From: Pelagerythrobacter marinus
GTDB taxonomy: Bacteria; Pseudomonadota; Alphaproteobacteria; Sphingomonadales; Sphingomonadaceae
NCBI RefSeq assembly: GCF_009827515.1
Contig: NZ_WTYO01000003.1
Coordinates: 124,001-188,000 of the forward strand
Direction of reading: 5' to 3'
DNA: 64,000 nt
A model generated the notes under the pieces. That model saw only the letters and a list, made by a program, of their open reading frames with translations, was not told the DNA's origin and made no database searches. Of the stretch, positions 1 to 64,000 are shown in pieces (position 1 is the first letter of the stretch; each line of letters starts with the position of its first letter). Position numbers and translations under genes: made by a program.

Positions 1-369
1 GCGGCGGTCCTGCGGCATATCGACGGGGCGCGGTTCGAACGCGCGCTGGCCGAAGACCCGGCCGCGATGCGCCGCCTGCTGGGCGCGATGGCCGGGCAAT
101 TGCAGGAAGTGCTCAACGTGATGGCCGGAATCCGCCGGGGCACGGCGACCGCGCGCGCGGCCGGGCTGCTCGCCAACTTGTGCGGTCCGGGCGCAGCCCC
201 CCGCCGGCTGGCCGTGACCCAGCAGGAGATCGCGGACCTGCTGGGCGTCACCCGCTCGACCGCGCACCAGGCGCTGCGCGAACTGGACGAAGGCGGGCTG
301 ATCGGCCGGCGATACGGCGCGATCGAGGTGCCCGATCCGGACCGGTTACGCCGCTTCGCCGCCGGGTGA
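1..369 (+). CDS. Crp/Fnr-family transcriptional regulator, C-terminal part
   Basis: The reading frame is already open at base 1, so the N-terminal cyclic-nucleotide-binding-like domain lies outside the window; 122 residues are visible. The visible part has a helical dimerisation-like stretch, then a winged helix-turn-helix: the helix pair around VTQQEIADLLGVTRSTAHQA and the wing IGRRYGAIEVPD are typical of Crp/Fnr DNA-binding domains. Effector and targets cannot be told without the N-terminus. Its end overlaps the end of the convergent DedA-like gene by 24 bases. The family call rests only on the HTH pattern. Confidence 0.8.
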   Translation, partial: AAVLRHIDGARFERALAEDPAAMRRLLGAMAGQLQEVLNVMAGIRRGTATARAAGLLANLCGPGAAPRRLAVTQQEIADLLGVTRSTAHQALRELDEGGLIGRRYGAIEVPDPDRLRRFAAG

Positions 370-1005
370 GGCCGGCGCCGCGATCGCCGCCGCCGCGCAG
401 GCATCCTGCGCGCCGTCCTCTCCGCCCGAGAGCCAGGTCAGCGCGAGGAAGCCGCCGACGACGAGCACCGCGAAGACGGTGGTGACGGTGACCAGGTATT
501 CGTCGATCACCCGCTTGATCGGCGCGCCGAACAGGCGGAACAGGATCCCCACGGTCATGAAGATCAGCGCGCGCCCGGCGATGCTGGCGAGGATGAACGG
601 CACCAGCGCCATTTCGATGAAGCCGGCGGTGATCGTCAGCAGCTTGAACGGGACCGGGGTGCTCCCGGCGAGGAAGATCACTTCCCAGTCGCGCTCGCGC
701 AAGTGGCAGGCGGCGACCGGAAACTCCTCCGCCAGCCCGATGGCCGAAAGCATCGCGGTGCCGACCGTGTCGTAGAGGAAATAGCCGATCGCGTAGCCGA
801 ACAGCCCGCCCAGGACCGAGGCGACGGTGCAGACCAGCGCGAAGCGGATCGCCTTCGCCGGTTCGGCCAGGCACATCAGGCCGAGCAGGGGATGGGGCGG
901 GATCGGGAAGAAACTCGATTCGATGAAGCTGATCAGCGCCAGCCACCCCTCCGCATGGGGATGCGCGGCCTTGGCCATCGTCCAGTCGTAGAGTTTGCGC
1001 AGCAT
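346..1005 (-). CDS. DedA/YqaA-family inner-membrane protein (VTT domain)
   Basis: 219 residues with several hydrophobic segments. The segment FIESSFFPIPPHPLLGLMCL carries the proline-rich re-entrant motif typical of DedA/SNARE-associated (VTT) proteins, with a Gly-rich GGLFGYAIGYFLYDTVG segment after it. Family members sit in the inner membrane; several are lipid (undecaprenyl phosphate or phospholipid) scramblases or flippases, but the substrate of this short YqaA-like branch is not known to me. The ATG at 1005 is the first start in frame and its SD is weak. The 3' end runs into the convergent Crp-like gene. It is divergent from the GTA-like cluster. Confidence 0.8.
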   Translation of the reverse strand: MLRKLYDWTMAKAAHPHAEGWLALISFIESSFFPIPPHPLLGLMCLAEPAKAIRFALVCTVASVLGGLFGYAIGYFLYDTVGTAMLSAIGLAEEFPVAACHLRERDWEVIFLAGSTPVPFKLLTITAGFIEMALVPFILASIAGRALIFMTVGILFRLFGAPIKRVIDEYLVTVTTVFAVLVVGGFLALTWLSGGEDGAQDACAAAAIAAPASPGGEAA

Positions 1006-1103
1006 CGCCGCGCCCTATGCCAGCGGTGCGGGGCAGGCAAGCGCCGGCGCGCGGGCGCAAGTATCGGACGGCGCACTTTCATAACCTATTTGGCACTTTT
1101 ATC

Positions 1104-1132
1104 TTGACATCGCGACGCTCATTGGTTAGAAA
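1104..1132 (+). promoter_or_regulatory. Putative sigma-70 promoter of the GTA-like cluster
   Basis: TTGACA at 1104-1109 matches the -35 consensus exactly. A 17-base spacer leads to TAGAAA at 1127-1132 (-10-like, 4 of 6), followed by an A-rich start region. It stands about 100 bases before the terminase small-subunit gene in an AT-richer stretch, unusual for this window. A 9-base direct repeat, ACATCGCGA, occurs at 1107-1115 (overlapping the -35 box) and 1139-1147, 32 bases apart (about three helical turns), and could be an operator. Promoter call is inference. Confidence 0.55.
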
Positions 1133-1233
1133 AGACGAACATCGCGATAGTGCGATTCGCCGGGACCGCCCTCGCGGCGTCCCCCTTCCCTTTCTCTTCC
1201 CACCCCCTCTCCACCAAGACACGGAGCCGAATC

Positions 1234-1812
1234 ATGACCAAGGCGAAATCCTCGCCTGCCCGCGGCCGCGCGCCGGCGGGCAAGGCATGGCGCAAGCCCT
1301 TCCTGGCGGAACTGGCGCGCACGTCCAACGTCGCCGCATCCGCCCGGGCGGCGGGGATCGAGCCGGGCGCGGCCTATGGCGCGCGGCGCGGCGACCCGGC
1401 CTTCGCCCACCAGTGGTTCGAGGCGCTGTGCGAAGGCTACGACAACCTCGAGCTCGACCTGCTGCGCCGCCTGCGCGAAGGCGAGCTGGCCGGCGCGACG
1501 ACCCCGGCCGGCAAGGCGCGGCGCAAGTACGACAATGCCACCGCGCTGCGCCTGCTCGCCGCGCACCGCGCCAGCGTCCAGCGCCAGCGGGGCCGCAACG
1601 ACTATGCTTACGAGGACGAAGTGCTCGCCTCGATCGATGCCAAGCTGGAACGGATGCGCCAGCGGCGGATCGCCATGCGCGCCGCCCCCGAATCCGGCCC
1701 CGAATCCGGCCCCGAATCCGGCCCCGGCGCGGCCCCCGGCTCCGGCTCCGGCTCCGGCCCGAACGGGGACGACGACGAAGCCGGCGGCGGGGACGCGGGC
1801 GATGGCCGCTGA
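1234..1812 (+). CDS. GTA/phage-type terminase small subunit-like protein
   Basis: 192 residues from ATG 1234, chosen because GGAG at 1223-1226 gives an SD-like site; an upstream start at 1150 lacks one. The N-terminal half (residues about 15-60) looks like a helix-turn-helix of small terminase type (LARTSNVAASARAAGIEPGA), followed by charged helices. The C-terminal tail is low-complexity: PESG three times, then GSGSGSG and an acidic end. Small terminases bind DNA and load the large subunit. It overlaps the large terminase start by 11 bases, fitting a translationally coupled pair. The assignment rests on position as much as sequence; the family is weakly conserved. Confidence 0.65.
   Translation: MTKAKSSPARGRAPAGKAWRKPFLAELARTSNVAASARAAGIEPGAAYGARRGDPAFAHQWFEALCEGYDNLELDLLRRLREGELAGATTPAGKARRKYDNATALRLLAAHRASVQRQRGRNDYAYEDEVLASIDAKLERMRQRRIAMRAAPESGPESGPESGPGAAPGSGSGSGPNGDDDEAGGGDAGDGR
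1687..1722 (+). repeat. Three perfect 12-bp tandem repeats inside the small terminase gene
   Basis: CCCGAATCCGGC occurs three times head to tail (1687-1698, 1699-1710, 1711-1722), encoding Pro-Glu-Ser-Gly units. TCCGGC is repeated three times shortly after (1741-1758). Because the units are multiples of three, gain or loss of copies keeps the frame. Confidence 0.9.
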
Positions 1813-3199
1813 TCGCGCGGGCGATCCGCCGCACGACCCGCCCGACGACCCGCTCGACGCGCAGCTCGACCGCAAGCTGGCCGAGCTGCTGCGGATGGAG
1901 GAAGACGAACGGCAGAAGGAACTCGCCCGGCTCGCGCCCCACGAGCGCGCCGAGCTGCGCCACCACTGGACCTTGTGGGCCCGGCGCGACCAGTTGCCGC
2001 CCGCGGGCGACTGGTCCGCCTGGCTGATCTGCGCCGGGCGCGGTTTCGGCAAGACGCGCGCGGGCGCCGAATGGGTGCGCGAGATCGCCAAGCGCGATCC
2101 GCGCGCCCGGATCGCGCTGGTCGGCGCGAGCCTGGCCGAAGTGCGCGCGGTCATGGTCGAGGGCGAAAGCGGCATTCTCGCCTGCTCGCCGCCGCACCGC
2201 TGCCCGGCCTACGAGCCTTCGCTGCGCCGCCTCACCTGGCCCAACGGGGCGCTGGCCACGCTCTATTCGGCGGGCGAGCCGGAAAGCCTGCGCGGCCCGC
2301 AACACAGCCATGCCTGGTGCGACGAGATCGCCAAGTGGGACATGGCGGGCGAGCGCGCGACGCGGGCGTGGGACAACCTCGCCCTCGGCCTGCGGCTGGG
2401 CGAAAGCCCGCGCGCGCTGGCGACCACGACGCCGCGCCCGGTGCCGCTCCTCCTGCGCCTGCTGGCGGCGGAGGACACGGGCGAGGTCGCGGTGACGCGC
2501 GGGACCACGTTCGACAACCGGCCCAACCTGCCGGGCCGGTTCGTGGCCGCGATCGAGCGCCAGTTCGGCGGGACCAGCTTCGCCCGGCAGGAACTGGGCG
2601 GCGAGCTGCTGGCCGAAGTCGAGGGCGCGCTGTGGAGCCGCGCGCTGCTCGAACGCTGCCGCCTGGCGCAGGATGCTGCCCTGCCCGGCGATCCGGTGCG
2701 CGTGGTCGTGGGGGTCGATCCCCCGGCCGGCACGCGCGGCGATGCCTGCGGGATCGTGGTCGCCGCGCTGATGCCCTGCGGCGGCGCGCGCGTCCTCGCC
2801 GATGCCTCGATCGAGCGCGCCAGCCCGGAAAGCTGGGCCCGCGCGGTCGCCGAGGCGGCACGCGCCTGGCAGGCGGACCGGGTCGTGGCCGAGGCGAACC
2901 AGGGCGGCGCGATGGTCGCCAGCGTGCTGCGCGCCGCGCGGCGCGACCTGCCGGTGCGGCTGGTCCACGCCCGCCGCGGCAAGGTGGCCCGCGCCGAACC
3001 GGTCGCCGCGCTCTACGAAGCGGGCCGGGTTCGCCACGCGGCGCTGTTCCCCGCGCTGGAAGACCAGCTCTGCGGGCTGATGGCCGGTGGCCGCTACCAC
3101 GGCCCCGGCCGCAGCCCCGACCGCGCCGACGCGCTCGTCTGGGCGCTGACCGAACTGATGCTGGGCCCCGCCCCGCGCCCGCGGATCTCGGTGATCTGA
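1802..3199 (+). CDS. Terminase large subunit (GTA/phage DNA-packaging ATPase-nuclease)
   Basis: 465 residues from ATG 1802, which overlaps the preceding gene. Terminase large subunits pump DNA into proheads with ATP and cut it. Visible motifs: Walker A AGRGFGKTRAG at about residues 78-88; Walker B-like HAWCDEIAKW at about 170-178; a C-terminal RNase H-fold nuclease with VGVDPP (about 302), an acidic/Asn patch EANQGG, and SPDRADALVWAL (about 438-449). Length and order fit the RcGTA-type TerL, and all catalytic motifs look intact. The long upstream open frame from 1376 is not used, since it lies within the small terminase gene. Confidence 0.92.
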   Translation: MAADRAGDPPHDPPDDPLDAQLDRKLAELLRMEEDERQKELARLAPHERAELRHHWTLWARRDQLPPAGDWSAWLICAGRGFGKTRAGAEWVREIAKRDPRARIALVGASLAEVRAVMVEGESGILACSPPHRCPAYEPSLRRLTWPNGALATLYSAGEPESLRGPQHSHAWCDEIAKWDMAGERATRAWDNLALGLRLGESPRALATTTPRPVPLLLRLLAAEDTGEVAVTRGTTFDNRPNLPGRFVAAIERQFGGTSFARQELGGELLAEVEGALWSRALLERCRLAQDAALPGDPVRVVVGVDPPAGTRGDACGIVVAALMPCGGARVLADASIERASPESWARAVAEAARAWQADRVVAEANQGGAMVASVLRAARRDLPVRLVHARRGKVARAEPVAALYEAGRVRHAALFPALEDQLCGLMAGGRYHGPGRSPDRADALVWALTELMLGPAPRPRISVI

Positions 3200-3266
3200 G
3201 AGGGCGATGGACAGCGTCGGACCGATGCCCGTAAGCAGGCAGGAAGAGGAAGGGAGACACGATCCG

Positions 3267-3794
3267 ATGATGAAGCGCACTCTCGTCGCCGCGGCCGCGG
3301 CGCTGTCGCTGGCCGCCCCGGGAACGCCCATGGCCCAGGACCTGGCATTCGATTGCGACGTCGAGGCGGGCCGGTTCTCCTCGATCACGTTCGACACGGC
3401 CCGGCCGCTCCGCATCAGCGGGACGATAGAGCCGGTCGAAATGCGATCGGGAGACACGCTTCCGGTGGCGGGCGTGCGACTGGCGCGGACCGACGGGAGC
3501 CACAGCTTCGGCTTTCAGCTGATCGCGCCGTCGCCCAGGTCGCCGAGGCTCGACGTCTTCTTCAACGACCGCGGCGCGCAGCAGCCCCGCCGCGAGCTGC
3601 CCCCCGTGAGCGCCGAAGGACCGATCCCCTTCGCCCTGTCGATCGCGGCCGACGGCACCGGCGAGCTGCAGGTTGCCGAGACCGTCCACCGGTTCGAAAG
3701 CCGGCCTTTCGCGCCGGCCCAGGTCATGGTGTTCTGCTCCACCGGTCAGTTCAAGTTCGCCGGGCTGGCGTGGGAAGCCCCGCCCAGCCCCTAG
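3267..3794 (+). CDS. Secreted protein of unknown function inserted between terL and portal
   Basis: 175 residues from ATG 3267 (a second ATG follows at 3270); AGGAAGAGGAAGGGAG just upstream is a strong SD. The N-terminus MMKRTLVAAAAALSLAAPG...AQ is a Sec signal peptide with cleavage likely after PMAQ. The mature part has two cysteines (FDCDVE near the N-terminus, FCSTGQ near the C-terminus), suggesting a disulfide-stabilised beta-rich periplasmic domain. I do not recognise the family. It has no obvious phage role and is followed by its own terminator, so it looks like a cargo gene breaking the usual terL-portal order. Confidence 0.75.
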   Translation: MMKRTLVAAAAALSLAAPGTPMAQDLAFDCDVEAGRFSSITFDTARPLRISGTIEPVEMRSGDTLPVAGVRLARTDGSHSFGFQLIAPSPRSPRLDVFFNDRGAQQPRRELPPVSAEGPIPFALSIAADGTGELQVAETVHRFESRPFAPAQVMVFCSTGQFKFAGLAWEAPPSP

Positions 3795-3837
3795 CCGCGG
3801 GGCCCGTCCGCCCCCCTTCGCAAGAGCCGGTCATCGA

Positions 3838-3870
3838 CCCTCCCCGCCGTCCGCGACGGGGAGGGTTTTT
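3838..3870 (+). terminator. Rho-independent terminator before the portal gene
   Basis: CCCTCCCCG (3838-3846) pairs with CGGGGAGGG (3857-3865), a 9-bp GC stem, followed by TTTTT at 3866-3870. It should end the transcript of the secreted-protein gene 44 bases upstream. The stem also matches the CCTCCCC/GGGGAGG palindromes found after the portal gene. Confidence 0.75.
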
Positions 3871-3891
3871 CATTGCCCGAAAGGAAACCCC

Positions 3892-5028
3892 ATGTCCTTC
3901 CTCGCCACCATCGCTTCCGCCTTCAAGGGCGGGGGCGGGGCTCGCGTGCCGCTGGCGCGCGGGTTCGTTTCGCCCTGGGCGCTCGCGGTCGAAAGTGCGG
4001 GCGCCCCGCCTTACGAATATGGCCGCAGCGTGCGCCGGGCCTACCTCGACAACCCGGTCGCCCAGCGCAGCGTGCGGCTCGTCGCGGAGGGGGTCGGCAG
4101 CGCGCCGATCCAGCCGAGCGACCCGGCGCTGGAGGCGCTGGTCGGCGCGACGGGCGCCGGGCAGGCGCTGATCGAGACGGTCGCCGCGCACCTGCTGCTG
4201 CACGGCAATGCCTATGTCCAGGTGATGAAGGACGCCGCCGGCCAGCCGGTCGAGCTGTTCGCCCTGCGGCCCGAGCGGGTTTCGGTCGTGGCGGGCGACG
4301 ACGGCTGGCCCGCCGCCTATGCCTACAAGCTGGCCGACCGGACGCTGACGATCGCGCCCGAGGACGAGGACGGCTGGCCCAATATCGTCCACTTGCGCGC
4401 CTTCCACCCCGCCGACGACCATTACGGCGCCGGCGCGCTGGCCGCGGCGGAGCAGGCGGTGGCGATCCACAACGCCGCCTCCGCCTGGAACCGCGCGCTG
4501 CTGGAGAACGCGGCCCGCCCCTCGGGCGCGCTGGTGTTCGAGGGGGCCGACGGCGCGCCCCTGACCGGCGAGCAGTTCGAACGGCTCAAGGCCGAACTCG
4601 CCGCCGGCTTCCAGGGCCAGGCCAATGCCGGGCGGCCGATGCTGCTCGAAGGCGGGCTGAAATGGCAGGCCATGGCCCATTCGCCGGCGGACATGGACTT
4701 CGCCACCCTCAAAGCCGCCGCCGCGCGCGACATCGCGCTCGCTTTCGGCGTCCCGCCGATGCTGCTCGGCCTGCCGGGCGACAACACCTATGCCAATTAC
4801 CGCGAGGCCAATCGCGCGCTCTGGCGGCTGACGCTGCTGCCGCTGGCGGGCAAGATCCTCGCCGGGCTGGGCCAGGGGCTGGAGCCGTGGTTCCCGCAGG
4901 CCAGGCTGGCGGTCGATCTCGACCGCGTGCCCGCGCTGGCCGAAGACCGCGAGAAGCTCTGGGCGCAGGTCAGCGCCGCCGATTTCCTCTCCGCCGAAGA
5001 GAAACGCGCGCTGCTGGGGCTGGCGTGA
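3892..5028 (+). CDS. Phage/GTA portal protein (HK97 type)
   Basis: 378 residues from ATG 3892, preceded by SD AAGGAAA at 3881-3887. Portal proteins form the dodecameric ring at one prohead vertex through which DNA passes and to which the tail attaches. HK97-portal features: early VAQRSVRLVAEGVGSAPI, LHGNAYVQVM at about 100, the FHPADDHYGAGALAAAEQAV stretch at about 170-190, ARDIALAFGVPPMLLGLPGD at about 280-298, then YREANRALWRLTLLPL. Length is close to the RcGTA portal. It is separated from terL by the secreted-protein gene plus terminator, so it probably needs its own promoter or read-through. Confidence 0.92.
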   Translation: MSFLATIASAFKGGGGARVPLARGFVSPWALAVESAGAPPYEYGRSVRRAYLDNPVAQRSVRLVAEGVGSAPIQPSDPALEALVGATGAGQALIETVAAHLLLHGNAYVQVMKDAAGQPVELFALRPERVSVVAGDDGWPAAYAYKLADRTLTIAPEDEDGWPNIVHLRAFHPADDHYGAGALAAAEQAVAIHNAASAWNRALLENAARPSGALVFEGADGAPLTGEQFERLKAELAAGFQGQANAGRPMLLEGGLKWQAMAHSPADMDFATLKAAAARDIALAFGVPPMLLGLPGDNTYANYREANRALWRLTLLPLAGKILAGLGQGLEPWFPQARLAVDLDRVPALAEDREKLWAQVSAADFLSAEEKRALLGLA

Positions 5029-5041
5029 TTGAAGAGAGGGT

Positions 5042-5178
5042 CCTCCCTATCGTCTTGCGATGGGGAGGGGGACCGCGAGACGCGAAGCGGCTCGGAGTGG
5101 AGGGGCCCTGCGCGACATCGCCCCTCCGACCGACGCCTGCGGCGTCGCCCACCTCCCCAACGCAAGTCGTTGGGGAGG
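5042..5178. repeat. Array of palindromic repeats between portal and next gene
   Basis: Four hairpins stand in a row: an imperfect one with arms at 5042-5052 and 5058-5068; GGAGGGGC/GCCCCTCC (5099-5106 with 5120-5127); GACGCC-TGC-GGCGTC (5132-5146); and the 11-bp stem CCTCCCCAACG/CGTTGGGGAGG (5152-5162 with 5168-5178). CCTCCCC...GGGGAGG palindromes of this look are, as I recall, widespread intergenic repeats in sphingomonads. They may affect mRNA stability or act as non-autonomous mobile repeats. Confidence 0.75.
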
Positions 5179-5202
5179 ACTAGCGACAAGGACATCGATC
5201 CC

Positions 5203-5511
5203 ATGGACAGGACCGACATGATCGCCCGGCTGATGGCCGAGGCGAAGGACGGCGGCTGCGAGCTGGTGACGCTGCGCGCGATCGTCGAGGAAGCCACCGA
5301 TCTCGGCGCGGACCGCGCGCTCCAGCGCACCGGCCTCGCCGATCCCGACGCGCGCGAGGACCTGGCCGAACTGCGCGAGCTGCTCCAGGCCTGGCGCGAC
5401 GCCAAGGCCAGCGCCTGGCGCGCGGCGATCGCCTGGCTGGTGCGCGGCGCGCTGGCGCTGCTCGTGATCGGGATTACCGTGCGGCTGGGCCTCGCCGGGG
5501 CGCTGCGGTGA
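5203..5511 (+). CDS. Small GTA-associated membrane protein (DUF6127-like)
   Basis: 102 residues from ATG 5203. The first two thirds are charged and helical (VTLRAIVEEATDLGADRAL, then LAELRELLQAWRDAKASAW). The C-terminus is one hydrophobic segment (AWLVRGALALLVIGITVRLG), so it should be tail-anchored. Position between portal and protease matches the small g3.5 gene of RcGTA clusters. I recall sphingomonad homologues named DUF6127, but this is memory. Its stop overlaps the GTG start of the protease, so the two are translationally coupled. Role unknown. Confidence 0.75.
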   Translation: MDRTDMIARLMAEAKDGGCELVTLRAIVEEATDLGADRALQRTGLADPDAREDLAELRELLQAWRDAKASAWRAAIAWLVRGALALLVIGITVRLGLAGALR

Positions 5512-5912
5512 CCCGGCTGGCCGGCTACGCCGCGCTGTTCGGCCGCGCCGACGCCGCGCGCGACACGATCCGCCCGGGCGCCTTCGCCCGCACCCTGGCC
5601 GAGCGCCGGACGGCATCGCTCGGGCCCCTGCCGCTCTACTGGCAGCACCGGCCCGACCGGCGGATCGGCTGGATCGAACGGGCGCGCGAGGATGCGCGCG
5701 GCCTGCGCGTGATCGCCGCGCTCGACAATCCCGCCGGGCGCGCCGCCGCCCTGCTGCGCCGCCGCGCGATAAGCGGCCTCAGCTTCGGCTATCGCGCGCG
5801 CCGGTTTCACCGCGAGGCCGAGGGCCGCGTGCTGGAGGATGTGGAGCTGTTCGAAGTCAGCCTCGTCACCCACCCGCTGCAGCACGGCGCGCGGGTGTTT
5901 CTTGTTTGTTGA
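5508..5912 (+). CDS. GTA/phage prohead protease (HK97 S78 family)
   Basis: 134 residues from GTG 5508, whose TG is shared with the preceding TGA. These serine proteases mature the capsid by cutting the major capsid protein delta domain. The order fits: N-terminal GYAALFGRADAARDTIRPGAF, catalytic His in YWQHRPDRRIGW (about residue 48), catalytic Ser in AISGLSFGYRA (about residue 86), and the acidic VELFEVSLVTHP near the C-terminus. It ends in the unusual tail RVFLVC, where the AT-richer junction begins. Its normal substrate gene is missing downstream, so its present job is unclear. Confidence 0.88.
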   Translation: MTRLAGYAALFGRADAARDTIRPGAFARTLAERRTASLGPLPLYWQHRPDRRIGWIERAREDARGLRVIAALDNPAGRAAALLRRRAISGLSFGYRARRFHREAEGRVLEDVELFEVSLVTHPLQHGARVFLVC

Positions 5913-5930
5913 CCGAAGTGTTTCCGTTGA

Positions 5931-6192
5931 CCTCAGGCGCCGGCGGCCGCATCCGCGGCCTTGGCTATCCTCCGCGCAAAGCGCTCCGGGCGCGCGGTCG
6001 CGCTTGCGGGGCTGCTGGTCGCAGCCCCGGACCTTTCCCAGCCGCGAGCGCCTGAAGAAGCCCCTTCCCAGCCAAGGATGCCGGGAAAGATCCGGTCCGC
6101 GACCAGCGGACCGCAAGGCCGACCGGCCGTCCGCAGCGACCGCAGGGAGCGAGGATAGCCAAGGGCCCGGATGGCCCCGCCGGCGCCTGAGG
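5931..6192. repeat. Inverted-repeat element (MITE-like) at the site of the missing capsid genes
   Basis: The arms at 5931-5973 and 6151-6192 are imperfect inverted repeats of about 42 bp: outer 16 bases CCTCAGGCGCCGGCGG identical, a diverged middle, then CTTGGCTATCCTC identical. The interior of about 177 bp is itself rich in short palindromes (for example GGGGCTGCTGGTCGCAGCCCC) and codes for nothing convincing. A direct repeat CCTGAGGCTCC follows at 6186-6196 and 6203-6213. It fills the gap between protease and tail gene. The structure suggests a non-autonomous mobile or dispersed repeat; no transposase is present. Confidence 0.7.
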
Positions 6193-6234
6193 CTCCAAAA
6201 AACCTGAGGCTCCCACAAAAAAGGACACACAACC

Positions 6235-8574
6235 ATGCCCTATTGGCTTGCGCGCGAGCGGCGGGGGCAGGAGGCCGACTGGATACAGCGGTTCGATCCG
6301 CGTTTCTGGACGGTCGATTTCCCGCGCCCGATGATGGCCTGCGTGGTCGCGACCGCGCCCGATGCCCTGCGCGTCGATTGCGAGTTCCTTTACCAGGGCC
6401 AGCTCGCCGGGTTGATCTGGGCGAGCGAGGATCGGCTCGACCACCCGCTGCTCGCCTATGAAACCCAGCGCGACTATTCGCACACCGTCCTGCGCTTCCA
6501 CTGGCGTTCGGGCGGGATCGTCGCGCTCGACCGGGCCAACGGGCCGACCCTGACGATCGAGGGGCGCGACGCGGCGGGGCAGGCGCGCAGCTGGTACGTG
6601 CGGCTGTGGAACTATGCCAGCGGCAGCCCCACCGACGCGCGGATCGAGCTGTCCTTCTCCGCCCTGGGCAGCGGCTGGTCGCTGCCGGGCACCCCGGTCC
6701 ACCCCGCGGACATCGACCGCATGTTCATCTCGCTGGTCCCCGAAGGCTACGTCCCCGGCAGCACGGCGCCGCTCGCCGCGCGGGCCGAAGGGTTTGTCGA
6801 AATGAGCGAGATCGCGTGCCACGGCGACCACGCGAGCCTGGCGATCGGCGATGTCATGCTGCCGCCGCACGGGGAACGGATCGCGACCGCTTACGACGAT
6901 GCCTACAACCAGGAACCGACCCGGCTGCTGCGAAATATCCGCGGGCTCGGCTACCGCGACCGCATCCTGCACTATCTGGGCATGAGCCATTTCCCCCGGC
7001 TGGAGGCGGAAGGGGATGCGATGCCGGTCGCACGGCCGGCGGCGATCTGCACCCCGGCGCGGCGCTGGCACGAGCGGTTCTATGCCGCGGCGGGGGCCGC
7101 CGGATACGCGGTGATCAATTCGCTGTCCTACGAGCTGCTGGCCGATCACTGCCCGGCCGAATGGCAACAGCGCGCGCACGACGGCAGCGCGGCGCGCACG
7201 GGGTGGGACCCACCCTCCGCCCTGCTGTCGCCGGCCAATGGGGAGGCGATGGCCTGGCTGCAATCGGCCGCGGTCCAGTTCACCGCGCTGCAGCAGGCCG
7301 CGGGCCTGCCGGTCCTGTTCCAGGTGGGCGAGCCATGGTGGTGGGTCGTCCCGCACAGCGGCGCGCCCTGCCTCTACGACGATGCCGCGATCGCGGCCTT
7401 CGGCGGCGCGCCGCCGGTGATCGCCGACATGCGCGCCCCGCTGGACGGCGCGCAGACCGCCCTGCTCGACGATGCCGGCGCGCTGCTGGCGCAATCGACC
7501 GCGGCGCTGGGGCAGGCGGTGCGCGATGCGGCGGGCGGGGCGGCAGGCGGCGACACGGAGATCCTGCTGCTCGCCTTCACCCCGACGATCCTCGATCCCG
7601 CCATGCCCGAACTGAAACGGGCCAACCTGCCGGCGGGCTGGGCCTGGCCGGCTTTCGACCGGCTCCAGCTGGAAGATTACGACTGGCTGACCGCGGGGTT
7701 CGACGCGCGCTGCCGGGCGGCGATCGCCGAAGTCGATGCGCGGCTCGGCTACCCGGTCGAGCGGCAGGATTACCTCTCCGGCTTCGTGCTCGATCCCGCC
7801 GATGCCGACGCGTTCTGGCCCCGGATCGATGCCGCGCTCGACCGGGCCGCCGGGCGCGGGGTGGGCGAACGCTACGTCTGGGCGCTGCCGCAGGTCGCGC
7901 GCGATGGATACACGCGGCTCGCGCCGCCGAAGGAGGACGACGACGTGCAGGCTTTCGACGACGTGGAATATCCGCTCGCGCTGGGGCGCGACGCGGCGGC
8001 CAGCCCCGAGTTCGCGACCTCGGTCGCGGTCACCGCCTCGGGGCACGAGCGGCGCAACACGCTGTGGGCCGATGCCCGGCTGCGGTTCGATGTCGGGCCC
8101 GGCATCCGCTCCGAAGACGAACTGGGCACGCTGATCGCCTTCTTCCGCGCCCGGCGCGGGGCGGCGCGCGGATTTCGCCTGCGCGATCCCTTCGATCACA
8201 GCTCCAGCGGGATGACCGGCCCGCCCGGCCCGCTCGACCAGCTTCTCGGCACCGGCGACGGCGCGCGCGACACGTTCGCGCTGGTCAAGGCCTATGGCGA
8301 CGGGGCGGAGCCGCAGCTGCGGCCGATCACCCGCCCGCGCGCAGGCACGGTGCGCGTGTCGGTGGACGGGGCCGAGAGCTTCGCCTGGACGCTGTTGCCC
8401 GGTGGCCGCGTGCAGTTCGTCGAGGCCCCGCCCCCGGGGGCCGAGATCCGCGCCGGGTTCGCGTTCGACGTGCCGGTGCGGTTCGAGCAGGACCGGCTCG
8501 ACGTGGCCGGGGCGAACTTCGCCGCGGGCGAGGCGCCTTCCGTCCCGCTGATCGAAATCCGCGAGGCGGCATGA
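6235..8574 (+). CDS. GTA tail protein: tail sheath-like/glycosidase-like region plus DUF2460 (TIGR02217)
   Basis: 779 residues from ATG 6235, with AAAGGA (6218-6223) as SD. The first part (about residues 1-560) begins MPYWLARERR...RFDPRFWTVDFPRPMMA and carries a TIM-barrel-like middle (HYLGMSHFPRLE, INSLSYELL, QVGEPWWWVVP). The last part (about 570-779: FDDVEYPLALGRDAAASPEF, LRDPFDHS, LLPGGRVQFVEAPPPGA) is the DUF2460 region seen alone in RcGTA g12. Such long proteins occur, as I recall, in sphingomonad GTA clusters and have been called non-contractile tail sheath-like. The stop overlaps the next start (ATGA). The frame is fully intact despite loss of the upstream structural genes. Confidence 0.85.
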   Translation: MPYWLARERRGQEADWIQRFDPRFWTVDFPRPMMACVVATAPDALRVDCEFLYQGQLAGLIWASEDRLDHPLLAYETQRDYSHTVLRFHWRSGGIVALDRANGPTLTIEGRDAAGQARSWYVRLWNYASGSPTDARIELSFSALGSGWSLPGTPVHPADIDRMFISLVPEGYVPGSTAPLAARAEGFVEMSEIACHGDHASLAIGDVMLPPHGERIATAYDDAYNQEPTRLLRNIRGLGYRDRILHYLGMSHFPRLEAEGDAMPVARPAAICTPARRWHERFYAAAGAAGYAVINSLSYELLADHCPAEWQQRAHDGSAARTGWDPPSALLSPANGEAMAWLQSAAVQFTALQQAAGLPVLFQVGEPWWWVVPHSGAPCLYDDAAIAAFGGAPPVIADMRAPLDGAQTALLDDAGALLAQSTAALGQAVRDAAGGAAGGDTEILLLAFTPTILDPAMPELKRANLPAGWAWPAFDRLQLEDYDWLTAGFDARCRAAIAEVDARLGYPVERQDYLSGFVLDPADADAFWPRIDAALDRAAGRGVGERYVWALPQVARDGYTRLAPPKEDDDVQAFDDVEYPLALGRDAAASPEFATSVAVTASGHERRNTLWADARLRFDVGPGIRSEDELGTLIAFFRARRGAARGFRLRDPFDHSSSGMTGPPGPLDQLLGTGDGARDTFALVKAYGDGAEPQLRPITRPRAGTVRVSVDGAESFAWTLLPGGRVQFVEAPPPGAEIRAGFAFDVPVRFEQDRLDVAGANFAAGEAPSVPLIEIREAA

Positions 8575-9386
8575 GCCGGGCGTTCCTTTCGCGCGAGCTG
8601 GACACGGTCGCGACCTTCTGGCGGATCTTCCGCCGCGACGGGGTCGCGCTCGGCTTCGTTACCCACGATCGCGACTTGCATTTCGGCGGCCTGCTCCACC
8701 GCGCCGCGCCGGGCATCGTGCCCCATGCCCTGCGCCGCACCGCGGGCCTCGCCGACGACGAGGCCGAAGTGCGCGGGGCGCTGACCCACGACGGGATCGC
8801 CGCGGCGGACCTGGCCGCGGGCCGGTTCGACGGGGCGCGGGTGGAAATCGGCGCGGTCTGCTGGGAAAGCCTGGAGACCGCCGTGCTCTACGGCGGAACG
8901 ATCGGGCAGGTGAGCGAGAGGGCGGGGACATTCGCGGCCGAACTGCGATCCGCCAAGGCCGCGCTCGAACGCGATTTCGTCCCCCGCACCGGGCCGACCT
9001 GCCGGGCCCGGTTCTGCGGGCCGGGATGCGGCTTGCCCGCCGCGCGCTTCACGCACGAGACAGTGCTGGAAGCGATCGACGCGGAGGCCGGCACCGCCCG
9101 GTTCGCCGCGCCCGATCCCGCGCTGATGCCCGGCGGGCAGGTCCGCTGGATCGACGGGCCGCTGTGCGGGCTGGCCATGCGCGTGCTCGCGGCGTCGGAC
9201 GGCGCACTGGTGCTCGACCGGGCGCTCGACCCCGCGCCGGCGCCGGGCACGCGGGTGCTCCTGCGCGAGGGGTGCGACGGGCGGCTGGCGACATGCGCCG
9301 CGCGTTTCGGCAACGCGGCCAATTTCCGGGGCGAGCCTTTCCTGCCCGGGCTCGACCTCCTCGCGCGCTACCCGGCCGCGCCATGA
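8571..9386 (+). CDS. DUF2163 GTA/phage tail-hub protein
   Basis: 271 residues from ATG 8571, overlapping the previous stop by 4 bases. The start SRELDTVATFWRIFRRDG followed by LGFVTHDRDLHFGG is characteristic of DUF2163 (RcGTA g13). A Cys-rich stretch near residue 140 (CRARFCGPGCGLP) and another near 240 (CDGRLATCAARFGN) match the conserved cysteines of this family, which bind an iron-sulfur cluster in the RcGTA baseplate hub as I recall. It sits between g12-like and g14-like genes in the standard order. All expected motifs look intact. Confidence 0.88.
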   Translation: MSRAFLSRELDTVATFWRIFRRDGVALGFVTHDRDLHFGGLLHRAAPGIVPHALRRTAGLADDEAEVRGALTHDGIAAADLAAGRFDGARVEIGAVCWESLETAVLYGGTIGQVSERAGTFAAELRSAKAALERDFVPRTGPTCRARFCGPGCGLPAARFTHETVLEAIDAEAGTARFAAPDPALMPGGQVRWIDGPLCGLAMRVLAASDGALVLDRALDPAPAPGTRVLLREGCDGRLATCAARFGNAANFRGEPFLPGLDLLARYPAAP

Positions 9387-9799
9387 CGCGCGATCCCGGC
9401 CCGGCCGTGGCCGGCGCGGCGCGGGCGCTGGTCGGCACGCCGTTCCGCCTCCACGGGCGCGACCCGCGTTCGGGCCTCGACTGCATCGGGCTCGTCGCCG
9501 CGGCGCTGGAAAGTGCCGGCCTGCCGGCCGATCCGCCCGCGGGTTACGGCCTGCGCAATGCCGATCCGGGCGATCCCGACGCGATCGCCCGGCGCAGCGC
9601 GCTCCACCCGGCAAGCGGCCCGCCCCGCCCCGGCGACGTCGTGATCGTCCGACCCGGGCCCGGGCAGCTGCACCTGCTCGTCTGCGCCGGGGCGGACCGC
9701 TTCATCCATGCCCACGCCGGGTTGCGCCGGGTCGTGGCAATGCCCGGGCCGCTGCCTTGGCCGGTGCTCGGCCGCTGGCGGCCCGGCGGAAAGGACTGA
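9383..9799 (+). CDS. NlpC/P60 cell-wall hydrolase of the GTA/phage tail
   Basis: 138 residues from ATG 9383, 4-base overlap with the preceding gene. NlpC/P60 peptidases cut peptide stems of peptidoglycan; in GTA tails this protein helps pass the recipient wall. The catalytic Cys lies in LDCIGLVAAAL (about residue 33), and the partner His in GQLHLLVCAG (about 96) after PGDVVIVRPG. Length and neighbours match RcGTA g14. No signal peptide, consistent with a particle component and not a secreted housekeeping hydrolase. Confidence 0.88.
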   Translation: MTRDPGPAVAGAARALVGTPFRLHGRDPRSGLDCIGLVAAALESAGLPADPPAGYGLRNADPGDPDAIARRSALHPASGPPRPGDVVIVRPGPGQLHLLVCAGADRFIHAHAGLRRVVAMPGPLPWPVLGRWRPGGKD

Positions 9800-9804
9800 C
9801 TGCA

Positions 9805-12003
9805 ATGGCCACTCTCGTACTCGGCACGATCGGCACGCTCGTCGGCGGGCCCCTCGGCGGCGCGCTCGGCACGATCGTCGGGCGCGGGATCGACGGCGCG
9901 GTGATCGGCACGGGCCGGCGCGAAGGCCCGCGGCTGAAAGACCTGGCGGTGACCACGTCCAGCTATGGCCAGCCGCTGCCGCGCCATTTCGGGCGAATGC
10001 GCGTGGCCGGCAGCGTGATCTGGGCGACCGACCTGGTCGAGAACCGCGAGACCGGGGGCGGCGGCAAGGGGCGGCCGAAGACCACGACCTACAGCTATTC
10101 CAGCTCGTTCGCGGTCGCGCTGTCGAGCCGGCCGATCGCCGGGCTCGGGCGCATCTGGGCCGATGGCAAGCTACTGCGCGGGGCGGCGGGCGATCTCAAG
10201 GTCGGCGGCGCGCTGCGCGTCTATGGCGGCCACGGCGACCAGGCCCCCGACCCGCTGATCGCCGCCGACGCCGGGGGCGTCTGCCCCGCCTTTCGCGGCT
10301 GCGCCTATGCCGTGTTCGAGGATCTTGAGCTGGCCGATTTCGGCAATCGCATCCCCGCGCTGACGTTCGAAGTCCTCGCCGACGCGGGCGGGTTCGCGCT
10401 GTCCGACCTGGTCGGGCCGCTCGTGCCCGGCGCGCGGGGCGAGGTCGCGCTGGCCGGGCTGGAAGGGTTCTCTTACGAAGGCGGCCCGCTGCGCGAGAGC
10501 CTGGCGACGATCGACCGGCTCTTCCCCCTCGCCGCCGATACGGCAGGCGGCGGGATCGCGCTGGCCGGCGCCTACCCGCCCGCGGCAACGGCGATCGACC
10601 TGCCCGAGCCGGTGCTCGCCCCCTGCCGCGACGGGGCCGAGGCATGGGAAGGCCCGCGGTTCGAGCGCGAGGCCGGCCCCCTGCCCGCCCCGTCGGCGCT
10701 GCGGTATTACGACGTCGCGCGCGATTACCAGCCCGGTCTGCAGCGCGCGGCGAGTGCCGGCGGCGACAACGAGGATGGACGCGCGATCGAGTTTCCCGGC
10801 GCGCTGGCACCGGATCGCGCGCGCACGCTCGCCGGGGCGGCCGCGGTGCGCGCCCGGGCCCGCGGCACGCGGCTATCGCTGCGGATCGCCGAGCTGGACC
10901 CGGCGCTCGGCCCCGGCAAGCTCGCCCGCGTGCCCGGCGTTGAGGGGCTGTGGCTGGTCGAAAGCTGGGAGTGGGACGAACACGGCATTGCGCTGGACCT
11001 GCGGCGGCACGCACTCGCCGCGGCGGCCGAGGCCGACCTGCCCGGCGATGCCGGCCGGCCCGCGCTGCCCCGCGACGGCGCCACCCCGCCGACGCTGCTG
11101 CGCGCGTTCGAACTGCCGTGGGACGGCCGCGGCGATCCGGCCCGGCCGCCCGCGTTCGCCGCCGCGTCGGCCGCCGATGCCGGCTGGCGCGGGGCGAGCC
11201 TCTACCTCGAAGACGGGGGCGTGCTGGAAGAGATCGGGCCGAGCGGGCAGGCGCGCAGCATCGGCGGCACCCTTGCCGGCGCGCTCGGCGCTTCGCCCGC
11301 GCGGCTGCTCGAACGCCAGGCCTCGATCACGCTCGATCTCCACGCGCCCGACATGGTCCTCGCCTCCGCGGGCGCGGAGGCGCTGGCGGCCGGGGCCAAC
11401 CGGCTGCTGGTCGGCCGCGAAGTGCTGCAATATGCCCGCGCGGTGCAGGAAGGCGCGCGGCGCTGGCGGCTCGAAGGGCTGCTGCGCGGGCGGGGCGGGA
11501 CCGAAGCGGCCGCTGGGGCCGGCCATCCCGCCGGGACCGCGGTGACGCTGATCGACGCCGCGCTGCTGCCGATCGGCGACCGGCTGACCCCCGGCACGCC
11601 CGCGCCGCGCGTCGCCGCGATCGGGCAGGCCGACGACGCGCCGGTCATCGCCCCGATCGAGGGGCACGGCGAAGGCTTGCGGCCACTGGCCCCGGTCCAC
11701 CCGAGGGCGCGCCTGCTGCCGTCGGGCGCGCTCGCGCTCGGCTGGATCCGCCGGGCGCGCGGGGCCTGGCAATGGCTGCCCGAAGTCGATGCCCCGCTGG
11801 TCGAGCAGGCCGAGCTCTACCGGCTCGGCGCCGGCCCGCCCGAGGCGCCGCTGCGCACCTGGGACATTGCCGAGCCGCATTTCACGATCGCGCCGGCGGA
11901 CCGCGCCGCGCTGGCCGCCGACATGCCCGGCGCGCCGGTCTGGGTCCGCCAGGTCGGCAGTTTCGCGGCCTCCGACCCGCTCGTCCTCGCCACGCTCGAC
12001 TAG
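9805..12003 (+). CDS. GTA/phage tail host-interaction protein (g15-like, phage-tail domain)
   Basis: 732 residues from ATG 9805; AAAGGA at 9790-9795 is the SD. The start is Gly-rich and hydrophobic (LVLGTIGTLVGGPLGGALG), followed by LAVTTSSYGQPLPRHFG and VIWATDLVEN, typical of g15-type and tape-measure-proximal tail proteins. The middle and C-terminus have phage-tail signatures (FEDLELADFGNRIPALTFEV; NRLLVGREVLQYARAVQEG; WRLEGLLRGRGGTE). RcGTA g15 is, as I recall, about 1300 residues with an N-terminal TIM-barrel domain that is missing here; the TIM-like region instead sits in the 779-aa protein two genes upstream. The frame is intact. Confidence 0.85.
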   Translation: MATLVLGTIGTLVGGPLGGALGTIVGRGIDGAVIGTGRREGPRLKDLAVTTSSYGQPLPRHFGRMRVAGSVIWATDLVENRETGGGGKGRPKTTTYSYSSSFAVALSSRPIAGLGRIWADGKLLRGAAGDLKVGGALRVYGGHGDQAPDPLIAADAGGVCPAFRGCAYAVFEDLELADFGNRIPALTFEVLADAGGFALSDLVGPLVPGARGEVALAGLEGFSYEGGPLRESLATIDRLFPLAADTAGGGIALAGAYPPAATAIDLPEPVLAPCRDGAEAWEGPRFEREAGPLPAPSALRYYDVARDYQPGLQRAASAGGDNEDGRAIEFPGALAPDRARTLAGAAAVRARARGTRLSLRIAELDPALGPGKLARVPGVEGLWLVESWEWDEHGIALDLRRHALAAAAEADLPGDAGRPALPRDGATPPTLLRAFELPWDGRGDPARPPAFAAASAADAGWRGASLYLEDGGVLEEIGPSGQARSIGGTLAGALGASPARLLERQASITLDLHAPDMVLASAGAEALAAGANRLLVGREVLQYARAVQEGARRWRLEGLLRGRGGTEAAAGAGHPAGTAVTLIDAALLPIGDRLTPGTPAPRVAAIGQADDAPVIAPIEGHGEGLRPLAPVHPRARLLPSGALALGWIRRARGAWQWLPEVDAPLVEQAELYRLGAGPPEAPLRTWDIAEPHFTIAPADRAALAADMPGAPVWVRQVGSFAASDPLVLATLD

Positions 12004-12061
12004 GCCGTTTCCGCACCGACCACCCGGTCCCCCTCCTCCCGAAGAACCAAGGAGCCATCCC

Positions 12062-12535
12062 ATGCCGGACACACTCGCCTTCGCCTCGGGCACGGCCCGC
12101 TTCGCCCTGCCGCATCTCTTCCCCGCGCAGGCGCAGAAGGAATTCGTCGTCAACGAATCGCTCGCGCGGATCGATGCCCTGCTCCACTGCGCGGTCGAAG
12201 GCGTGGCGGCCGAGCCGCCCGGCGAGCCGGCCGAGGGGGAATGCTGGATCGTCGCCGACACCCCCTCCGGCGCGTGGGCGGGCCGCGGCGGAGAGCTTGC
12301 CGCCTGGCAGGCGGGCGCCTGGCTGTTCGTCGTGCCGCGCGCGGGGATGCGCGTCTTCGACCGGGCAGGCGGCCACTTCCGCCTCTATCGCGAAGGCGCG
12401 CCCGAGGGCTGGCAGGCGATCGATGCCGTCGCCGCACCCGCGGGCGGGGCGACGGTCGATAGCGAGGCGCGCGAGGCGATCGGTAACCTGATCGCAACGC
12501 TTGCCGCTGCAGGAGTTCTGCCGCCTGCCGAGTGA
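12062..12535 (+). CDS. DUF2793 GTA/phage-associated protein
   Basis: 157 residues from ATG 12062 with SD AAGGAG 8 bases upstream. The opening segment FALPHLFPAQAQKEFVVNES followed by RIDALLHCAVEG is the hallmark of DUF2793, found at the end of alphaproteobacterial GTA and phage tail modules. The middle (GECWIVADTPSGAWAGRGGE, then LFVVPRAGMRVFDR) looks like a beta-rich attachment domain, so a tail-tip or fibre-like role is plausible but unproven. It is the last gene of the cluster; the OmpA gene downstream has its own AT-rich leader. Confidence 0.82.
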   Translation: MPDTLAFASGTARFALPHLFPAQAQKEFVVNESLARIDALLHCAVEGVAAEPPGEPAEGECWIVADTPSGAWAGRGGELAAWQAGAWLFVVPRAGMRVFDRAGGHFRLYREGAPEGWQAIDAVAAPAGGATVDSEAREAIGNLIATLAAAGVLPPAE

Positions 12536-12729
12536 GGAACCCAATCGCGACTGGCGCGTTCGGGCGGGACAGGAGGGTCGTTTTCGATCAAGATTTCGGT
12601 CACAACAACCTAAAGCGAGGCATTCTTGCAACAGTTTGGGATGATTGGCCGCTTGCCTCCCTCTTGGGGAAAAGTTAGAAAACCCGCCACTCGGTGGCTT
12701 CAATTTCGCTAAAAAAGGGGAATTACATA

Positions 12730-13815
12730 ATGCGGAAACTCGTCATAGGAATGGCGATGGCCTCTACGGCCCTTGCATCGCCTGCCCTCGCACGTGACGG
12801 CCAGTGGTACATCGAAGGCCAGGGCGGCCCGATGATCGTCGAAGATCTCGACTTCGACATCGTCGACGCCGATGGCGACGTGGTCGACACCGCGGGTGCC
12901 GATACCGACACCGGTTACGATTTCGGTGGCGTCGTCGGTTACGACTTCGGTGCCTTCCGCCTCGAAGCGGATGCCAGCTACCGTCAGGCTTCGATCGACC
13001 GCGTGACCGCGGCCGGCGAACAGTACGAGGCCGGTGGCGACGCCAGCGCCCTCTCGTTCATGCTGAACGGCCTGCTCGACTTCGGTGAAGACGACGGCCT
13101 GCAGGGCTTCGTCGGCGGTGGTGCCGGTGTCGCGCGCACCAGCATCGACGCCACGATCGGCGGCCCCGACATCCTCGACGATTCGGACACCGGCTTCGCA
13201 TGGCAGGCTCTCGCCGGCGTGCGTGCGCCGCTGACCGACAGCATCGACGTCGGCCTGCGTTATCGCTTCTTCAACGCCCCCGACGTGACGCTGATCGACG
13301 CCGATGGCGGCGAACTGGAAACGCGTTTCCGCTCGCACTCGATCCTCGGCACGCTGACGTTCAACTTCGGTGGCGCCCCGGCCGCGCCGGCTGTGGTTCC
13401 GCCGCCGCCCCCGCCGCCGCCGCCGCCCCCGCCGCCCCCGCCGCCGCCGCCGCCGGCTCCGGTGTGCAACAAGGGCCCGTACATCGTGTTCTTCGAATGG
13501 GACAAGTCGGACATCACGCCCGAAGCTGCCACCATTCTCGACAACGCGGTTTCGGCCTACACGAACTGCGGCACGGCCTCGGTCATGCTCGCCGGTCACA
13601 CCGACCGTTCGGGTTCGGCAGCCTACAACATGGGCCTGGCGGAACGTCGCAACGACTCGGTTCGCGAATACCTGACGGGCCGCGGTGTCCCGGGTGCGCG
13701 GATCTCCAGCGAAGCGTTCGGCGAAACGCAGCCGCGGGTCCCGACCGCGGACGGCGTGCGCGAACTCCAGAACCGCCGGGTGGAAATCACCTACGGTCCG
13801 GGTTCGGGCATGTAA
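12730..13815 (+). CDS. OmpA-family outer-membrane porin/peptidoglycan anchor
   Basis: 361 residues from ATG 12730, with SD AGGGGAA. Signal peptide MRKLVIGMAMASTALASPALA; then an eight-strand OmpA-like barrel of acidic, Gly-rich strands; then a linker of about 20 prolines (residues about 222-240); then an OmpA_C domain with YIVFFEWDKSDITPEA, LAGHTDRSGSAAYN, LAERRND and QNRRVEI for peptidoglycan binding. It would link outer membrane and wall. Codons end in T (ggt, cgt) more often than in neighbours, as expected for a highly expressed gene. The 5' leader of about 190 bases is AT-rich. A good terminator follows. Confidence 0.93.
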   Translation: MRKLVIGMAMASTALASPALARDGQWYIEGQGGPMIVEDLDFDIVDADGDVVDTAGADTDTGYDFGGVVGYDFGAFRLEADASYRQASIDRVTAAGEQYEAGGDASALSFMLNGLLDFGEDDGLQGFVGGGAGVARTSIDATIGGPDILDDSDTGFAWQALAGVRAPLTDSIDVGLRYRFFNAPDVTLIDADGGELETRFRSHSILGTLTFNFGGAPAAPAVVPPPPPPPPPPPPPPPPPPPAPVCNKGPYIVFFEWDKSDITPEAATILDNAVSAYTNCGTASVMLAGHTDRSGSAAYNMGLAERRNDSVREYLTGRGVPGARISSEAFGETQPRVPTADGVRELQNRRVEITYGPGSGM

Positions 13816-13840
13816 GTTTCGCGAAAGCGAAGAACTCGGA

Positions 13841-13870
13841 AAGGGGCCGGAGCAATCCGGCCCCTTTTTC
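13841..13870 (+). terminator. Rho-independent terminator of the OmpA gene
   Basis: AAGGGGCCGG (13841-13850), loop AGCAAT, then CCGGCCCCTT running into TTTTTC. A 10-bp GC-rich stem with U-tract, 25 bases after the OmpA stop. Confidence 0.88.
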
Positions 13871-13906
13871 GTTAGAGGGCATGAATCACCGCAACAGGAG
13901 ATCGCT

Positions 13907-14446
13907 ATGACCCGCACCGCCACCTTCACCAGCATCGCCGCCCTCGCCGCCTCGGCCGCGCTTGCCGGCTGCGTCTCGCCGACCGCGCCCGCGGCTGAAA
14001 CCCTGGGTGTCGCCCAGCTCGCGAAGGCCGACGGCACGCCGGCGGGGCTGGCGCAGATCGTGGCCGTCGGCGATCAGCTGTCGATCAACGTCACGGCCAG
14101 CGGGATCGAGCCCGGCGCGCACGGTTTCCACCTGCACACGACGGGGGCCTGCCGCGCGCCCGATTTCACCTCGGCCGGCGGTCACCTGAACCCGACCGAC
14201 AACGAACACGGCATGGAGAACCCCGACGGCAGCCATTTCGGCGACCTGCCCAACCTGCAGGTCGGCGCCGGGGGCACCGCATCGGCCTCTTTCGACCTCG
14301 GCCACGGGCGCGATCGCGCGCTGGAATGGCTGTTCGACGCCGACGGCACGGCAGTGGTGATCCACGCAGGGGCGGACGACTATCGCACCAACCCGTCGGG
14401 CAATGCCGGGCCCCGCGTCGCCTGCGGCGTGCTCGAACGCGCCTGA
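13907..14446 (+). CDS. sodC: Cu/Zn superoxide dismutase, lipoprotein form
   Basis: 179 residues from ATG 13907 with SD CAGGAG. The N-terminus has a lipoprotein signal ending in the lipobox LAGC (Cys about residue 20), so the enzyme should be anchored in the envelope facing the periplasm, where it converts superoxide to peroxide. Metal ligands: GFHLHTTGAC (first two His and disulfide Cys), GGHLNP, SHFGDLPNL, and VIHAGADDYRTNPSGNAGPR with VACG (last His, second disulfide Cys). All expected residues are present. It is monocistronic after the OmpA terminator. Confidence 0.93.
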   Translation: MTRTATFTSIAALAASAALAGCVSPTAPAAETLGVAQLAKADGTPAGLAQIVAVGDQLSINVTASGIEPGAHGFHLHTTGACRAPDFTSAGGHLNPTDNEHGMENPDGSHFGDLPNLQVGAGGTASASFDLGHGRDRALEWLFDADGTAVVIHAGADDYRTNPSGNAGPRVACGVLERA

Positions 14447-14495
14447 TCGGCGCGCCCGCCGCGCGGGCCGCCGCCACCGAACCGCCCGATGAAAC

Positions 14496-14542
14496 GCGGC
14501 CGGGATGCGCCTATCATGCGCCTATCGCGCAGTCCCGGCCGC
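14496..14542. terminator. Stem-loop between convergent sodC and MFS genes
   Basis: GCGGCCGGGA (14496-14505) pairs perfectly with TCCCGGCCGC (14533-14542), extended inside by TGCGC/GCGCA with one bulged G. The loop holds a repeat of TGCGCCTATC. There is no clear U-tract on either side, so it may be a weak bidirectional terminator or only a transcript-end structure. Confidence 0.5.
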
Positions 14543-14579
14543 TGCCGTCTGTTCGCCTCCTAAGGCGCGGGATCGCGGA

Positions 14580-16196
14580 TCAGGGAATCGGCTCCCCCGC
14601 CGCGCGCGCGCGCTCGACGACCGATGAAGCCGCAGCAGGCACCAGCTTGAGCGCTGCGATCAGCAGGACGAAGCCGATCGGCACGACGACCAGCGTCGAC
14701 ATGATCCCGAAGGAGAGGTCGTCGCCATTGGTGGCCGAGACGTAGCCGGCCATGAACGGCCCGATCCCCAGGCCGACAAGCGTGGTCGAGAGGAAGAACG
14801 TCGCCGTCGCCAGCCCCCGCATCCGCGGCAGGACGAGCGCCTGGCTGGTCGCTGCCGCCGCACCGAGGGCCGAGGCCGAGGTGAGCTGCGCGAGGAAGCT
14901 GGCGACGTAGAACAGCGGCAGGCTCGGCGTGTTGTAGGCGACCACCAGCGGCGGCACCGACGCCAGGAGGCCGAACAGGACCACCCAGATCCGCCCGGTC
15001 TGGAACCGTTCGAGCAGGTAGTCGGCCAGGCGCCCGCCCAGGATCACGCCGAGGAACCCGGCCACGGCCGACGGCGCGCCGAGGAACCAGCCGAGATCGC
15101 TCTTGTCCGCGCCCAGCGCCCGCTCGGCATAGGGCGCGCCCCAGTACGAGGCGGAATAGGCGATGAAGGCGACCGTGCCGTAGCCCAGCACGATCGTGAG
15201 AAAGGCCGGCGATCCCCACGTCAGGCGGAAAGTCGGCAAGTCGCGCGACTTGAGCGAGATCGCCCAGCTGAACACCGCGTAATAGCCGACGCCGAGGAAC
15301 AGCCACTGGTCGGAAATTCCGGGCACGAGCGACGAGGTCGCCGGCACGGCGCGCGAGAGCAGGACCGCCGCGACCGCGAAGAACGCGGCGCCCGCCAGAT
15401 TGATGGCCAGCGCCGGCAGGCCGCGCAGCGCAGCGCCGATCACCGTGAAGGGCGGGATGACCTGGAGCAGCTCGTTGACGAAGCCGCGGAACGGATGCGG
15501 GTCTTCGGGCGTCGGCAGCCCGTCGATCGCGCCGCGCACCGGCTCGCGCAAGGTCAGGACCCACAGCGCCAGCAGGAGGCCGGGGATGCCGACCGCGAGG
15601 AAGGCCGCCTGCCAGCCGGCGAGGCCGAGCGGGCCGCCGTCGGGGTAGGCGGCGTTCCAGTTCTCCACCACCAGGCCGCCGATCAGCAGCGAGACGCCGC
15701 CGCCGATGTAGAGGCCCGAGGAATAGATCGCGAGCGCGGTCGCGCGCAGCCGCGCCGGGAACCAGTCCGAAATCAGCGAATAGGCGGCCGGGCTGGCCGT
15801 CGCCTCGCCCACGCCGACGCCGATGCGCGCGACGGTGAGGGTCGCCGCGTTGCGCGCGAAGCCCGAGAGCGCCGTCATCGCCGACCACAGCGCCAGCCCC
15901 AGGCTCATCAGCCGGATCCGTTTCCAGCTGTCGGCCAGGCGGCCGAGCGGAATGCCGAACAGGGCATAGAAGACGGCAAAGGCAGTGCCGTAGAGGAAGC
16001 CGAGGTAATCGTCCTCCACCCCCAGGTCGAGCTTGATGTCGTTGGCGAGGATCGAGAGGATCTGCCGGTCGATGAAGTTGAGGACGTAGACAACCACCAG
16101 CACGCCCAGCGCGTACCAGCTGTAGGCCGGCACCTTGTCGTTGTCGGGAACGGCGCCCGACTGCGCCTGCGGTGCCTCAGCCTGTGGTTCGCTCAT
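14580..16196 (-). CDS. MFS transporter (spinster-like)
   Basis: 538 residues with about 12 membrane segments. After a soluble N-terminus, [20 protein letters not shown] is followed by an MFS motif A-like loop ([20 protein letters not shown]) and the segment [20 protein letters not shown], which resembles the spinster/GudP branch of the superfamily. The substrate cannot be read from sequence. Extra length comes from a loop between TM6 and TM7 ([20 protein letters not shown]) that precedes two additional hydrophobic stretches. Its start lies inside the 3' end of queC (20-base overlap), so both are probably one transcript. Confidence 0.85.
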
Positions 16197-16884
16197 ACGT
16201 TATCCCGTCCTCTATCCCCGCTTCTGCAAAACCCTTCTGCCGCAATCGGCAGCTGTCGCAAACCCCGCAGGCGAGCCCGGCGGGCGTGGGCGCGTAGCAC
16301 GACCAGCTGATGCCGGTGTCGAGCCCCAGCCGCGCGGCCTCGGCGGCGATCCGGGCCTTGGTCATGAACTGCAGCGGGGCGCGGATCGTCAGCGCGCTCC
16401 CCTCCGCCCCGGCCTTCGTGCCGATCCGGGCCATCCGTTCGAACGCGGCGATGAATTCCGGCCGGCAATCGGGATAGCCCGAGTAATCGAGCGCGTTGAC
16501 GCCGATGAAGATCTGCTCGGCCCCGACCGTTTCGGCCCAGGCGAGGGTGAGCGAGAGGAAAACGATATTGCGCGCCGGCACGTAAGTGACCGGAATGCCC
16601 TCTTCCACGCCGCCGGTGGGCACGGGGATGTCGTCGGTCAGCGCCGAACCGCCGAACACGGTCAGGTCCAGCGGCAGGATCACGTGCCGTTCGCATCCGA
16701 GCGCGTCGGCGACCTTTCGCGCGGCATCCAGTTCCACCCGGTGACGCTGCCCGTAATCGATCGTCAGCGCGTAGAGGCTGCGCCCCTCTTCGCGCGCGAT
16801 GCCCCCGGCAACCATCGAATCGAGCCCCCCCGAAAGGAGGACGACGGCGCGGTTGCCGGCGGTCTGGCCCGGTGGCGATCCCAT
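16177..16884 (-). CDS. queC: 7-cyano-7-deazaguanine synthase QueC
   Basis: 235 residues. QueC makes preQ0 from 7-carboxy-7-deazaguanine with ATP and ammonia, a step towards queuosine in tRNA. The PP-loop motif [15 protein letters not shown] is at about residues 14-28. [12 protein letters not shown] and [10 protein letters not shown] follow as in the family. The zinc site is near the C-terminus ([21 protein letters not shown]). Length is standard. Other queuosine genes are not in the window. It is first of a two-gene unit with the MFS transporter. Confidence 0.95.
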
Positions 16885-16955
16885 TGCGCCGGGCTAGGCA
16901 GAAATCGCCGCGGTGGCAATCACAACCATGGCCCCTCGCCCGCCGGCAGCAGCCG

Positions 16956-17354
16956 TCAGCGGCAGGCGCCGACCCGGCGCGCCTCGGCCGTGAACTGGAA
17001 CGGGAGCCCGCCCACCATCCCCTGGCTCTGGATCTGGGCCAGCGTCGCGCTTTCGCGGCGGATGCTGGTGCGGCCATAGTTGCTGCCGCGGCAGGTATAC
17101 TGGACCGTCACTTCGCTCGCGCCGTCCTCGACAACGTAGTGCGAGCAGTCGCCGCGCGGATGGCGCAGCTGGATCAGGTCGCGCCCGTGGCGCACGCAGA
17201 CCCGCTGCCGTGCGCCGTCTTCGCGCAGGCGCAATTCCCATTCGCCGCTGTCGAGCCGGTCGAGCATGGCGAGACCGGGCGTCTGCGCCGCGGCCGGGAA
17301 CAGCGTGCATCCGGCGCCGAGCAGCGCGGCAGTGGCCAGGGCCCTGGGGGCCAT
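16956..17354 (-). CDS. DUF3617-like secreted protein
   Basis: 132 residues from ATG 17354, preferred over ATG 17393 because GGGAGGA lies just upstream of it. N-terminal signal peptide MAPRALATAALLGAGCTLFPAAAQ, possibly with a lipobox-like LGAGC. The mature part has DSGEWELRLREDGARQRVCV, YTCRGSNYGRTSI and a final Cys. The sparse Cys pattern and GEWELR opening resemble DUF3617 proteins, common secreted proteins of unknown function in sphingomonads. Monocistronic, on the same strand as queC and hslO. Confidence 0.7.
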   Translation of the reverse strand: MAPRALATAALLGAGCTLFPAAAQTPGLAMLDRLDSGEWELRLREDGARQRVCVRHGRDLIQLRHPRGDCSHYVVEDGASEVTVQYTCRGSNYGRTSIRRESATLAQIQSQGMVGGLPFQFTAEARRVGACR

Positions 17355-17438
17355 TTTCCATCCTCCCGACAGTTCGCGAAGCAGACTATTCATAAACCGC
17401 GCCTCCCGACAAGACGTTGCACAGACGCGACAGGCCGT

Positions 17439-18332
17439 TCACGCCTCGATTTCGAACACTTTCGAGCAGAACGCGCAATCGACCAGGATTTTCCCGTTCG
17501 CATCGCGCATGTCGGCGCGGTCTTCCTCGGGAAAGCGCCCGAGGACCTGCCGGTAATGGTCGGCCGAGCAGCGGCAGCCGCGCACGACGTCGGGGCCGGG
17601 CTGGATCCTGACCTCGCTTTCCTCGTGAAACAGGCGCCAGACCAGCGCCTCCAGCGACAGGCCGGGATCGACCAGCTCCTCGTGTCGGGTGCTCCCCGCC
17701 ATCACCGCGACGTGTTCCCATTCGGGGTGGTCCATGCGCACGTGCAGCCGCTCGCGCCCCTCCTCGCCGTCGGCCAGGTGCTGGATCAGCAGGCCGCCCG
17801 CGACGCAGCCGTCGTGCCCGGCGCGCGCAGCGACGCGGATCAGCGTCGGCACCTGTTCGGACTGCGCGAAATAGCTTTCGCAGGCCTCGGCCAGCGATTC
17901 GCCTTCCAGCGGCACGACCCCCTGGTAGCGGCCGCGCCCGCCGCTCATGTCGAAGGTGATGGCAAGGTAGCCTTCGCCGAACAGCGCCTCGAGCGACGGA
18001 TTGGCGCCGAGCCGGGCGAGCCGCTCGCGGTCGAAATCGACGTAGCCGCGCAGTGCGCCGTCGCGATAGTCGCAGACCAGCAGGCGCACGACGCCCCCTT
18101 CGGTCTGGGCCTGCATCGTCAGCTGGCCGCTCTCGTCCTTGAGCAGGCCCCCGGTCAGCGTCGCGAGCACCAGCGCCTCGGCGAGGAGGTGGGTGATCGC
18201 GGGGGGATAGTCGTGCGCGGCGAGGATCGCGTCCACCGTGCGATCGAGCCGCACCGCCTTGCCGCGTGCGTCGCGCCCCGGGATGGTGAAACCCAGCAGC
18301 TTGTCGGTATATGTCTCGGTCGCTTGCGTCAT
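17439..18332 (-). CDS. hslO: Redox-regulated chaperone Hsp33
   Basis: 297 residues. Hsp33 is a cytoplasmic holdase switched on when oxidation releases zinc from its C-terminal cysteines. The zinc switch is visible as GCRCSADHY (about residue 250) and DCAFCSKVFEIEA at the C-terminus, giving CXC...CXXC with the usual spacing of about 30. The N-terminal substrate-binding fold includes LLAEALVLATLTGGLLKDE and YFAQSEQVPTLIRVA. Length is typical. It lies 46 bases downstream of argF, so the two may share a transcript. Confidence 0.95.
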   Translation of the reverse strand: MTQATETYTDKLLGFTIPGRDARGKAVRLDRTVDAILAAHDYPPAITHLLAEALVLATLTGGLLKDESGQLTMQAQTEGGVVRLLVCDYRDGALRGYVDFDRERLARLGANPSLEALFGEGYLAITFDMSGGRGRYQGVVPLEGESLAEACESYFAQSEQVPTLIRVAARAGHDGCVAGGLLIQHLADGEEGRERLHVRMDHPEWEHVAVMAGSTRHEELVDPGLSLEALVWRLFHEESEVRIQPGPDVVRGCRCSADHYRQVLGRFPEEDRADMRDANGKILVDCAFCSKVFEIEA

Positions 18333-18378
18333 GGCCGCAATATGGGGCCTGCGCCGGGGAAAGTAAGGCGCGCGCCCG

Positions 18379-19308
18379 TCAGAGCCGGCCGAAGCACCAG
18401 AGCAGGACCGATTTCTGCGCGTGGATGCGGTTCTCGGCCTCGTCGAACACGACCGACTGCGGCCCTTCGAACACGCCCTCGCTCACCTCGTCGCCGACAT
18501 GGGCGGGCAGGCAGTGCAGGAAGCGCGCGTCGTCCTTCGCGCGGGCCATCAGGGCCTCGTTCACCTGGAACGGCGCCATGGCCGCCAGCTTTTCCGCCGC
18601 GTGGTCCTGTCCCATCGACACCCAGGTATCGGTGACGACGACATCGGCGCCATCCGCCGCCGCCGCGGCATCGCCGGTCAGCAAGACCTGCGCCCCGCCC
18701 GCGCGCGCCAGCTCGACGAACTCGCTCTCCGGCTCGTAGCCCGGCGGCGTCGCGACGCGCACGTTGAAGCGGAACAGCCCGGCCGCCTCCAGCAGCGAGT
18801 GCAGCACGTTGTTGCCGTCGCCGAACCACGCGAGTTCGAGACCGGGCAGCGGCTTGCCATGTTCGATCACCGTCAGCAGGTCGGCCACCGTCTGGCACGG
18901 GTGCGAGCGATCGGTCAGCCCGTTGATGACCGGCACGCTGGCATGACGGGCCATCTCCTCCGCCTTGGCGTGGTCGTCGGTCCGCAGCATGATCGCATCG
19001 CACATGCGGCTGAGCACGCGCGCGGTATCGGCGATCGATTCGCCGCGCCCGAGCTGGCTCGATGCCGAATCGAGCACCAGGGCCGAACCGCCCAGCTGGC
19101 GCATGGCGATATCGAAGCTGACGCGCGTGCGGGTGGAATTCTTCTCGAACACCATGGCGAGGACATGGCCGGCCAGCGGCGCATCGGCATCGGCCCGGCC
19201 GCGCGGCCAGTCGGCCCGGGCCGCCTTGCGCCGCTGGGCATCGTCGATCATCGCCGCGAGGGCATCGGCCCCCGCATCGCACAAGTCGAGGAAATGCCGC
19301 ACCGCCAT
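18379..19308 (-). CDS. argF: Ornithine carbamoyltransferase
   Basis: 309 residues from ATG 19308, whose A is the last base of the argD stop. It converts ornithine and carbamoyl phosphate to citrulline in arginine synthesis. Carbamoyl-phosphate motif [11 protein letters not shown] is at about residues 55-65; [11 protein letters not shown] follows; the ornithine-side motif [18 protein letters not shown] is near residue 265. All expected catalytic residues are present. Order argD-argF is common in alphaproteobacteria. Confidence 0.96.
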
Positions 19309-20498
19309 CACCCGGCCTCGGGGACCTGGTAATCCGCCGCGCCGGCCGAAAGTTTCTCGAAGAACTCGTCGATCTCGGCATCGCCGATCACGAGCGGCGG
19401 AAGGACGCGCAGCGTGTTGTCGCCCGCGGCGACGGTCAGCAGCTGGTGCTTGTCGCGCAAGTGGACGAAGAACGGGCGGCTTTCGACCTTCATCCGGATG
19501 CCGAGCATCAGGCCGGTCCCGCGAACCAGCTCGAACAGCTCGGGATAGTTGCCGATGAACTGTTCGAGCCGCGAGCGGATCCGCTCGCCCTTCTCGGTCA
19601 CTTCGGCGAGGAACTCGTCGTTCGCGACCGCGTCCATCACCGCCATGCCGGCGGCCATGGCCAGCGGGTTGCCGCCATATGTGGAACCGTGTGTACCGAA
19701 CGTCATGCCGCGCGCGGCCTTCTCGGTCGCGAGGCAGGCGCCGAGCGGGAAGCCCCCGCCGATCCCCTTCGCCGTGGCGAGGATGTCGGGATCGATGCCG
19801 TAGTGTTCGTGCGCGTAGAGCTTGCCCGTGCGGGCCACGCCCGACTGCACTTCGTCGAGGACAAGCATCAGGTCGTGCTCGTCCGCCAGGCGGCGCAGCC
19901 CGGTCATGAATTCCTGCGAGGCGGGACGGATGCCGCCCTCGCCCTGGATCGGCTCGACCAGGAATCCGGCCGTGGCCGGGCCGATCGCCGCCTCGGCGCC
20001 GGCGAGGTCGTCGAATTCGACGTAGCGGAAGCCGCCGAGCAGCGGGGCGAACCCCTTGTGCATCTTTTCCTGGTTGGAGGCGCTGATCGTGGCCATCGTA
20101 CGGCCGTGGAAGGCATTGGTGAAGGTGATCAGCTCGTGCCGGTCCTCGTTCCCGCCGGCCTGGTGATAGGCGCGCGCGGTCTTGATCGCGCACTCGACCG
20201 CCTCGGCCCCCGAATTGGTGAAGAAGACGGTATCGGCGAACGTCTTGTCCACCAGCCGCTGCGCCAGGGCCTCGCCCTGGGGGCTGCCGTAGAGGTTCGA
20301 CACGTGCATCAGCGTCGCCGCCTGGCGCTGGATCGCGCCGATCAGCCCCTCGTGGCTGTGGCCGAGGAGATTGACCGCGATGCCGCTCGCGAAATCGAGA
20401 TAGCGGGTGCCGTCCTCGTCGATCAGGTGGCAGTGGTCGCCGCGCACGGGGCGCACTCCGCAGCGCGGATAGACAGGCATGAGCGGCGTGATCGACAT
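19308..20498 (-). CDS. argD: Acetylornithine aminotransferase (class III, PLP)
   Basis: 396 residues from ATG 20498 with AAGGAA upstream; the longer frame to 20567 lacks a good SD. It transaminates N-acetylglutamate semialdehyde in arginine synthesis and may also serve lysine synthesis. Family segments: [75 protein letters not shown] (PLP Asp region), [17 protein letters not shown] (Schiff-base Lys), then [14 protein letters not shown]. First gene of argD-argF. Confidence 0.95.
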
Positions 20499-20536
20499 CG
20501 GCGGTTCCTTCGCGATTCGGCAGTTGGGAAACGACA

Positions 20537-20606
20537 AATGGCGGCCCCGCAGAGCCGCCATTCGCACCGTTTAGGTTCTTGCATTCGCCCGGTCAAACGC
20601 CGGGCG
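20537..20606 (-). terminator. Two hairpins after the cold-shock gene
   Basis: CGCCCGG/CCGGGCG (20586-20592 with 20600-20606) and AATGGCGG/CCGCCATT (20537-20544 with 20555-20562) lie just downstream of the cold-shock gene on its strand and upstream of argD. Only a short TTTGT follows the second, so termination efficiency is uncertain; they could also lie in the argD leader. Confidence 0.4.
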
Positions 20607-20619
20607 GAAAGCTGGCAGG

Positions 20620-21357
20620 TCAGCCCTGAACGGGCACCAGGTTGACCGCCGAGTACTTGCCTCGTCGATCGACCTCGAGATCGAATTCGTACCGTTCGCC
20701 CTCGTTGATGGCGGACAGGCCCGAGCGTTCGACCGCGCTGATGTGCACGAAGGCATCGGGCTGGCCATCGTCGCGCACGAGGAAGCCGAAGCCCTTCATC
20801 GAGTTGAAGAACTTGACCGTGCCGGTGGCCTTTTCGCCGGTCAGCTCGCGCTGCGGCGCGCCACCGCGATCGCCGCCGCGCGCCTGCACGGGAACCACGT
20901 CGCCCACGATCTGCAGGTCCTGCGCCGAAATCTTCCCGCCGCGATCGACGAGGTTGAATTCGAGCTCCTGCCCTTCGCCCAGCCCCTGGAGGCCGGCACG
21001 CTCGACCGCGCTGATGTGCACGAACACGTCCTCGCCGCCGCTTTCCTGCTGGATGAAGCCGAAGCCCTTCTGGCTGTTGAAGAACTTTACCGTGCCCTTG
21101 CCGGTGCCGACGACTTGCGCGGGCATGCGGTTGAAACCGCCCCCGCCGCCACCGCCGCCGCGCGGACCGCCCCGATCGCCGCCGAAGCGATCGCCGCCAC
21201 CGCCGAAACGGTCACCGCCACCGAACCGGTCGCCGCCGCCGAAACCACCCTGGCCGAAATCTCCGGGAGGTCCACCACCGAAGGGATCGAAACCGTCTTC
21301 ACCGAAACCATCGCGCTTGTCGCGTCCGCGACCCCGGCGGCCTCTATCATAACCCAT
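20620..21357 (-). CDS. Double cold-shock-domain RNA-binding protein with Gly-rich N-terminus
   Basis: 245 residues from ATG 21357. About 75 N-terminal residues are [11 protein letters not shown]-type low complexity, resembling RGG-box RNA-binding tails. Two cold-shock domains follow: [17 protein letters not shown] with [11 protein letters not shown] (about 90-155) and [18 protein letters not shown] with [11 protein letters not shown] (about 180-240), each with RNP1 and RNP2-like motifs. It should bind single-stranded RNA or DNA; whether it is cold-induced cannot be told. Divergent from the terC-like gene across 250 bases that probably hold both promoters. Confidence 0.92.
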
Positions 21358-21608
21358 AACCAACAACGTACCTTCGCACCGCCCCTAGCAATTCCATGCC
21401 TCGCGGGCGGGCGGGTCCCTGCGAGGTCATGTGGTGTCCGAACCGCGCAGATCCCGCCGGTATCCCCACCTGTCAGAAGCCGATCATAGCGCAGAAAGCG
21501 ATCCTGCGCGAACGATTTAACGGCTCGCCCCTCGATGAAGCAAAATTGTGACATTTTCGCATTGCCGAGCGGCTTGCACGCCACCCGGGCTTGAGGCATC
21601 AGCCGGGC

Positions 21609-22415
21609 ATGGACATCGTCGCACTTCTCTCCGACCCCGCCGCCTGGGCGGCCCTGCTGACGCTCATCGCGCTCGAGGTCGTGCTGGGCGTGGACAACCT
21701 GATCTTCATCGCGATCCTTTCGAACAAGCTGCCCGAACACCAGCAGCAGCGGGCGCGCCGGATCGGGCTGACGCTGGCGCTCGTCATGCGAATCGGCCTG
21801 CTGATGCTGATCGGCTGGATCGTGACCCTGCAGACGCCGCTGTTCGACCTGGGCCTGCAGGGCGCGCCCAATGCCTATGGCGAGCCGAGCTTCGAAACCG
21901 CCTTCTCCGGCCGCGACCTGATCCTGCTGGTCGGCGGGCTGTTCCTGCTGTGGAAGGCGACCAAGGAAATCCACCACTCGATGGAGCCGGAGGACAATTC
22001 GGGCGACCTGCTGGACAAGACGCCCGGCGTGGCCGACGCGGCCAAGGCCACTTTCGGCACGGTCATCGCGCAGATCGTGGCGATCGACATCGTGTTCTCG
22101 GTCGATTCGATCCTCACCGCGGTGGGGATGACCGACGAGATCCCGATCATGGTCACCGCCGTCGTCGTCACCGTCGCGGTGATGATGGTCGCCGCCGACC
22201 CGCTGGCCCGCTTCATCGAGAAGAACCCGACGCTGGTCATGCTGGCCCTGGCCTTCCTGGTCATGATCGGCCTCGTCCTGATCGCCGACGGCTTCGGCTT
22301 CCACGTTCCCAAGGGCTACATCTACGCGGCCATGGGCTTCTCGGTCGGGGTGGAGATCCTCAACATGATCCAGCGCAAGCGCCGCACCGCTGCGCCGAAG
22401 GGAGATGCCGGATGA
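21609..22415 (+). CDS. TerC-family integral membrane protein
   Basis: 268 residues from ATG 21609; a TTG at 21591 is possible but less likely. Seven or so membrane segments with TerC signatures: EVVLGVDNLIFIAILSNKLP near the N-terminus and IVAIDIVFSVDSILTAVGMT in the middle, each with the conserved Asp-Asn or Asp-Ser pair in a membrane helix. Several TerC relatives load manganese onto exported proteins or export it, but this branch (YgdQ/YoaE-like) is not well studied. The stop overlaps the next start (ATGA), so it is co-translated with a DUF442 protein. Confidence 0.88.
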   Translation: MDIVALLSDPAAWAALLTLIALEVVLGVDNLIFIAILSNKLPEHQQQRARRIGLTLALVMRIGLLMLIGWIVTLQTPLFDLGLQGAPNAYGEPSFETAFSGRDLILLVGGLFLLWKATKEIHHSMEPEDNSGDLLDKTPGVADAAKATFGTVIAQIVAIDIVFSVDSILTAVGMTDEIPIMVTAVVVTVAVMMVAADPLARFIEKNPTLVMLALAFLVMIGLVLIADGFGFHVPKGYIYAAMGFSVGVEILNMIQRKRRTAAPKGDAG

Positions 22416-22852
22416 CCGGTTTCCGCCGCCTGAGCGAGACAGTCTTCGCCAGCCCCCAGATCACCCCGGACGACATCGCCGCGGCGCGCGGGGCCGGGGT
22501 CACGCTGGTCATCAACAACCGCCCCGACGGGGAGGCCGAAGACCAGCCCCCCGGCGCCCGGATAGAGGCCGCCGCGCGCGAGGCGGGGATGGATTACCGC
22601 GCGATCCCCGTCGGCGGGGCCGGCTTCGGCGAACCGCAGGTGGAAGCGATGGCAGAGGCGCTGGAAAGCGCCCAAGGGGCGGTTCTCGCCTATTGCCGGT
22701 CGGGTACGCGCTCCACTCTTCTATGGTCGCTCGCCCAGGCACGCGCCGGCCGCGACCCGGAAGAGATTGCGGCCGCCGCGCAGGCCGCGGGATACGACGT
22801 GGCCCCGGTGCGCCCGGCGATCGACATGCTCGCGGCGCGCGCCAGGGGCTGA
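22412..22852 (+). CDS. DUF442/TIGR01244 phosphatase- or sulfurtransferase-like protein
   Basis: 146 residues from ATG 22412. The active-site-like loop AYCRSGTRS (about residues 90-98) is a CX5R motif of the protein-tyrosine-phosphatase fold, and VTLVINNRPDGEAEDQP is the typical DUF442 opening loop. These domains stand alone or fused to Blh-type hydrolases that handle sulfide in biofilm bacteria. With TerC upstream, a role linked to metal or sulfur stress is possible but unproven. Confidence 0.8.
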   Translation: MTGFRRLSETVFASPQITPDDIAAARGAGVTLVINNRPDGEAEDQPPGARIEAAAREAGMDYRAIPVGGAGFGEPQVEAMAEALESAQGAVLAYCRSGTRSTLLWSLAQARAGRDPEEIAAAAQAAGYDVAPVRPAIDMLAARARG

Positions 22853-22880
22853 CCCGGCCGGACGCCCGCCCCATCGCGTT

Positions 22881-22944
22881 CAGGCCCGGCCCGCTTTCAG
22901 GTCCGGCTCACTCTTAGGCCCCGCCCGCTTGCCGGCCGGGCCTG
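22881..22944. repeat. Imperfect 17-bp triple repeat and long-loop inverted repeat
   Basis: Three 17-base units (22881-22897, 22898-22914, 22915-22931) share the pattern CAGG-CCGG-C-C followed by a T-rich end, with several differences. CAGGCCCGGC at 22881-22890 is also the exact complement of GCCGGGCCTG at 22935-22944. It lies between convergent genes and may assist transcript ending. Confidence 0.4.
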
Positions 22945-22952
22945 CGCCGGCG

Positions 22953-24386
22953 TTACTTGCGGTAATCGAGCGGCGGGTCGCGGTCGCCCAGCAGGGAGCG
23001 ATATTCGTATCCTTCGCCGCGGGCCGCGGTGAACTCGGCCCGCGCGCGTTCGCGCAGGTCGGGGTTGGTGAACAGCTCGATCGCGGCAAGCGTCATCGCC
23101 TTGGCCGCCACTTGCGCGCCCTTGAAACCGATCGTCGTCCCGCTGGCCGCTGCCGATTGCCACGAATGGGCCGCGGTGCCCGGCACCCAGGTCGCCGTGC
23201 GCACGCCCACGGTCGGGGTCGCCCACGACACGTCGCCCACGTCGGTCGAGCCATAGCCGAGCGAAGTCTCGTAAGGCTGGATCTCGCTGGCGACCGCCAG
23301 CGGCCGGGCCGCGTCGCCCAGGCTGGCGGCCAGTTCCTCCGCCCAGGCGCGTTCCTGCGGCGTATATTCGACCCCGCCGACCTGGCGCAGCTTGGCGTCC
23401 ATCATCCGGGCCAGCGACTGGTTGACCAGCAGCGGGTTGTTGCCGTGGATCACCTCCCACTCGACCCGGGTTCCGGTGCCCATCGCCGCCCCTTCGGCCG
23501 CGGCCTCGAGCCGTTCCCACATCGCCTCCACCTCGGCCGGGTCGGAATGGCGGACGTAATAGAACACTTCGGCGAAATCGGGGATCACGTTGGGCGCGGT
23601 GCCGCCTTCGGTGATGACGTAGTGGATGCGCGCGTCCATCGTCGTGTGTTCGCGCATCATGTTGACCATCATGTTCATCGCCTCGACCCCGTCGAGCGCG
23701 GAGCGGCCCTGCTCCGGCGCGCCCGCGGCATGGGCGGAGCGGCCGTGGAAGCGGAACTTGGCCGAACGGTTGGCGAGGCTGGTGTTGGCCGCCGCGCTGT
23801 TCTCGTCGCCGGCGTGCCAGTGGATCGCGAAGTCGGCATCGTCGAACAGGCCGGCGCGGGTCATGTAGACTTTGCCCGATCCGCCTTCCTCCGCAGGCGT
23901 GCCGTAGAAACGGACGCGCCCCGGGGTGCCCGTCGCGTCCAGCCACTGCGCGATCGCGATCGCCGCGGTCAGCGAGCCGGCCCCGAACAGGTTGTGCCCG
24001 CAGGCGTGGCCGGCGTGGAGCCCGGCGACCGGCTCGCGGGTCGGCGCGTCGGACTGGCTGATCCCGGGCAGGGCGTCGAATTCGCCGAGGATCGCGATTA
24101 CCGGGCCGCCGCTGCCGTATTCGGCGACGAACGCGGTCGGGATATCGGCCACGCCCGCGGTGACGGTGAAGCCGTTGGCGGCCAGCTCCGCCTGGAGCAG
24201 CTCGCTCGACCGGGTTTCCTGGTAGCCGACTTCCGCCCATTCCCACAGCTGGCGCGCAACCCGCGCGGTGCGATCGTACTGGGCATCGACCGCGCCGACG
24301 GCATCGAACTGTTCGGCCAGGGCCGGCCGGGGGGCCGACAGCACCAGGGCCCCGGCAAGGGCGGTCAGAAGGGCGGCTTTCTTCAT
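22953..24386 (-). CDS. Secreted M20-family amidohydrolase (AbgB-like)
   Basis: 477 residues from ATG 24386 with SD GAGGAGAGA. Signal peptide MKKAALLTALAGALVLSAPR...ALA, so it acts in the periplasm. Metal-ligand motifs of M20D peptidases: GLHAGHACGHNLFGAG (about residue 118), PAEEGGSGKVYM (about 160), AIHWHAGDE (about 186), with a dimerisation insert KFRFHGRSAHAA. The C-terminus has GSTDVGDVSWATPT, matching p-aminobenzoyl-glutamate hydrolase-type enzymes. Substrate is likely an N-acyl or amide-linked amino compound; exact specificity is unknown. Confidence 0.88.
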   Translation of the reverse strand: MKKAALLTALAGALVLSAPRPALAEQFDAVGAVDAQYDRTARVARQLWEWAEVGYQETRSSELLQAELAANGFTVTAGVADIPTAFVAEYGSGGPVIAILGEFDALPGISQSDAPTREPVAGLHAGHACGHNLFGAGSLTAAIAIAQWLDATGTPGRVRFYGTPAEEGGSGKVYMTRAGLFDDADFAIHWHAGDENSAAANTSLANRSAKFRFHGRSAHAAGAPEQGRSALDGVEAMNMMVNMMREHTTMDARIHYVITEGGTAPNVIPDFAEVFYYVRHSDPAEVEAMWERLEAAAEGAAMGTGTRVEWEVIHGNNPLLVNQSLARMMDAKLRQVGGVEYTPQERAWAEELAASLGDAARPLAVASEIQPYETSLGYGSTDVGDVSWATPTVGVRTATWVPGTAAHSWQSAAASGTTIGFKGAQVAAKAMTLAAIELFTNPDLRERARAEFTAARGEGYEYRSLLGDRDPPLDYRK

Positions 24387-24482
24387 CTGTCTCTCCTCGT
24401 TGCCGCAAGCTCTAGGTTCGAAGCGCAAGGCTGGCAACGCCCTCGCTCGACAGGCCGGCGGACAGGTGGCAAACCCGCGCGG

Positions 24483-24881
24483 ATGGAGATCGACGTCCTG
24501 CTGCAACTGGGGGCCTCTGCGCTGGCGATCCTGGCGCTCGCGGCGCTCGCGCACAGGCTGGGCCTCGGGGGCGAACCGCGCATTCGCGACGCGGCCCATG
24601 CCCGCGCGCTGGCCGAAGAGGCGATCGACGGCTTCGACGCGCAGGACATCGCCCTCGACCGCGCCGGGCAGGCGGCGCTCGTGCGCGGGGGCGACGGGCG
24701 GGTCCTGCTGCTGCGCCGCCACGGCGCGCGCTTTGCGGGGCGGCTGGTGACCGGGCACGGCGACGTCCGGCTCGATCGCGGCCTGCTGTTCGTGGCAACG
24801 GCGGATCGGCGCTTCGGCAGCGTCGCGCTCGACCTCGGCCCCGCGGCGCCGCGCTGGGCCGCCAGCCTCAGGAGGCTTTGA
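24483..24881 (+). CDS. Small membrane-anchored hypothetical protein
   Basis: 132 residues from ATG 24483. One N-terminal membrane segment (LLQLGASALAILALAALAHRLG) is followed by a soluble domain with ARALAEEAIDGFDAQDIALD and repeated short beta-like units (AALVRGGDGRVLLLRRHGAR, FVATADRRFGSVALDLG). I do not recognise the family. It ends 9 bases before the sterol-desaturase gene and is probably in the same operon, so a membrane-lipid link is a guess from context only. Confidence 0.65.
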   Translation: MEIDVLLQLGASALAILALAALAHRLGLGGEPRIRDAAHARALAEEAIDGFDAQDIALDRAGQAALVRGGDGRVLLLRRHGARFAGRLVTGHGDVRLDRGLLFVATADRRFGSVALDLGPAAPRWAASLRRL

Positions 24882-24890
24882 GCCGTCGCG

Positions 24891-25838
24891 ATGCCCGATT
24901 TTTCTCCCGTCGATTACGCGATCCCGGCCTTTGTCGCGCTGGTCCTGGTGGAAATGCTCTGGGCGCGCCGGCACCGGCCCGATGCCTACGAAGCGCGCGA
25001 CACGCTGACCAGCCTCGCGCTCGGCCTCGGCAGCACGGTCGCGGGCGTGCTGTTCGGCGGGGCCGCGCTGATGGCGTTCTTCGCGGCCTACGAATACCGG
25101 CTGCTCGATATCGGCTGGGCCTGGTGGGCCTGGGCGCTGTGCTTCGTGCTCGACGACCTCGCCTATTACTGGGTCCACCGCACGGGCCACCGCGTGCGCT
25201 GGTTCTGGGCCAGCCACGTCAATCACCATTCCAGCCAGCACTACAACCTCAGCACCGCCCTGCGGCAGACCTGGACCGGGGCCTTCACGCTGGGCTTCGC
25301 GTTCAAGCTGCCGCTCGTCCTGCTCGGGTTCCATCCCGGCATGATCGCCGTCTGCGCGGGCTTCAACCTCGTCTATCAGTTCTGGATCCATACCGAGGCG
25401 GTCGGACGGATGCCCCGCTGGTTCGAGGCGGTGATGAACACCCCGAGCCATCACCGAGTGCACCACGCCACCAACCCGCGCTATCTCGACCGCAACTATG
25501 CCGGGGTCTTCATCGTCTGGGACAAGCTCTTCGGCACGTTCGAGCCTGAGCACGCCGGCGAACCGATCCGATACGGCATCGTGCGCCAGCTCGGCTCGTT
25601 CAACCTGCTGTGGGCGGCGTTCCACGAATGGGCGGCAATGCTCGACGACATCCGGCGCGCGCCCTGGCGGCACAAGCTTTCCTATCTCCTGCGCGCCCCG
25701 GGCTGGTCGCACGACGCAAGCCGCGAGACGAGCGACGAGATCCGCGCCCGGTGGCGCGCGCGGAAGGAGCGCGCGCTATCGGACGAGCAAAAGGTATCAA
25801 ACGAAAACCCGATTGCAGTCGAGGGCGAGGCTGCCTAA
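24891..25838 (+). CDS. Sterol desaturase/fatty-acid hydroxylase superfamily protein
   Basis: 315 residues with four or so membrane segments. The eight-histidine di-iron motif is clear: YYWVHRTGHR (about residue 97), HVNHHSSQHYN (about 111), and SHHRVHHATN (about 188). These enzymes hydroxylate or desaturate fatty acids, sterols or carotenoid rings using oxygen; the substrate cannot be fixed from this sequence. The C-terminus is hydrophilic and charged. It follows the small membrane protein by 9 bases and precedes the GMC oxidoreductase by 29. Confidence 0.92.
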   Translation: MPDFSPVDYAIPAFVALVLVEMLWARRHRPDAYEARDTLTSLALGLGSTVAGVLFGGAALMAFFAAYEYRLLDIGWAWWAWALCFVLDDLAYYWVHRTGHRVRWFWASHVNHHSSQHYNLSTALRQTWTGAFTLGFAFKLPLVLLGFHPGMIAVCAGFNLVYQFWIHTEAVGRMPRWFEAVMNTPSHHRVHHATNPRYLDRNYAGVFIVWDKLFGTFEPEHAGEPIRYGIVRQLGSFNLLWAAFHEWAAMLDDIRRAPWRHKLSYLLRAPGWSHDASRETSDEIRARWRARKERALSDEQKVSNENPIAVEGEAA

Positions 25839-25867
25839 CCCTGTCTCCCGGGAGAGGAGAGGGTATC

Positions 25868-27451
25868 ATGGAATTCGATGTCATCGTGATCGGTGGCGGC
25901 AGCGCGGGCAGCGCGGTCGCCGGGCGGCTCGCGGCCGAGGGCACGCGCAGGGTCTGCCTGCTGGAGGCCGGGGGGACCAACGACAATTTCCTGGTCAAGA
26001 CGCCGGGGATGATGCCCTTCCTGCCCAAGGCGGCGAACTACCGCTACGACACCGTGCCCCAGAAGGGGCTGAACGGGCGCACCGGCTACCAGCCGCGCGG
26101 CCGCGGCCTGGGCGGATCGAGCGCGATCAACGCCATGCTCTATATCCGCGGCCACCGGTGGGACTACGACAACTGGGCCGCGCTGGGTTGCACCGGCTGG
26201 GCTTACGACGATGTCCTGCCCTTTTTCCGGCGGGCGGAGAACAACGCGCGCGGGGCGAGCGATTTTCACGGCGACGACGGGCCGCTGCATGTCTCGGACC
26301 AGAAATGGCCCAACCCCGGCAGCCTGGCCTTCATCGAAAGCGCCGCCGCGCTGCAATTGCCGCGCAACGACGATTTCAACGGCGCGAGACAGGAAGGCTT
26401 CGGCCTCTACCAGGTGACCCAGAAGGGGGGCGAGCGCTGGTCCGCCGCGCGCGCCTATGTCGAGCCGCTGCGCGAACGGGAAAACCTCGCGATCCTGACC
26501 GGCACGCTGGTCGAACGGCTGGTGATCGATCAGGGGCGGGTCACCGGGGTCGCCATCCGCCGCGGATCGCGCCGCGAAACGCTGCACGCGCGGGGCGGGG
26601 TCGTGCTGTCCGCCGGTGCCTTCAACAGCCCGCAGGTGCTGATGCTGTCGGGGATCGGCCCGGACGATCACTTGCGCGACCGGGGCATTGCCGTGGCGCT
26701 CGACCGGCCGGCAGTGGGCAGCGACCTGCAGGACCACATCGACTACGTATCGAGCTGGGAGACCGAGAACCGCGACTTCATCGGCGACAGCCTGGCCGGC
26801 ACCTGGCGCATGGTGAAGGCGATCGTCGAACATCGACGGCACCGGACGGGGGCGATGACAACGCCCTATGCCGAGGCCGGCGGATTCTGGCGGGTCATGC
26901 CCGATGCGCCCGCCCCCGACGTGCAGTGGCACTTCGTGCCCGCCATGCTCGAGGACCACGGGCGGACCAAGGTGAAGGGCCACGGCTTCTCGCTCCACGC
27001 CTGCGTCCTGCGGCCCGAGAGCCGGGGCACGGTGCGGCTCGCGTCCCCCGATGCCGCCGACGCGCCGCTGATCGATCCCAACTTCCTCGACAACGAGGCC
27101 GACATCGCCACGCTGCGCGCGGGCGTGCGCCTGTCGCACCGCATCGTCGATACGCCGCCGATGCGCGACTATCGCCCGAAAGACCGCTACCCGGTCGATC
27201 TCGACGACGACGCGGCGCTGGACGACCTTATCCGCAACCGCGCCGACACCGTCTATCACCCGGTCGGCACCTGCCGCATGGGCGCCGACGACGACGCCGT
27301 GGTCGATCCGACGCTGAAGGCGAAAGGGATCGAGGGCCTGTGGGTCGCCGATGCATCGGTCATGCCGCGCCTCGTCAGCGGCAACACCAATGCCCCCAGC
27401 ATAATGATCGGCGAACGCTGCGCCGACTTCGTCCGCGCGGCCCTCGCCTAG
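25868..27451 (+). CDS. GMC-family FAD alcohol/choline dehydrogenase-like oxidoreductase
   Basis: 527 residues from ATG 25868 with SD GGGAGAGGAGAGG. FAD dinucleotide motif VIVIGGGSAGSAVAGRLA (residues 5-22); GMC signature 1 GRGLGGSSAINAMLYIRGHR (about 80-99); signature 2 GAFNSPQVLMLSGIGP (about 255); catalytic His region TVYHPVGTCRMG (about 460) and a C-terminal GNTNAPSIMIGER. It oxidises an alcohol or polyol; choline is possible, but no betaine genes are nearby. Probably co-transcribed with the desaturase-like gene. Confidence 0.92.
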   Translation: MEFDVIVIGGGSAGSAVAGRLAAEGTRRVCLLEAGGTNDNFLVKTPGMMPFLPKAANYRYDTVPQKGLNGRTGYQPRGRGLGGSSAINAMLYIRGHRWDYDNWAALGCTGWAYDDVLPFFRRAENNARGASDFHGDDGPLHVSDQKWPNPGSLAFIESAAALQLPRNDDFNGARQEGFGLYQVTQKGGERWSAARAYVEPLRERENLAILTGTLVERLVIDQGRVTGVAIRRGSRRETLHARGGVVLSAGAFNSPQVLMLSGIGPDDHLRDRGIAVALDRPAVGSDLQDHIDYVSSWETENRDFIGDSLAGTWRMVKAIVEHRRHRTGAMTTPYAEAGGFWRVMPDAPAPDVQWHFVPAMLEDHGRTKVKGHGFSLHACVLRPESRGTVRLASPDAADAPLIDPNFLDNEADIATLRAGVRLSHRIVDTPPMRDYRPKDRYPVDLDDDAALDDLIRNRADTVYHPVGTCRMGADDDAVVDPTLKAKGIEGLWVADASVMPRLVSGNTNAPSIMIGERCADFVRAALA

Positions 27452-27495
27452 CCGCCCGGCGCCATCCCCGCCCGGCGGCGCCCCACCCCACGAAC

Positions 27496-27529
27496 AAAAA
27501 ATGGGCCGGAGCGGCTGGCCCCGGCCCAT
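27496..27529 (-). terminator. Rho-independent terminator of glnK-amtB
   Basis: On the minus strand ATGGGCCGG (27529-27521) pairs with CCGGCCCAT (27509-27501), a 9-bp stem with an 11-base loop, and runs into TTTTTT (27501-27496). It is 85 bases after the amtB stop and separates it from the convergent GMC gene. Confidence 0.8.
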
Positions 27530-27560
27530 AAAGGCGGTGTTCGCAGGAGGAACACGGGAA

Positions 27561-27603
27561 GGCGGGGGCGCCGCTGGAGAGGAGAGAAGGCGGCGCCCCC
27601 GCC
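27561..27603 (-). other. Perfect 14-bp stem-loop directly after amtB
   Basis: GGCGGGGGCGCCGC (27561-27574) and GCGGCGCCCCCGCC (27590-27603) are exact complements with a 15-base purine-rich loop on the plus strand. No U-tract follows on the minus strand, so it is more like an mRNA 3'-protecting hairpin than a terminator. Confidence 0.7.
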
Positions 27604-27613
27604 GAACTGGTGA

Positions 27614-28942
27614 TCAGGTCGCCCGGGCGAATTCCGGGTAGGCCTCGATGCCCGTCTCACCAAGGTCGAGACCTGCCATCTCTTCCTCTGCACTCGGGCG
27701 CACGCCGATGATCGCCTTGAGGGCGAACCAGACGATGGCCGAGGTCGCGCAGACGAACAGGCCGGTTGCGACCACGCCGGTGATCTGCGCCACGAAGGGC
27801 ACTTCGGTGTTGGTCAGCGGCACGGCGAGCGTGCCCCAGATACCGGCGATCAGGTGGACCGGGATGGCGCCGACGACGTCGTCGATCTTCAGCTTGTCGA
27901 GGATCGGGACGAAGATCACCGGCAGCGCGCCGCCGATCCCGCCGATGACGATCGCCATGCCGACATTGGGCGTCAGCGGTTCGGCGGTGATCGCGACGAG
28001 GCCAGCCAGCGCGCCGTTGAGCGCCATCGTCGTGTCCGCCTTGCCATAGCGCAGCTGGGTGAAGATGATTGCCACCACGACGCCGGCCGCGGCCGCCATG
28101 TTGGTGTTGACGAAGATCTTCGACACGTCGGACACGTCGCCCACGGTGCCCATCGCGAGCTGCGATGCGCCGTTGAAACCGAACCAGCCGAGCCACAGGA
28201 TGAAGGTGCCCAGCGTGGCGAGCGGAATGCTCGAACCCGGGAACACGGTCATGCCCTTGTCGGTGTAGCGGCCGAGACGCGGGCCGATGATCAGCGCGCC
28301 CATCAGCGCGGCCCAGCCACCGGTGGAGTGAACCAGGGTCGAACCGGCGAAGTCGGAGAAGCCCATCGCGTCGAGCCAGCCGGCGCCCCATTCCCAGCTC
28401 ACGATAACCGGATAGATGAAGCCGGTCAGCAGCGTGACGAAGATGAAGAACGGCACGATCTTGATGCGTTCGGCCACGGTGCCCGACACGATCGAGGCGG
28501 TCGTGGCGCAGAAGACCATCTGGAAGAACCAGTCCGACGCGACCGAATAGCCGGTGCCCGTGTCGGCTTCACCCACGCCCTGCATCCCGTAAGGGAAATC
28601 GGCGATACCGAAGAAGCCGCCTTCGAAGCCCGGATAGGCGATCGAATAGCCGATCACCCAGAACATCAGGCCGGCGATCGAATAGAGGCCGATGTTCTTC
28701 AGGCACTGGACCGAGACGTTCTTCGAACGCACGAGCCCGGCCTCGAGCATGGCGAAGCCGGCGGCCATCCACATGACGAGGAAACCGCCGATCAGGAACA
28801 GCAGCGTGTTGAAGATATAGGCCGTGCCGCCCGATACCGCCTCGACGGCCTCGGGAACGGCGGCCTCCTGCGCCAGGGCAGGTGCGGACGCGAGCACCCC
28901 GGCCAGGGCCAGGGGCGCGGAATAGAGAAGTTTGCTGGTCAT
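27614..28942 (-). CDS. amtB: Ammonium transporter AmtB
   Basis: 442 residues from ATG 28942, with GAGGGGG as SD. Signal-like N-terminus MTSKLLYSAPLALAGVLASA, then eleven membrane segments of the Amt/Rh fold. Family segments: AGFAMLEAGLVRSKNVSVQC, YGMQGVG, FQMVFCATTASIVSGTVAER (Phe gate region), STLVHSTGGWAALMGALIIG (first pore His), WFGFNGAS, and DDVVGAIPVHLIAGIWGTLA (second pore His). It imports ammonium and is closed by the GlnK protein encoded just upstream (14 bases). Transcribed from the sigma-54 promoter before glnK. Confidence 0.96.
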   Translation of the reverse strand: MTSKLLYSAPLALAGVLASAPALAQEAAVPEAVEAVSGGTAYIFNTLLFLIGGFLVMWMAAGFAMLEAGLVRSKNVSVQCLKNIGLYSIAGLMFWVIGYSIAYPGFEGGFFGIADFPYGMQGVGEADTGTGYSVASDWFFQMVFCATTASIVSGTVAERIKIVPFFIFVTLLTGFIYPVIVSWEWGAGWLDAMGFSDFAGSTLVHSTGGWAALMGALIIGPRLGRYTDKGMTVFPGSSIPLATLGTFILWLGWFGFNGASQLAMGTVGDVSDVSKIFVNTNMAAAAGVVVAIIFTQLRYGKADTTMALNGALAGLVAITAEPLTPNVGMAIVIGGIGGALPVIFVPILDKLKIDDVVGAIPVHLIAGIWGTLAVPLTNTEVPFVAQITGVVATGLFVCATSAIVWFALKAIIGVRPSAEEEMAGLDLGETGIEAYPEFARAT

Positions 28943-28956
28943 TTGCGATAGCCCCC

Positions 28957-30146
<1,190 letters not shown>

Positions 30147-30163
30147 GCGGGGAAGAACGCCTG

Positions 30164-30754
30164 TCAGGCCGGTCCGGTGCCCGGCTCCCCGGCGATATAG
30201 CGATCGGTCGGGCGCGCCGGCAGCCCGTCGATGCTGCGCGTGCGCCGGCCGGCCTTCTCGGCCCAGGTCTGCGGGTCCGCTTGGGCGTGATACTTCACCA
30301 GCGTCGCCCGTTCCTTCTCGAACTCCATCAGCGGCACGCCCCAGCCGCAGCTCGTCTGCACGCTTTCCACCGCGATGTCGAAGATCTGGCGCGTCCCGGG
30401 CAGGAGCCTGAAGTGGCCCGCCAGCGCATCCCAGTCGGGATCGGCCGGCAGGACCGGCCGCCCCCGGCCGTAGATCCGCAGGATCAGCGCCGGCTGCTCG
30501 AAATTGCAGAACATCACCGTGATGCGCCCGCCCTCGCCGTCGTCGTCGGCCAGGAGGTGGGCATTGGTCTCGTTCCCCGACCCGCCGAGATCGAGGTAGG
30601 CCACCCGTTCCGGCGAGAGGATGCGGAACGAATCGAGCCCCTTGGGGCTGAGGTTGATCCGCGCCCCTTCGGCGGCGGTGGCGACGAAGAACACCGGCTG
30701 CTTCGCGATCATCGCGATGTGCGCTTCGGTGAGCGTTTCGGTGAAGTCGGCCAT
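30164..30754 (-). CDS. Pyridoxamine 5'-phosphate oxidase-like flavin-binding protein
   Basis: 196 residues. FMN-binding split-barrel features: FFVATAAEGARINLSPKGLD near residue 25, RVAYLDLGGSGNETNAHLL around 50-68, RITVMFCNFEQPALILRIYG around 78-97. These match the large set of PNPOx-like proteins that are not true PdxH; the C-terminal PLP-binding segment of PdxH is not evident. A general redox or detoxification role is possible. Grouped with the EEP gene on the same strand. Confidence 0.8.
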   Translation of the reverse strand: MADFTETLTEAHIAMIAKQPVFFVATAAEGARINLSPKGLDSFRILSPERVAYLDLGGSGNETNAHLLADDDGEGGRITVMFCNFEQPALILRIYGRGRPVLPADPDWDALAGHFRLLPGTRQIFDIAVESVQTSCGWGVPLMEFEKERATLVKYHAQADPQTWAEKAGRRTRSIDGLPARPTDRYIAGEPGTGPA

Positions 30755-30840
30755 GCAAGGCGGTCTACCGCAGCTTCCCCGTCCCGTCACCCCTGGCCGC
30801 ACGCGGGCCCGGCGCCGAAGCCCGGGCGATCGCGGGCGGC

Positions 30841-32361
<1,521 letters not shown>

Positions 32362-32482
32362 GGCCGGCGCGCCTAGCCGCAGCGCGCGGTTTCGTCCACC
32401 GAAGATGCGCCAAGGGGCCGGCGGGCCGGCCCTCGCCCCCCGCGTCCGGTCTCCGCGCCCGGTCCCGCGCTCGGCCGCCCGA

Positions 32483-33235
32483 TCAGTCCCCGCGCGCGAC
32501 CTGGAACCCGGCGTAGCTCTGGCTGACGGGCATCAACTCCAGCGTGTTGATGTTGAGATGCGGCGGCCGCGCCGCCACCCAGCAGACCGTTTCGGCGATG
32601 TCGTCGGCCGTCATCGGCTCGGCCCCGCCGTAAAGGCGATCGTGGGCGTCCCTGTTGCCGCCGGTCCGCACCAGGGTGAACTCGGTTTCGACCATGCCCG
32701 GCTCGATCGAGGTCACCCGCACGCCGGTGCCGTGCAGGTCGCTGCGCAGGCCGAGCGTGAACTGGCGCACGAAGGCCTTGGTGCCGCCATAGACGTTGCC
32801 GCCGACATAGGGATACGTCGCCGCGACCGAGGCGATGTTGATCACCGCGCCCCGCCGCTCGACCAGCGCGGGAAGCAGCTTGTGCGTCAGCGAAACCAGC
32901 GCGGTCACGTTGGTCTCGATCATCGTCTTCCAGTCGTCGAGGCGCGCCTCCTGCGCCGGCGCGGTGCCCAGGGCCAGCCCGGCGTTGTTGACCAGCAGGT
33001 CGATTCCGGCAAAATCCCCGGGCAGGTCGCCGAGCGCGGCGTCGCGCGCGGCCTCGTCGCGCACGTCGAACACCGCGGCATGGACCTTGTCCGCGCCGAG
33101 ATCGGCCACCAGCGCCTCCAGCCGCTCGGCGCGCCGCCCGGTCGCGATGCAGCGCCAGCCGGCGGCGACCAGCCGGCGCACACAGGCTTCCCCGATGCCG
33201 GCGGTCGCGCCGGTTACCAGTGCCGTTCCGCTCAT
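32483..33235 (-). CDS. SDR-family NAD(P)-dependent oxidoreductase (YdfG-like)
   Basis: 250 residues. Rossmann motif ALVTGATAGIGEACVRRL at residues 5-22, NNAGLA near 88, catalytic Ser in VINIASVAATYP and YxxxK in VYGGTKAF (about 150-157). After this SIEPGMVETEFTLVR and the C-terminal pattern LMPVSQSYAGF resemble NADP-dependent 3-hydroxy acid (serine/malonic semialdehyde) dehydrogenases such as YdfG. The ATG overlaps the pheT stop (ATGA), so it is translated behind pheT, an unusual partner. Confidence 0.88.
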   Translation of the reverse strand: MSGTALVTGATAGIGEACVRRLVAAGWRCIATGRRAERLEALVADLGADKVHAAVFDVRDEAARDAALGDLPGDFAGIDLLVNNAGLALGTAPAQEARLDDWKTMIETNVTALVSLTHKLLPALVERRGAVINIASVAATYPYVGGNVYGGTKAFVRQFTLGLRSDLHGTGVRVTSIEPGMVETEFTLVRTGGNRDAHDRLYGGAEPMTADDIAETVCWVAARPPHLNINTLELMPVSQSYAGFQVARGD

Positions 33236-35622
33236 GCTCTCAGCTCCGCTCCCAGCTTGCCGGCCGCCGCGACGACCTTGTCCGATATGGCCTTGATCTC
33301 GGCGTCGGTGAAGCTTTTCTCGCCCGGCTGCAGAACGACTTCGACCGCCACCGACTTGTGCCCGGGCTCGACCCCCTGGCCGGTGAAGACGTCGAAGACG
33401 CGCGCGTCCACGATCGCCGCCTTGTCCGCCCCGCGAACCGCGCGCACCAGGTCGCCCGCGGCCAGCTCGGCCGGGACGAGGAAGGCGAAATCGCGCATGA
33501 CCGCCTGCAGCGCGGGCGGGGCATAGGCGGGCCGGGCGAACCCGGCGGCCGACTTGCGCGCCGGAATGGCATCGAGGAACAGCTCCGCCGCGACGACCGG
33601 CCCGTCGATGTCGAACGCCTTCAGCGTGTTCGGGTGGAGCGTGCCGAAGCGCGCGAGCACGTTCTTCGGCCCGAGCCGCAGCGTGGCCGACTGGCCGGGA
33701 TGGAACTGCGGCCCCGCCTCGCCCATCACCATCAGGTTGCCGACGGGCGCGCCCGCTGCCTCGAGAAGGGCCAGCGCCTCGGCCTTGGCGTCGTAGGCGT
33801 CGAAGCCTTGCGCCTTGCCGCCGGCCCAGCCGCGGGCCCGCTTCTCGCCCGCGAGGACGAGGCCGAGCGTCGGCTTCTCGTCGCTGGCACCGTCCGGCCC
33901 GCGGAAATAGCGGCGGCCGATCTCGAACAGGCGACTGCCGGCAGCGCCGCGATCGGCATTGCGCCTGGCCGCCGCCAGCAGCCCGGGCAGGAGCGAGGGG
34001 CGCATGGCCTTCATGTCCTCGCTGATCGGGTTTTCCAGCACCCACAGGTCGTGCCCGTCGGCGAAATGGCCGGCTTCGGCCATGGGCAGGAATGACCAGG
34101 TGACCGCTTCGTTCAGCCCGCGCGCGGCCGCGCTGCGGCGAACCTTGCGCTCGAGCTGCTGGAGCGGGGTCGCCGTGGGCTGCGCGACGCCTTCCGCGCG
34201 CGGCAGGGGCACGCTTTCGATCTTGTCGAGGCCGTGGATCCGCACGACTTCCTCGACCAGGTCGGCCGGCCCCTCGATGTCGTGCCGGCGGGCGGGACAG
34301 GCGACCTGCCAGTCGTCGCCGACCGCGAAATCGAGTGCACCGAGGATGCGCCGCTGTTCGTCCGCCGCGATCTCGACCCCGCCCAGGCGCCGGGTGAGGC
34401 CGGGGTCGAACGCGACCGTGCGGGCCGTGTCGGGCGGTGAGCCGGCGCGCACGACCTCGCTCGCCGTGCCGCCGCAAGTCTCGACGATGAGCGCGGTGAG
34501 GAGCGCCAGCCCCTCGTCGAGGAACGCGGGATCGACCCCGCGTTCGAACCGCGTCCGCGCATCGCTGGCAAGGCCGAGCTTGCGGCCGGTAACGCCGATA
34601 TGCTCGGGATCGAAATAGGCGATCTCGAGCACGATGTCGCGCGTTTCGGCCGTGACGCCCGAATGTTCCCCGCCCATGATCCCGGCAATGTCGTGCACGC
34701 CGGCATCGTCGGCGATCACGGTCATCGTGGGATCGAGGGTATAAGTCTTCTCGTTCAGGGCCAGGACCTTTTCCCCGTCGCGCGCGCGACGGGCGACGAG
34801 CGGTCCGGCCAGCTTGGCCAGATCGTAGGCATGGGCCGGGCGGCCATAGGCGAACATCAGGTAATTGGTCGCATCGACGATCGCGCTGATCGGCCGCTGG
34901 CCTGCGGAAAGCAGGCGGCGCTGCATCCATTCGGGCGATGCGCCGTTGGCGACGCCCCGGATCACCCGGCCATACCAGGCCGGGCAGCCATCGGCATCCT
35001 CGATCCGGACCTCGACCGGGCACGCGCCCTCGCCCGTCACCGGCGCGAGGGCCGGCAGGCGGAACGTGCCGATCCCCGCCGCGGCCAGGTCGCGGGCGAT
35101 CCCCATCACGCCCATGCAATCGGGCCGGTTGGGCGTGATCGCCACGTCGAGCACCGGGCTCGCGCCGTGATAGGCGGCGAAATCGGCCCCGACCGGGGCA
35201 TCTTCGGGCAGCTCGATGATGCCGCTGTGCTCGTCGCCCAGCTCCAGCTCGCGCACCGAACACATCATCCCGTTCGATTCGACGCCGCGGATCGCGCTCT
35301 TGCGCAGCCGCATCCCGTTGGCGGGCACGATTGCCCCCGGCAGGCCGAGCACGCCCTTCATGCCGGCGCGCGCATTGGGCGCCCCGCACACGATCTGCAT
35401 CGGCTCGCCCTCGCCGGTCGAGACGGACAGGACCTGGAGCTTGTCCGCATCCGGGTGGGGCGCGGCCTCCAGCACTTCGGCGACGCGAAAGCCGGCGAGC
35501 GTTTCGGTCGGGTCCTCGATCCCTTCGACCTCGTGCCCGATCGCGTTCAGCGCGGCGGCGACCTGCGCCACCGAGGCATCGGTTTCGAGGAAATCGTGCA
35601 GCCATTCGAGAGAGAACTTCAT
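33232..35622 (-). CDS. pheT: Phenylalanyl-tRNA synthetase beta subunit
   Basis: 796 residues from ATG 35622, which overlaps the pheS stop. PheT carries tRNA-binding and editing domains of the alpha2-beta2 enzyme. In order: [13 protein letters not shown] start; tRNA-binding EMAP-like domain ([31 protein letters not shown]); B3/B4 editing domain ([36 protein letters not shown]); B5 region; and the C-terminal ferredoxin-like anticodon-binding domain ([20 protein letters not shown]). Length is normal. Operon pheS-pheT-SDR. Confidence 0.96.
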
Positions 35623-36719
35623 GCCCGTGCCCCCACGCCGCCGGACAGGGTCGGCTGATCGAACGGCGAAAAGCCGTAGTGCGCCAGCCAGCGCCGGTCG
35701 CCATCGAAGAAGGCGCGCAAGTCGTCCATCCCGTATTTGAGCATCGCGAGGCGATCGACCCCGACGCCGAAGGCGAAGCCCTGCCATTCGGCCGGGTCGA
35801 GCCCGGCGAATTCGATCACCCGGGCATTGACCATGCCGCTGCCCAGAAGTTCCATCCAGCCATGGCCCGGGGCATCGCCGTCACCGCCCAGCACGCGGCG
35901 GCCCTTCACGTCCTGCCACCCGACGTCGACCTCCACCGAAGGTTCGGTGAAGGGGAAATAGCTCGGGCGCAGGCGCAGGACGATGTCGTCGCGTTCGAAG
36001 AAGGCCTTGAGGAAAGTCTCCAGCGTCCACTTGAGGTGGCCGAGGTGGATGTCGCGGTCGATCACCAGCCCTTCGATCTGGTGGAACATCGGGGTGTGGG
36101 TCGCGTCGCTGTCGCTGCGATAGACCCGTCCCGGTGCGATGATGCGGATCGGCGCGCCTTCTTCCTTCATCGAGCGGATCTGGACCGGCGAGGTATGGGT
36201 GCGCAGCAGCATCCGGTTGCCCGCGGCATCGCGGTCGGGGAAATAGAACGTGTCGTGCATCGCGCGCGCCGGGTGGGTTTCGGCCATGTTGAGCGCGGTG
36301 AAATTGTGCCAGTCGTCCTCGATCTCGGGCCCGGTGGCGACCGAGAAGCCGAGATCGGCGAAAATCTCCGCCAGTTCGTCCATCACCTGGCTGACCGGGT
36401 GGACCGAGCCGGCCGGCGTGTCCGGTGCGGGCAGCGTCAGGTCGAGCGTCTCGGACGCCAGCCGCCGTTCGAGCGCGGCGGCCTCGAGCGCCTGCTTGCG
36501 CGCGGCAATGGCATCGGCGACTTCGCCGCGCGCCGCCTGGATCGCGGGCGCGCGTTCCTGCCGTTCCTCGGGCGTCATCGCGCCCAGCGTCTTGAGCAGC
36601 TGGCTGATCCAGCCCTGCTTGCCCAGCGCCTCGACGCGCAGGGCCTCGACCGCGTCGGCGGTGTCGGCGGCGTCGATCGCGGCGAGCGCTTGCTCCTTGC
36701 GGGTCTGCAGTTCGTTCAT
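35619..36719 (-). CDS. pheS: Phenylalanyl-tRNA synthetase alpha subunit
   Basis: 366 residues. Catalytic class II subunit. N-terminal coiled coil ([20 protein letters not shown] onward), then motif 2 region [20 protein letters not shown] with [13 protein letters not shown], and motif 3 [36 protein letters not shown] is the Phe-binding region. The stop overlaps the pheT start. No leader-peptide attenuator is visible in the 59 bases to the upstream AraC gene. Confidence 0.97.
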
Positions 36720-36778
36720 GGCACCGGCCCGCTAGCGCAAATCGCCGGCGAGGCAAAGCGCATGTGGCGCGCCGCCCC

Positions 36779-37663
36779 TCAGGCGGCGGATGGCCGGTCG
36801 AGCGTCTGCACCGCACTGCCGTAAAGCCGGTGCCGTTCGCGCACGAAACTGGCCATGACCGGGTGGCCCATCGCGGCATATTCGCTCGGCGCCATGCCCA
36901 GGAAGCGGTGGCAGTCGCGCACGAAGTGCGACTGGTCGTAGTACCCGCGATCGATCGAACCGCTCCAGCCCGCCTGCGGGTCGAGCATGTAGTTGGCGAG
37001 GCTGCGCATGAAGCGTTGCCGCCGCAGCAGGAGCTTGGGCGGAAAGCCGAAGGCGCGCCGCGCCAGCCGCTCGAGCGTGCGGGTCGTCAGCCCGGCCCGC
37101 TCGGCCATGTCGGCGACATCGCCGACGTCCTCTTCCAGGAGCATCGCGTGGATCGCGGCAATGCGCGGGTCCTCGTCGCCGTGGCGGGACGCCTCGTGAC
37201 GGAAGAACTGCACCAGCCGCGCATATTCCGCCTCTTCCCGCCCGGGGTCCGCCGCGAGATCGTCGGCCAGCGGAACGAACGCGGCGAAAGGCGGGGCCTG
37301 GCGCCCGTCGAACACGCGGTTGGCCGCCCGGTGCGCCGGCTCGCCGACGAACGTCGCCCAGCCCAGCGGTAGCAGGCCGATGCCCCAGAGCCGCGTCGTC
37401 CCGACGGTGAAGTCCAGCGGCCCGCTGCTCGGCCCGGTGGCGACGAAATCGGCCCCGGCGACCCGGTCGCCCGCGACCGACCGGCTGACCGGGAAATCGC
37501 CGGCGAAGAACCGCAGGTTGGCCCATTCCGGCTGCAGCGCATCGGCCACGCGCGCGCCCTCGGGCACGACGATCTCGACGCGATAGAACGTCGTGAAGAA
37601 CCGTGCCAGGTCGGCCGGCGGTGCGTGGAACCGCACCGCAATCTCGCATTGCGCCGAAGCCAC
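36779..37663 (-). CDS. AraC-family transcriptional regulator
   Basis: 294 residues from GTG 37663 (start uncertain). The C-terminal third has the two-HTH AraC domain: EDVGDVADMAERAGLTTRTL (first HTH, about 180-200), LARRAFGFPPKLLLRRQRF, and GYYDQSHFVRDCHRFLGMAP (second HTH, about 245-264). The N-terminal part is a sensor-like domain without recognisable ligand residues, beginning with a cupin-like segment. It sits between rplT and pheS, in the usual rpmI-rplT-pheST neighbourhood, as an unusual insertion; target unknown. Confidence 0.85.
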   Translation of the reverse strand: MASAQCEIAVRFHAPPADLARFFTTFYRVEIVVPEGARVADALQPEWANLRFFAGDFPVSRSVAGDRVAGADFVATGPSSGPLDFTVGTTRLWGIGLLPLGWATFVGEPAHRAANRVFDGRQAPPFAAFVPLADDLAADPGREEAEYARLVQFFRHEASRHGDEDPRIAAIHAMLLEEDVGDVADMAERAGLTTRTLERLARRAFGFPPKLLLRRQRFMRSLANYMLDPQAGWSGSIDRGYYDQSHFVRDCHRFLGMAPSEYAAMGHPVMASFVRERHRLYGSAVQTLDRPSAA

Positions 37664-37770
37664 GACGAAAATGTCCCGTGTGATTTCCCCCGCGCGCGAG
37701 GATACCCCAGCCGGGCCGCCTTGGCAAAGGCGGATCGCGGGCGGAGGGCAGCGGACGCGGAGTGGACAGG

Positions 37771-37805
37771 AAAAGGGCGCGGAAAGCGTCGTGCTTCCCG
37801 CGCCC
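37771..37805 (-). terminator. Rho-independent terminator of rpmI-rplT
   Basis: On the minus strand GGGCGCGGGAAGC (37805-37793), loop ACGAC, then GCTTTCCGCGCCC (37787-37775) with one mismatch, running into TTTT (37774-37771). It lies 32 bases after the rplT stop and shows the ribosomal operon ends before the AraC gene. Confidence 0.82.
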
Positions 37806-37836
37806 CTTCAGGCCCTGTCGTGCAGGTTCGCGCGGC

Positions 37837-38196
37837 TCAGGCGGGCAGCGCCTTCTTGGCCTGCGCGATGATCGCCTTGAACGCGCCGCCTTCGTTCATC
37901 GCGAGGTCGGCCATGACCTTGCGATCCAGCTCGATGCCGGCGAGCTTGGCGCCGTGCATGAACTGCGAATAAGTCAGGCCCTCGGCGCGGACGGCGGCAT
38001 TGATGCGCTGGATCCACAGGGCGCGGAAATTCCGCTTCTTAACCTTGCGGTCGCGGTAGGCGTATTGCCCGGCCTTCTCGACCGCCTGGCGAGCGATACG
38101 GATCGTGTTCTTGCGGCGGCCGCGATAGCCCTTGGCCTGGTCGAGGATCCGCTTGTGCTTCTGGCGCGTGGTGACGCCGCGTTTGATGCGAGGCAT
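37837..38196 (-). CDS. rplT: 50S ribosomal protein L20
   Basis: 119 residues from ATG 38196, SD CAGGAG. Starts [18 protein letters not shown], then [20 protein letters not shown] and [20 protein letters not shown], the conserved rRNA-binding stretches of L20. Second gene of rpmI-rplT, 29 bases after rpmI. infC, often upstream, is not adjacent here. Confidence 0.98.
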
Positions 38197-38225
38197 GTGC
38201 TAGTACTCCTGAAAGTCGAACGGGC

Positions 38226-38429
38226 TCAGTCGAGGCCGTAGGGCGCCCACTTCTTCACCGTCTTGGTGTCCGCTTCGGACAGGACGGTGGTGCCGCGGTT
38301 CTGGCGGATGTACTTGGCATTGTGGCTGATCAGGCGGTGGCGCTTGCCCGCGACACCATGCTTGACCTTGCCGGTGGCGGTGAGCTTGAAGCGCTTCTTC
38401 ACGCCGCTCTTGGTCTTCAGCTTGGGCAT
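38226..38429 (-). CDS. rpmI: 50S ribosomal protein L35
   Basis: 67 residues from ATG 38429; the longer frame to 38453 is rejected because SD AGGAGACG stands just before 38429. [20 protein letters not shown] followed by [11 protein letters not shown] is the L35 signature, very basic throughout. Normal length. Upstream is the sulfatase-like gene and not infC, so the promoter must lie in the 164-base gap. Confidence 0.98.
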
Positions 38430-38593
38430 TTTCGTCTCCTGTTTCAGAAACACGTCCAGCCAGCCCTGGCAGCCCTTTCGGCCAGACCGGCAGATATCTG
38501 CGTGTCGGTGAAGCGCGCGCCATTAGTGGCAATCGCGCCGGAAGGCAAGCGATTCGCGGGGGGAGGGGGGGGGCGGCAGAGCCGCGCGCGCTC

Positions 38594-40612
38594 TCAGTCC
38601 GCGGCCTGCGCGCGATGGCTGCGCCAGCGTTCCGATCCCCAGCGCGCGATCAGCGCATCGACGCGGGCCCGCGCGGCCGGGCGCAGGCTTTCGTGCGGGG
38701 CGCATTCCCCCCGTTCGACGAGGCACGCCTCGCCGGTGTCGAGCCGCAGGCTGGTCAGTTCATCGCCTTCGCCGGCCAGCCCGATCGCGGTCGGCGCCGA
38801 CAGCGGCCCGATGTGGAGGAAAGGCGCGGCCACCGGCGCCGGCGGCGCCTCGCCGCGGATCGCCGCGGCCAGGATCGCGCGATAGTCCGCCAAGCCGATC
38901 GGGCCGCGCGGCAGAACGCCCGGCCGGTTGGCGACCGCGACCGTGCCGAACTGGCGGTGGTTGATCACGTGGCCGTGGCCGAGGAATCCATCCTCGAACA
39001 GGTCTTCCCCGTGGTCGCCGGTCACGATCAGGATCGTGTCCTCCCACGCCCCCTTCGCCTTCAGCCGCGCGATCACTTCGCCCAGCCACGCGTCGGCATG
39101 GGCGACCGCGTTCCAGTACGTCGCCTGGACATCGGCCGCCCGGTCGGCGCCGATGGCACCGCGCGCGATCGGTTCTTCGACCAGGCGCGGAGCCACGTCA
39201 CCGTGGTGATAGGGGAAATGCGCGGTCTGGAAATTGAAATAGACGAAATGCGGCGCGGCGTCCCAGTCCTGCGCCCCCAGGGTCCGGTCGAACGCCGCGA
39301 GCAGGTGGCTTTCGTCGACCAGCAGGCTGCCCTTGGCCGCGAAATCGAACGCGCGCTTTTCCCGCAGATCCTCGGCATCGACATAGACATCGGTGGCCTC
39401 GCGCATGCCGACCGTTTCGGAGATGTCGCCGAAATCCTCCGGCTGGCCGGAGAACACGCCGATGCGATAGCCGCTGGCCTTGAGGTCGCGGAACAGCGAC
39501 GGCGCGCCGGGCGGCGGCACGAGCTGCCCGGTGAACAGCGATTTCAGGCTCTCGGTGGTGAAGCCGACGTGGCTGTATGCGGGCTGTGCCACGCTGCCGG
39601 CGGCGGCCAGCGCCTCGAGGTTGGGCGCAGCGGGCTTGCCGTCGACCCGCTTGCCCAGCACGTCGCCGCGCATCGATTCCATGACGACGACGACGACATG
39701 GGGCCGGTCCCCGACGAACGCTTGCGGACCGAACGGCGCGGCGAGGGGGACGAGCGCGAGGTCGCCGCCGTAGCCGTCCTCGTCGATCCCGTTGCCCGGA
39801 ATGTCGAGCGCGAGCGGATGGCGCGCGGCATCGAAAGGCGCCCCGTCGCGCTGGACCGCGAACAGGCCGTAGCCGTCGCCGTCGAAATCGGTCGCCCGGT
39901 CGAGCGCGGCGGCCAGGCCCGACCAGGCGAGCGTGCGCCCGAGCCCGAAAGCCGCGTCGGACCGGATCGCGAAGATGGCCTGCGCGGCCACCAGGAAGGC
40001 GCAGGCGAGCGCGACCAGCGTGACCGCGCGCGGCCGCTGCGGCGGCGCCATGCCGGCCGGCAGGGCCCGCAGGGCGATGCGCCAGACGATCCACGCCGCC
40101 AGGCCCAGCGCGGCCAGCCCGGCCAGCGCGATCCCGATCTCGCTCGCCGCGAACAGCAGGGCGTCGGCCAGGCTGCCCCCGCCGAGCTTGCTGAGGAGGG
40201 AGAAGTTCACCGTGTCGCTGAAATAGGAATGAAGCTGGTACTGCGCCGCGAGCAGGAGGCAGAACCCCGCGCCGTTGACGAGCGCGAAGGCATAGGCCGC
40301 CGCCCAGCCCGGCCGCCCGCGCGCGAGGCGCAGCGCGAGGAGCCAGCCGGCCATGGCCACGAGCGCCTGGGCGAGCGCGTAGCCGACGGCGAACTGGAAC
40401 AGCTCGGCCGCGGTATCGACCGCGCGCGATTGCCCGAAACCGCCGCTGAACAGGCCATACTTGCGATCGGCCAGCGCCAGCTCGATCGCCGAAACCACCA
40501 CCATGACCGCGAGCGGCATCCAGGCGAGCAGGCGCACGGGCAGCCCGCGCATTCCCGCGCGCGCAAGCGTGCCATCGATCCCGTGCCGTTCCGCCGCCGT
40601 TGCCATCGCCAT
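38594..40612 (-). CDS. Membrane-bound sulfatase/LTA-synthase-like phosphotransferase
   Basis: 672 residues. About six N-terminal membrane segments (residues 25-210) are followed by a periplasmic alkaline-phosphatase-fold domain: metal-binding VVVVVMESMRGDVLGKR (about 310-326), a nucleophile-type Thr in HVGFTTESLKSLFTG (about 355-369), TGDHGEDLFEDGF and GHGHVINHRQFG near 560-585. Between them are two Asp-rich loops (DFDGDGYG and GNGIDEDGYGG) that look like calcium-binding repeats. It may add phosphoglycerol or phosphoethanolamine to envelope glycans or hydrolyse sulfate esters; the substrate is unknown. Single gene. Confidence 0.82.
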   Translation of the reverse strand: MAMATAAERHGIDGTLARAGMRGLPVRLLAWMPLAVMVVVSAIELALADRKYGLFSGGFGQSRAVDTAAELFQFAVGYALAQALVAMAGWLLALRLARGRPGWAAAYAFALVNGAGFCLLLAAQYQLHSYFSDTVNFSLLSKLGGGSLADALLFAASEIGIALAGLAALGLAAWIVWRIALRALPAGMAPPQRPRAVTLVALACAFLVAAQAIFAIRSDAAFGLGRTLAWSGLAAALDRATDFDGDGYGLFAVQRDGAPFDAARHPLALDIPGNGIDEDGYGGDLALVPLAAPFGPQAFVGDRPHVVVVVMESMRGDVLGKRVDGKPAAPNLEALAAAGSVAQPAYSHVGFTTESLKSLFTGQLVPPPGAPSLFRDLKASGYRIGVFSGQPEDFGDISETVGMREATDVYVDAEDLREKRAFDFAAKGSLLVDESHLLAAFDRTLGAQDWDAAPHFVYFNFQTAHFPYHHGDVAPRLVEEPIARGAIGADRAADVQATYWNAVAHADAWLGEVIARLKAKGAWEDTILIVTGDHGEDLFEDGFLGHGHVINHRQFGTVAVANRPGVLPRGPIGLADYRAILAAAIRGEAPPAPVAAPFLHIGPLSAPTAIGLAGEGDELTSLRLDTGEACLVERGECAPHESLRPAARARVDALIARWGSERWRSHRAQAAD

Positions 40613-40661
40613 CCCGCCCTCCGGACTGGCAGCGACCTAGCGCGGCAGGGTTAGCATTGTG

Positions 40662-41450
40662 CTAACCGTGATCGTGCCCGGCCATGGCCTCGATCACGTC
40701 TTCGAGCCGGGCGGGATCGCCCAGCGCGATCACCTCGCCCCCCGAATCGGCGTTGAGCGGTTCGCCCTGCCAGTCGCACATCGTGCCCCCGGCCCCCTCG
40801 ACCACCGGGATGAGCGCGGCGAAATCGTGGAGCTTGAGGCCGGCCTCGCACACGATGTCCATGTGCCCGGATGCGACCAGGCCGTAACTGTAGCAATCGC
40901 CGCCATAGACGATCTTGCGCTCGGCCACCTTGCCCGCCAGGCCCATGAAGCCATCGACCTGCTCGCCGGAGAAGCAATGCGGGCTGGTCGTTCCCAGCAC
41001 GGCATTGGACAGGTCCGGGCAGGGCGCGGTGCGCGCGGGCTGCCCGTTGAAGGTCGTCCCCGCGCCGACCAGCGCCGCCCAGCGTTCGCGCAGGATCGGC
41101 TGGTCGATCAGGCCGATGACCGGCCAGCCGCCTTCCATCAGCGCGATCAGCGTGCCGAAGATCGGCCGCCCGGCGATGAAGCTGGTCGTGCCGTCGATCG
41201 GGTCGAGCGCCCACTGGCGCCCCGCGCCGGGGTTCCGGTTGCCGTATTCTTCCCCGATGATCCCGTCGTCGGGCCGCTCGCTTTCGATGATCGCGCGCAT
41301 GGCCGCCTCGGCCGCGCGATCGGCCTCGGTCACGAACGTCGCATCGGACTTGCGCTCTTCCGCCCAGTCGCCGCGGAACAGCGGGCGGATCGCCTCGCCG
41401 GCAGCGTCCGCCAGCCGGTTGGCAAGGGCAAGGTCGGCAGCACTCGGCAT
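40662..41450 (-). CDS. Inositol-monophosphatase-fold phosphatase, likely histidinol-phosphatase
   Basis: 262 residues. Lithium-sensitive phosphatase motifs: GIIGEEYGNRNP (metal Glu, about 65), WALDPIDGTTSFIAGRPIFG (about 80-99) and LKLHDFAALIPVVEGAGG (third metal Asp, about 205-222). The sequence GGDCYSYGLVASGHMDIVCE resembles alphaproteobacterial HisN-type histidinol-phosphatases more than inositol monophosphatases, so histidine synthesis is the more likely pathway; this is inference. It starts 9 bases after prs, which makes PRPP, the precursor of histidine. Confidence 0.82.
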   Translation of the reverse strand: MPSAADLALANRLADAAGEAIRPLFRGDWAEERKSDATFVTEADRAAEAAMRAIIESERPDDGIIGEEYGNRNPGAGRQWALDPIDGTTSFIAGRPIFGTLIALMEGGWPVIGLIDQPILRERWAALVGAGTTFNGQPARTAPCPDLSNAVLGTTSPHCFSGEQVDGFMGLAGKVAERKIVYGGDCYSYGLVASGHMDIVCEAGLKLHDFAALIPVVEGAGGTMCDWQGEPLNADSGGEVIALGDPARLEDVIEAMAGHDHG

Positions 41451-41459
41451 CGCGGCCGC

Positions 41460-42395
41460 TCAGTCGAACAGGCTGGAGACGGAGCTTTCGTCGGCGATCC
41501 GGCGCACCGCTTCGCCGATCAGCGGCGCGATGGTGAGGATGCGGATCTTCTCGCTGTCCTGCGCGGCATCGGTCGGGCGGATGCTGTCGGTGATGACCAG
41601 TTCGGTCAGCATCGAACCGTCAACCCGCGCGACCGCGCCGCCCGACAGCACGCCGTGGGTGATATAGGCCGCGACCGAGCTGGCGCCCTGGTCCAGCAGC
41701 GCCTGCGCCGCGTTGCACAGCGTCCCGCCCGAATCGACGATGTCGTCGATCAGGATGCAGTGCCGCCCCTTGACCTGGCCGATGATGTTCATGACCTCGC
41801 TCTCGCCCGGGCGATCGCGGCGCTTGTCGACGATCGCCAGCGGCGCGTTGTCGAGCCGCTTGGCGAGCGCGCGGGCGCGCACGACGCCGCCCACGTCGGG
41901 GGAAACGACCATCAGGTCCCGGTCGCCGTAGCGGGCCTGGATATCGGCCGCCATCACCGGCGCCGCATAGAGGTTGTCGGTGGGGATATCGAAGAAGCCC
42001 TGGATCTGCCCGGCGTGGAGATCGACCGCGAGCACGCGGTCCGCCCCGGCCTGGGTGATCAGGTTGGCCACCAGCTTGGCCGAGATCGGCGTGCGCGGCC
42101 CCGGCTTCCGGTCCTGCCGGGCATAGCCGAAATAGGGCACGACGGCGGTGATCCGCTTGGCCGATGCGCGCTTGAGCGCGTCGATGCAGATCAGCAGTTC
42201 CATCAGGTTGTCGTTGGCCGGGAAGCTGGTCGGCTGGATCAGGAAAACGTCTTCGCCGCGCACGTTCTCGTGGATTTCGACGAAGACTTCCTCGTCGGCG
42301 AATCGGCGCACGCTGGCATCGGTCAGCGGCAGTTCGAGATAGGCCGCGATCGCGCGTGCGAGCGGCAGGTTCGAATTGCCGGACATGATCTTCAT
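41460..42395 (-). CDS. prs: Ribose-phosphate pyrophosphokinase
   Basis: 311 residues. Makes PRPP from ribose 5-phosphate and ATP for nucleotide, histidine and tryptophan synthesis. Class I features: [40 protein letters not shown] (ATP-binding loop), [20 protein letters not shown] (metal-binding), and the PRPP loop [14 protein letters not shown] near 215-228. Full length. Operon with the HisN-like gene. Confidence 0.97.
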
Positions 42396-42528
42396 GGAAA
42401 GGGGTGCCCTTCGGTTGCTGAGGCGGGAATCGGCTCCGCCCCGCTTAGCCCGGCGTCACGCGATTGCAACAGGCGGGGCCCGGCAGGCGGGCACCGGCGG
42501 GCAGAAATCCCCGGGCAGGCCGGGCAGG

Positions 42529-43512
42529 TCAGCCCAGGCGATGTTCGCCCCGGATCCAGCGCACCGTGCCGCTGCTGGCGCGCATGACCACGCTTTCGGT
42601 CGTCATCGTGCCGCCGCGCAGCCGCTTGACCCCGTCGAGCAGCGAACCCGAGGTGACGCCGGTCGCGGCGAAGATGCAGTCGCCCCTCGCCAGGTCTTCC
42701 AGCTTGTAGATCCGGTCGAGATCCTCGATCCCCCACTTGCGCGCGCGCGCCTTCTCGTCCTCGTTGCGGAAGACCAGGCGGCCGTTGAACTGCCCCCCGA
42801 CGCAACGCAGCGCGGCGGCGGCGAGGACGCCTTCGGGCGCGCCGCCCTGCCCCATGTACATGTCGATCGTGGTTTCCGGATCGGTCGTCGCGATCACCCC
42901 GGCCACGTCGCCGTCGCCGATCAGGACCACGCCGCAGCCGAGCGAGCGAAGCTCCGCGATCAGGTCCGCGTGGCGCGGCCGGTCGAGCACGCAGACGATG
43001 ATGTCGCCCGGCTCGACACCCTTCGCCTCGGCCACCGCGCGCACGTTGTCGCTCGGGCTGCGGGCGAGGTCGATGATCCCCTCGGGATAGCCGGGGCCGA
43101 CCGCCAGCTTGTCCATGTAGGTATCGGGCGCGTTGAGCAGGCACCCTTCCTCCGCCGCGGCGAGAACGGCCAGCGCGTTGGGGCCGGCCTTGGCGGTAAT
43201 GGTCGTCCCCTCGAGCGGGTCGAGCGCGATATCGATTCGCGGGCCCTTGCCCGGCGCGCCGCCGACTTTCTCGCCGATGTAGAGCATCGGCGCCTCGTCG
43301 CGCTCCCCCTCGCCGATCACGACCGTGCCGTCGATATAGAGCTGGTCGAAGGCCTTGCGCATGGCCTCCACCGCGGCCGCATCGGCGGCCTTCTCGTCGC
43401 CGCGGCCGATCAGCTTGCTGGCCGCGACGGCGGCTGCCTCGGTCACGCGGACCAGTTCGAGCACGAGGACGCGATCGAGCTGCGAGCCGGTGGCAGGATT
43501 TTCGGTGTTCAT
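42529..43512 (-). CDS. glpX: Fructose-1,6-bisphosphatase class II
   Basis: 327 residues from ATG 43512. Hydrolyses fructose 1,6-bisphosphate in gluconeogenesis. GlpX features: VIGEGERDEAPMLYIGEKVG (about 67-86), IDIALDPLEGTTITAKAGPN (metal ligands, about 94-113), ETTIDMYMGQGGAPEGVLAA (about 215-234), then CIFAATGVTSGSLLDGV. In related genomes glpX often follows hom in an operon with recJ; here a secreted-protein gene on the other strand separates it from hom, and recJ is absent. Confidence 0.96.
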   Translation of the reverse strand: MNTENPATGSQLDRVLVLELVRVTEAAAVAASKLIGRGDEKAADAAAVEAMRKAFDQLYIDGTVVIGEGERDEAPMLYIGEKVGGAPGKGPRIDIALDPLEGTTITAKAGPNALAVLAAAEEGCLLNAPDTYMDKLAVGPGYPEGIIDLARSPSDNVRAVAEAKGVEPGDIIVCVLDRPRHADLIAELRSLGCGVVLIGDGDVAGVIATTDPETTIDMYMGQGGAPEGVLAAAALRCVGGQFNGRLVFRNEDEKARARKWGIEDLDRIYKLEDLARGDCIFAATGVTSGSLLDGVKRLRGGTMTTESVVMRASSGTVRWIRGEHRLG

Positions 43513-43568
43513 GCTGGATTCAGTCCCCCGGGAGTGCTTGGCAGGGCGCTTAGCCAGCGGGAGCGGGA

Positions 43569-44105
43569 ATGTCGAGAATACAGCTGTCTTTCGCGCTGGC
43601 CCTCGTCGCGGGGGCGGCACCGCTGGCCGCCCAGGAGGCGGAGCCCGACCAGCTCGACGAGGCGTTCGAGGCGGTCCGCGAGATTTACGGGCCGCCGCCG
43701 CCTTCGCCCCCGCAGCCCGATTGCGAGCAGCCCGAAGGCAACGAGATCGTCGTCTGCGCGCGGCTGGAGGAACAGTCGCAGTTCCGCATCCGGTCGGACG
43801 AGGAGGCCGAGGACGAATATGCCGCGGCGACGATGAACAAGGGCAACCCGCCCGCGCCCGACGTCTCCGGGCCGGGTATCTTCCAGGGGCCGGCAACGGT
43901 CTCCGGGCTCTGCGTGATCCCGCCCTGCCCGCCGCCGCCGGCGCACATGGTCGATTTCGACGAACTGCCCGAGGCCCCGCCCGGCTCCGATGCCGATCGC
44001 GCCGCGCGCGGGCTGGCACCGCGCGGTTACGACGGGGAATTCACGCCCGCGCCGCCGGGGGAAGCCGAAACCGCCGGCGACGCGCCGCCGGCGAGGCCGG
44101 ACTGA
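43569..44105 (+). CDS. Secreted Pro-rich hypothetical protein
   Basis: 178 residues. Signal peptide MSRIQLSFALALVAGAAPLAAQ with cleavage after LAAQ. The mature part has a Pro-rich stretch (YGPPPPSPPQPDCEQPEG), then GNEIVVCARLEEQSQFRI, a segment common in small secreted proteins of sphingomonads whose function is unknown to me, then CVIPPCPPPPAHMVDF. It is highly acidic and probably disordered. Divergent from glpX and convergent with hom (4-base gap), so it is a separate unit inserted between them. Confidence 0.72.
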   Translation: MSRIQLSFALALVAGAAPLAAQEAEPDQLDEAFEAVREIYGPPPPSPPQPDCEQPEGNEIVVCARLEEQSQFRIRSDEEAEDEYAAATMNKGNPPAPDVSGPGIFQGPATVSGLCVIPPCPPPPAHMVDFDELPEAPPGSDADRAARGLAPRGYDGEFTPAPPGEAETAGDAPPARPD

Positions 44106-44109
44106 CCGC

Positions 44110-45420
44110 TCAGCCTTCGAGGATCTGCATCGACAGCGGCGGGGCGGTCAGGCTGTCCGAACCGCGCAGGAGCTCGAGCGCGCGCTCGACATTGCGCTGC
44201 GGCCCCTCGTGCGCGACCATCGCGACCAGGACTTCGCCGCCTTCTTCCTGCCGCCCCTGCTGGATCAGGCTCTCGATCGAAACGCCCGCATCGCGCATCG
44301 CGGCGGTCATCTCGGCGAGGACGCCCGGCCGGTCGGCGACGGTAAAGCGCAAGTAGGTCCGCCCCGTGCGGTGCCCGGCCTCGGCCCTGGCCATCGGCGT
44401 CATCTGGGCCGAGGGGATCGAGAACGGCGCCCCGATCTCGCCGCGCGCGATGTCGATCAGGTCGGCCACGACCGCGCTCGCGGTGGGCCCGGCCCCGGCG
44501 CCGGCGCCCTGGAACAGCAGGCGGCCGGAAAAATTGCCTTCCGCCACGACCGCGTTGGTCGGGCCGGTCACGTGGGCCAGCGGGTGGCCCTTGGGCACGA
44601 GGCACGGCTTCACCCGCTGCAACAGGGCCGGTGCGCCGTCTTCGCCGCCCTCCAGGTCGGCCATCCCGATCAGCCGCACGACGTAACCGAGCGTGTCGGC
44701 GCGGGCGATGTCCTCCGCCCGGATCGCGGCGATCCCCTCGCAGGAGACGCCGGCGAAGTCGACCCGTGCGCCGAAGCCGATGGCGGCCAGGATCGCCAGC
44801 TTGTGCGCGGCGTCGGTCCCCTCGATGTCGAAGGCCGGATCGGCCTCGGCATAGCCCTGGCGCTGCGCCTCGGCGAGGGTTTCGCCGAAGTCCGCCCCGC
44901 TCGCTTCCATCGTCGAGAGGATGTAGTTCGAGGTGCCGTTGAGAATGCCGTAGATGCGCTCGATCGCGTTGGCCGCCGCGCCTTCGCGCAGCGCCTTCAC
45001 GACCGGGATACCGCCGGCCACAGCGGCTTCGAACTTCAGCGCGAGCCCGGCATTCTCCGCCGTCTCGGCAAGGGCCTGGCCGTGATGGGCAATCATCGCC
45101 TTGTTGGCCGTCACCAGCGCCTTGCCCGCCCCCAGCGCGCCGCGCGCCAGGGTGAGCGCGGGGCCGTCCGCACCGCCGACGAGTTCGACCACGACATCGA
45201 CGTCGTCGCGCGCGGCCATTTCGGTCATGTCGTCGTGCCAGTCGAACCGCGCCAGGTCGACGCCGCGATCCTTGTCGCGGTCGCGCGCGCTGACGGCGAC
45301 GACCTGCAGTTCGCGCCCGGCGCGGGCGCGCAGCAGGGCGGCGTTGGTATCGAGCAGGCGGATGACGCCCGCCCCGACGGTGCCGAGCCCGGCGAGGGCG
45401 ATTCGCAGCGGCTCAGCCAT
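44110..45420 (-). CDS. hom: Homoserine dehydrogenase
   Basis: 436 residues. Reduces aspartate semialdehyde to homoserine for threonine and methionine. NAD(P) motif ALAGLGTVGAGVIRLLD at residues 8-24; catalytic/substrate region EAAVAGGIPVVKALREGAAA and GILNGTSNYILSTMEASGAD around 145-180; DPAFDIEGTDAAHKLAILA near 203. The C-terminus has an ACT regulatory domain (LRFTVADRPGVLAEMTAAMR, about 350-369), so allosteric feedback by threonine is expected. Confidence 0.96.
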   Translation of the reverse strand: MAEPLRIALAGLGTVGAGVIRLLDTNAALLRARAGRELQVVAVSARDRDKDRGVDLARFDWHDDMTEMAARDDVDVVVELVGGADGPALTLARGALGAGKALVTANKAMIAHHGQALAETAENAGLALKFEAAVAGGIPVVKALREGAAANAIERIYGILNGTSNYILSTMEASGADFGETLAEAQRQGYAEADPAFDIEGTDAAHKLAILAAIGFGARVDFAGVSCEGIAAIRAEDIARADTLGYVVRLIGMADLEGGEDGAPALLQRVKPCLVPKGHPLAHVTGPTNAVVAEGNFSGRLLFQGAGAGAGPTASAVVADLIDIARGEIGAPFSIPSAQMTPMARAEAGHRTGRTYLRFTVADRPGVLAEMTAAMRDAGVSIESLIQQGRQEEGGEVLVAMVAHEGPQRNVERALELLRGSDSLTAPPLSMQILEG

Positions 45421-45509
45421 CGGAGCGGGGGGTGCGTTTGGCAGGTTTCATGCCCGCGCCCCTAGCCCGCCGCGGCGCCGCTTGGGAGCCAGATTCGCTT
45501 GGGGCGGCG

Positions 45510-46373
45510 CTAGTTGCGGTTGCGGGGGCAGGCGCCAATGCTCTGCCGGACGAAGGCGAAATCTTCCGCCGCCTGCGCGCGCGATCGCGCGTCCTGCGCG
45601 ATGTTCGCCTCGGCCGGCAGCTCGCGCGGGAGGAAGCAGGCGATGCGATACCAGGCGAGCGTGTCGCGCGCCGGCGGGCGGGCGGCCTGGTCGACGATCT
45701 CGGTCCAGGAAACGCCCCACACCGGCGCCATGTTGGGGCGGCGCACGACGGTGATCGAGACCGGCCCCTGGCCATTGGTGTTGAGGAACATCTGCGTTTC
45801 CGATTCGCCGGCGAGGTTGCCCGGCATCGACAGGACATCGCGCACCCCGGTGACCGAGGGCGGGGCGTCGGGCGCCGAGAGCTCGGCCAGGATCGGGCGC
45901 AGGCGGGCCTCGAGCGGCTCGCTCCACAGCAGCTGCGCGCCGGGGGCGACCAGCTGGATCTCGCCCGGGCGGCCCCCGGGGCGGGCGAAGAGGATCACCT
46001 CCTCCCGCTTCAGCCGGGGCGGATCGCCGTCTTCATCGAGCGGGACATCGACGAGGTAGCGGATCGATTCGCCGATCGGCGCATTGCCCGCGATCAGCGC
46101 GGTCGTGCGCGCCTCGACATAGAGGCGCCCGTAGCCCGGCCGCACGTTCGGCGCGCGTTCCGGCTTGAGGAGTGCCTGGCGGCGGACCTCGGCGCGGATC
46201 ACCAGGTCGGCCGGGTCGGCCAGGTCGGCGAGGTCGGCGTAAGTCGGCCCGCCGCCTTTAGCGGGAACCGCGGCCGGCTGCGCCGCGGCGCCTGCCGGGG
46301 CAAGCGCGCCGGCAAGGGCAAGCCCGGCTGCCAGCCCGAGGGTGAACGTCTTCGGGGATCGGGTATGGGTCAT
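45510..46373 (-). CDS. Secreted protein of unknown function
   Basis: 287 residues from ATG 46373, chosen over 46403 because the signal peptide (MTHTRSPKTFTLGLAAGLAL then AGALAPAGAAAQ) begins there. The mature part has repeated acidic stretches (YADLADLADPADLVIRAEV), a beta-rich middle (RLYVEARTTALIAGNAPIGE) and a C-terminus with WYRIACFLPRELPAEANIAQ and a late Cys. Family not recognised, though sphingomonads carry similar secreted proteins. Divergent from tonB across 336 bases. Confidence 0.7.
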   Translation of the reverse strand: MTHTRSPKTFTLGLAAGLALAGALAPAGAAAQPAAVPAKGGGPTYADLADLADPADLVIRAEVRRQALLKPERAPNVRPGYGRLYVEARTTALIAGNAPIGESIRYLVDVPLDEDGDPPRLKREEVILFARPGGRPGEIQLVAPGAQLLWSEPLEARLRPILAELSAPDAPPSVTGVRDVLSMPGNLAGESETQMFLNTNGQGPVSITVVRRPNMAPVWGVSWTEIVDQAARPPARDTLAWYRIACFLPRELPAEANIAQDARSRAQAAEDFAFVRQSIGACPRNRN

Positions 46374-46709
46374 TTCTAATCCAATCGTGACATCGGATCG
46401 CAACTTCGTGAACCGATTCGTGCCTCGGACGTTCCAAGACTTGCCGGCGTGAATCCGGGGTTAACCGGAAAAGCGTTTGCGCGCCCCGGGTATCGCAGCT
46501 AATGGTCGCGCCAGCCCGAGGTAATGACACGATAAAACGCCTTGGGCGGGCCCATGCTGGCCAAGCGGCGCTGGGTCCGATTTGGCCTACGCGTCGCCGT
46601 AGCGCCGGCAGGGTGGACAATTGGGATTGCCCTCTGGCAAGGGATTTGCTTGTCGTGAGGAGAGTCGCCGGGTCTGCCCCGGCGTGAGACGATGGAGTGA
46701 CGCGACTGA
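46374..46709. other. 336-base intergenic region between divergent secreted-protein and tonB genes
   Basis: No convincing gene. It should carry both promoters. I see AT-richer patches (for example GGGGTTAACCGG near 46457 and GATAAAACGCC near 46531) but no clear -35/-10 pair and no recognisable Fur box. A 61-codon frame at 46502-46687 has no family features and is ignored. Confidence 0.6.
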
Positions 46710-47381
46710 ATGGCCTACGCTGACCAACAGATGAGCGGGAACCGGATTGTCGCCCTGATTATTGTGGCGATCATCCATGTTCTGGTCGGGTATGCGCTGA
46801 TTACCGGTCTCGCCTACGAGGCGGTGACCCAGGTGGTCGAGCGTGTGACGACGGTCGATATCGACGAACCGCCGCCCCCCGAACCGGAAGACGAACCGCC
46901 CCCACCGCCCGAGCCCGATACGGCCCCGCCGCCGCCCGTGGCTCCTCCGCCGCCAATCAGCATCGCGCCGGCTCCGCCGCCGATCCGCACGCAGCCGACG
47001 ATTCCGCCGCCTGCGCCGCCGGTCCTGCGCGTGCCGCCGCCGGCCCCGCCCGCACCGCCGCCCCCGCCGCCCCCGCCGCGGGTGCAGCCGAAGGCCGCGG
47101 AGCCGCGGAACAACCCGGGCAGCTGGGTGACGAACTCCGACTATCGCAGCAGCTGGATCAACCGCGAGTACAGCGGCACGGCCTCGTTCACCGTTCGCGT
47201 GGGCACCAATGGCCGGGTCGAATCCTGCTCGGTTACCGGAGGCACCGCGCCGCAGGAGCTGAAGGACGCGACATGCCGCCTGATCGAACGGCGTGCCCGC
47301 TTCCGCCCGGCGACCGACGGCAACGGCGACGAAGTGGCCGGCTCGTACTCGAGCACCGTCCGCTGGCAGATACCGGACTAA
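46710..47381 (+). CDS. tonB: TonB energy-transducing protein
   Basis: 223 residues from ATG 46710 with SD GGAG. One N-terminal membrane anchor (RIVALIIVAIIHVLVGYALI), then a Pro-rich periplasmic spacer of about 80 residues with long Pro runs, then a TonB C-terminal domain (INREYSGTASFTVRVGTNGR, ATCRLIERRARFRPATD). It couples the ExbB/ExbD motor to TonB-dependent outer-membrane receptors. First gene of tonB-exbB-exbD-exbD, 78 bases before exbB. Confidence 0.93.
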   Translation: MAYADQQMSGNRIVALIIVAIIHVLVGYALITGLAYEAVTQVVERVTTVDIDEPPPPEPEDEPPPPPEPDTAPPPPVAPPPPISIAPAPPPIRTQPTIPPPAPPVLRVPPPAPPAPPPPPPPPRVQPKAAEPRNNPGSWVTNSDYRSSWINREYSGTASFTVRVGTNGRVESCSVTGGTAPQELKDATCRLIERRARFRPATDGNGDEVAGSYSSTVRWQIPD

Positions 47382-47459
47382 CGATATTCCGTGTCGCGCG
47401 CCGGGCGCGCGACACGGTAACTCCTTCCCAATTCGCTTCTTTCTGAGAGGACTTTCGCA

Positions 47460-48254
47460 ATGCTTATCGAACTTCTTGCCGCGGCGGGTGAAGCTGCTCC
47501 GCAGAACTCCTTCGGCTTCTGGGAAGCCATGAACCAGGGCGGCCTGATCGCCTGGTCGATCTTCGGCGTGCTCGTGATCATGTCGGTCGGCTCGTTCTAC
47601 ATCCTGATCACCAAGCTTCTCGAACAGCAGAAGATCTTCAACCAGTACAAGAACGTGCGCACGCAGTTCTGGAAAGCCGGCTCGCTGCGCGAAGGCGCGA
47701 CCAAGCTCGACAAGAACAGCGCCTGGCGCCAGCTGGTCGACGACGGCCTCGCCGCCGAGGAAGCCCACACGAAGATGACCGACAGCCTCGAGGCGCACGA
47801 CTGGCTGCACGGCTCGCTCGCCCGTTCGGAAGCGACCATCAATGCCAAGCTCGCCGGCGGCCTGCCGTTCCTCGCGACCGTCGGTGCGACCGCGCCGTTC
47901 GTCGGTCTGCTCGGGACCGTCATCGGCATCTACCGCGCGCTGATCAACATCGGCATCGCGGGCTCGGCCTCGATCGACAAGGTCGCCGGCCCGGTCGGTG
48001 AAGCCCTGATCATGACCGCCATCGGTCTGCTCGTCGCCGTCCCGGCCGTGCTGGCCTACAACTGGCTGCAGAGCCGCAACAAGCGCATCGCCGAGCTGCT
48101 CTCGGGCTTCTCGACCGACATCCTCGCGAACATCAATTCGAAGGGTGCGGTGAAGCCGGCCGTGATGACCAAGACCTCGACCCAGCAGTCGGGCAAGGCC
48201 GCGGCCACTGCCCCGGCCAGCAAGCCGGCCACCACCGCCGCGCCGAAGCGCTGA
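47460..48254 (+). CDS. exbB: ExbB/TolQ-family proton-channel protein
   Basis: 264 residues from ATG 47460. Three membrane segments: the first near residues 25-50 (GLIAWSIFGVLVIMSVGSFY), the others near 140-165 (LPFLATVGATAPFVGLLGTV) and 175-205, the latter pair forming the MotA/TolQ/ExbB proton-channel domain. The C-terminus is an Ala/Thr/Lys-rich tail. It forms the pentamer around an ExbD dimer and energises TonB. Codons are enriched for highly expressed choices, as in the OmpA gene. Confidence 0.93.
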   Translation: MLIELLAAAGEAAPQNSFGFWEAMNQGGLIAWSIFGVLVIMSVGSFYILITKLLEQQKIFNQYKNVRTQFWKAGSLREGATKLDKNSAWRQLVDDGLAAEEAHTKMTDSLEAHDWLHGSLARSEATINAKLAGGLPFLATVGATAPFVGLLGTVIGIYRALINIGIAGSASIDKVAGPVGEALIMTAIGLLVAVPAVLAYNWLQSRNKRIAELLSGFSTDILANINSKGAVKPAVMTKTSTQQSGKAAATAPASKPATTAAPKR

Positions 48255-48328
48255 AAAGCCTAGCCGCCGGGCCGGAACGTTCCGGCCCGGCGACCCAGGC
48301 AAACGGAATAGTTGGATAGGATATAGCC

Positions 48329-48862
48329 ATGGCGATTTCGATGGGAGGCGGCGGCCAGGAAACGCCGATGTCGGACATCAACACCACGCCGCTGGTGGAC
48401 GTGATGCTGGTGCTCCTCATCATCTTCCTGATCGCGGTTCCGGTCGCGATCCAGACGATCGAGAAGCTGCGCATCCCGGTGTTTGAATCGACCGAATCGA
48501 AGGACAAGGTCGAAAACCTGCAGCTCACGGTCAGCACGACCGACGCCGCGGGACGCAGTGCCGGCGAACCCGGCTACGAAGGGGCCGCCCGCGAGGGCGA
48601 ATGCCGCGTTTACTTCAACAACACGACCGCCGTGGATTCGCAGGAACTCTACGACCGCGCGTTCGAACGGCTCGACGCGATCGTCCAGCGCGCCGGCGGC
48701 GCCGATGCGATCATGGACGATCCGGACAAGATCCCGCAGGTGCACATCCGCGGCGACGTGAACGCCCCGTGGCAGTGCATCGCCGGCACGATCTACAACG
48801 TGCAGGCGGCCGGCTATCCGACCGTCGGATTCATCTCCAACCCGGTCGACCCCAACGGCTGA
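48329..48862 (+). CDS. exbD: ExbD-family protein, long variant
   Basis: 177 residues. One membrane segment following the SDINTTPLVDVMLVLLIIFL motif with the essential proton-carrying Asp. The periplasmic part is longer than usual, with an inserted loop (TDAAGRSAGEPGYEGAAREG) and two cysteines (GECRVYFNN, WQCIAGTIYNV) that could form a disulfide. Preceded by the ExbB gene, followed 30 bases later by a second ExbD, so the operon supplies two different ExbD subunits. Confidence 0.9.
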   Translation: MAISMGGGGQETPMSDINTTPLVDVMLVLLIIFLIAVPVAIQTIEKLRIPVFESTESKDKVENLQLTVSTTDAAGRSAGEPGYEGAAREGECRVYFNNTTAVDSQELYDRAFERLDAIVQRAGGADAIMDDPDKIPQVHIRGDVNAPWQCIAGTIYNVQAAGYPTVGFISNPVDPNG

Positions 48863-48892
48863 TCGGGCGCAAGGACACAGGAGTAGCCCACC

Positions 48893-49339
48893 ATGGCAAT
48901 GTCAGGCGGCCGCGACGACGGCTCACCGATGATGGAAATGAACACGACGCCGCTGATCGACGTCATGCTCGTGCTCCTCATCATGTTCATCATCACCATC
49001 CCGGTGGCGACCCACTCGGTCGACATCGACCTCCCGGCGCCGAACCCCAACCCGCCGCCGGAAGACCAGATCGATCCGATCAAGAACAAGATCGTCATCA
49101 CCCAGGCGGGCGAGATCCTCTGGAACGGCGACGCGATCGACCAGGGCGAGCTGGTTCGCAACCTGGAGATCAGCAAGACGATCGAGCCGGAGCCCGAGCT
49201 TCAGTTCGAACCGGAACAGTACGCCAGCTACGACCTCTCGGTGAAAGTGCTGAACATCATCAAGGGTTCAGGCGTCACCAAGTTCGGCTTCGTCGGCAAC
49301 GAGAAGTACCGGACCTTCGGCGCGCCGGCCGGCGCCTGA
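48893..49339 (+). CDS. exbD: ExbD-family protein, standard length
   Basis: 148 residues. EMNTTPLIDVMLVLLIMFII carries the conserved Asp in the membrane helix; the periplasmic domain includes ITQAGEILWNGDAIDQGELV and ends KFGFVGNEKYRTFGAPAGA. Last gene before a strong terminator. The third ExbD 160 bases downstream shares almost the same first and last motifs, so the two look like tandem duplicates. Confidence 0.92.
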   Translation: MAMSGGRDDGSPMMEMNTTPLIDVMLVLLIMFIITIPVATHSVDIDLPAPNPNPPPEDQIDPIKNKIVITQAGEILWNGDAIDQGELVRNLEISKTIEPEPELQFEPEQYASYDLSVKVLNIIKGSGVTKFGFVGNEKYRTFGAPAGA

Positions 49340-49365
49340 CCGAAACGGTTCCTTACCGGACAGCG

Positions 49366-49395
49366 AAAGGGGGCGGAGCGATCCGCCCCCTTTTT
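49366..49395 (+). terminator. Rho-independent terminator of the tonB-exb operon
   Basis: AAAGGGGGCGGA (49366-49377), loop GCGA, then TCCGCCCCCTTT (49382-49393) merging into a run of T. A 12-bp stem, 27 bases after the second exbD stop; strong. Confidence 0.9.
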
Positions 49396-49499
49396 CGTGT
49401 CGGGCGTGCTCGCGGCAGCATCCGGCGGCGTGTGTCGCGAACCGGCGCGAATCATGCTACGATGCCCCCGGCGGGAGGGTTGCGAGAGGGAGAGCACGC

Positions 49500-49946
49500 A
49501 TGCCCCAACCCGACCACGCCGTACCAGACCGCGCCCGGGCCGATCACGCCCCGATGGCAGAAATGAACACGACGCCGCTGATCGACGTCCTGCTCGTCCT
49601 GCTGATCATGTTCGTCATCACGATTCCGGTCGCCACCCATTCGGTGGACATGGACCTGCCGCGCGACTGCGCCGACTGTCCGGCAGTCGATCCCACGGTC
49701 AACCGGCTCACGATCGACGGGGCGGACCGGCTCGCCTGGAACGGCAGCATCGTCGGCGAAAGCCAGCTCGCCGCGCTGCTCGTCGCCGCGCGCGATCTCC
49801 CGCAGGAGCCGGAGCTCCAGTTCGAGCCGGCGGCATCGGCCAGCTACCAGGCCTCCGCCCGGGTGCTGCGGCTGGTCGAACGGTCTGGCGTCACGCGGTT
49901 CGGCTTCGTCGGGAACGAGAAGTACCGGACATTCGGCGCCCGCTGA
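49500..49946 (+). CDS. Third ExbD-family protein, separate transcription unit
   Basis: 148 residues from ATG 49500 with SD GAGAGGGAGAG. MAEMNTTPLIDVLLVLLIMF and VITIPVATHSVDMDLPRD carry the ExbD membrane helix with the conserved Asp; RFGFVGNEKYRTFGAR ends it. It differs from the operon copy by a longer N-terminus, a CADC pair after the helix and many substitutions, so it is an older duplicate. Because a strong terminator lies before it, expression is probably independent; it may pair with another ExbB or be residual. Confidence 0.85.
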   Translation: MPQPDHAVPDRARADHAPMAEMNTTPLIDVLLVLLIMFVITIPVATHSVDMDLPRDCADCPAVDPTVNRLTIDGADRLAWNGSIVGESQLAALLVAARDLPQEPELQFEPAASASYQASARVLRLVERSGVTRFGFVGNEKYRTFGAR

Positions 49947-49964
49947 TCGGAGCCGGGAAACCGG

Positions 49965-52427
49965 TCAGGCCCGGTCGATTTCGTCCTCGGCCGGGTCGAC
50001 CCGCATCGCCTCCGCCGCCAGCGTTTCGGCTTCGAGCAGCAGCTCTTCGTCCACCGCGCCCTGCGGCATGGCCTCGCGCCCGATCATCGTCATGACCGGC
50101 ACCGCCAGCGGGCTGACCCGGTCGAGTTCGACATGCACGAGCTGTTCGGCCGAGCGTTCGAGCAGGTCCGCCAGCCGGCCGACATCGGTGAGGCGCGCGC
50201 GGGCATCGGCCCATGCGGCTTCGAGCAGGACATGTTCCGGCTCGTACTTGCGCAGGACATCGTAGATCAGGTCGGTCGAGAAGGTCACCTGCTTGCCCGT
50301 CTTGCGCTTGCCGGGATGCTGCCGTTCGACCAGCCCCGCGATCACCGCGACCTCGCGGAAGGCGCGGCGCAGCAGGTGCGAATCGGTGACCCATTCGACG
50401 AACTCGTGCGCGAGGATGTCGGGCGAGAGCAGCGGGGCCGGATCGGCCACCGGCTTCAGGCCCCAGACCGCCAGCGAATAGTCGTTCGCGACGAAGCCGC
50501 CGGGCGCCAGCCCGCGATCTTCCATCCGGCGCGTGATCAGCATCCCCAGGCTCTGGTTCGCGTTCCAGCCTTCGAACGTGTAATAGACGCTGTAGTGCTT
50601 GCGCGCGTGGGGGAAGCTTTCCACCAGCAGTTCGCCCGGTCCGGGCAGGCGGCTGCGCCAGTCCTGCACTTCCAGCCATTCGCGCACGTCGTCGGGAAAG
50701 CGCGCCCAGCCGGCGCGATCGACCAGCATGGCCCGCACCCGGTCCGCCAGGTGGGTCGTCAGCGGCAGGCGCTGCCCGCCGTAGGAAGGGATCGTCGCCG
50801 AGGCGCGGGCGGCGCGCACGATCACGTCCATGTCCTTGATCTGCTCGACCTCCAGGCTCGTCCCGGCGAAGAAGAACGTGTCGCCGGGCGAAAGGGTCGC
50901 CGCGAACCGTTCCTCCACCTTGCCCAGCTGGCGGCCGTTGCGGAACCGGACGGTGAGCATTTCCGAATCGACGATGATCCCGGCGTTCATCCGGTGTCGC
51001 TGCGCCTGTTCGGGGTGCGTCAGGCGCCAGGTGCCCGCCGCGTCGCGCACGATCCGCTTGAACCGGTCGTAAGCGCGCAGGGCATAGCCGCCGCTCTCGA
51101 CGAAGCCGAGCACGCGCTGCCACACCGCTTCGTCGACCCAGGCGTATGCGAGGCTGGAGCGGATCTCGGCCAGCAGGGCCGCCTCGTCGAACGGCGCGGC
51201 ACAGGCGCAGGCCATGACGTGCTGCGCCAGGACATCGAGCCCGCCCGGCCGGAAATCGTCGCCGTCGCGCCGCCCCTCGTCCACGGCCTCCTTCGCCGCG
51301 GTGGCCTCGAGGAATTCGAAGCGGTTGCCCGGGACCAGGATCGCCCGGCTCGGCTGGTCGAGGCGGTGGTTGGCCCGGCCGATGCGCTGCAGCAGCCGGC
51401 TGGAACCCTTGGGCGCCCCCATCTGGACGACGCAGTCGATGTCGCCCCAGTCCACCCCCAAGTCCAGGCTGGCCGTGGCCACCAGCGCGCGCAGTTCCCC
51501 CCGGGCCATCGCCCCTTCGACCTTGCGCCGCGCCTCTTTCGCCAGCGATCCGTGGTGGATGCCGATCGGCAGCTTGTCCTCGTTCACGTCCCACAGCAGC
51601 TGGAACACGAATTCGGCCAGGAACCGGGTGTTGGTGAAGACAAGCGTGGTCCGGTTGCGACGGATCTGGTCATAGAGCTGCGGGATCGCCCAGCGCCCGG
51701 CGTGCCCGCCCCAGGGCACGCGCTCTTCCTCGGGCAGGAGGATCTCCACTTCGGCCGGCGCCCCCGGCTCCCCCTCGACCAGGCTGACCGTCTCGATCTC
51801 GCCCCAGGGGGCCAGCCATTCGCGGTAGCCCTCGGGCCGGGCGACGGTGGCCGAAAGGGCCGCGCGCTGCATCTGCGGCGCAATCGCCTGGAGGCGCGCG
51901 AGCGCGAGCGCCAGCAGGTCGCCCCGCTTCCCCGTCGCGAAAGCATGGACTTCGTCGATCACCACCCGCCGCAGGCCGGCGAACATCTCCAGGCTTTCGG
52001 GATAGCTGAGCAGGAGCGACAGCGATTCGGGCGTCGTCAGCAGGACATGCGGCGGGCGCCCGCGCTGCCGCCGCTTGCGATCGGCGGGCGTGTCGCCGCT
52101 GCGCGTTTCGATCCGCAGGAGAAGCCCCATGTCCTCCACCGGGGCGAGGAGGTTGCGTTGGACATCGTGCGCCAGGGCCTTCAGCGGCGAGACGTAGAGC
52201 GTGTGCAGCCCGTCGGGCGCGGGCGCAGCGCCGAGGCGCGAGGGGCAGAAATCGGCCAGGGTCGGAAGGAAGCCGGCGAGCGTCTTGCCCGCGCCGGTGT
52301 CCGCCACCAGCAGGGCATGCCGCCCGGCATCGGCCGCTGCCAGCATCTCCGCCTGGTGGCGCCGCACGCGCCAGCCGCGGCCGGAAAACCAGCTTTCCAC
52401 CTCGGGCGGAACGGCCGCTTCAGGCAT
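49965..52427 (-). CDS. Lhr-like DEXH-box helicase (ligase-associated DNA damage response type)
   Basis: 820 residues. Motif I ADTGAGKTLAG (about 43-53), motif Ia YVSPLKALAHDV, motif II VVIDEVHAFATGKRG (about 158-172), motif III ALSATVARP, motif IV-VI region FTNTRFLAEFVFQLL, ATASLDLGVDWGDIDCVVQM and LQRIGRANHRLDQPS. The C-terminus has the winged-helix Lhr core and a DUF4145-like tail region around HARKHYSVYYTFEGWNANQS. The usual partners of this branch (ligase, exonuclease, phosphoesterase) are not adjacent. It likely unwinds nucleic acids in DNA repair. Confidence 0.9.
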   Translation of the reverse strand: MPEAAVPPEVESWFSGRGWRVRRHQAEMLAAADAGRHALLVADTGAGKTLAGFLPTLADFCPSRLGAAPAPDGLHTLYVSPLKALAHDVQRNLLAPVEDMGLLLRIETRSGDTPADRKRRQRGRPPHVLLTTPESLSLLLSYPESLEMFAGLRRVVIDEVHAFATGKRGDLLALALARLQAIAPQMQRAALSATVARPEGYREWLAPWGEIETVSLVEGEPGAPAEVEILLPEEERVPWGGHAGRWAIPQLYDQIRRNRTTLVFTNTRFLAEFVFQLLWDVNEDKLPIGIHHGSLAKEARRKVEGAMARGELRALVATASLDLGVDWGDIDCVVQMGAPKGSSRLLQRIGRANHRLDQPSRAILVPGNRFEFLEATAAKEAVDEGRRDGDDFRPGGLDVLAQHVMACACAAPFDEAALLAEIRSSLAYAWVDEAVWQRVLGFVESGGYALRAYDRFKRIVRDAAGTWRLTHPEQAQRHRMNAGIIVDSEMLTVRFRNGRQLGKVEERFAATLSPGDTFFFAGTSLEVEQIKDMDVIVRAARASATIPSYGGQRLPLTTHLADRVRAMLVDRAGWARFPDDVREWLEVQDWRSRLPGPGELLVESFPHARKHYSVYYTFEGWNANQSLGMLITRRMEDRGLAPGGFVANDYSLAVWGLKPVADPAPLLSPDILAHEFVEWVTDSHLLRRAFREVAVIAGLVERQHPGKRKTGKQVTFSTDLIYDVLRKYEPEHVLLEAAWADARARLTDVGRLADLLERSAEQLVHVELDRVSPLAVPVMTMIGREAMPQGAVDEELLLEAETLAAEAMRVDPAEDEIDRA

Positions 52428-52669
52428 CGATCGGGCCGGGGGTGCGCATCGCGGTCACTCCAGCAGATATCGCGGCGACACGAAAGGTTCCGCGCCTGGC
52501 CCGGCCGGTGCCGCTGCGCCGGGCCGTCGCCTCTCCGCGCCCAGCCGACGCAACGATCGCGCCGGCCGCGCGTTGATTCAACGCAACAGGGTGTCGCGGC
52601 AGGGGGTCGCAAGGCCTCTTTCCGCGCCAGACCAATCGCTGTTTCACACCAGGCAGGAGATGCTTCACC

Positions 52670-53539
52670 ATGGCTTATCGAAACGACGACCGCCGGCGCT
52701 ATCGCGACGATCCGCGGCGCCACGAGAACGACCGCTATCGCGAACACGACAGCTATTACCGCCAGGCCGACCAGTTCGCGGCCGACGACTTCGGCCAGCA
52801 GGGCTATGCCGAAGGCCGCCACGACGACTGGCAGGGCGGCCAGATGGGCGACCAGGCCCCCTATCGCGGGGATCCGTATGCCGATCGCTCGCGCGACTAT
52901 GGCCGCCATGCCGAGCGCGGCCGGCGCGAGGCGGATCGCCCGCGCCAGTCCGACTATGGCTCCAGCTTCGGCCCCTCGCGCTTCGACGCGCGCGAAGGGC
53001 GCGGGTTCAACAGCTTCACCGGCAACGACCAGGGCGGGGCGGACTTCGTGGCCGGCGCCCGCCGGCCCTATGGCGGCTACGGCCCCGGACTGGGCGGCTA
53101 TTCGGCCGACTACGCCTCGGGCCGGTACGACGCCGCGCCGCACCCCGGCCATACCGACAGGTATGAAGATCGCGGCTTCCTGGAGAAGGCCGGGGACGAA
53201 GTGGCCAGCTGGTTCGGCGACGAGGATGCCGCCCGCCGCCGGCAGATGGACCATCGGGGCCGCGGCCCGGCGAACTATACCCGGTCCGACGAACGCATCC
53301 TGGAGGACGTGTGCGACGCGCTGACCGACGATCGCGAGCTCGACGCGCGCAACATCCAGGTCACGGTCAAGGACGGGGAGGTCACGCTCGACGGCACGAT
53401 CGCCAACCGGTTCGAGAAGCGCCGGGCGGAGGACCGCGCCGACTGGGTTTCGGGCGTCAACCACGTGCAGAACAACTTGCGCGTCAGCGTGCGCGAACAG
53501 CGCGCGGAAACGGGCGAATCCCGCTCGGCCGAAGGCTGA
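52670..53539 (+). CDS. BON-domain protein with SWFGD motif and disordered N-terminus
   Basis: 289 residues from ATG 52670. The first 170 residues are Arg/Asp/Tyr/Gly-rich and likely disordered (RRRYRDDPRRHENDRYREHD onward). Then comes ASWFGDEDAARRRQMDHRGR (about 181-200), the SWFGD motif found in sphingomonad stress proteins, followed by a BON domain (LTDDRELDARNIQVTVKDGE, TLDGTIANRFEKRRAEDRAD). BON domains bind phospholipid or are found in osmotic-stress proteins. There is no signal peptide; it may be cytoplasmic and stress-induced, but I saw no clear EcfG promoter upstream. Confidence 0.85.
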   Translation: MAYRNDDRRRYRDDPRRHENDRYREHDSYYRQADQFAADDFGQQGYAEGRHDDWQGGQMGDQAPYRGDPYADRSRDYGRHAERGRREADRPRQSDYGSSFGPSRFDAREGRGFNSFTGNDQGGADFVAGARRPYGGYGPGLGGYSADYASGRYDAAPHPGHTDRYEDRGFLEKAGDEVASWFGDEDAARRRQMDHRGRGPANYTRSDERILEDVCDALTDDRELDARNIQVTVKDGEVTLDGTIANRFEKRRAEDRADWVSGVNHVQNNLRVSVREQRAETGESRSAEG

Positions 53540-53556
53540 GACATTCCTGCGGGCCG

Positions 53557-53594
53557 AAAAGGGGGGGAGACGGGGCGCCTGCCCCTCTCCCCCC
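53557..53594. terminator. Bidirectional terminator between BON gene and pgm-like gene
   Basis: GGGGGGAGACGGGGC (53562-53576) pairs with GCCCCTCTCCCCCC (53581-53594) with one bulge and a 4-base loop. AAAA at 53557-53560 gives a U-tract for the minus-strand gene; on the plus strand only a pyrimidine-rich tail follows. Confidence 0.65.
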
Positions 53595-53614
53595 TCTCTC
53601 GTTCCGCCGCGCAA

Positions 53615-55018
53615 TCAGTGTCCCGCCTGGGCCCCGCGTTCCAGCCCCGAGAGCGCGAGCTGCTCGTCGATCTGCGCCATGAGGCGCGCGAGCCCTTCCT
53701 CGCTATCGCTTTCCGCCCGCGCAACGAGGACGTCCTGCGTGTTCGATGCCCGCAGGAGCCACCAGCCGTCTTCGGTGGTGACGCGCACGCCGTCGGTGCC
53801 GTCGACGTCGGCCGGCCCCTCGGCCAGCCGGGCGCGGACTTCGTCGATCGCGGCGAACTTGCGTTCCTCGTCGACCTGGAAGCGCATTTCGGGCGTGTTG
53901 ATCATCTCCGGCATTGCGCCGCGCAGCGCGGTGACCGACCGGCCCAGCCGCGCGCTCGCCGCGAGCAGGCGCACCCCGGCATAGAGCGCGTCGTCGTAGC
54001 CATAGTATTCGTCTGCGAAGAAGACGTGGCCGCTCATCTCCCCGGCCAGGGGAGCACCAGTTTCCTTCATTTTGGACTTTATCAGCGAGTGGCCCGTCTT
54101 CCACATGACCGGCTTTCCACCGAGGTCGGCGACCTGGTCGAACAGCGCCCGGCTGGCCTTGACGTCGGCGATCACCGTCGCCCCCGGCTGCCGCGCCAGC
54201 AGGTCCTGCGCGAAGATCGCCAGCAACTGGTCGCCCCAGATGATCCGCCCCTGCCCGTCGATCGCCCCGATCCGGTCGCCGTCGCCATCGAATGCGACCC
54301 CGAAGTCGAGGTTCTTTTCCGCGACCATCGCGCGCAGGTCCGACAGGTTCTCCTCGACCGTGGGATCGGGATGATGGTTCGGGAAATTGCCGTCGACATC
54401 GGTGTAGAGCAGGTGGTGTTCGCCGGGCAGGCGCGCGGCCAGCGCCTCCAGCGCGGGGCCGGCCGCGCCGTTGCCGGCATCCCACCCGACCCGCAGGCCG
54501 TCGAACGCCGAGCGGTCGATCCCGTCGAGCCCGGCGAGGAGCCGATCGACATATGTCGCCATGATCTCGCGCGATTCGACTTCGCCGGTCCCGTCGCTCC
54601 AGGCCCCGTCGGCGGACAGGCGCCCGATCCGCTGGATATCCTGCCCGAAGAAGGCCCGGCCCTGGAATACCATCTTGAAGCCGTTGTAATTGGCGGGATT
54701 ATGGCTGCCGGTTATCTGTATGCCGCCGTCCACGTCATCGGCTGAGGCTTCCGCGAAATAGAGCATCGGCGTCGGCCCCATGCCGATCCGCACGACGTCG
54801 CAGCCGCTGGCGGTGAGGCCTTCGATCAGGGCATGTTCCAGCGTCGGCGAGCTGACCCGCCCGTCGTACCCCACGGCGACCTTGCTGCCGCCTGCCTCGC
54901 GCAGCAGCGTCGCGAAGCTGCGGCCGATGGCCCGCGCGTCATCGGGGCCGAGCGTTTCGCCGATGATACCGCGAATGTCGTATTCGCGCAGAACGGTGGA
55001 ATGGAACTGGTGCGCCAT
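53615..55018 (-). CDS. Phosphomannomutase/phosphoglucomutase (AlgC/ManB type)
   Basis: 467 residues. Interconverts hexose 1- and 6-phosphates for polysaccharide and LPS synthesis. N-terminal REYDIRGIIGETLGPDDARA; active Ser loop IQITGSHNPANYNGFKM (about 100-116); metal loop VAFDGDGDRIGAIDGQGR (about 240-257); sugar-binding GEMSGHVFFADEYYGYDDAL (about 322-341); phosphate-binding RASNTQDVLVARAE near the C-terminus. All four active-site loops are intact. Immediately upstream on the same strand lie the J-domain gene and mipZ. Confidence 0.94.
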   Translation of the reverse strand: MAHQFHSTVLREYDIRGIIGETLGPDDARAIGRSFATLLREAGGSKVAVGYDGRVSSPTLEHALIEGLTASGCDVVRIGMGPTPMLYFAEASADDVDGGIQITGSHNPANYNGFKMVFQGRAFFGQDIQRIGRLSADGAWSDGTGEVESREIMATYVDRLLAGLDGIDRSAFDGLRVGWDAGNGAAGPALEALAARLPGEHHLLYTDVDGNFPNHHPDPTVEENLSDLRAMVAEKNLDFGVAFDGDGDRIGAIDGQGRIIWGDQLLAIFAQDLLARQPGATVIADVKASRALFDQVADLGGKPVMWKTGHSLIKSKMKETGAPLAGEMSGHVFFADEYYGYDDALYAGVRLLAASARLGRSVTALRGAMPEMINTPEMRFQVDEERKFAAIDEVRARLAEGPADVDGTDGVRVTTEDGWWLLRASNTQDVLVARAESDSEEGLARLMAQIDEQLALSGLERGAQAGH

Positions 55019-55027
55019 GCGTATCCT

Positions 55028-55327
55028 TCACGATTGGTCGAGCCCGCGACGGGGCAGATGATCGAGCAGCAGGTCGCGCGCGGCGTTGGCCTCGTGCACC
55101 TGCGCGGCGGTGCCGCCCCGGTCCGGGTGCACCACGGCGACCAAACGCTTGTGCGCGGCGATTATTTCCCCGTGATCGGCATTCTCGCCCACGCCCAGCA
55201 GGCGGCGCGCGCGCACGACCGCCTGGCCCCGCGCCGAACGCATCCGCAGGTAATCCCACGGCCACTTGCCGAAGATCATCCTGCAGCCGATCGACACGAC
55301 CGCCGCGATGACGATCAGCCGCAGCAC
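55028..55327 (-). CDS. Membrane-anchored J-domain protein
   Basis: 99 residues from GTG 55327, three bases after the mipZ stop. A short membrane helix (LRLIVIAAVVSIGCRMIFG) is followed by a J domain with the HPD motif in RLVAVVHPDRGGTAAQ (about 66-81). J domains stimulate Hsp70 ATPase. DnaJ-like anchored proteins of this size occur in alphaproteobacteria; specific partners are unknown. Tightly coupled to mipZ upstream and pgm downstream, so all three are probably one operon. Confidence 0.88.
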   Translation of the reverse strand: MLRLIVIAAVVSIGCRMIFGKWPWDYLRMRSARGQAVVRARRLLGVGENADHGEIIAAHKRLVAVVHPDRGGTAAQVHEANAARDLLLDHLPRRGLDQS

Positions 55328-55330
55328 GCG

Positions 55331-56158
55331 TCAGGCCAGCTCGAGTTCGGGCGATCGGCGCGCCGGTTCGGGCAGGTGGAGCCCGGCGACCAGCGTGCGC
55401 AGTTCCTGCCGGGCGACGAGGTGGCTGGTGCCCAGTTCGCCAAGGTGCCCCTTGTCCAGCAGGGTGAGGCCGGAGGGGAACAGCTCGCGGTAGATCACGC
55501 GTTCGGACAGCCCGCGCGCGACGCGAAAACCGGCGCGCTTGGACAGTTCGGTCAGCGCGCGCTCGATCCGCTGCATGTTGCGCGCCTCGACGTGGCCGGT
55601 CCGGTTGCGCACCACGACCCAGTCGATCTCCTGCCGCCGTTGGAGCGCCCGCGTCTTGCGCGTTTCCCAGATCAGCTCGGCATAGAAGCTCAGCCGCCGA
55701 ACCTTGAAGCTTTCCGCATCGACTTGCCCGATCAGGTCGAAATCGACGAAGCTGTCGTTGAGCGGGGTCACCAGGGTATCGGCCCCGGTCGCCGCGTGGC
55801 GGGCCAGCGGATCGTCGCGCCCGGGCGTGTCGACGACGATGAAATCCACGCCCGCGCCCAGCCGCTCCAGCGCGCCTTCCAGCTCTTCCGCGTCCTGCCC
55901 GCGGAAGACCTCGCAGTGCGCGCCGGGCAGCTCGATCCCGCGGCGGCTTTCCGTCTCGCCCCGGTTCTCGAAATAGCGGTGCATCGTGCGCTGGCGCGAA
56001 TCGAGATCGAGCGCAGCGACCCGCGCCCCGCGATAGGCCAGCGCCACGGCGACGTGGACCGCGGTGGTCGACTTGCCGGTCCCGCCCTTCTCGTTGGCGA
56101 AGACGATCCGATGGGGACGCTGGTCGGGCACGGGTGCAGGCTTCCTGTCTGTTGTCAT
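55331..56158 (-). CDS. mipZ: Division-site positioning ATPase MipZ
   Basis: 275 residues from ATG 56158. ParA/MinD-family Walker A IVFANEKGGTGKSTTAVHVA (about 18-37, with the deviant Lys), LDLDSRQRTMHRYFENR typical of MipZ, VVDTPGRDD (Walker B), VTPLNDSFVDFDLIGQVD, and the C-terminal RVIYRELFPSGLTLLDKG, all matching the Caulobacter MipZ pattern as I recall it. MipZ forms a gradient from the ParB-bound poles and blocks FtsZ rings away from midcell. No parAB genes are nearby. Confidence 0.93.
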   Translation of the reverse strand: MTTDRKPAPVPDQRPHRIVFANEKGGTGKSTTAVHVAVALAYRGARVAALDLDSRQRTMHRYFENRGETESRRGIELPGAHCEVFRGQDAEELEGALERLGAGVDFIVVDTPGRDDPLARHAATGADTLVTPLNDSFVDFDLIGQVDAESFKVRRLSFYAELIWETRKTRALQRRQEIDWVVVRNRTGHVEARNMQRIERALTELSKRAGFRVARGLSERVIYRELFPSGLTLLDKGHLGELGTSHLVARQELRTLVAGLHLPEPARRSPELELA

Positions 56159-56215
56159 TGCCGGGCGCCGGAGGCTAGGTGGCGCCCCGCCAGCTTTATC
56201 GGAGGCCCCCGGCCC

Positions 56216-57082
56216 GTGCAAACCGCGACCGAGCTTGATGTGTTGAGAACGGCCGTGGCCGAACTGCGCGACGGCGGGCGCGCGCTGGCCCTCGTGCCGA
56301 CGATGGGGGCGCTGCACGAAGGGCACCTGACGCTGGTGCGCGAGGCGCGCAGGCGCGCCGACCGGGTCGCGGTGTCGATCTTCGTCAACCCGACCCAGTT
56401 CGGCCCGAACGAGGATCTCGACGCCTATCCGCGGCAGCTGGCCGAAGACGCGCGAATGCTCGAGGCCGAGGGGGTCGACCTGCTCTGGGCCCCGTCGGTG
56501 GCGGCGATGTATCCCGCGGGCTTCGCGACCTCGGTTGCCGTTGCCGGCGTGAGCGAGGGGTTCTGCGGCGCGAGCCGCCCGGGGCACTTCGACGGGGTCG
56601 CCACGGTCGTGTGCAAGCTGTTCAACCAGGTCCGGCCCGACCTCGCGCTGTTCGGCGAGAAGGACTGGCAGCAACTGGCCGTGATCCGGTGCATGGCGCG
56701 CGACCTCGATCTCCTCGCCCCGCGCGCCGACGCGATCGTCGGCGTACCGACCGTGCGCGAGGCGGACGGCCTCGCGATGTCGAGCCGCAACCGGTACCTT
56801 TCGGCCGAGGCCCGCGCCCGGGCCGCCACCCTGCCGCGCGCGATGCGCGAGGCGATCGCCCGGATCGAGGCCGGCGAGGATGTCGGCCCGACGCTGGCCG
56901 CGCTGGCAGAAGCGCTCGCCGGGGCTGGCTTCGCCCCGATCGACTACGCCGAGCTCGCCGATGCCGAGAGCCTCGCCCCCCTTCGATCCCTCGGCCCGCG
57001 CCCCGCCCGCCTGCTCGTCGCCGCCCGGATCGAAGGCACGCGCCTGATCGACAACATGCCGGTCAGCCCGCGACCTGGCTGA
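56216..57082 (+). CDS. panC: Pantothenate synthetase
   Basis: 288 residues from GTG 56216 with SD GGAGG. Joins pantoate and beta-alanine to make pantothenate. LVPTMGALHEGHLTLVREAR (ATP-binding HxGH-type, about 27-46), VSIFVNPTQFGPNEDLDAYP (pantoate-binding, about 53-72), GVATVVCKLFNQVRPDLALF, GEKDWQQLAVI and PTVREADGLAMSSRNRYLS (KMSKS-like). All motifs are intact. Divergent from mipZ across 57 bases, which must hold both promoters. Confidence 0.96.
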   Translation: MQTATELDVLRTAVAELRDGGRALALVPTMGALHEGHLTLVREARRRADRVAVSIFVNPTQFGPNEDLDAYPRQLAEDARMLEAEGVDLLWAPSVAAMYPAGFATSVAVAGVSEGFCGASRPGHFDGVATVVCKLFNQVRPDLALFGEKDWQQLAVIRCMARDLDLLAPRADAIVGVPTVREADGLAMSSRNRYLSAEARARAATLPRAMREAIARIEAGEDVGPTLAALAEALAGAGFAPIDYAELADAESLAPLRSLGPRPARLLVAARIEGTRLIDNMPVSPRPG

Positions 57083-57110
57083 CAGCGCGGTGTCATCGAA
57101 ACACCGGACT

Positions 57111-57346
57111 ATCACGCCGCAACAGTCCCGGATGGCGAGGGCCGGCCTCGGTTGGACGCTGGCGGATCTCGCCGCGCAGTCCGGCATCAGCAAACCGATG
57201 CTGCAACGGTTCGAAGCGGGCAGCGGGGCGTGAAGGAAAGTACGATCGCGCAGATCGCGCAGACGTTCGCGAATGCCCAGGTGCATATCGTGGAGAGCGG
57301 ACCTTTCGAGGGCGCAGTCCATATCGGAACCCCGCCCATGCCATGA
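57111..57346 (+). pseudogene. Frameshifted XRE-family HTH regulator remnant
   Basis: Two frames together give one small regulator. The first (57111-57233) reads ITPQQSRMARAGLGWTLADL followed by AAQSGISKPMLQRFEAGSGA and a stop; the second, one base shifted, continues VKESTIAQIAQTFANAQVHI to HIGTPPMP at 57346. Joined, they match the small XRE regulators with an HTH followed by a short tail. A single-base loss near 57228-57231 explains the break, and no ATG precedes the first half (the codon there is ATC). It stands between panC and the tRNA gene. Confidence 0.75.
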
Positions 57347-57412
57347 TGTGCCGCGGCCCGGTTACCCCCGGGCATCCTGGACGCGACGCAGGCCGGATAC
57401 GAACGGAAGGGC

Positions 57413-57486
57413 TGGAGCGGGTAGCGGGAATCGAACCCGCATAACCAGCTTGGAAGGCTGGGGCTTTACCACTAAGCTATACCCGC
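57413..57486 (-). tRNA. tRNA-Gly (anticodon TCC)
   Basis: On the minus strand GCGGGTATAGCTTAGTGGTA opens the acceptor and D arm; the anticodon loop CTTCCAA between CCAGC and GCTGG shows TCC; the T arm holds GGTTCGATTCC; the acceptor closes with TACCCGC, discriminator T and genomic CCA (57415-57413). All stems pair. Confidence 0.95.
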
Positions 57487-57627
57487 TCGCTCCGAACCTT
57501 CCGTTGCCATCATCGGCGCGGATTCGCAATATCGCGTTTGGCCGCTGCGGCGCCTTTCCGGCAGGCTGACCTTGCCGCCCCCCAAGCAAATCCGCTTTTG
57601 CCGCGATCTGCCGATGCGCTAGCCAGC

Positions 57628-58572
57628 ATGGCCGATCCCCAGCAGTGGCAGAACCTTTCTCATAACGTCATGCGTCGACTGACCCATCTCGAACGGCTCG
57701 AGGCCGAGAGCATTCACATCATGCGCGAGGTCGCGGCCGAGGCCATGCGCCCCGTCATGCTCTATTCCGTGGGCAAGGACAGCGCGGTCATGCTCCACCT
57801 GGCGCGCAAGGCCTTCCACCCCTCGCCCCCGCCCTTCCCGCTGCTCCACGTCGACACGACGTGGAAATTCACCGCGATGTACGAGATGCGCGACAGGATG
57901 GCCGAGAAGGCGGGGATGGAGCTGCACGTCTGGCACAACCCCGAGGCGATGGAGCGCGGAATCAACCCGTTCGACCACGGCCCGCTCCACACCGACATGT
58001 GGAAGACCCAGGGGCTGAAACAGGCGCTCGACCATTACGGGTTCGACGCCGCCTTCGGCGGCGCGCGGCGCGACGAGGAAAAGAGCCGCGCGAAGGAACG
58101 GATCTTCTCGTTCCGCACCGCCAGCCACGGCTGGGACCCGAAGAACCAGCGCCCCGAGCTGTGGAACCTCTACAACGCGCGCAAGGCCAGGGGCGAGAGC
58201 ATCCGCGTCTTCCCCCTGTCCAACTGGACCGAGCTCGACATCTGGCAATACATCATGGCCGAAGGGATCGAGATCGTCCCCCTCTACCTCGCCGCGCCGC
58301 GCCCGACCGTCGAGCGCGATGGCCTGCTGCTGATGGTCGATGACGAGCGCTTCCCGCTCGCGCCCGGGGAAGAGCCGGTCATGCGGTCGATCCGTTTCCG
58401 TACGCTCGGCTGCTACCCGCTGACCGGCGCGGTCGAGAGCGAGGCCTCGACGCTGAGCGAGGTCGTGCAGGAAATGCTGCTGACCACCACCAGCGAACGC
58501 CAGGGGCGCGCGATCGACAAGGACGAGGGCGGCGCCGGGATGGAGAAGAAGAAGCAGGAGGGGTATTTCTGA
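57628..58572 (+). CDS. cysD: Sulfate adenylyltransferase subunit 2
   Basis: 314 residues from ATG 57628. Start uncertain: ATG 57670 (300 residues, beginning [17 protein letters not shown]) matches the E. coli start better, and 57538 (TTG) is unlikely. PP-loop [80 protein letters not shown] and [19 protein letters not shown] are the conserved stretches. It activates sulfate to APS with CysN. The stop overlaps the cysNC start. Confidence 0.95.
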
Positions 58573-60497
58573 TGGCCCGCGACGCTTCGCACGAACCGGC
58601 CTACAAGGCCGACAGCCTGATCGCCGAGGATATCGACGCCTACCTGGAGCAGCACCAGAACAAGGGCCTGCTGCGCTTCATCACCTGCGGCAGCGTGGAC
58701 GACGGCAAGTCCACGCTGATCGGGCGGCTGCTTTACGATTCGAAGATGATCTTCGAAGACCAGCTCGCCAGCCTCGAGGCGGATTCGAGGAAAGTCGGCA
58801 CCCAGGGCCAGGATCTCGATTTCGCCCTCCTTGTCGACGGGCTGGCGGCCGAGCGCGAGCAGGGCATCACGATCGATGTCGCGTATCGCTTTTTCGCGAC
58901 GCAGAAGCGCAAGTTCATCGTCGCCGACACGCCGGGGCACGAGCAATATACGCGCAACATGGTCACCGGGGCTTCGACCGCCGATCTCGCGGTGATCCTG
59001 GTCGATGCGCGCAAGGGCGTGCTGGTGCAGACGCGCCGCCATTCCTACCTCGCGCACCTGATCGGCATTCGCCACCTGGTTCTGGCGGTGAACAAGATGG
59101 ACCTGGTCGATTACGACCGCGAGACGTTCGACAGCATCGTGGCCGACTATCGCGCCTTCGCCGAGGAAATCGGGATCGAGGATTTCACCGCGATCCCGAT
59201 CTCCGGCTTCAAGGGCGACAATATCACCGCCGCCCCTTCGCCGGCGACGCCGTGGTACGAAGGGCCGAGCCTGGTCGAGCACCTCGAGACGGTCGAGATC
59301 GCCAATGCCGCCGCGCAGGCGCGGGCGTTTCGCATGCCGGTGCAGTGGGTCAACCGGCCCAACCTCGACTTTCGCGGTTTCTCGGGGCTGCTGGCAGGCG
59401 GCACCGTCAAGCCGGGCGACCCGGTGCGCGTCGTCCCGTCGGGCAAGACCACGCACGTCAAATCGATCGTCACCTTCGATGGCGAGCGCGAGGAGGCCGT
59501 GGCCGGCCAGTCGGTCACGCTGACCCTGGCCGACGAGGTCGATTGTTCGCGCGGCGACGTGATCGCGGCCGCCGACGACCCGCCCGAGACGTCCGACCAG
59601 TTCGAGGCGACGATCGTCTGGATGAGCGACGAGGCGCTCAAGCCCGGGCGCGGTTACTGGCTCAAGCTCGGCACCCAGACCGTCACCGCCACGGTGCAGG
59701 AGCCCAAGTACGAGATCAACGTCAACACGCTGGAGCGGCTCGCGGCGAAGACCCTGGGCCTCAACGCGATCGGCGTCGCCGAGCTGCGCACCGAGCGGCC
59801 GATCGTCTTCGAACCTTATGCCGACAGCCGTACGCTGGGCGGGTTCATCCTGATCGACAAGATGACCAATGCCACGGTCGGTGCCGGCATGCTGCATTTC
59901 AGCCTGCGGCGGGCGCAGAACGTGCACTGGCAGCCGACCACGATCACGCGCGAAGACCACGCGGCGATGAAGAACCAGCGCCCCCGCGTGCTGTGGTTCA
60001 CCGGCCTGTCGGGATCGGGCAAGTCCACCATCGCGAACGCGGTGGAGCAGAAGCTGAACCTGATGAACCGGCACACCTTCCTGCTCGACGGGGACAACGT
60101 GCGCCACGGGCTCAACAAGGACCTCGGCTTTACCGAGGCGGACCGGATCGAGAATATCCGCCGCGTGGGCGAAGTCGCCCGCCTGATGACCGACGCCGGC
60201 CTGATCGTGCTGACCGCCTTCATCAGCCCGTTCCGCGCCGAACGGCAGATGGTGCGCGAGATGATGGACGAGTGCGAGTTCATCGAGATCTTCGTCGATA
60301 CCCCGCTGGAAGTGGCCGAGGCGCGCGACGTGAAGGGCCTGTACAAGAAGGCGCGCAGCGGGCAGCTGAAGAACTTCACCGGGATCGACAGCCCTTACGA
60401 GGAACCGGAGAACCCGGAAATCCGCGTGAACACCGTCGAGATGACGGTGGAAGAAGCCGCCGACTACATCATTTCCAGGATACTGCCGCTGAAATGA
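58572..60497 (+). CDS. cysNC: Bifunctional sulfate adenylyltransferase subunit 1/APS kinase (CysN-CysC fusion)
   Basis: 641 residues. CysN GTPase: [20 protein letters not shown] (about 36-55), [31 protein letters not shown], then EF-Tu-like beta-barrel domains. From about residue 460 the CysC kinase: [60 protein letters not shown]. The fusion makes APS and phosphorylates it to PAPS in one polypeptide. Last four bases overlap the cysQ start. Confidence 0.97.
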
Positions 60498-61237
60498 CGA
60501 TGACCGACGCCGAACTGGCCGCGCACCTGGCGCGCACTGCCGGCCGTATCCTGATCGAAGTGCGCGAAAGCGGCCTGTTCGCGGGCAAGCAGCTCGGCAG
60601 CGCGGGCGACGAGGTGTCGAACCGCTTCCTGCTCCACGCGCTGCGCGCCCAGCGGCCCGACGACGGCATCCTGTCGGAGGAAAGCCGCGACACGCTGACC
60701 CGGCTGGACAAGGACCGCGTCTGGATCATCGACCCGGTCGACGGCACGCGCGAATATGGCGAGGCGCGGGCCGACTGGGCGGTCCACGTCGGCCTGTCGA
60801 TCGGCGGCGAGGCGAAAGTGGGCGCGGTCGCGCTGCCCGGGCTCAACGGCGGCGAGATCCTGCGCAGCGACCGCACCGCCCCGCCCGGGCCGGCACCCGA
60901 ACGCCCGCGGCTGGTCGTCAGCCGAACCCGTCCCGCGCCCCAGGCCGAAGCGGTGGCCCGGGCGATCGGCGGCGAGCTGGTGGCGATGGGTTCGGCCGGG
61001 GCCAAGGCCATGGCGGTCGTCCGCGGCGCGGCGGAGATCTACCTCCACGCCGGCGGGCAGTACCAGTGGGACAATTGCGCGCCGGTCGCGGTCGCGGCGG
61101 CGCACGGGCTGCACTGTTCGCGGATCGACGGCAGCCCCTTGCGCTACAACGGGCCCGACACCGCCCTGCCCGACCTGCTCATCTGCCGCCCCGAATGGGC
61201 CGAGCGGGTGCTGGAGGAAGTGCGCCGCGCCTCCTGA
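60494..61237 (+). CDS. cysQ: 3'(2'),5'-bisphosphate nucleotidase CysQ
   Basis: 247 residues from ATG 60494. Removes the 3' phosphate from PAP, recycling the by-product of PAPS use and preventing its toxicity. Inositol-monophosphatase fold with [40 protein letters not shown] (metal DPxDGT, about 79-98) and [20 protein letters not shown] (WDxxA, about 184-203). It fits the usual cysD-cysNC-cysQ order. Confidence 0.93.
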
Positions 61238-61240
61238 GCG

Positions 61241-61831
61241 CTAGCTGGCCGCGGCATCCTCCGCGGCGGCCGTGTCCGCCGCGGGCGTCGGGGTCGCTTC
61301 TTCGGCGGCCCCCGCCGCGTCGCCGGGCACGGCGATCGACACGTCGACCCGGCGATTGGCGGCCCGCCCCGCCTCGTCCGGCGATCCGTCGAGGTGGGCA
61401 TTGGGCGCGATCGGGCGCTGTTCGCCCAGCGCCACCACGCCGATCCGCTGCGGATCGACGCCGCGCTCGACCAGCCAGTCGCGCACCAGCTCCGCCCGGC
61501 GGCGCGATACGCGCAGGTTCGCCTCGTCATCGCCCAGCGAATCGGTGTGACCGCGCAGGACGATATCCCCCCCGGCCTCCATCTGCGGCGAATCCATGAT
61601 TGCCTCCAGGTCCGCGAGCGCGTCGTCGGACAGCGTGTCGCCACCCTCGGCGAACGTAACGCTGGCCTCCAGCGGCTCCAGCGCGGGCGCGATCCGCTCC
61701 ACCTCGACGTCGGGCCGGATGATGGAGGCGGAGGTCGTCGTCGGCACGGGGCTCGGCTCGGGGGCGGGGGCCTCGCGGCCTTCGCATCCTGCCAGAGCGA
61801 GCGCGGCCGCGGTCGCGAGCCATCGTTTCAT
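61241..61831 (-). CDS. OmpA-domain lipoprotein
   Basis: 196 residues from ATG 61831 with SD AGAGGA; a start 21 bases upstream is possible. Lipobox in MKRWLATAAALALAGCEG, so a lipoprotein. The OmpA_C peptidoglycan-binding domain lies at about 55-170 with VLRGHTDSLGDDEANLRVSR, ELVRDWLVERGVDPQRIGVV and GRAANRRVDVSI. The C-terminal tail is Ala/Glu/Thr low complexity. Its 3' end is 4 bases after the convergent cysQ stop. Confidence 0.88.
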   Translation of the reverse strand: MKRWLATAAALALAGCEGREAPAPEPSPVPTTTSASIIRPDVEVERIAPALEPLEASVTFAEGGDTLSDDALADLEAIMDSPQMEAGGDIVLRGHTDSLGDDEANLRVSRRRAELVRDWLVERGVDPQRIGVVALGEQRPIAPNAHLDGSPDEAGRAANRRVDVSIAVPGDAAGAAEEATPTPAADTAAAEDAAAS

Positions 61832-61848
61832 GCTTCTGGTCCTCTCGA

Positions 61849-63702
61849 TCATGCCGGCTGGGCGCCCGGCTCGCCGCCGGCGGGCCGCCGCGTCGTTTCC
61901 CCCGCCGGCCGGCTCTTGGGCGGGGTGAAGGATATGATCGTGTCGCCGGGGCGCGGATCGGGCCGCATGGCATGGGTGAAGAAGCGCAGCGTGCCCCCCT
62001 TGCGCACCAGCAGGAGCAGGTGCCCCTCGTCGGGCAGGACCTCTTGCGCGTCGTCGAAGTCGAACTCGTCCGAAAGCTTGGTCTTGCGGAAGACCCAGCC
62101 CTTGGCCTGGCGTTCGTTGACGTCGGCGACGCCGAAGCCCGATTCGAACAGCGCGCGGCCGCGCAGCGACGCGGGGATCGCGTGCTTGTCCGCCTCGTCG
62201 GCGGATTCGCCCAGCTGATAGACGGTGTCACGCCCGATCTCGTAAGCGAACTCGTTGCAGACGAGCGTGTTGTACGCCTCGTTATCGGTGGCCGCGACGA
62301 GCACCTGGAACGGCGAGAGGTCGAGATTGTGCTCGGTCGCCTCGTTGAGGATCTCGCCGTGGTAATAGGGCAGCCCGGCCCGGCGCGCGGGGGCGAGGCG
62401 CTGCCAGCTCGAATCGACGATCATCACCGGGGTCTTGAGCGACTGCATCTCCTGCGCCAGCGCGATCGTCCACGGCGTGCTGCCCACGATCAGCAGGCCC
62501 GGGCGGCTGGTCCCCTTCACCCCCAGCAACCGCGCGGCGAGATTGACGGTGAAACCGTGCGCGACGATCGTCGCCACGACGACCGCGAAGCTGAGGCCGA
62601 TCAGCACTTCCCCGTCGGCATAACCGAGATCGGACAGGCGCAGCGCGAACAGGCCCGAGATCGCCACGAGCACGATTCCGCGCGGCGCGATCCAGGCGAG
62701 GAAGAGCCGCTCGTTCCACGGCACCGAGCTGAACAGCAGGCTGGTGAGGATCGTCAGCGGCCGGACGAGGAACAGCAGCGCGAGCAGGAACAGCCCGAAG
62801 CGCCAGTTGAGATAGCTGAGTTCGCTGTAGTCGAGCGAGGCGGAGAGCAGGACGAAGATGCCCGAGACGAGCAGGACGGCGATGTTCTGCTTGAACGGGT
62901 GGATCGAGCGGAGGCTGGAGACGTTCATGTTCGCCAGTGCCACGCCCATGACGGTCACGGCGACGAGCCCCGCCTCGTGCTCGATCTTGTTGCTGAGGAC
63001 GAAGACGCCGATCACCATCGTCAGCAGTACGGGCACCTTCAGGTATTCCGGGATCAGCCCGCGCGGGAACGACCAGGCGACGAAGCGCGCGGCGACATAG
63101 CCGATGCCCGCCGCCAGGATCGCGGCGATGATCATCGGCGGCACCACGTCCACCACCGTCGCATCGGGCGCCGCGGCGACCATGCGGAAATACTCGTAGG
63201 CGATGACCGCGCAGAGCGCGCCGATCGGGTCGTTGACGATCGCTTCCCACTTGAGCACCGCCGCCGGGCGCGGCTGGACGTTCGACTGGCGCAGCATTGG
63301 CAGGACGACGGTGGGCCCGGTGACGACCAGGATGCCGGCGAACAGGATCGCCACCGGCCAGACGAGGCCGGCGATGTAATAGCCGGCGAAGCTGCCCAGC
63401 AGCCACCCGATCGGCACGCCGAACAGCACCAGCCGCCAGACCGCGTCGCCGGCGTGGCGAAGCTCGCGCAAGTCGAGGCTCAGCCCGCCCTCGAACAGGA
63501 TCAGGGCGACCCCGATCGCGACCATCGGCTCCAGCAGTTCGCCGAAGGCGTGTTCGGGATCGAACAGGCCGAGCACCGGCCCGGCGAGGAAACCCGCGGC
63601 CAGCATCAGGACGATCGCCGGCCAGCCGGTGCGCCAGGCAACCCACTGGGCACCGATTCCCAGCACACCCACGAGGGCGATGACGAGTGCCTGTTCTTCC
63701 AT
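61849..63702 (-). CDS. CPA-family cation:proton antiporter with TrkA domains
   Basis: 617 residues from ATG 63702. About 12 membrane segments with CPA signatures: LEPMVAIGVALILFEGGLSL, AGILVVTGPTVVLPMLRQSN, LKWEAIVNDPIGALCAVIAY (the conserved ND pair) and APRGIVLVAISGLFALRLSD. After about residue 395 comes a TrkA-N Rossmann-like region (LLIVGSTPWTIALAQEMQSL) and a TrkA-C segment near the C-terminus (PDEGHLLLLVRKGGTLRFFT). It probably exchanges Na+ or K+ for protons with nucleotide regulation. The OmpA lipoprotein gene lies just downstream (17-base gap). Confidence 0.9.
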   Translation of the reverse strand: MEEQALVIALVGVLGIGAQWVAWRTGWPAIVLMLAAGFLAGPVLGLFDPEHAFGELLEPMVAIGVALILFEGGLSLDLRELRHAGDAVWRLVLFGVPIGWLLGSFAGYYIAGLVWPVAILFAGILVVTGPTVVLPMLRQSNVQPRPAAVLKWEAIVNDPIGALCAVIAYEYFRMVAAAPDATVVDVVPPMIIAAILAAGIGYVAARFVAWSFPRGLIPEYLKVPVLLTMVIGVFVLSNKIEHEAGLVAVTVMGVALANMNVSSLRSIHPFKQNIAVLLVSGIFVLLSASLDYSELSYLNWRFGLFLLALLFLVRPLTILTSLLFSSVPWNERLFLAWIAPRGIVLVAISGLFALRLSDLGYADGEVLIGLSFAVVVATIVAHGFTVNLAARLLGVKGTSRPGLLIVGSTPWTIALAQEMQSLKTPVMIVDSSWQRLAPARRAGLPYYHGEILNEATEHNLDLSPFQVLVAATDNEAYNTLVCNEFAYEIGRDTVYQLGESADEADKHAIPASLRGRALFESGFGVADVNERQAKGWVFRKTKLSDEFDFDDAQEVLPDEGHLLLLVRKGGTLRFFTHAMRPDPRPGDTIISFTPPKSRPAGETTRRPAGGEPGAQPA

Positions 63703-63779
63703 CGTTTCGGAGTGTTCCCCTCTGCCGCCCCGAACCAACGCGCCAGCCGCGTTTTCTATCCCGCCGGCCCGCCGATCCC

Positions 63780-64000
63780 TCAGTCGCCCTCGAACTGCAT
63801 CAGGGCCTCCACCGCGATCCCCTCGGCGCGCAGCCGGTCCGCGCCGCCGAGATCCGGCAGGTCGATCGCGAACAGCGCCGCCGGAACTTGCGCGCCGGCC
63901 TTCCGCAGCAGCGCGGCGGCCGCCAGCGCCGTGCCGCCGGTGGCGATCAGGTCGTCCACGATCGCCACTTTCTGCCCCGCGGCCACGGCGCCGGGATCGA
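63780..64000 (-). CDS. apt: Adenine phosphoribosyltransferase, C-terminal part
   Basis: The frame is open at the window edge; 73 residues are visible. AAGQKVAIVDDLIATGGTAL is the PRPP-binding loop of phosphoribosyltransferases, and LLRKAGAQVPAALFAIDLPD followed by LGGADRL matches the end of bacterial Apt. It would convert adenine and PRPP to AMP. The N-terminal part lies beyond base 64000. Convergence with other genes cannot be judged. Confidence 0.85.
   Translation of the reverse strand, partial: DPGAVAAGQKVAIVDDLIATGGTALAAAALLRKAGAQVPAALFAIDLPDLGGADRLRAEGIAVEALMQFEGD

Follow-up and report, generated by a model that had tools for sequence, protein, structure and literature searches.

Background

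Gene transfer agents (GTAs) are domesticated phages that normally move DNA from cell to cell. The RcGTA-like clusters of Sphingomonadales, in particular those of four Pelagerythrobacter genomes (G006, G002, G005 and G003), are the systems closest to the cluster in the window, with the window being the whole stretch of DNA that was analysed, 64,000 nucleotides of a further Pelagerythrobacter genome. These clusters lie at the same locus, with the same neighbours and the same gene order, and share 64-97% protein identity with the window over g2-g4 and g12-g15. Unlike these complete clusters, that of the window is without g5-g11, and an additional ORF separates its g2 from its g3.

The loss of GTAs has also been described, with pseudogenised and lost GTAs reported in several alphaproteobacterial lineages (PMC10883770), where it is suggested that these may be recent cheaters. 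These remnants resemble the cluster in the window, in that a cluster that would not produce particles sits at the ancestral locus and has close relatives of the producing type. The window differs from those remnants in its single clean deletion, which is internal to the cluster and placed at a repeat and leaves all other frames open, and the passages of PMC10883770 consulted contain no detailed case of this kind. The same paper gives the completeness rule of Kogay and colleagues, which asks for 14 of 17 head-tail genes and leaves g1, g3.5 and g7 uncounted (PMC10883770).

Gene content of the cluster

Open reading frames and domain searches identify the region 1150-12535 of the window as an RcGTA-like head-tail cluster (Table 1), in which the genes are kept in the order g1, g2, g3, g3.5, g4, a 322-bp gap, g12-g15 and a DUF2793 gene. 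This agrees with the first-pass annotation, which had described the kept genes as intact and in the standard RcGTA order. The locus is vertically inherited, with synteny to the congeners running from DedA to OmpA, and the source assembly (G000), in which the window occupies G000:C10:124001-188000, is 3.0 Mb in 16 contigs with a completeness of 100%. The C-terminus of g1 is a low-complexity repeat, and the homology of g2 to the congeners begins at about 1877, inside the mechanical ORF. The g12 protein consists of NCTSP_N and an NCTSP TIM barrel fused to DUF2460 and is 93% identical to its homologue in G006, the closest congener, whilst the DUF2793 gene holds the same position in nearly all related clusters.

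Table 1. Features of the GTA-like cluster and its deletion junction, in window coordinates.
Feature	Coordinates	Strand	Evidence and remarks
g1, small terminase subunit	1150..1812	+	PHROG 4044, E=1.5e-10; exact start uncertain
g2, large terminase	1376..3199 (ORF)	+	Terminase_6C 3.1e-23, Terminase_6N 1.7e-15
Extra ORF, 195 aa	3207..3794	+	separates g2 from g3; not a GTA gene
g3, portal protein	3892..5028	+	mechanical ORF 3673-5028; Phage_portal E=3e-70
Family-B intergenic repeat	5029..5190	+	between g3 and g3.5
g3.5, small membrane protein DUF6127	5209..5511	+	PF19622 E=3.1e-26
g4, prohead protease	5508..5912	+	Peptidase_S78 E=3.1e-23
Deletion junction in place of g5-g11	5913..6234		G006 has 4,852 bp there
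Family-A palindromic repeat	5927..6215		lies across the junction
g12, distal tail protein, 779 aa	6235..8574	+	PF23844, PF23845 and PF09343
g13, baseplate hub (DUF2163 type, BR0599)	8574..9386	+	PF09931 1e-40, PF09356 3.6e-23
g14, NlpC/P60 peptidase	9383..9799	+	PF00877 8.8e-7
g15, tail-tip protein	9808..12003	+	mechanical ORF 9757-12003; PF13550 and PF23666 (Phage-tail_3 and Rcc01698_C)
DUF2793 protein, final cluster gene	12062..12535	+	mechanical ORF 11789-12535; PF10983 1.5e-26

The 322 bp between g4 and g12 are without any GTA gene and consist of a palindromic repeat together with the retained ribosome-binding site of g12. It had been noticed in the first-pass annotation that a repeat fills this gap where g5-g11 are expected, and comparison with G006 confirms it, as the 4,852 bp of the same interval there hold ORFs for the capsid, adaptor, tail-completion, major tail, g10 and tape-measure proteins. 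The HK97-fold major capsid protein (g5) is absent from the genome of the window, as are the adaptor, tail tube and tape measure (g6-g11). Of the genes counted by the rule of Kogay and colleagues only g2, g3, g4, g12, g13, g14 and g15 are present, which leaves the cluster short of completeness. What is found is the pattern of an inactivated cluster, with the essential structural genes g5-g11 lost, the flanking genes kept and the locus still recognisable.

The extra ORF between g2 and g3, to which the first-pass annotation makes no reference, has a start that resembles a signal peptide, gave no match in Pfam or PHROG and has no counterpart in any of the six congeners, with relatives at 28-37% identity in 5 of 200 genomes of the family. 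Elsewhere in the genome there is an intact homologue of the GafA-type activator (DUF6456) at G000:C9:93290-93673, which is 87% identical to that of G006. It was considered as a sign of continued GTA expression and rejected, since congeners without a GTA (L125, L128, L129) also retain DUF6456 and it is thus not diagnostic; the protein may have another role in Pelagerythrobacter.

Related loci

Comparison of synteny in related genomes, which had been proposed as a check, finds the full block at the same locus in four of the six congeners, G006, G002, G005 (P. rhizovicinus) and G003. The other two have lost far more of the cluster. In G004 the same locus (L023) retains the end of the portal gene, g3.5, g4 and a frameshifted capsid gene beside DUF2793, with g6-g15 gone, and in G001 (L124), with the same neighbours, only g3.5 (DUF6127) and the end of the DUF2793 gene were detected. 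The GTA is therefore broken at one locus in three of the seven Pelagerythrobacter genomes, each in a different way.

Deletion of g5-g11 is rare. Where more than 5 kb of sequence precedes g12, the genes g5, g6, g8, g9, g10 and g11 are all present in 70 of 71 loci from GTDB and 55 of 56 from IMG/VR, the exceptions being a locus of Novosphingobium sp. PhB57 (L106) and an IMG/VR entry (L138, IMGVR_UViG_2915110188_000002). Across 60 genomes the g12-type TIM-barrel domain is always accompanied by a capsid match, with the window's own genome as the sole exception. The IMG/VR entry is identical to the window over 1234-12003 and was rejected as a second strain, as an identity over 10,770 bp means that it is not independent evidence and it is probably the same assembly. 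In IMG/VR this remnant, a GTA without its capsid gene, is filed among the viral genomes.

The Novosphingobium locus resembles the window in that everything from the end of the portal gene to the tape measure is missing and g12 is open. It is unlike the window in having two internal deletions, a truncated portal and truncated g13 and g15, and is further decayed; its portal breaks off at about residue 247 and runs on close to the tape-measure end, and its g13 is likewise truncated and fused to the C-terminal half of g15. This double internal deletion is an independent event. The survival of g12 in both clusters was considered as a sign of a kept role and rejected, as it is uninformative when the loci were found using g12 as the query.

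State of the kept genes

The kept genes are not visibly decaying. Their 3,127 codons include no internal stop, frameshifts are absent, and at 788 near-invariant positions, defined from up to 83 homologues, the window has 3 deviations compared with 4 in G006, 2 in G002 and 4 in G005. The deviations within near-invariant columns of the window are 1/160 in g2, 0/149 in g3, 0/40 in g4, 0/222 in g12 and 2/107 in g15. The first-pass annotation had described catalytic motifs that look kept, and at its conserved residues the window resembles functional congeners. The window's own branch has a dS of about 0.106, and neutral drift of the genes along this entire branch would predict about 22 nonsense mutations, assuming a transition/transversion rate ratio of 2, yet none was observed. 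This sets an upper limit (95%) to neutral drift of about 0.014 substitutions per site, approximately 13% of the branch, and therefore either the deletion is recent or the kept genes still have a role. Gene-by-gene dN/dS is too noisy for dating the deletion, for which concatenation and the bound from nonsense mutations are better suited.

A comparison of dN/dS with functional GTAs, also proposed in the first-pass annotation, was made with the GTA-complete congener G006 and gave a divided result. For g2-g4 together with g12 the three-point omega is 0.19-0.21 on the branch of the window and 0.13-0.14 on that of G006 with overlapping confidence intervals, and the neutral fraction is 0.095 (CI 0.02 to 0.20) with G002 as the outgroup and 0.05 (CI -0.03 to 0.14) with G005. 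For g13 to DUF2793 omega is raised, 0.43-0.48 on the window branch versus 0.21-0.23 for G006, and the neutral fraction is 0.28-0.32, values that come with gene-tree discordance. In g13, g15 and DUF2793, G006 and G002 are nearer to each other than either is to the window, thus recombination or another history may be involved. It is also apparent that over 8574-12535 divergence from G006 is greater in g13-g15 and DUF2793 than in g12, and for these tail-tip genes either recombination or faster evolution is possible.

With one genome per species, the data on the kept genes would fit equally well a deletion too recent to have left a trace and continued selection. Under continued selection the packaging and tail-tip genes would serve a different or new cellular role, as a GTA derivative without capsid and tube, for example with g12-g15 as a cell-wall hydrolase or adhesin complex, or with the terminase acting on host DNA. 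That genes are kept for another role had been put forward in the first-pass annotation, and as far as the sequence goes it could be so: all frames are open, near-invariant residues are as well conserved as in functional congeners, and the omega of the head genes and g12 has a confidence interval overlapping that of G006. It is nevertheless unlikely, with nothing positive in its support. The omega values average in the time before the deletion, and the packaging and tail modules both remain, although they have no common function without a capsid and tube. Furthermore the raised omega of g13 to DUF2793 is the opposite of what tightened use would give, albeit blurred by the gene-tree discordance, and the same set of genes has been kept by no relative outside the strain. 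The ruined clusters of G004 and G001, the Novosphingobium locus and the literature context favour decay.

The junction repeat and the missing block

The element across the junction is palindromic, about 280 bp in size, with inverted arms at 5931-5972 and 6151-6192 that form a strong hairpin (folding z=-6.9), and it matches no Rfam family. The sequence to its left matches the left flank of the boundary between g4 and g5 in G006, and that to its right matches the right flank of the boundary between g11 and g12 in G006, including the ribosome-binding site of g12. The copy upstream of g12 in G006 is 90% identical to the window element and in inverted orientation. The same repeat family occurs between g4 and g5 in G002 and G003, where G006 has a 15-nt scar, between g11 and g12 in G006, G002 and G005, and also between g5 and g6 in congeners.

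Repeats of this kind are not limited to the one family. The family-B repeat recurs, with matching copies between several of the GTA genes in G002 and G005, and at least three short palindromic repeat families (about 275, 140 and 85 bp) fill many of the GTA gene gaps in Pelagerythrobacter. A previous survey located GTA clusters at a distance from repeats longer than 800 bp (PMC9836097), whereas the short repeats seen here lie inside the cluster.

The search of the genome for g5 (capsid) to g11 that had been suggested found nothing in the assembly. PF05065 (Phage_capsid) gives no hit anywhere in the assembly that contains the window, and a chained query of the G006 capsid, adaptor, tail and tape-measure proteins gave no g5-g11 match there at E<=1. 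This empty result is meaningful because the same query, as a positive control, recovers the complete block in G006, G002, G005 and G003.

With a repeat exactly at the junction, it might be thought that the assembler joined two copies of the repeat and that g5-g11 are really present, the artefact that the first-pass annotation had named as the outcome that would overturn its view. Assessed from the assembly this is unlikely, as g5-g11 were found nowhere and no stray contig carries them, whereas a 4.5-kb block flanked by repeats would normally survive as a contig. The only other family-A copies in the genome are a tandem array of about 4 units at G000:C15:61736-62383 (L026-L035), with longer matches to the window element at no more than 86% identity and one 37-base piece at 89%, and a false join is unlikely because these copies are so diverged. 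The IMG/VR entry, identical across the junction, also speaks against an artefact, though it is probably the same assembly. That g5-g11 moved elsewhere, or that an unrelated prophage provides capsid and tube in trans, is the least probable of all, since relocation was proposed in the first-pass annotation with no result to support it and the empty whole-genome searches with PF05065 and the G006 proteins refute it for homologues of g5-g11.

Proposed explanation

The reading that is best supported, with a probability of roughly 0.88, is that a single internal deletion, about 4.5 kb long, recently inactivated an RcGTA-like cluster. A recent deletion was one of the possibilities raised at the outset, and it is favoured by breakpoints within a repeat, the lack of stops and frameshifts, the intact residues and the limit of 0.014 on drift. 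The ancestor would have had a complete cluster, as four of the six congeners do, with copies of the same palindromic repeat family between g4 and g5 and between g11 and g12. The two copies would then have recombined, or replication would have slipped from one to the other, so that g5-g11 were removed and one repeat was left behind. The block is absent, the repeat is at the junction and the flanks match, from which we infer the recombination event itself. The element in the window lies in the opposite orientation to the G006 copy between g11 and g12, which weakens the case for a simple exchange between direct copies and leaves the exact exchange as a reconstruction, although orientation is weak evidence because the element itself is an imperfect palindrome.

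A cell that lacks the capsid, adaptor, tail tube and tape measure would make no particle, and on its gene content this one is predicted to be a GTA non-producer. The remaining genes are probably intact only for lack of elapsed time.

Significance

Pseudogenised GTA clusters were already known, thus the window is a clean early-stage example and not a new type of system. Pelagerythrobacter offers a natural series at one locus, with four complete clusters, one fresh clean deletion and two advanced losses, and recombination between short palindromic repeats among the GTA genes is a suggested route of loss. The persistence of GTAs is a puzzle, as non-producers ('cheaters') would be expected to win, and the value of the cluster in the window is that it represents GTA loss at an early stage.
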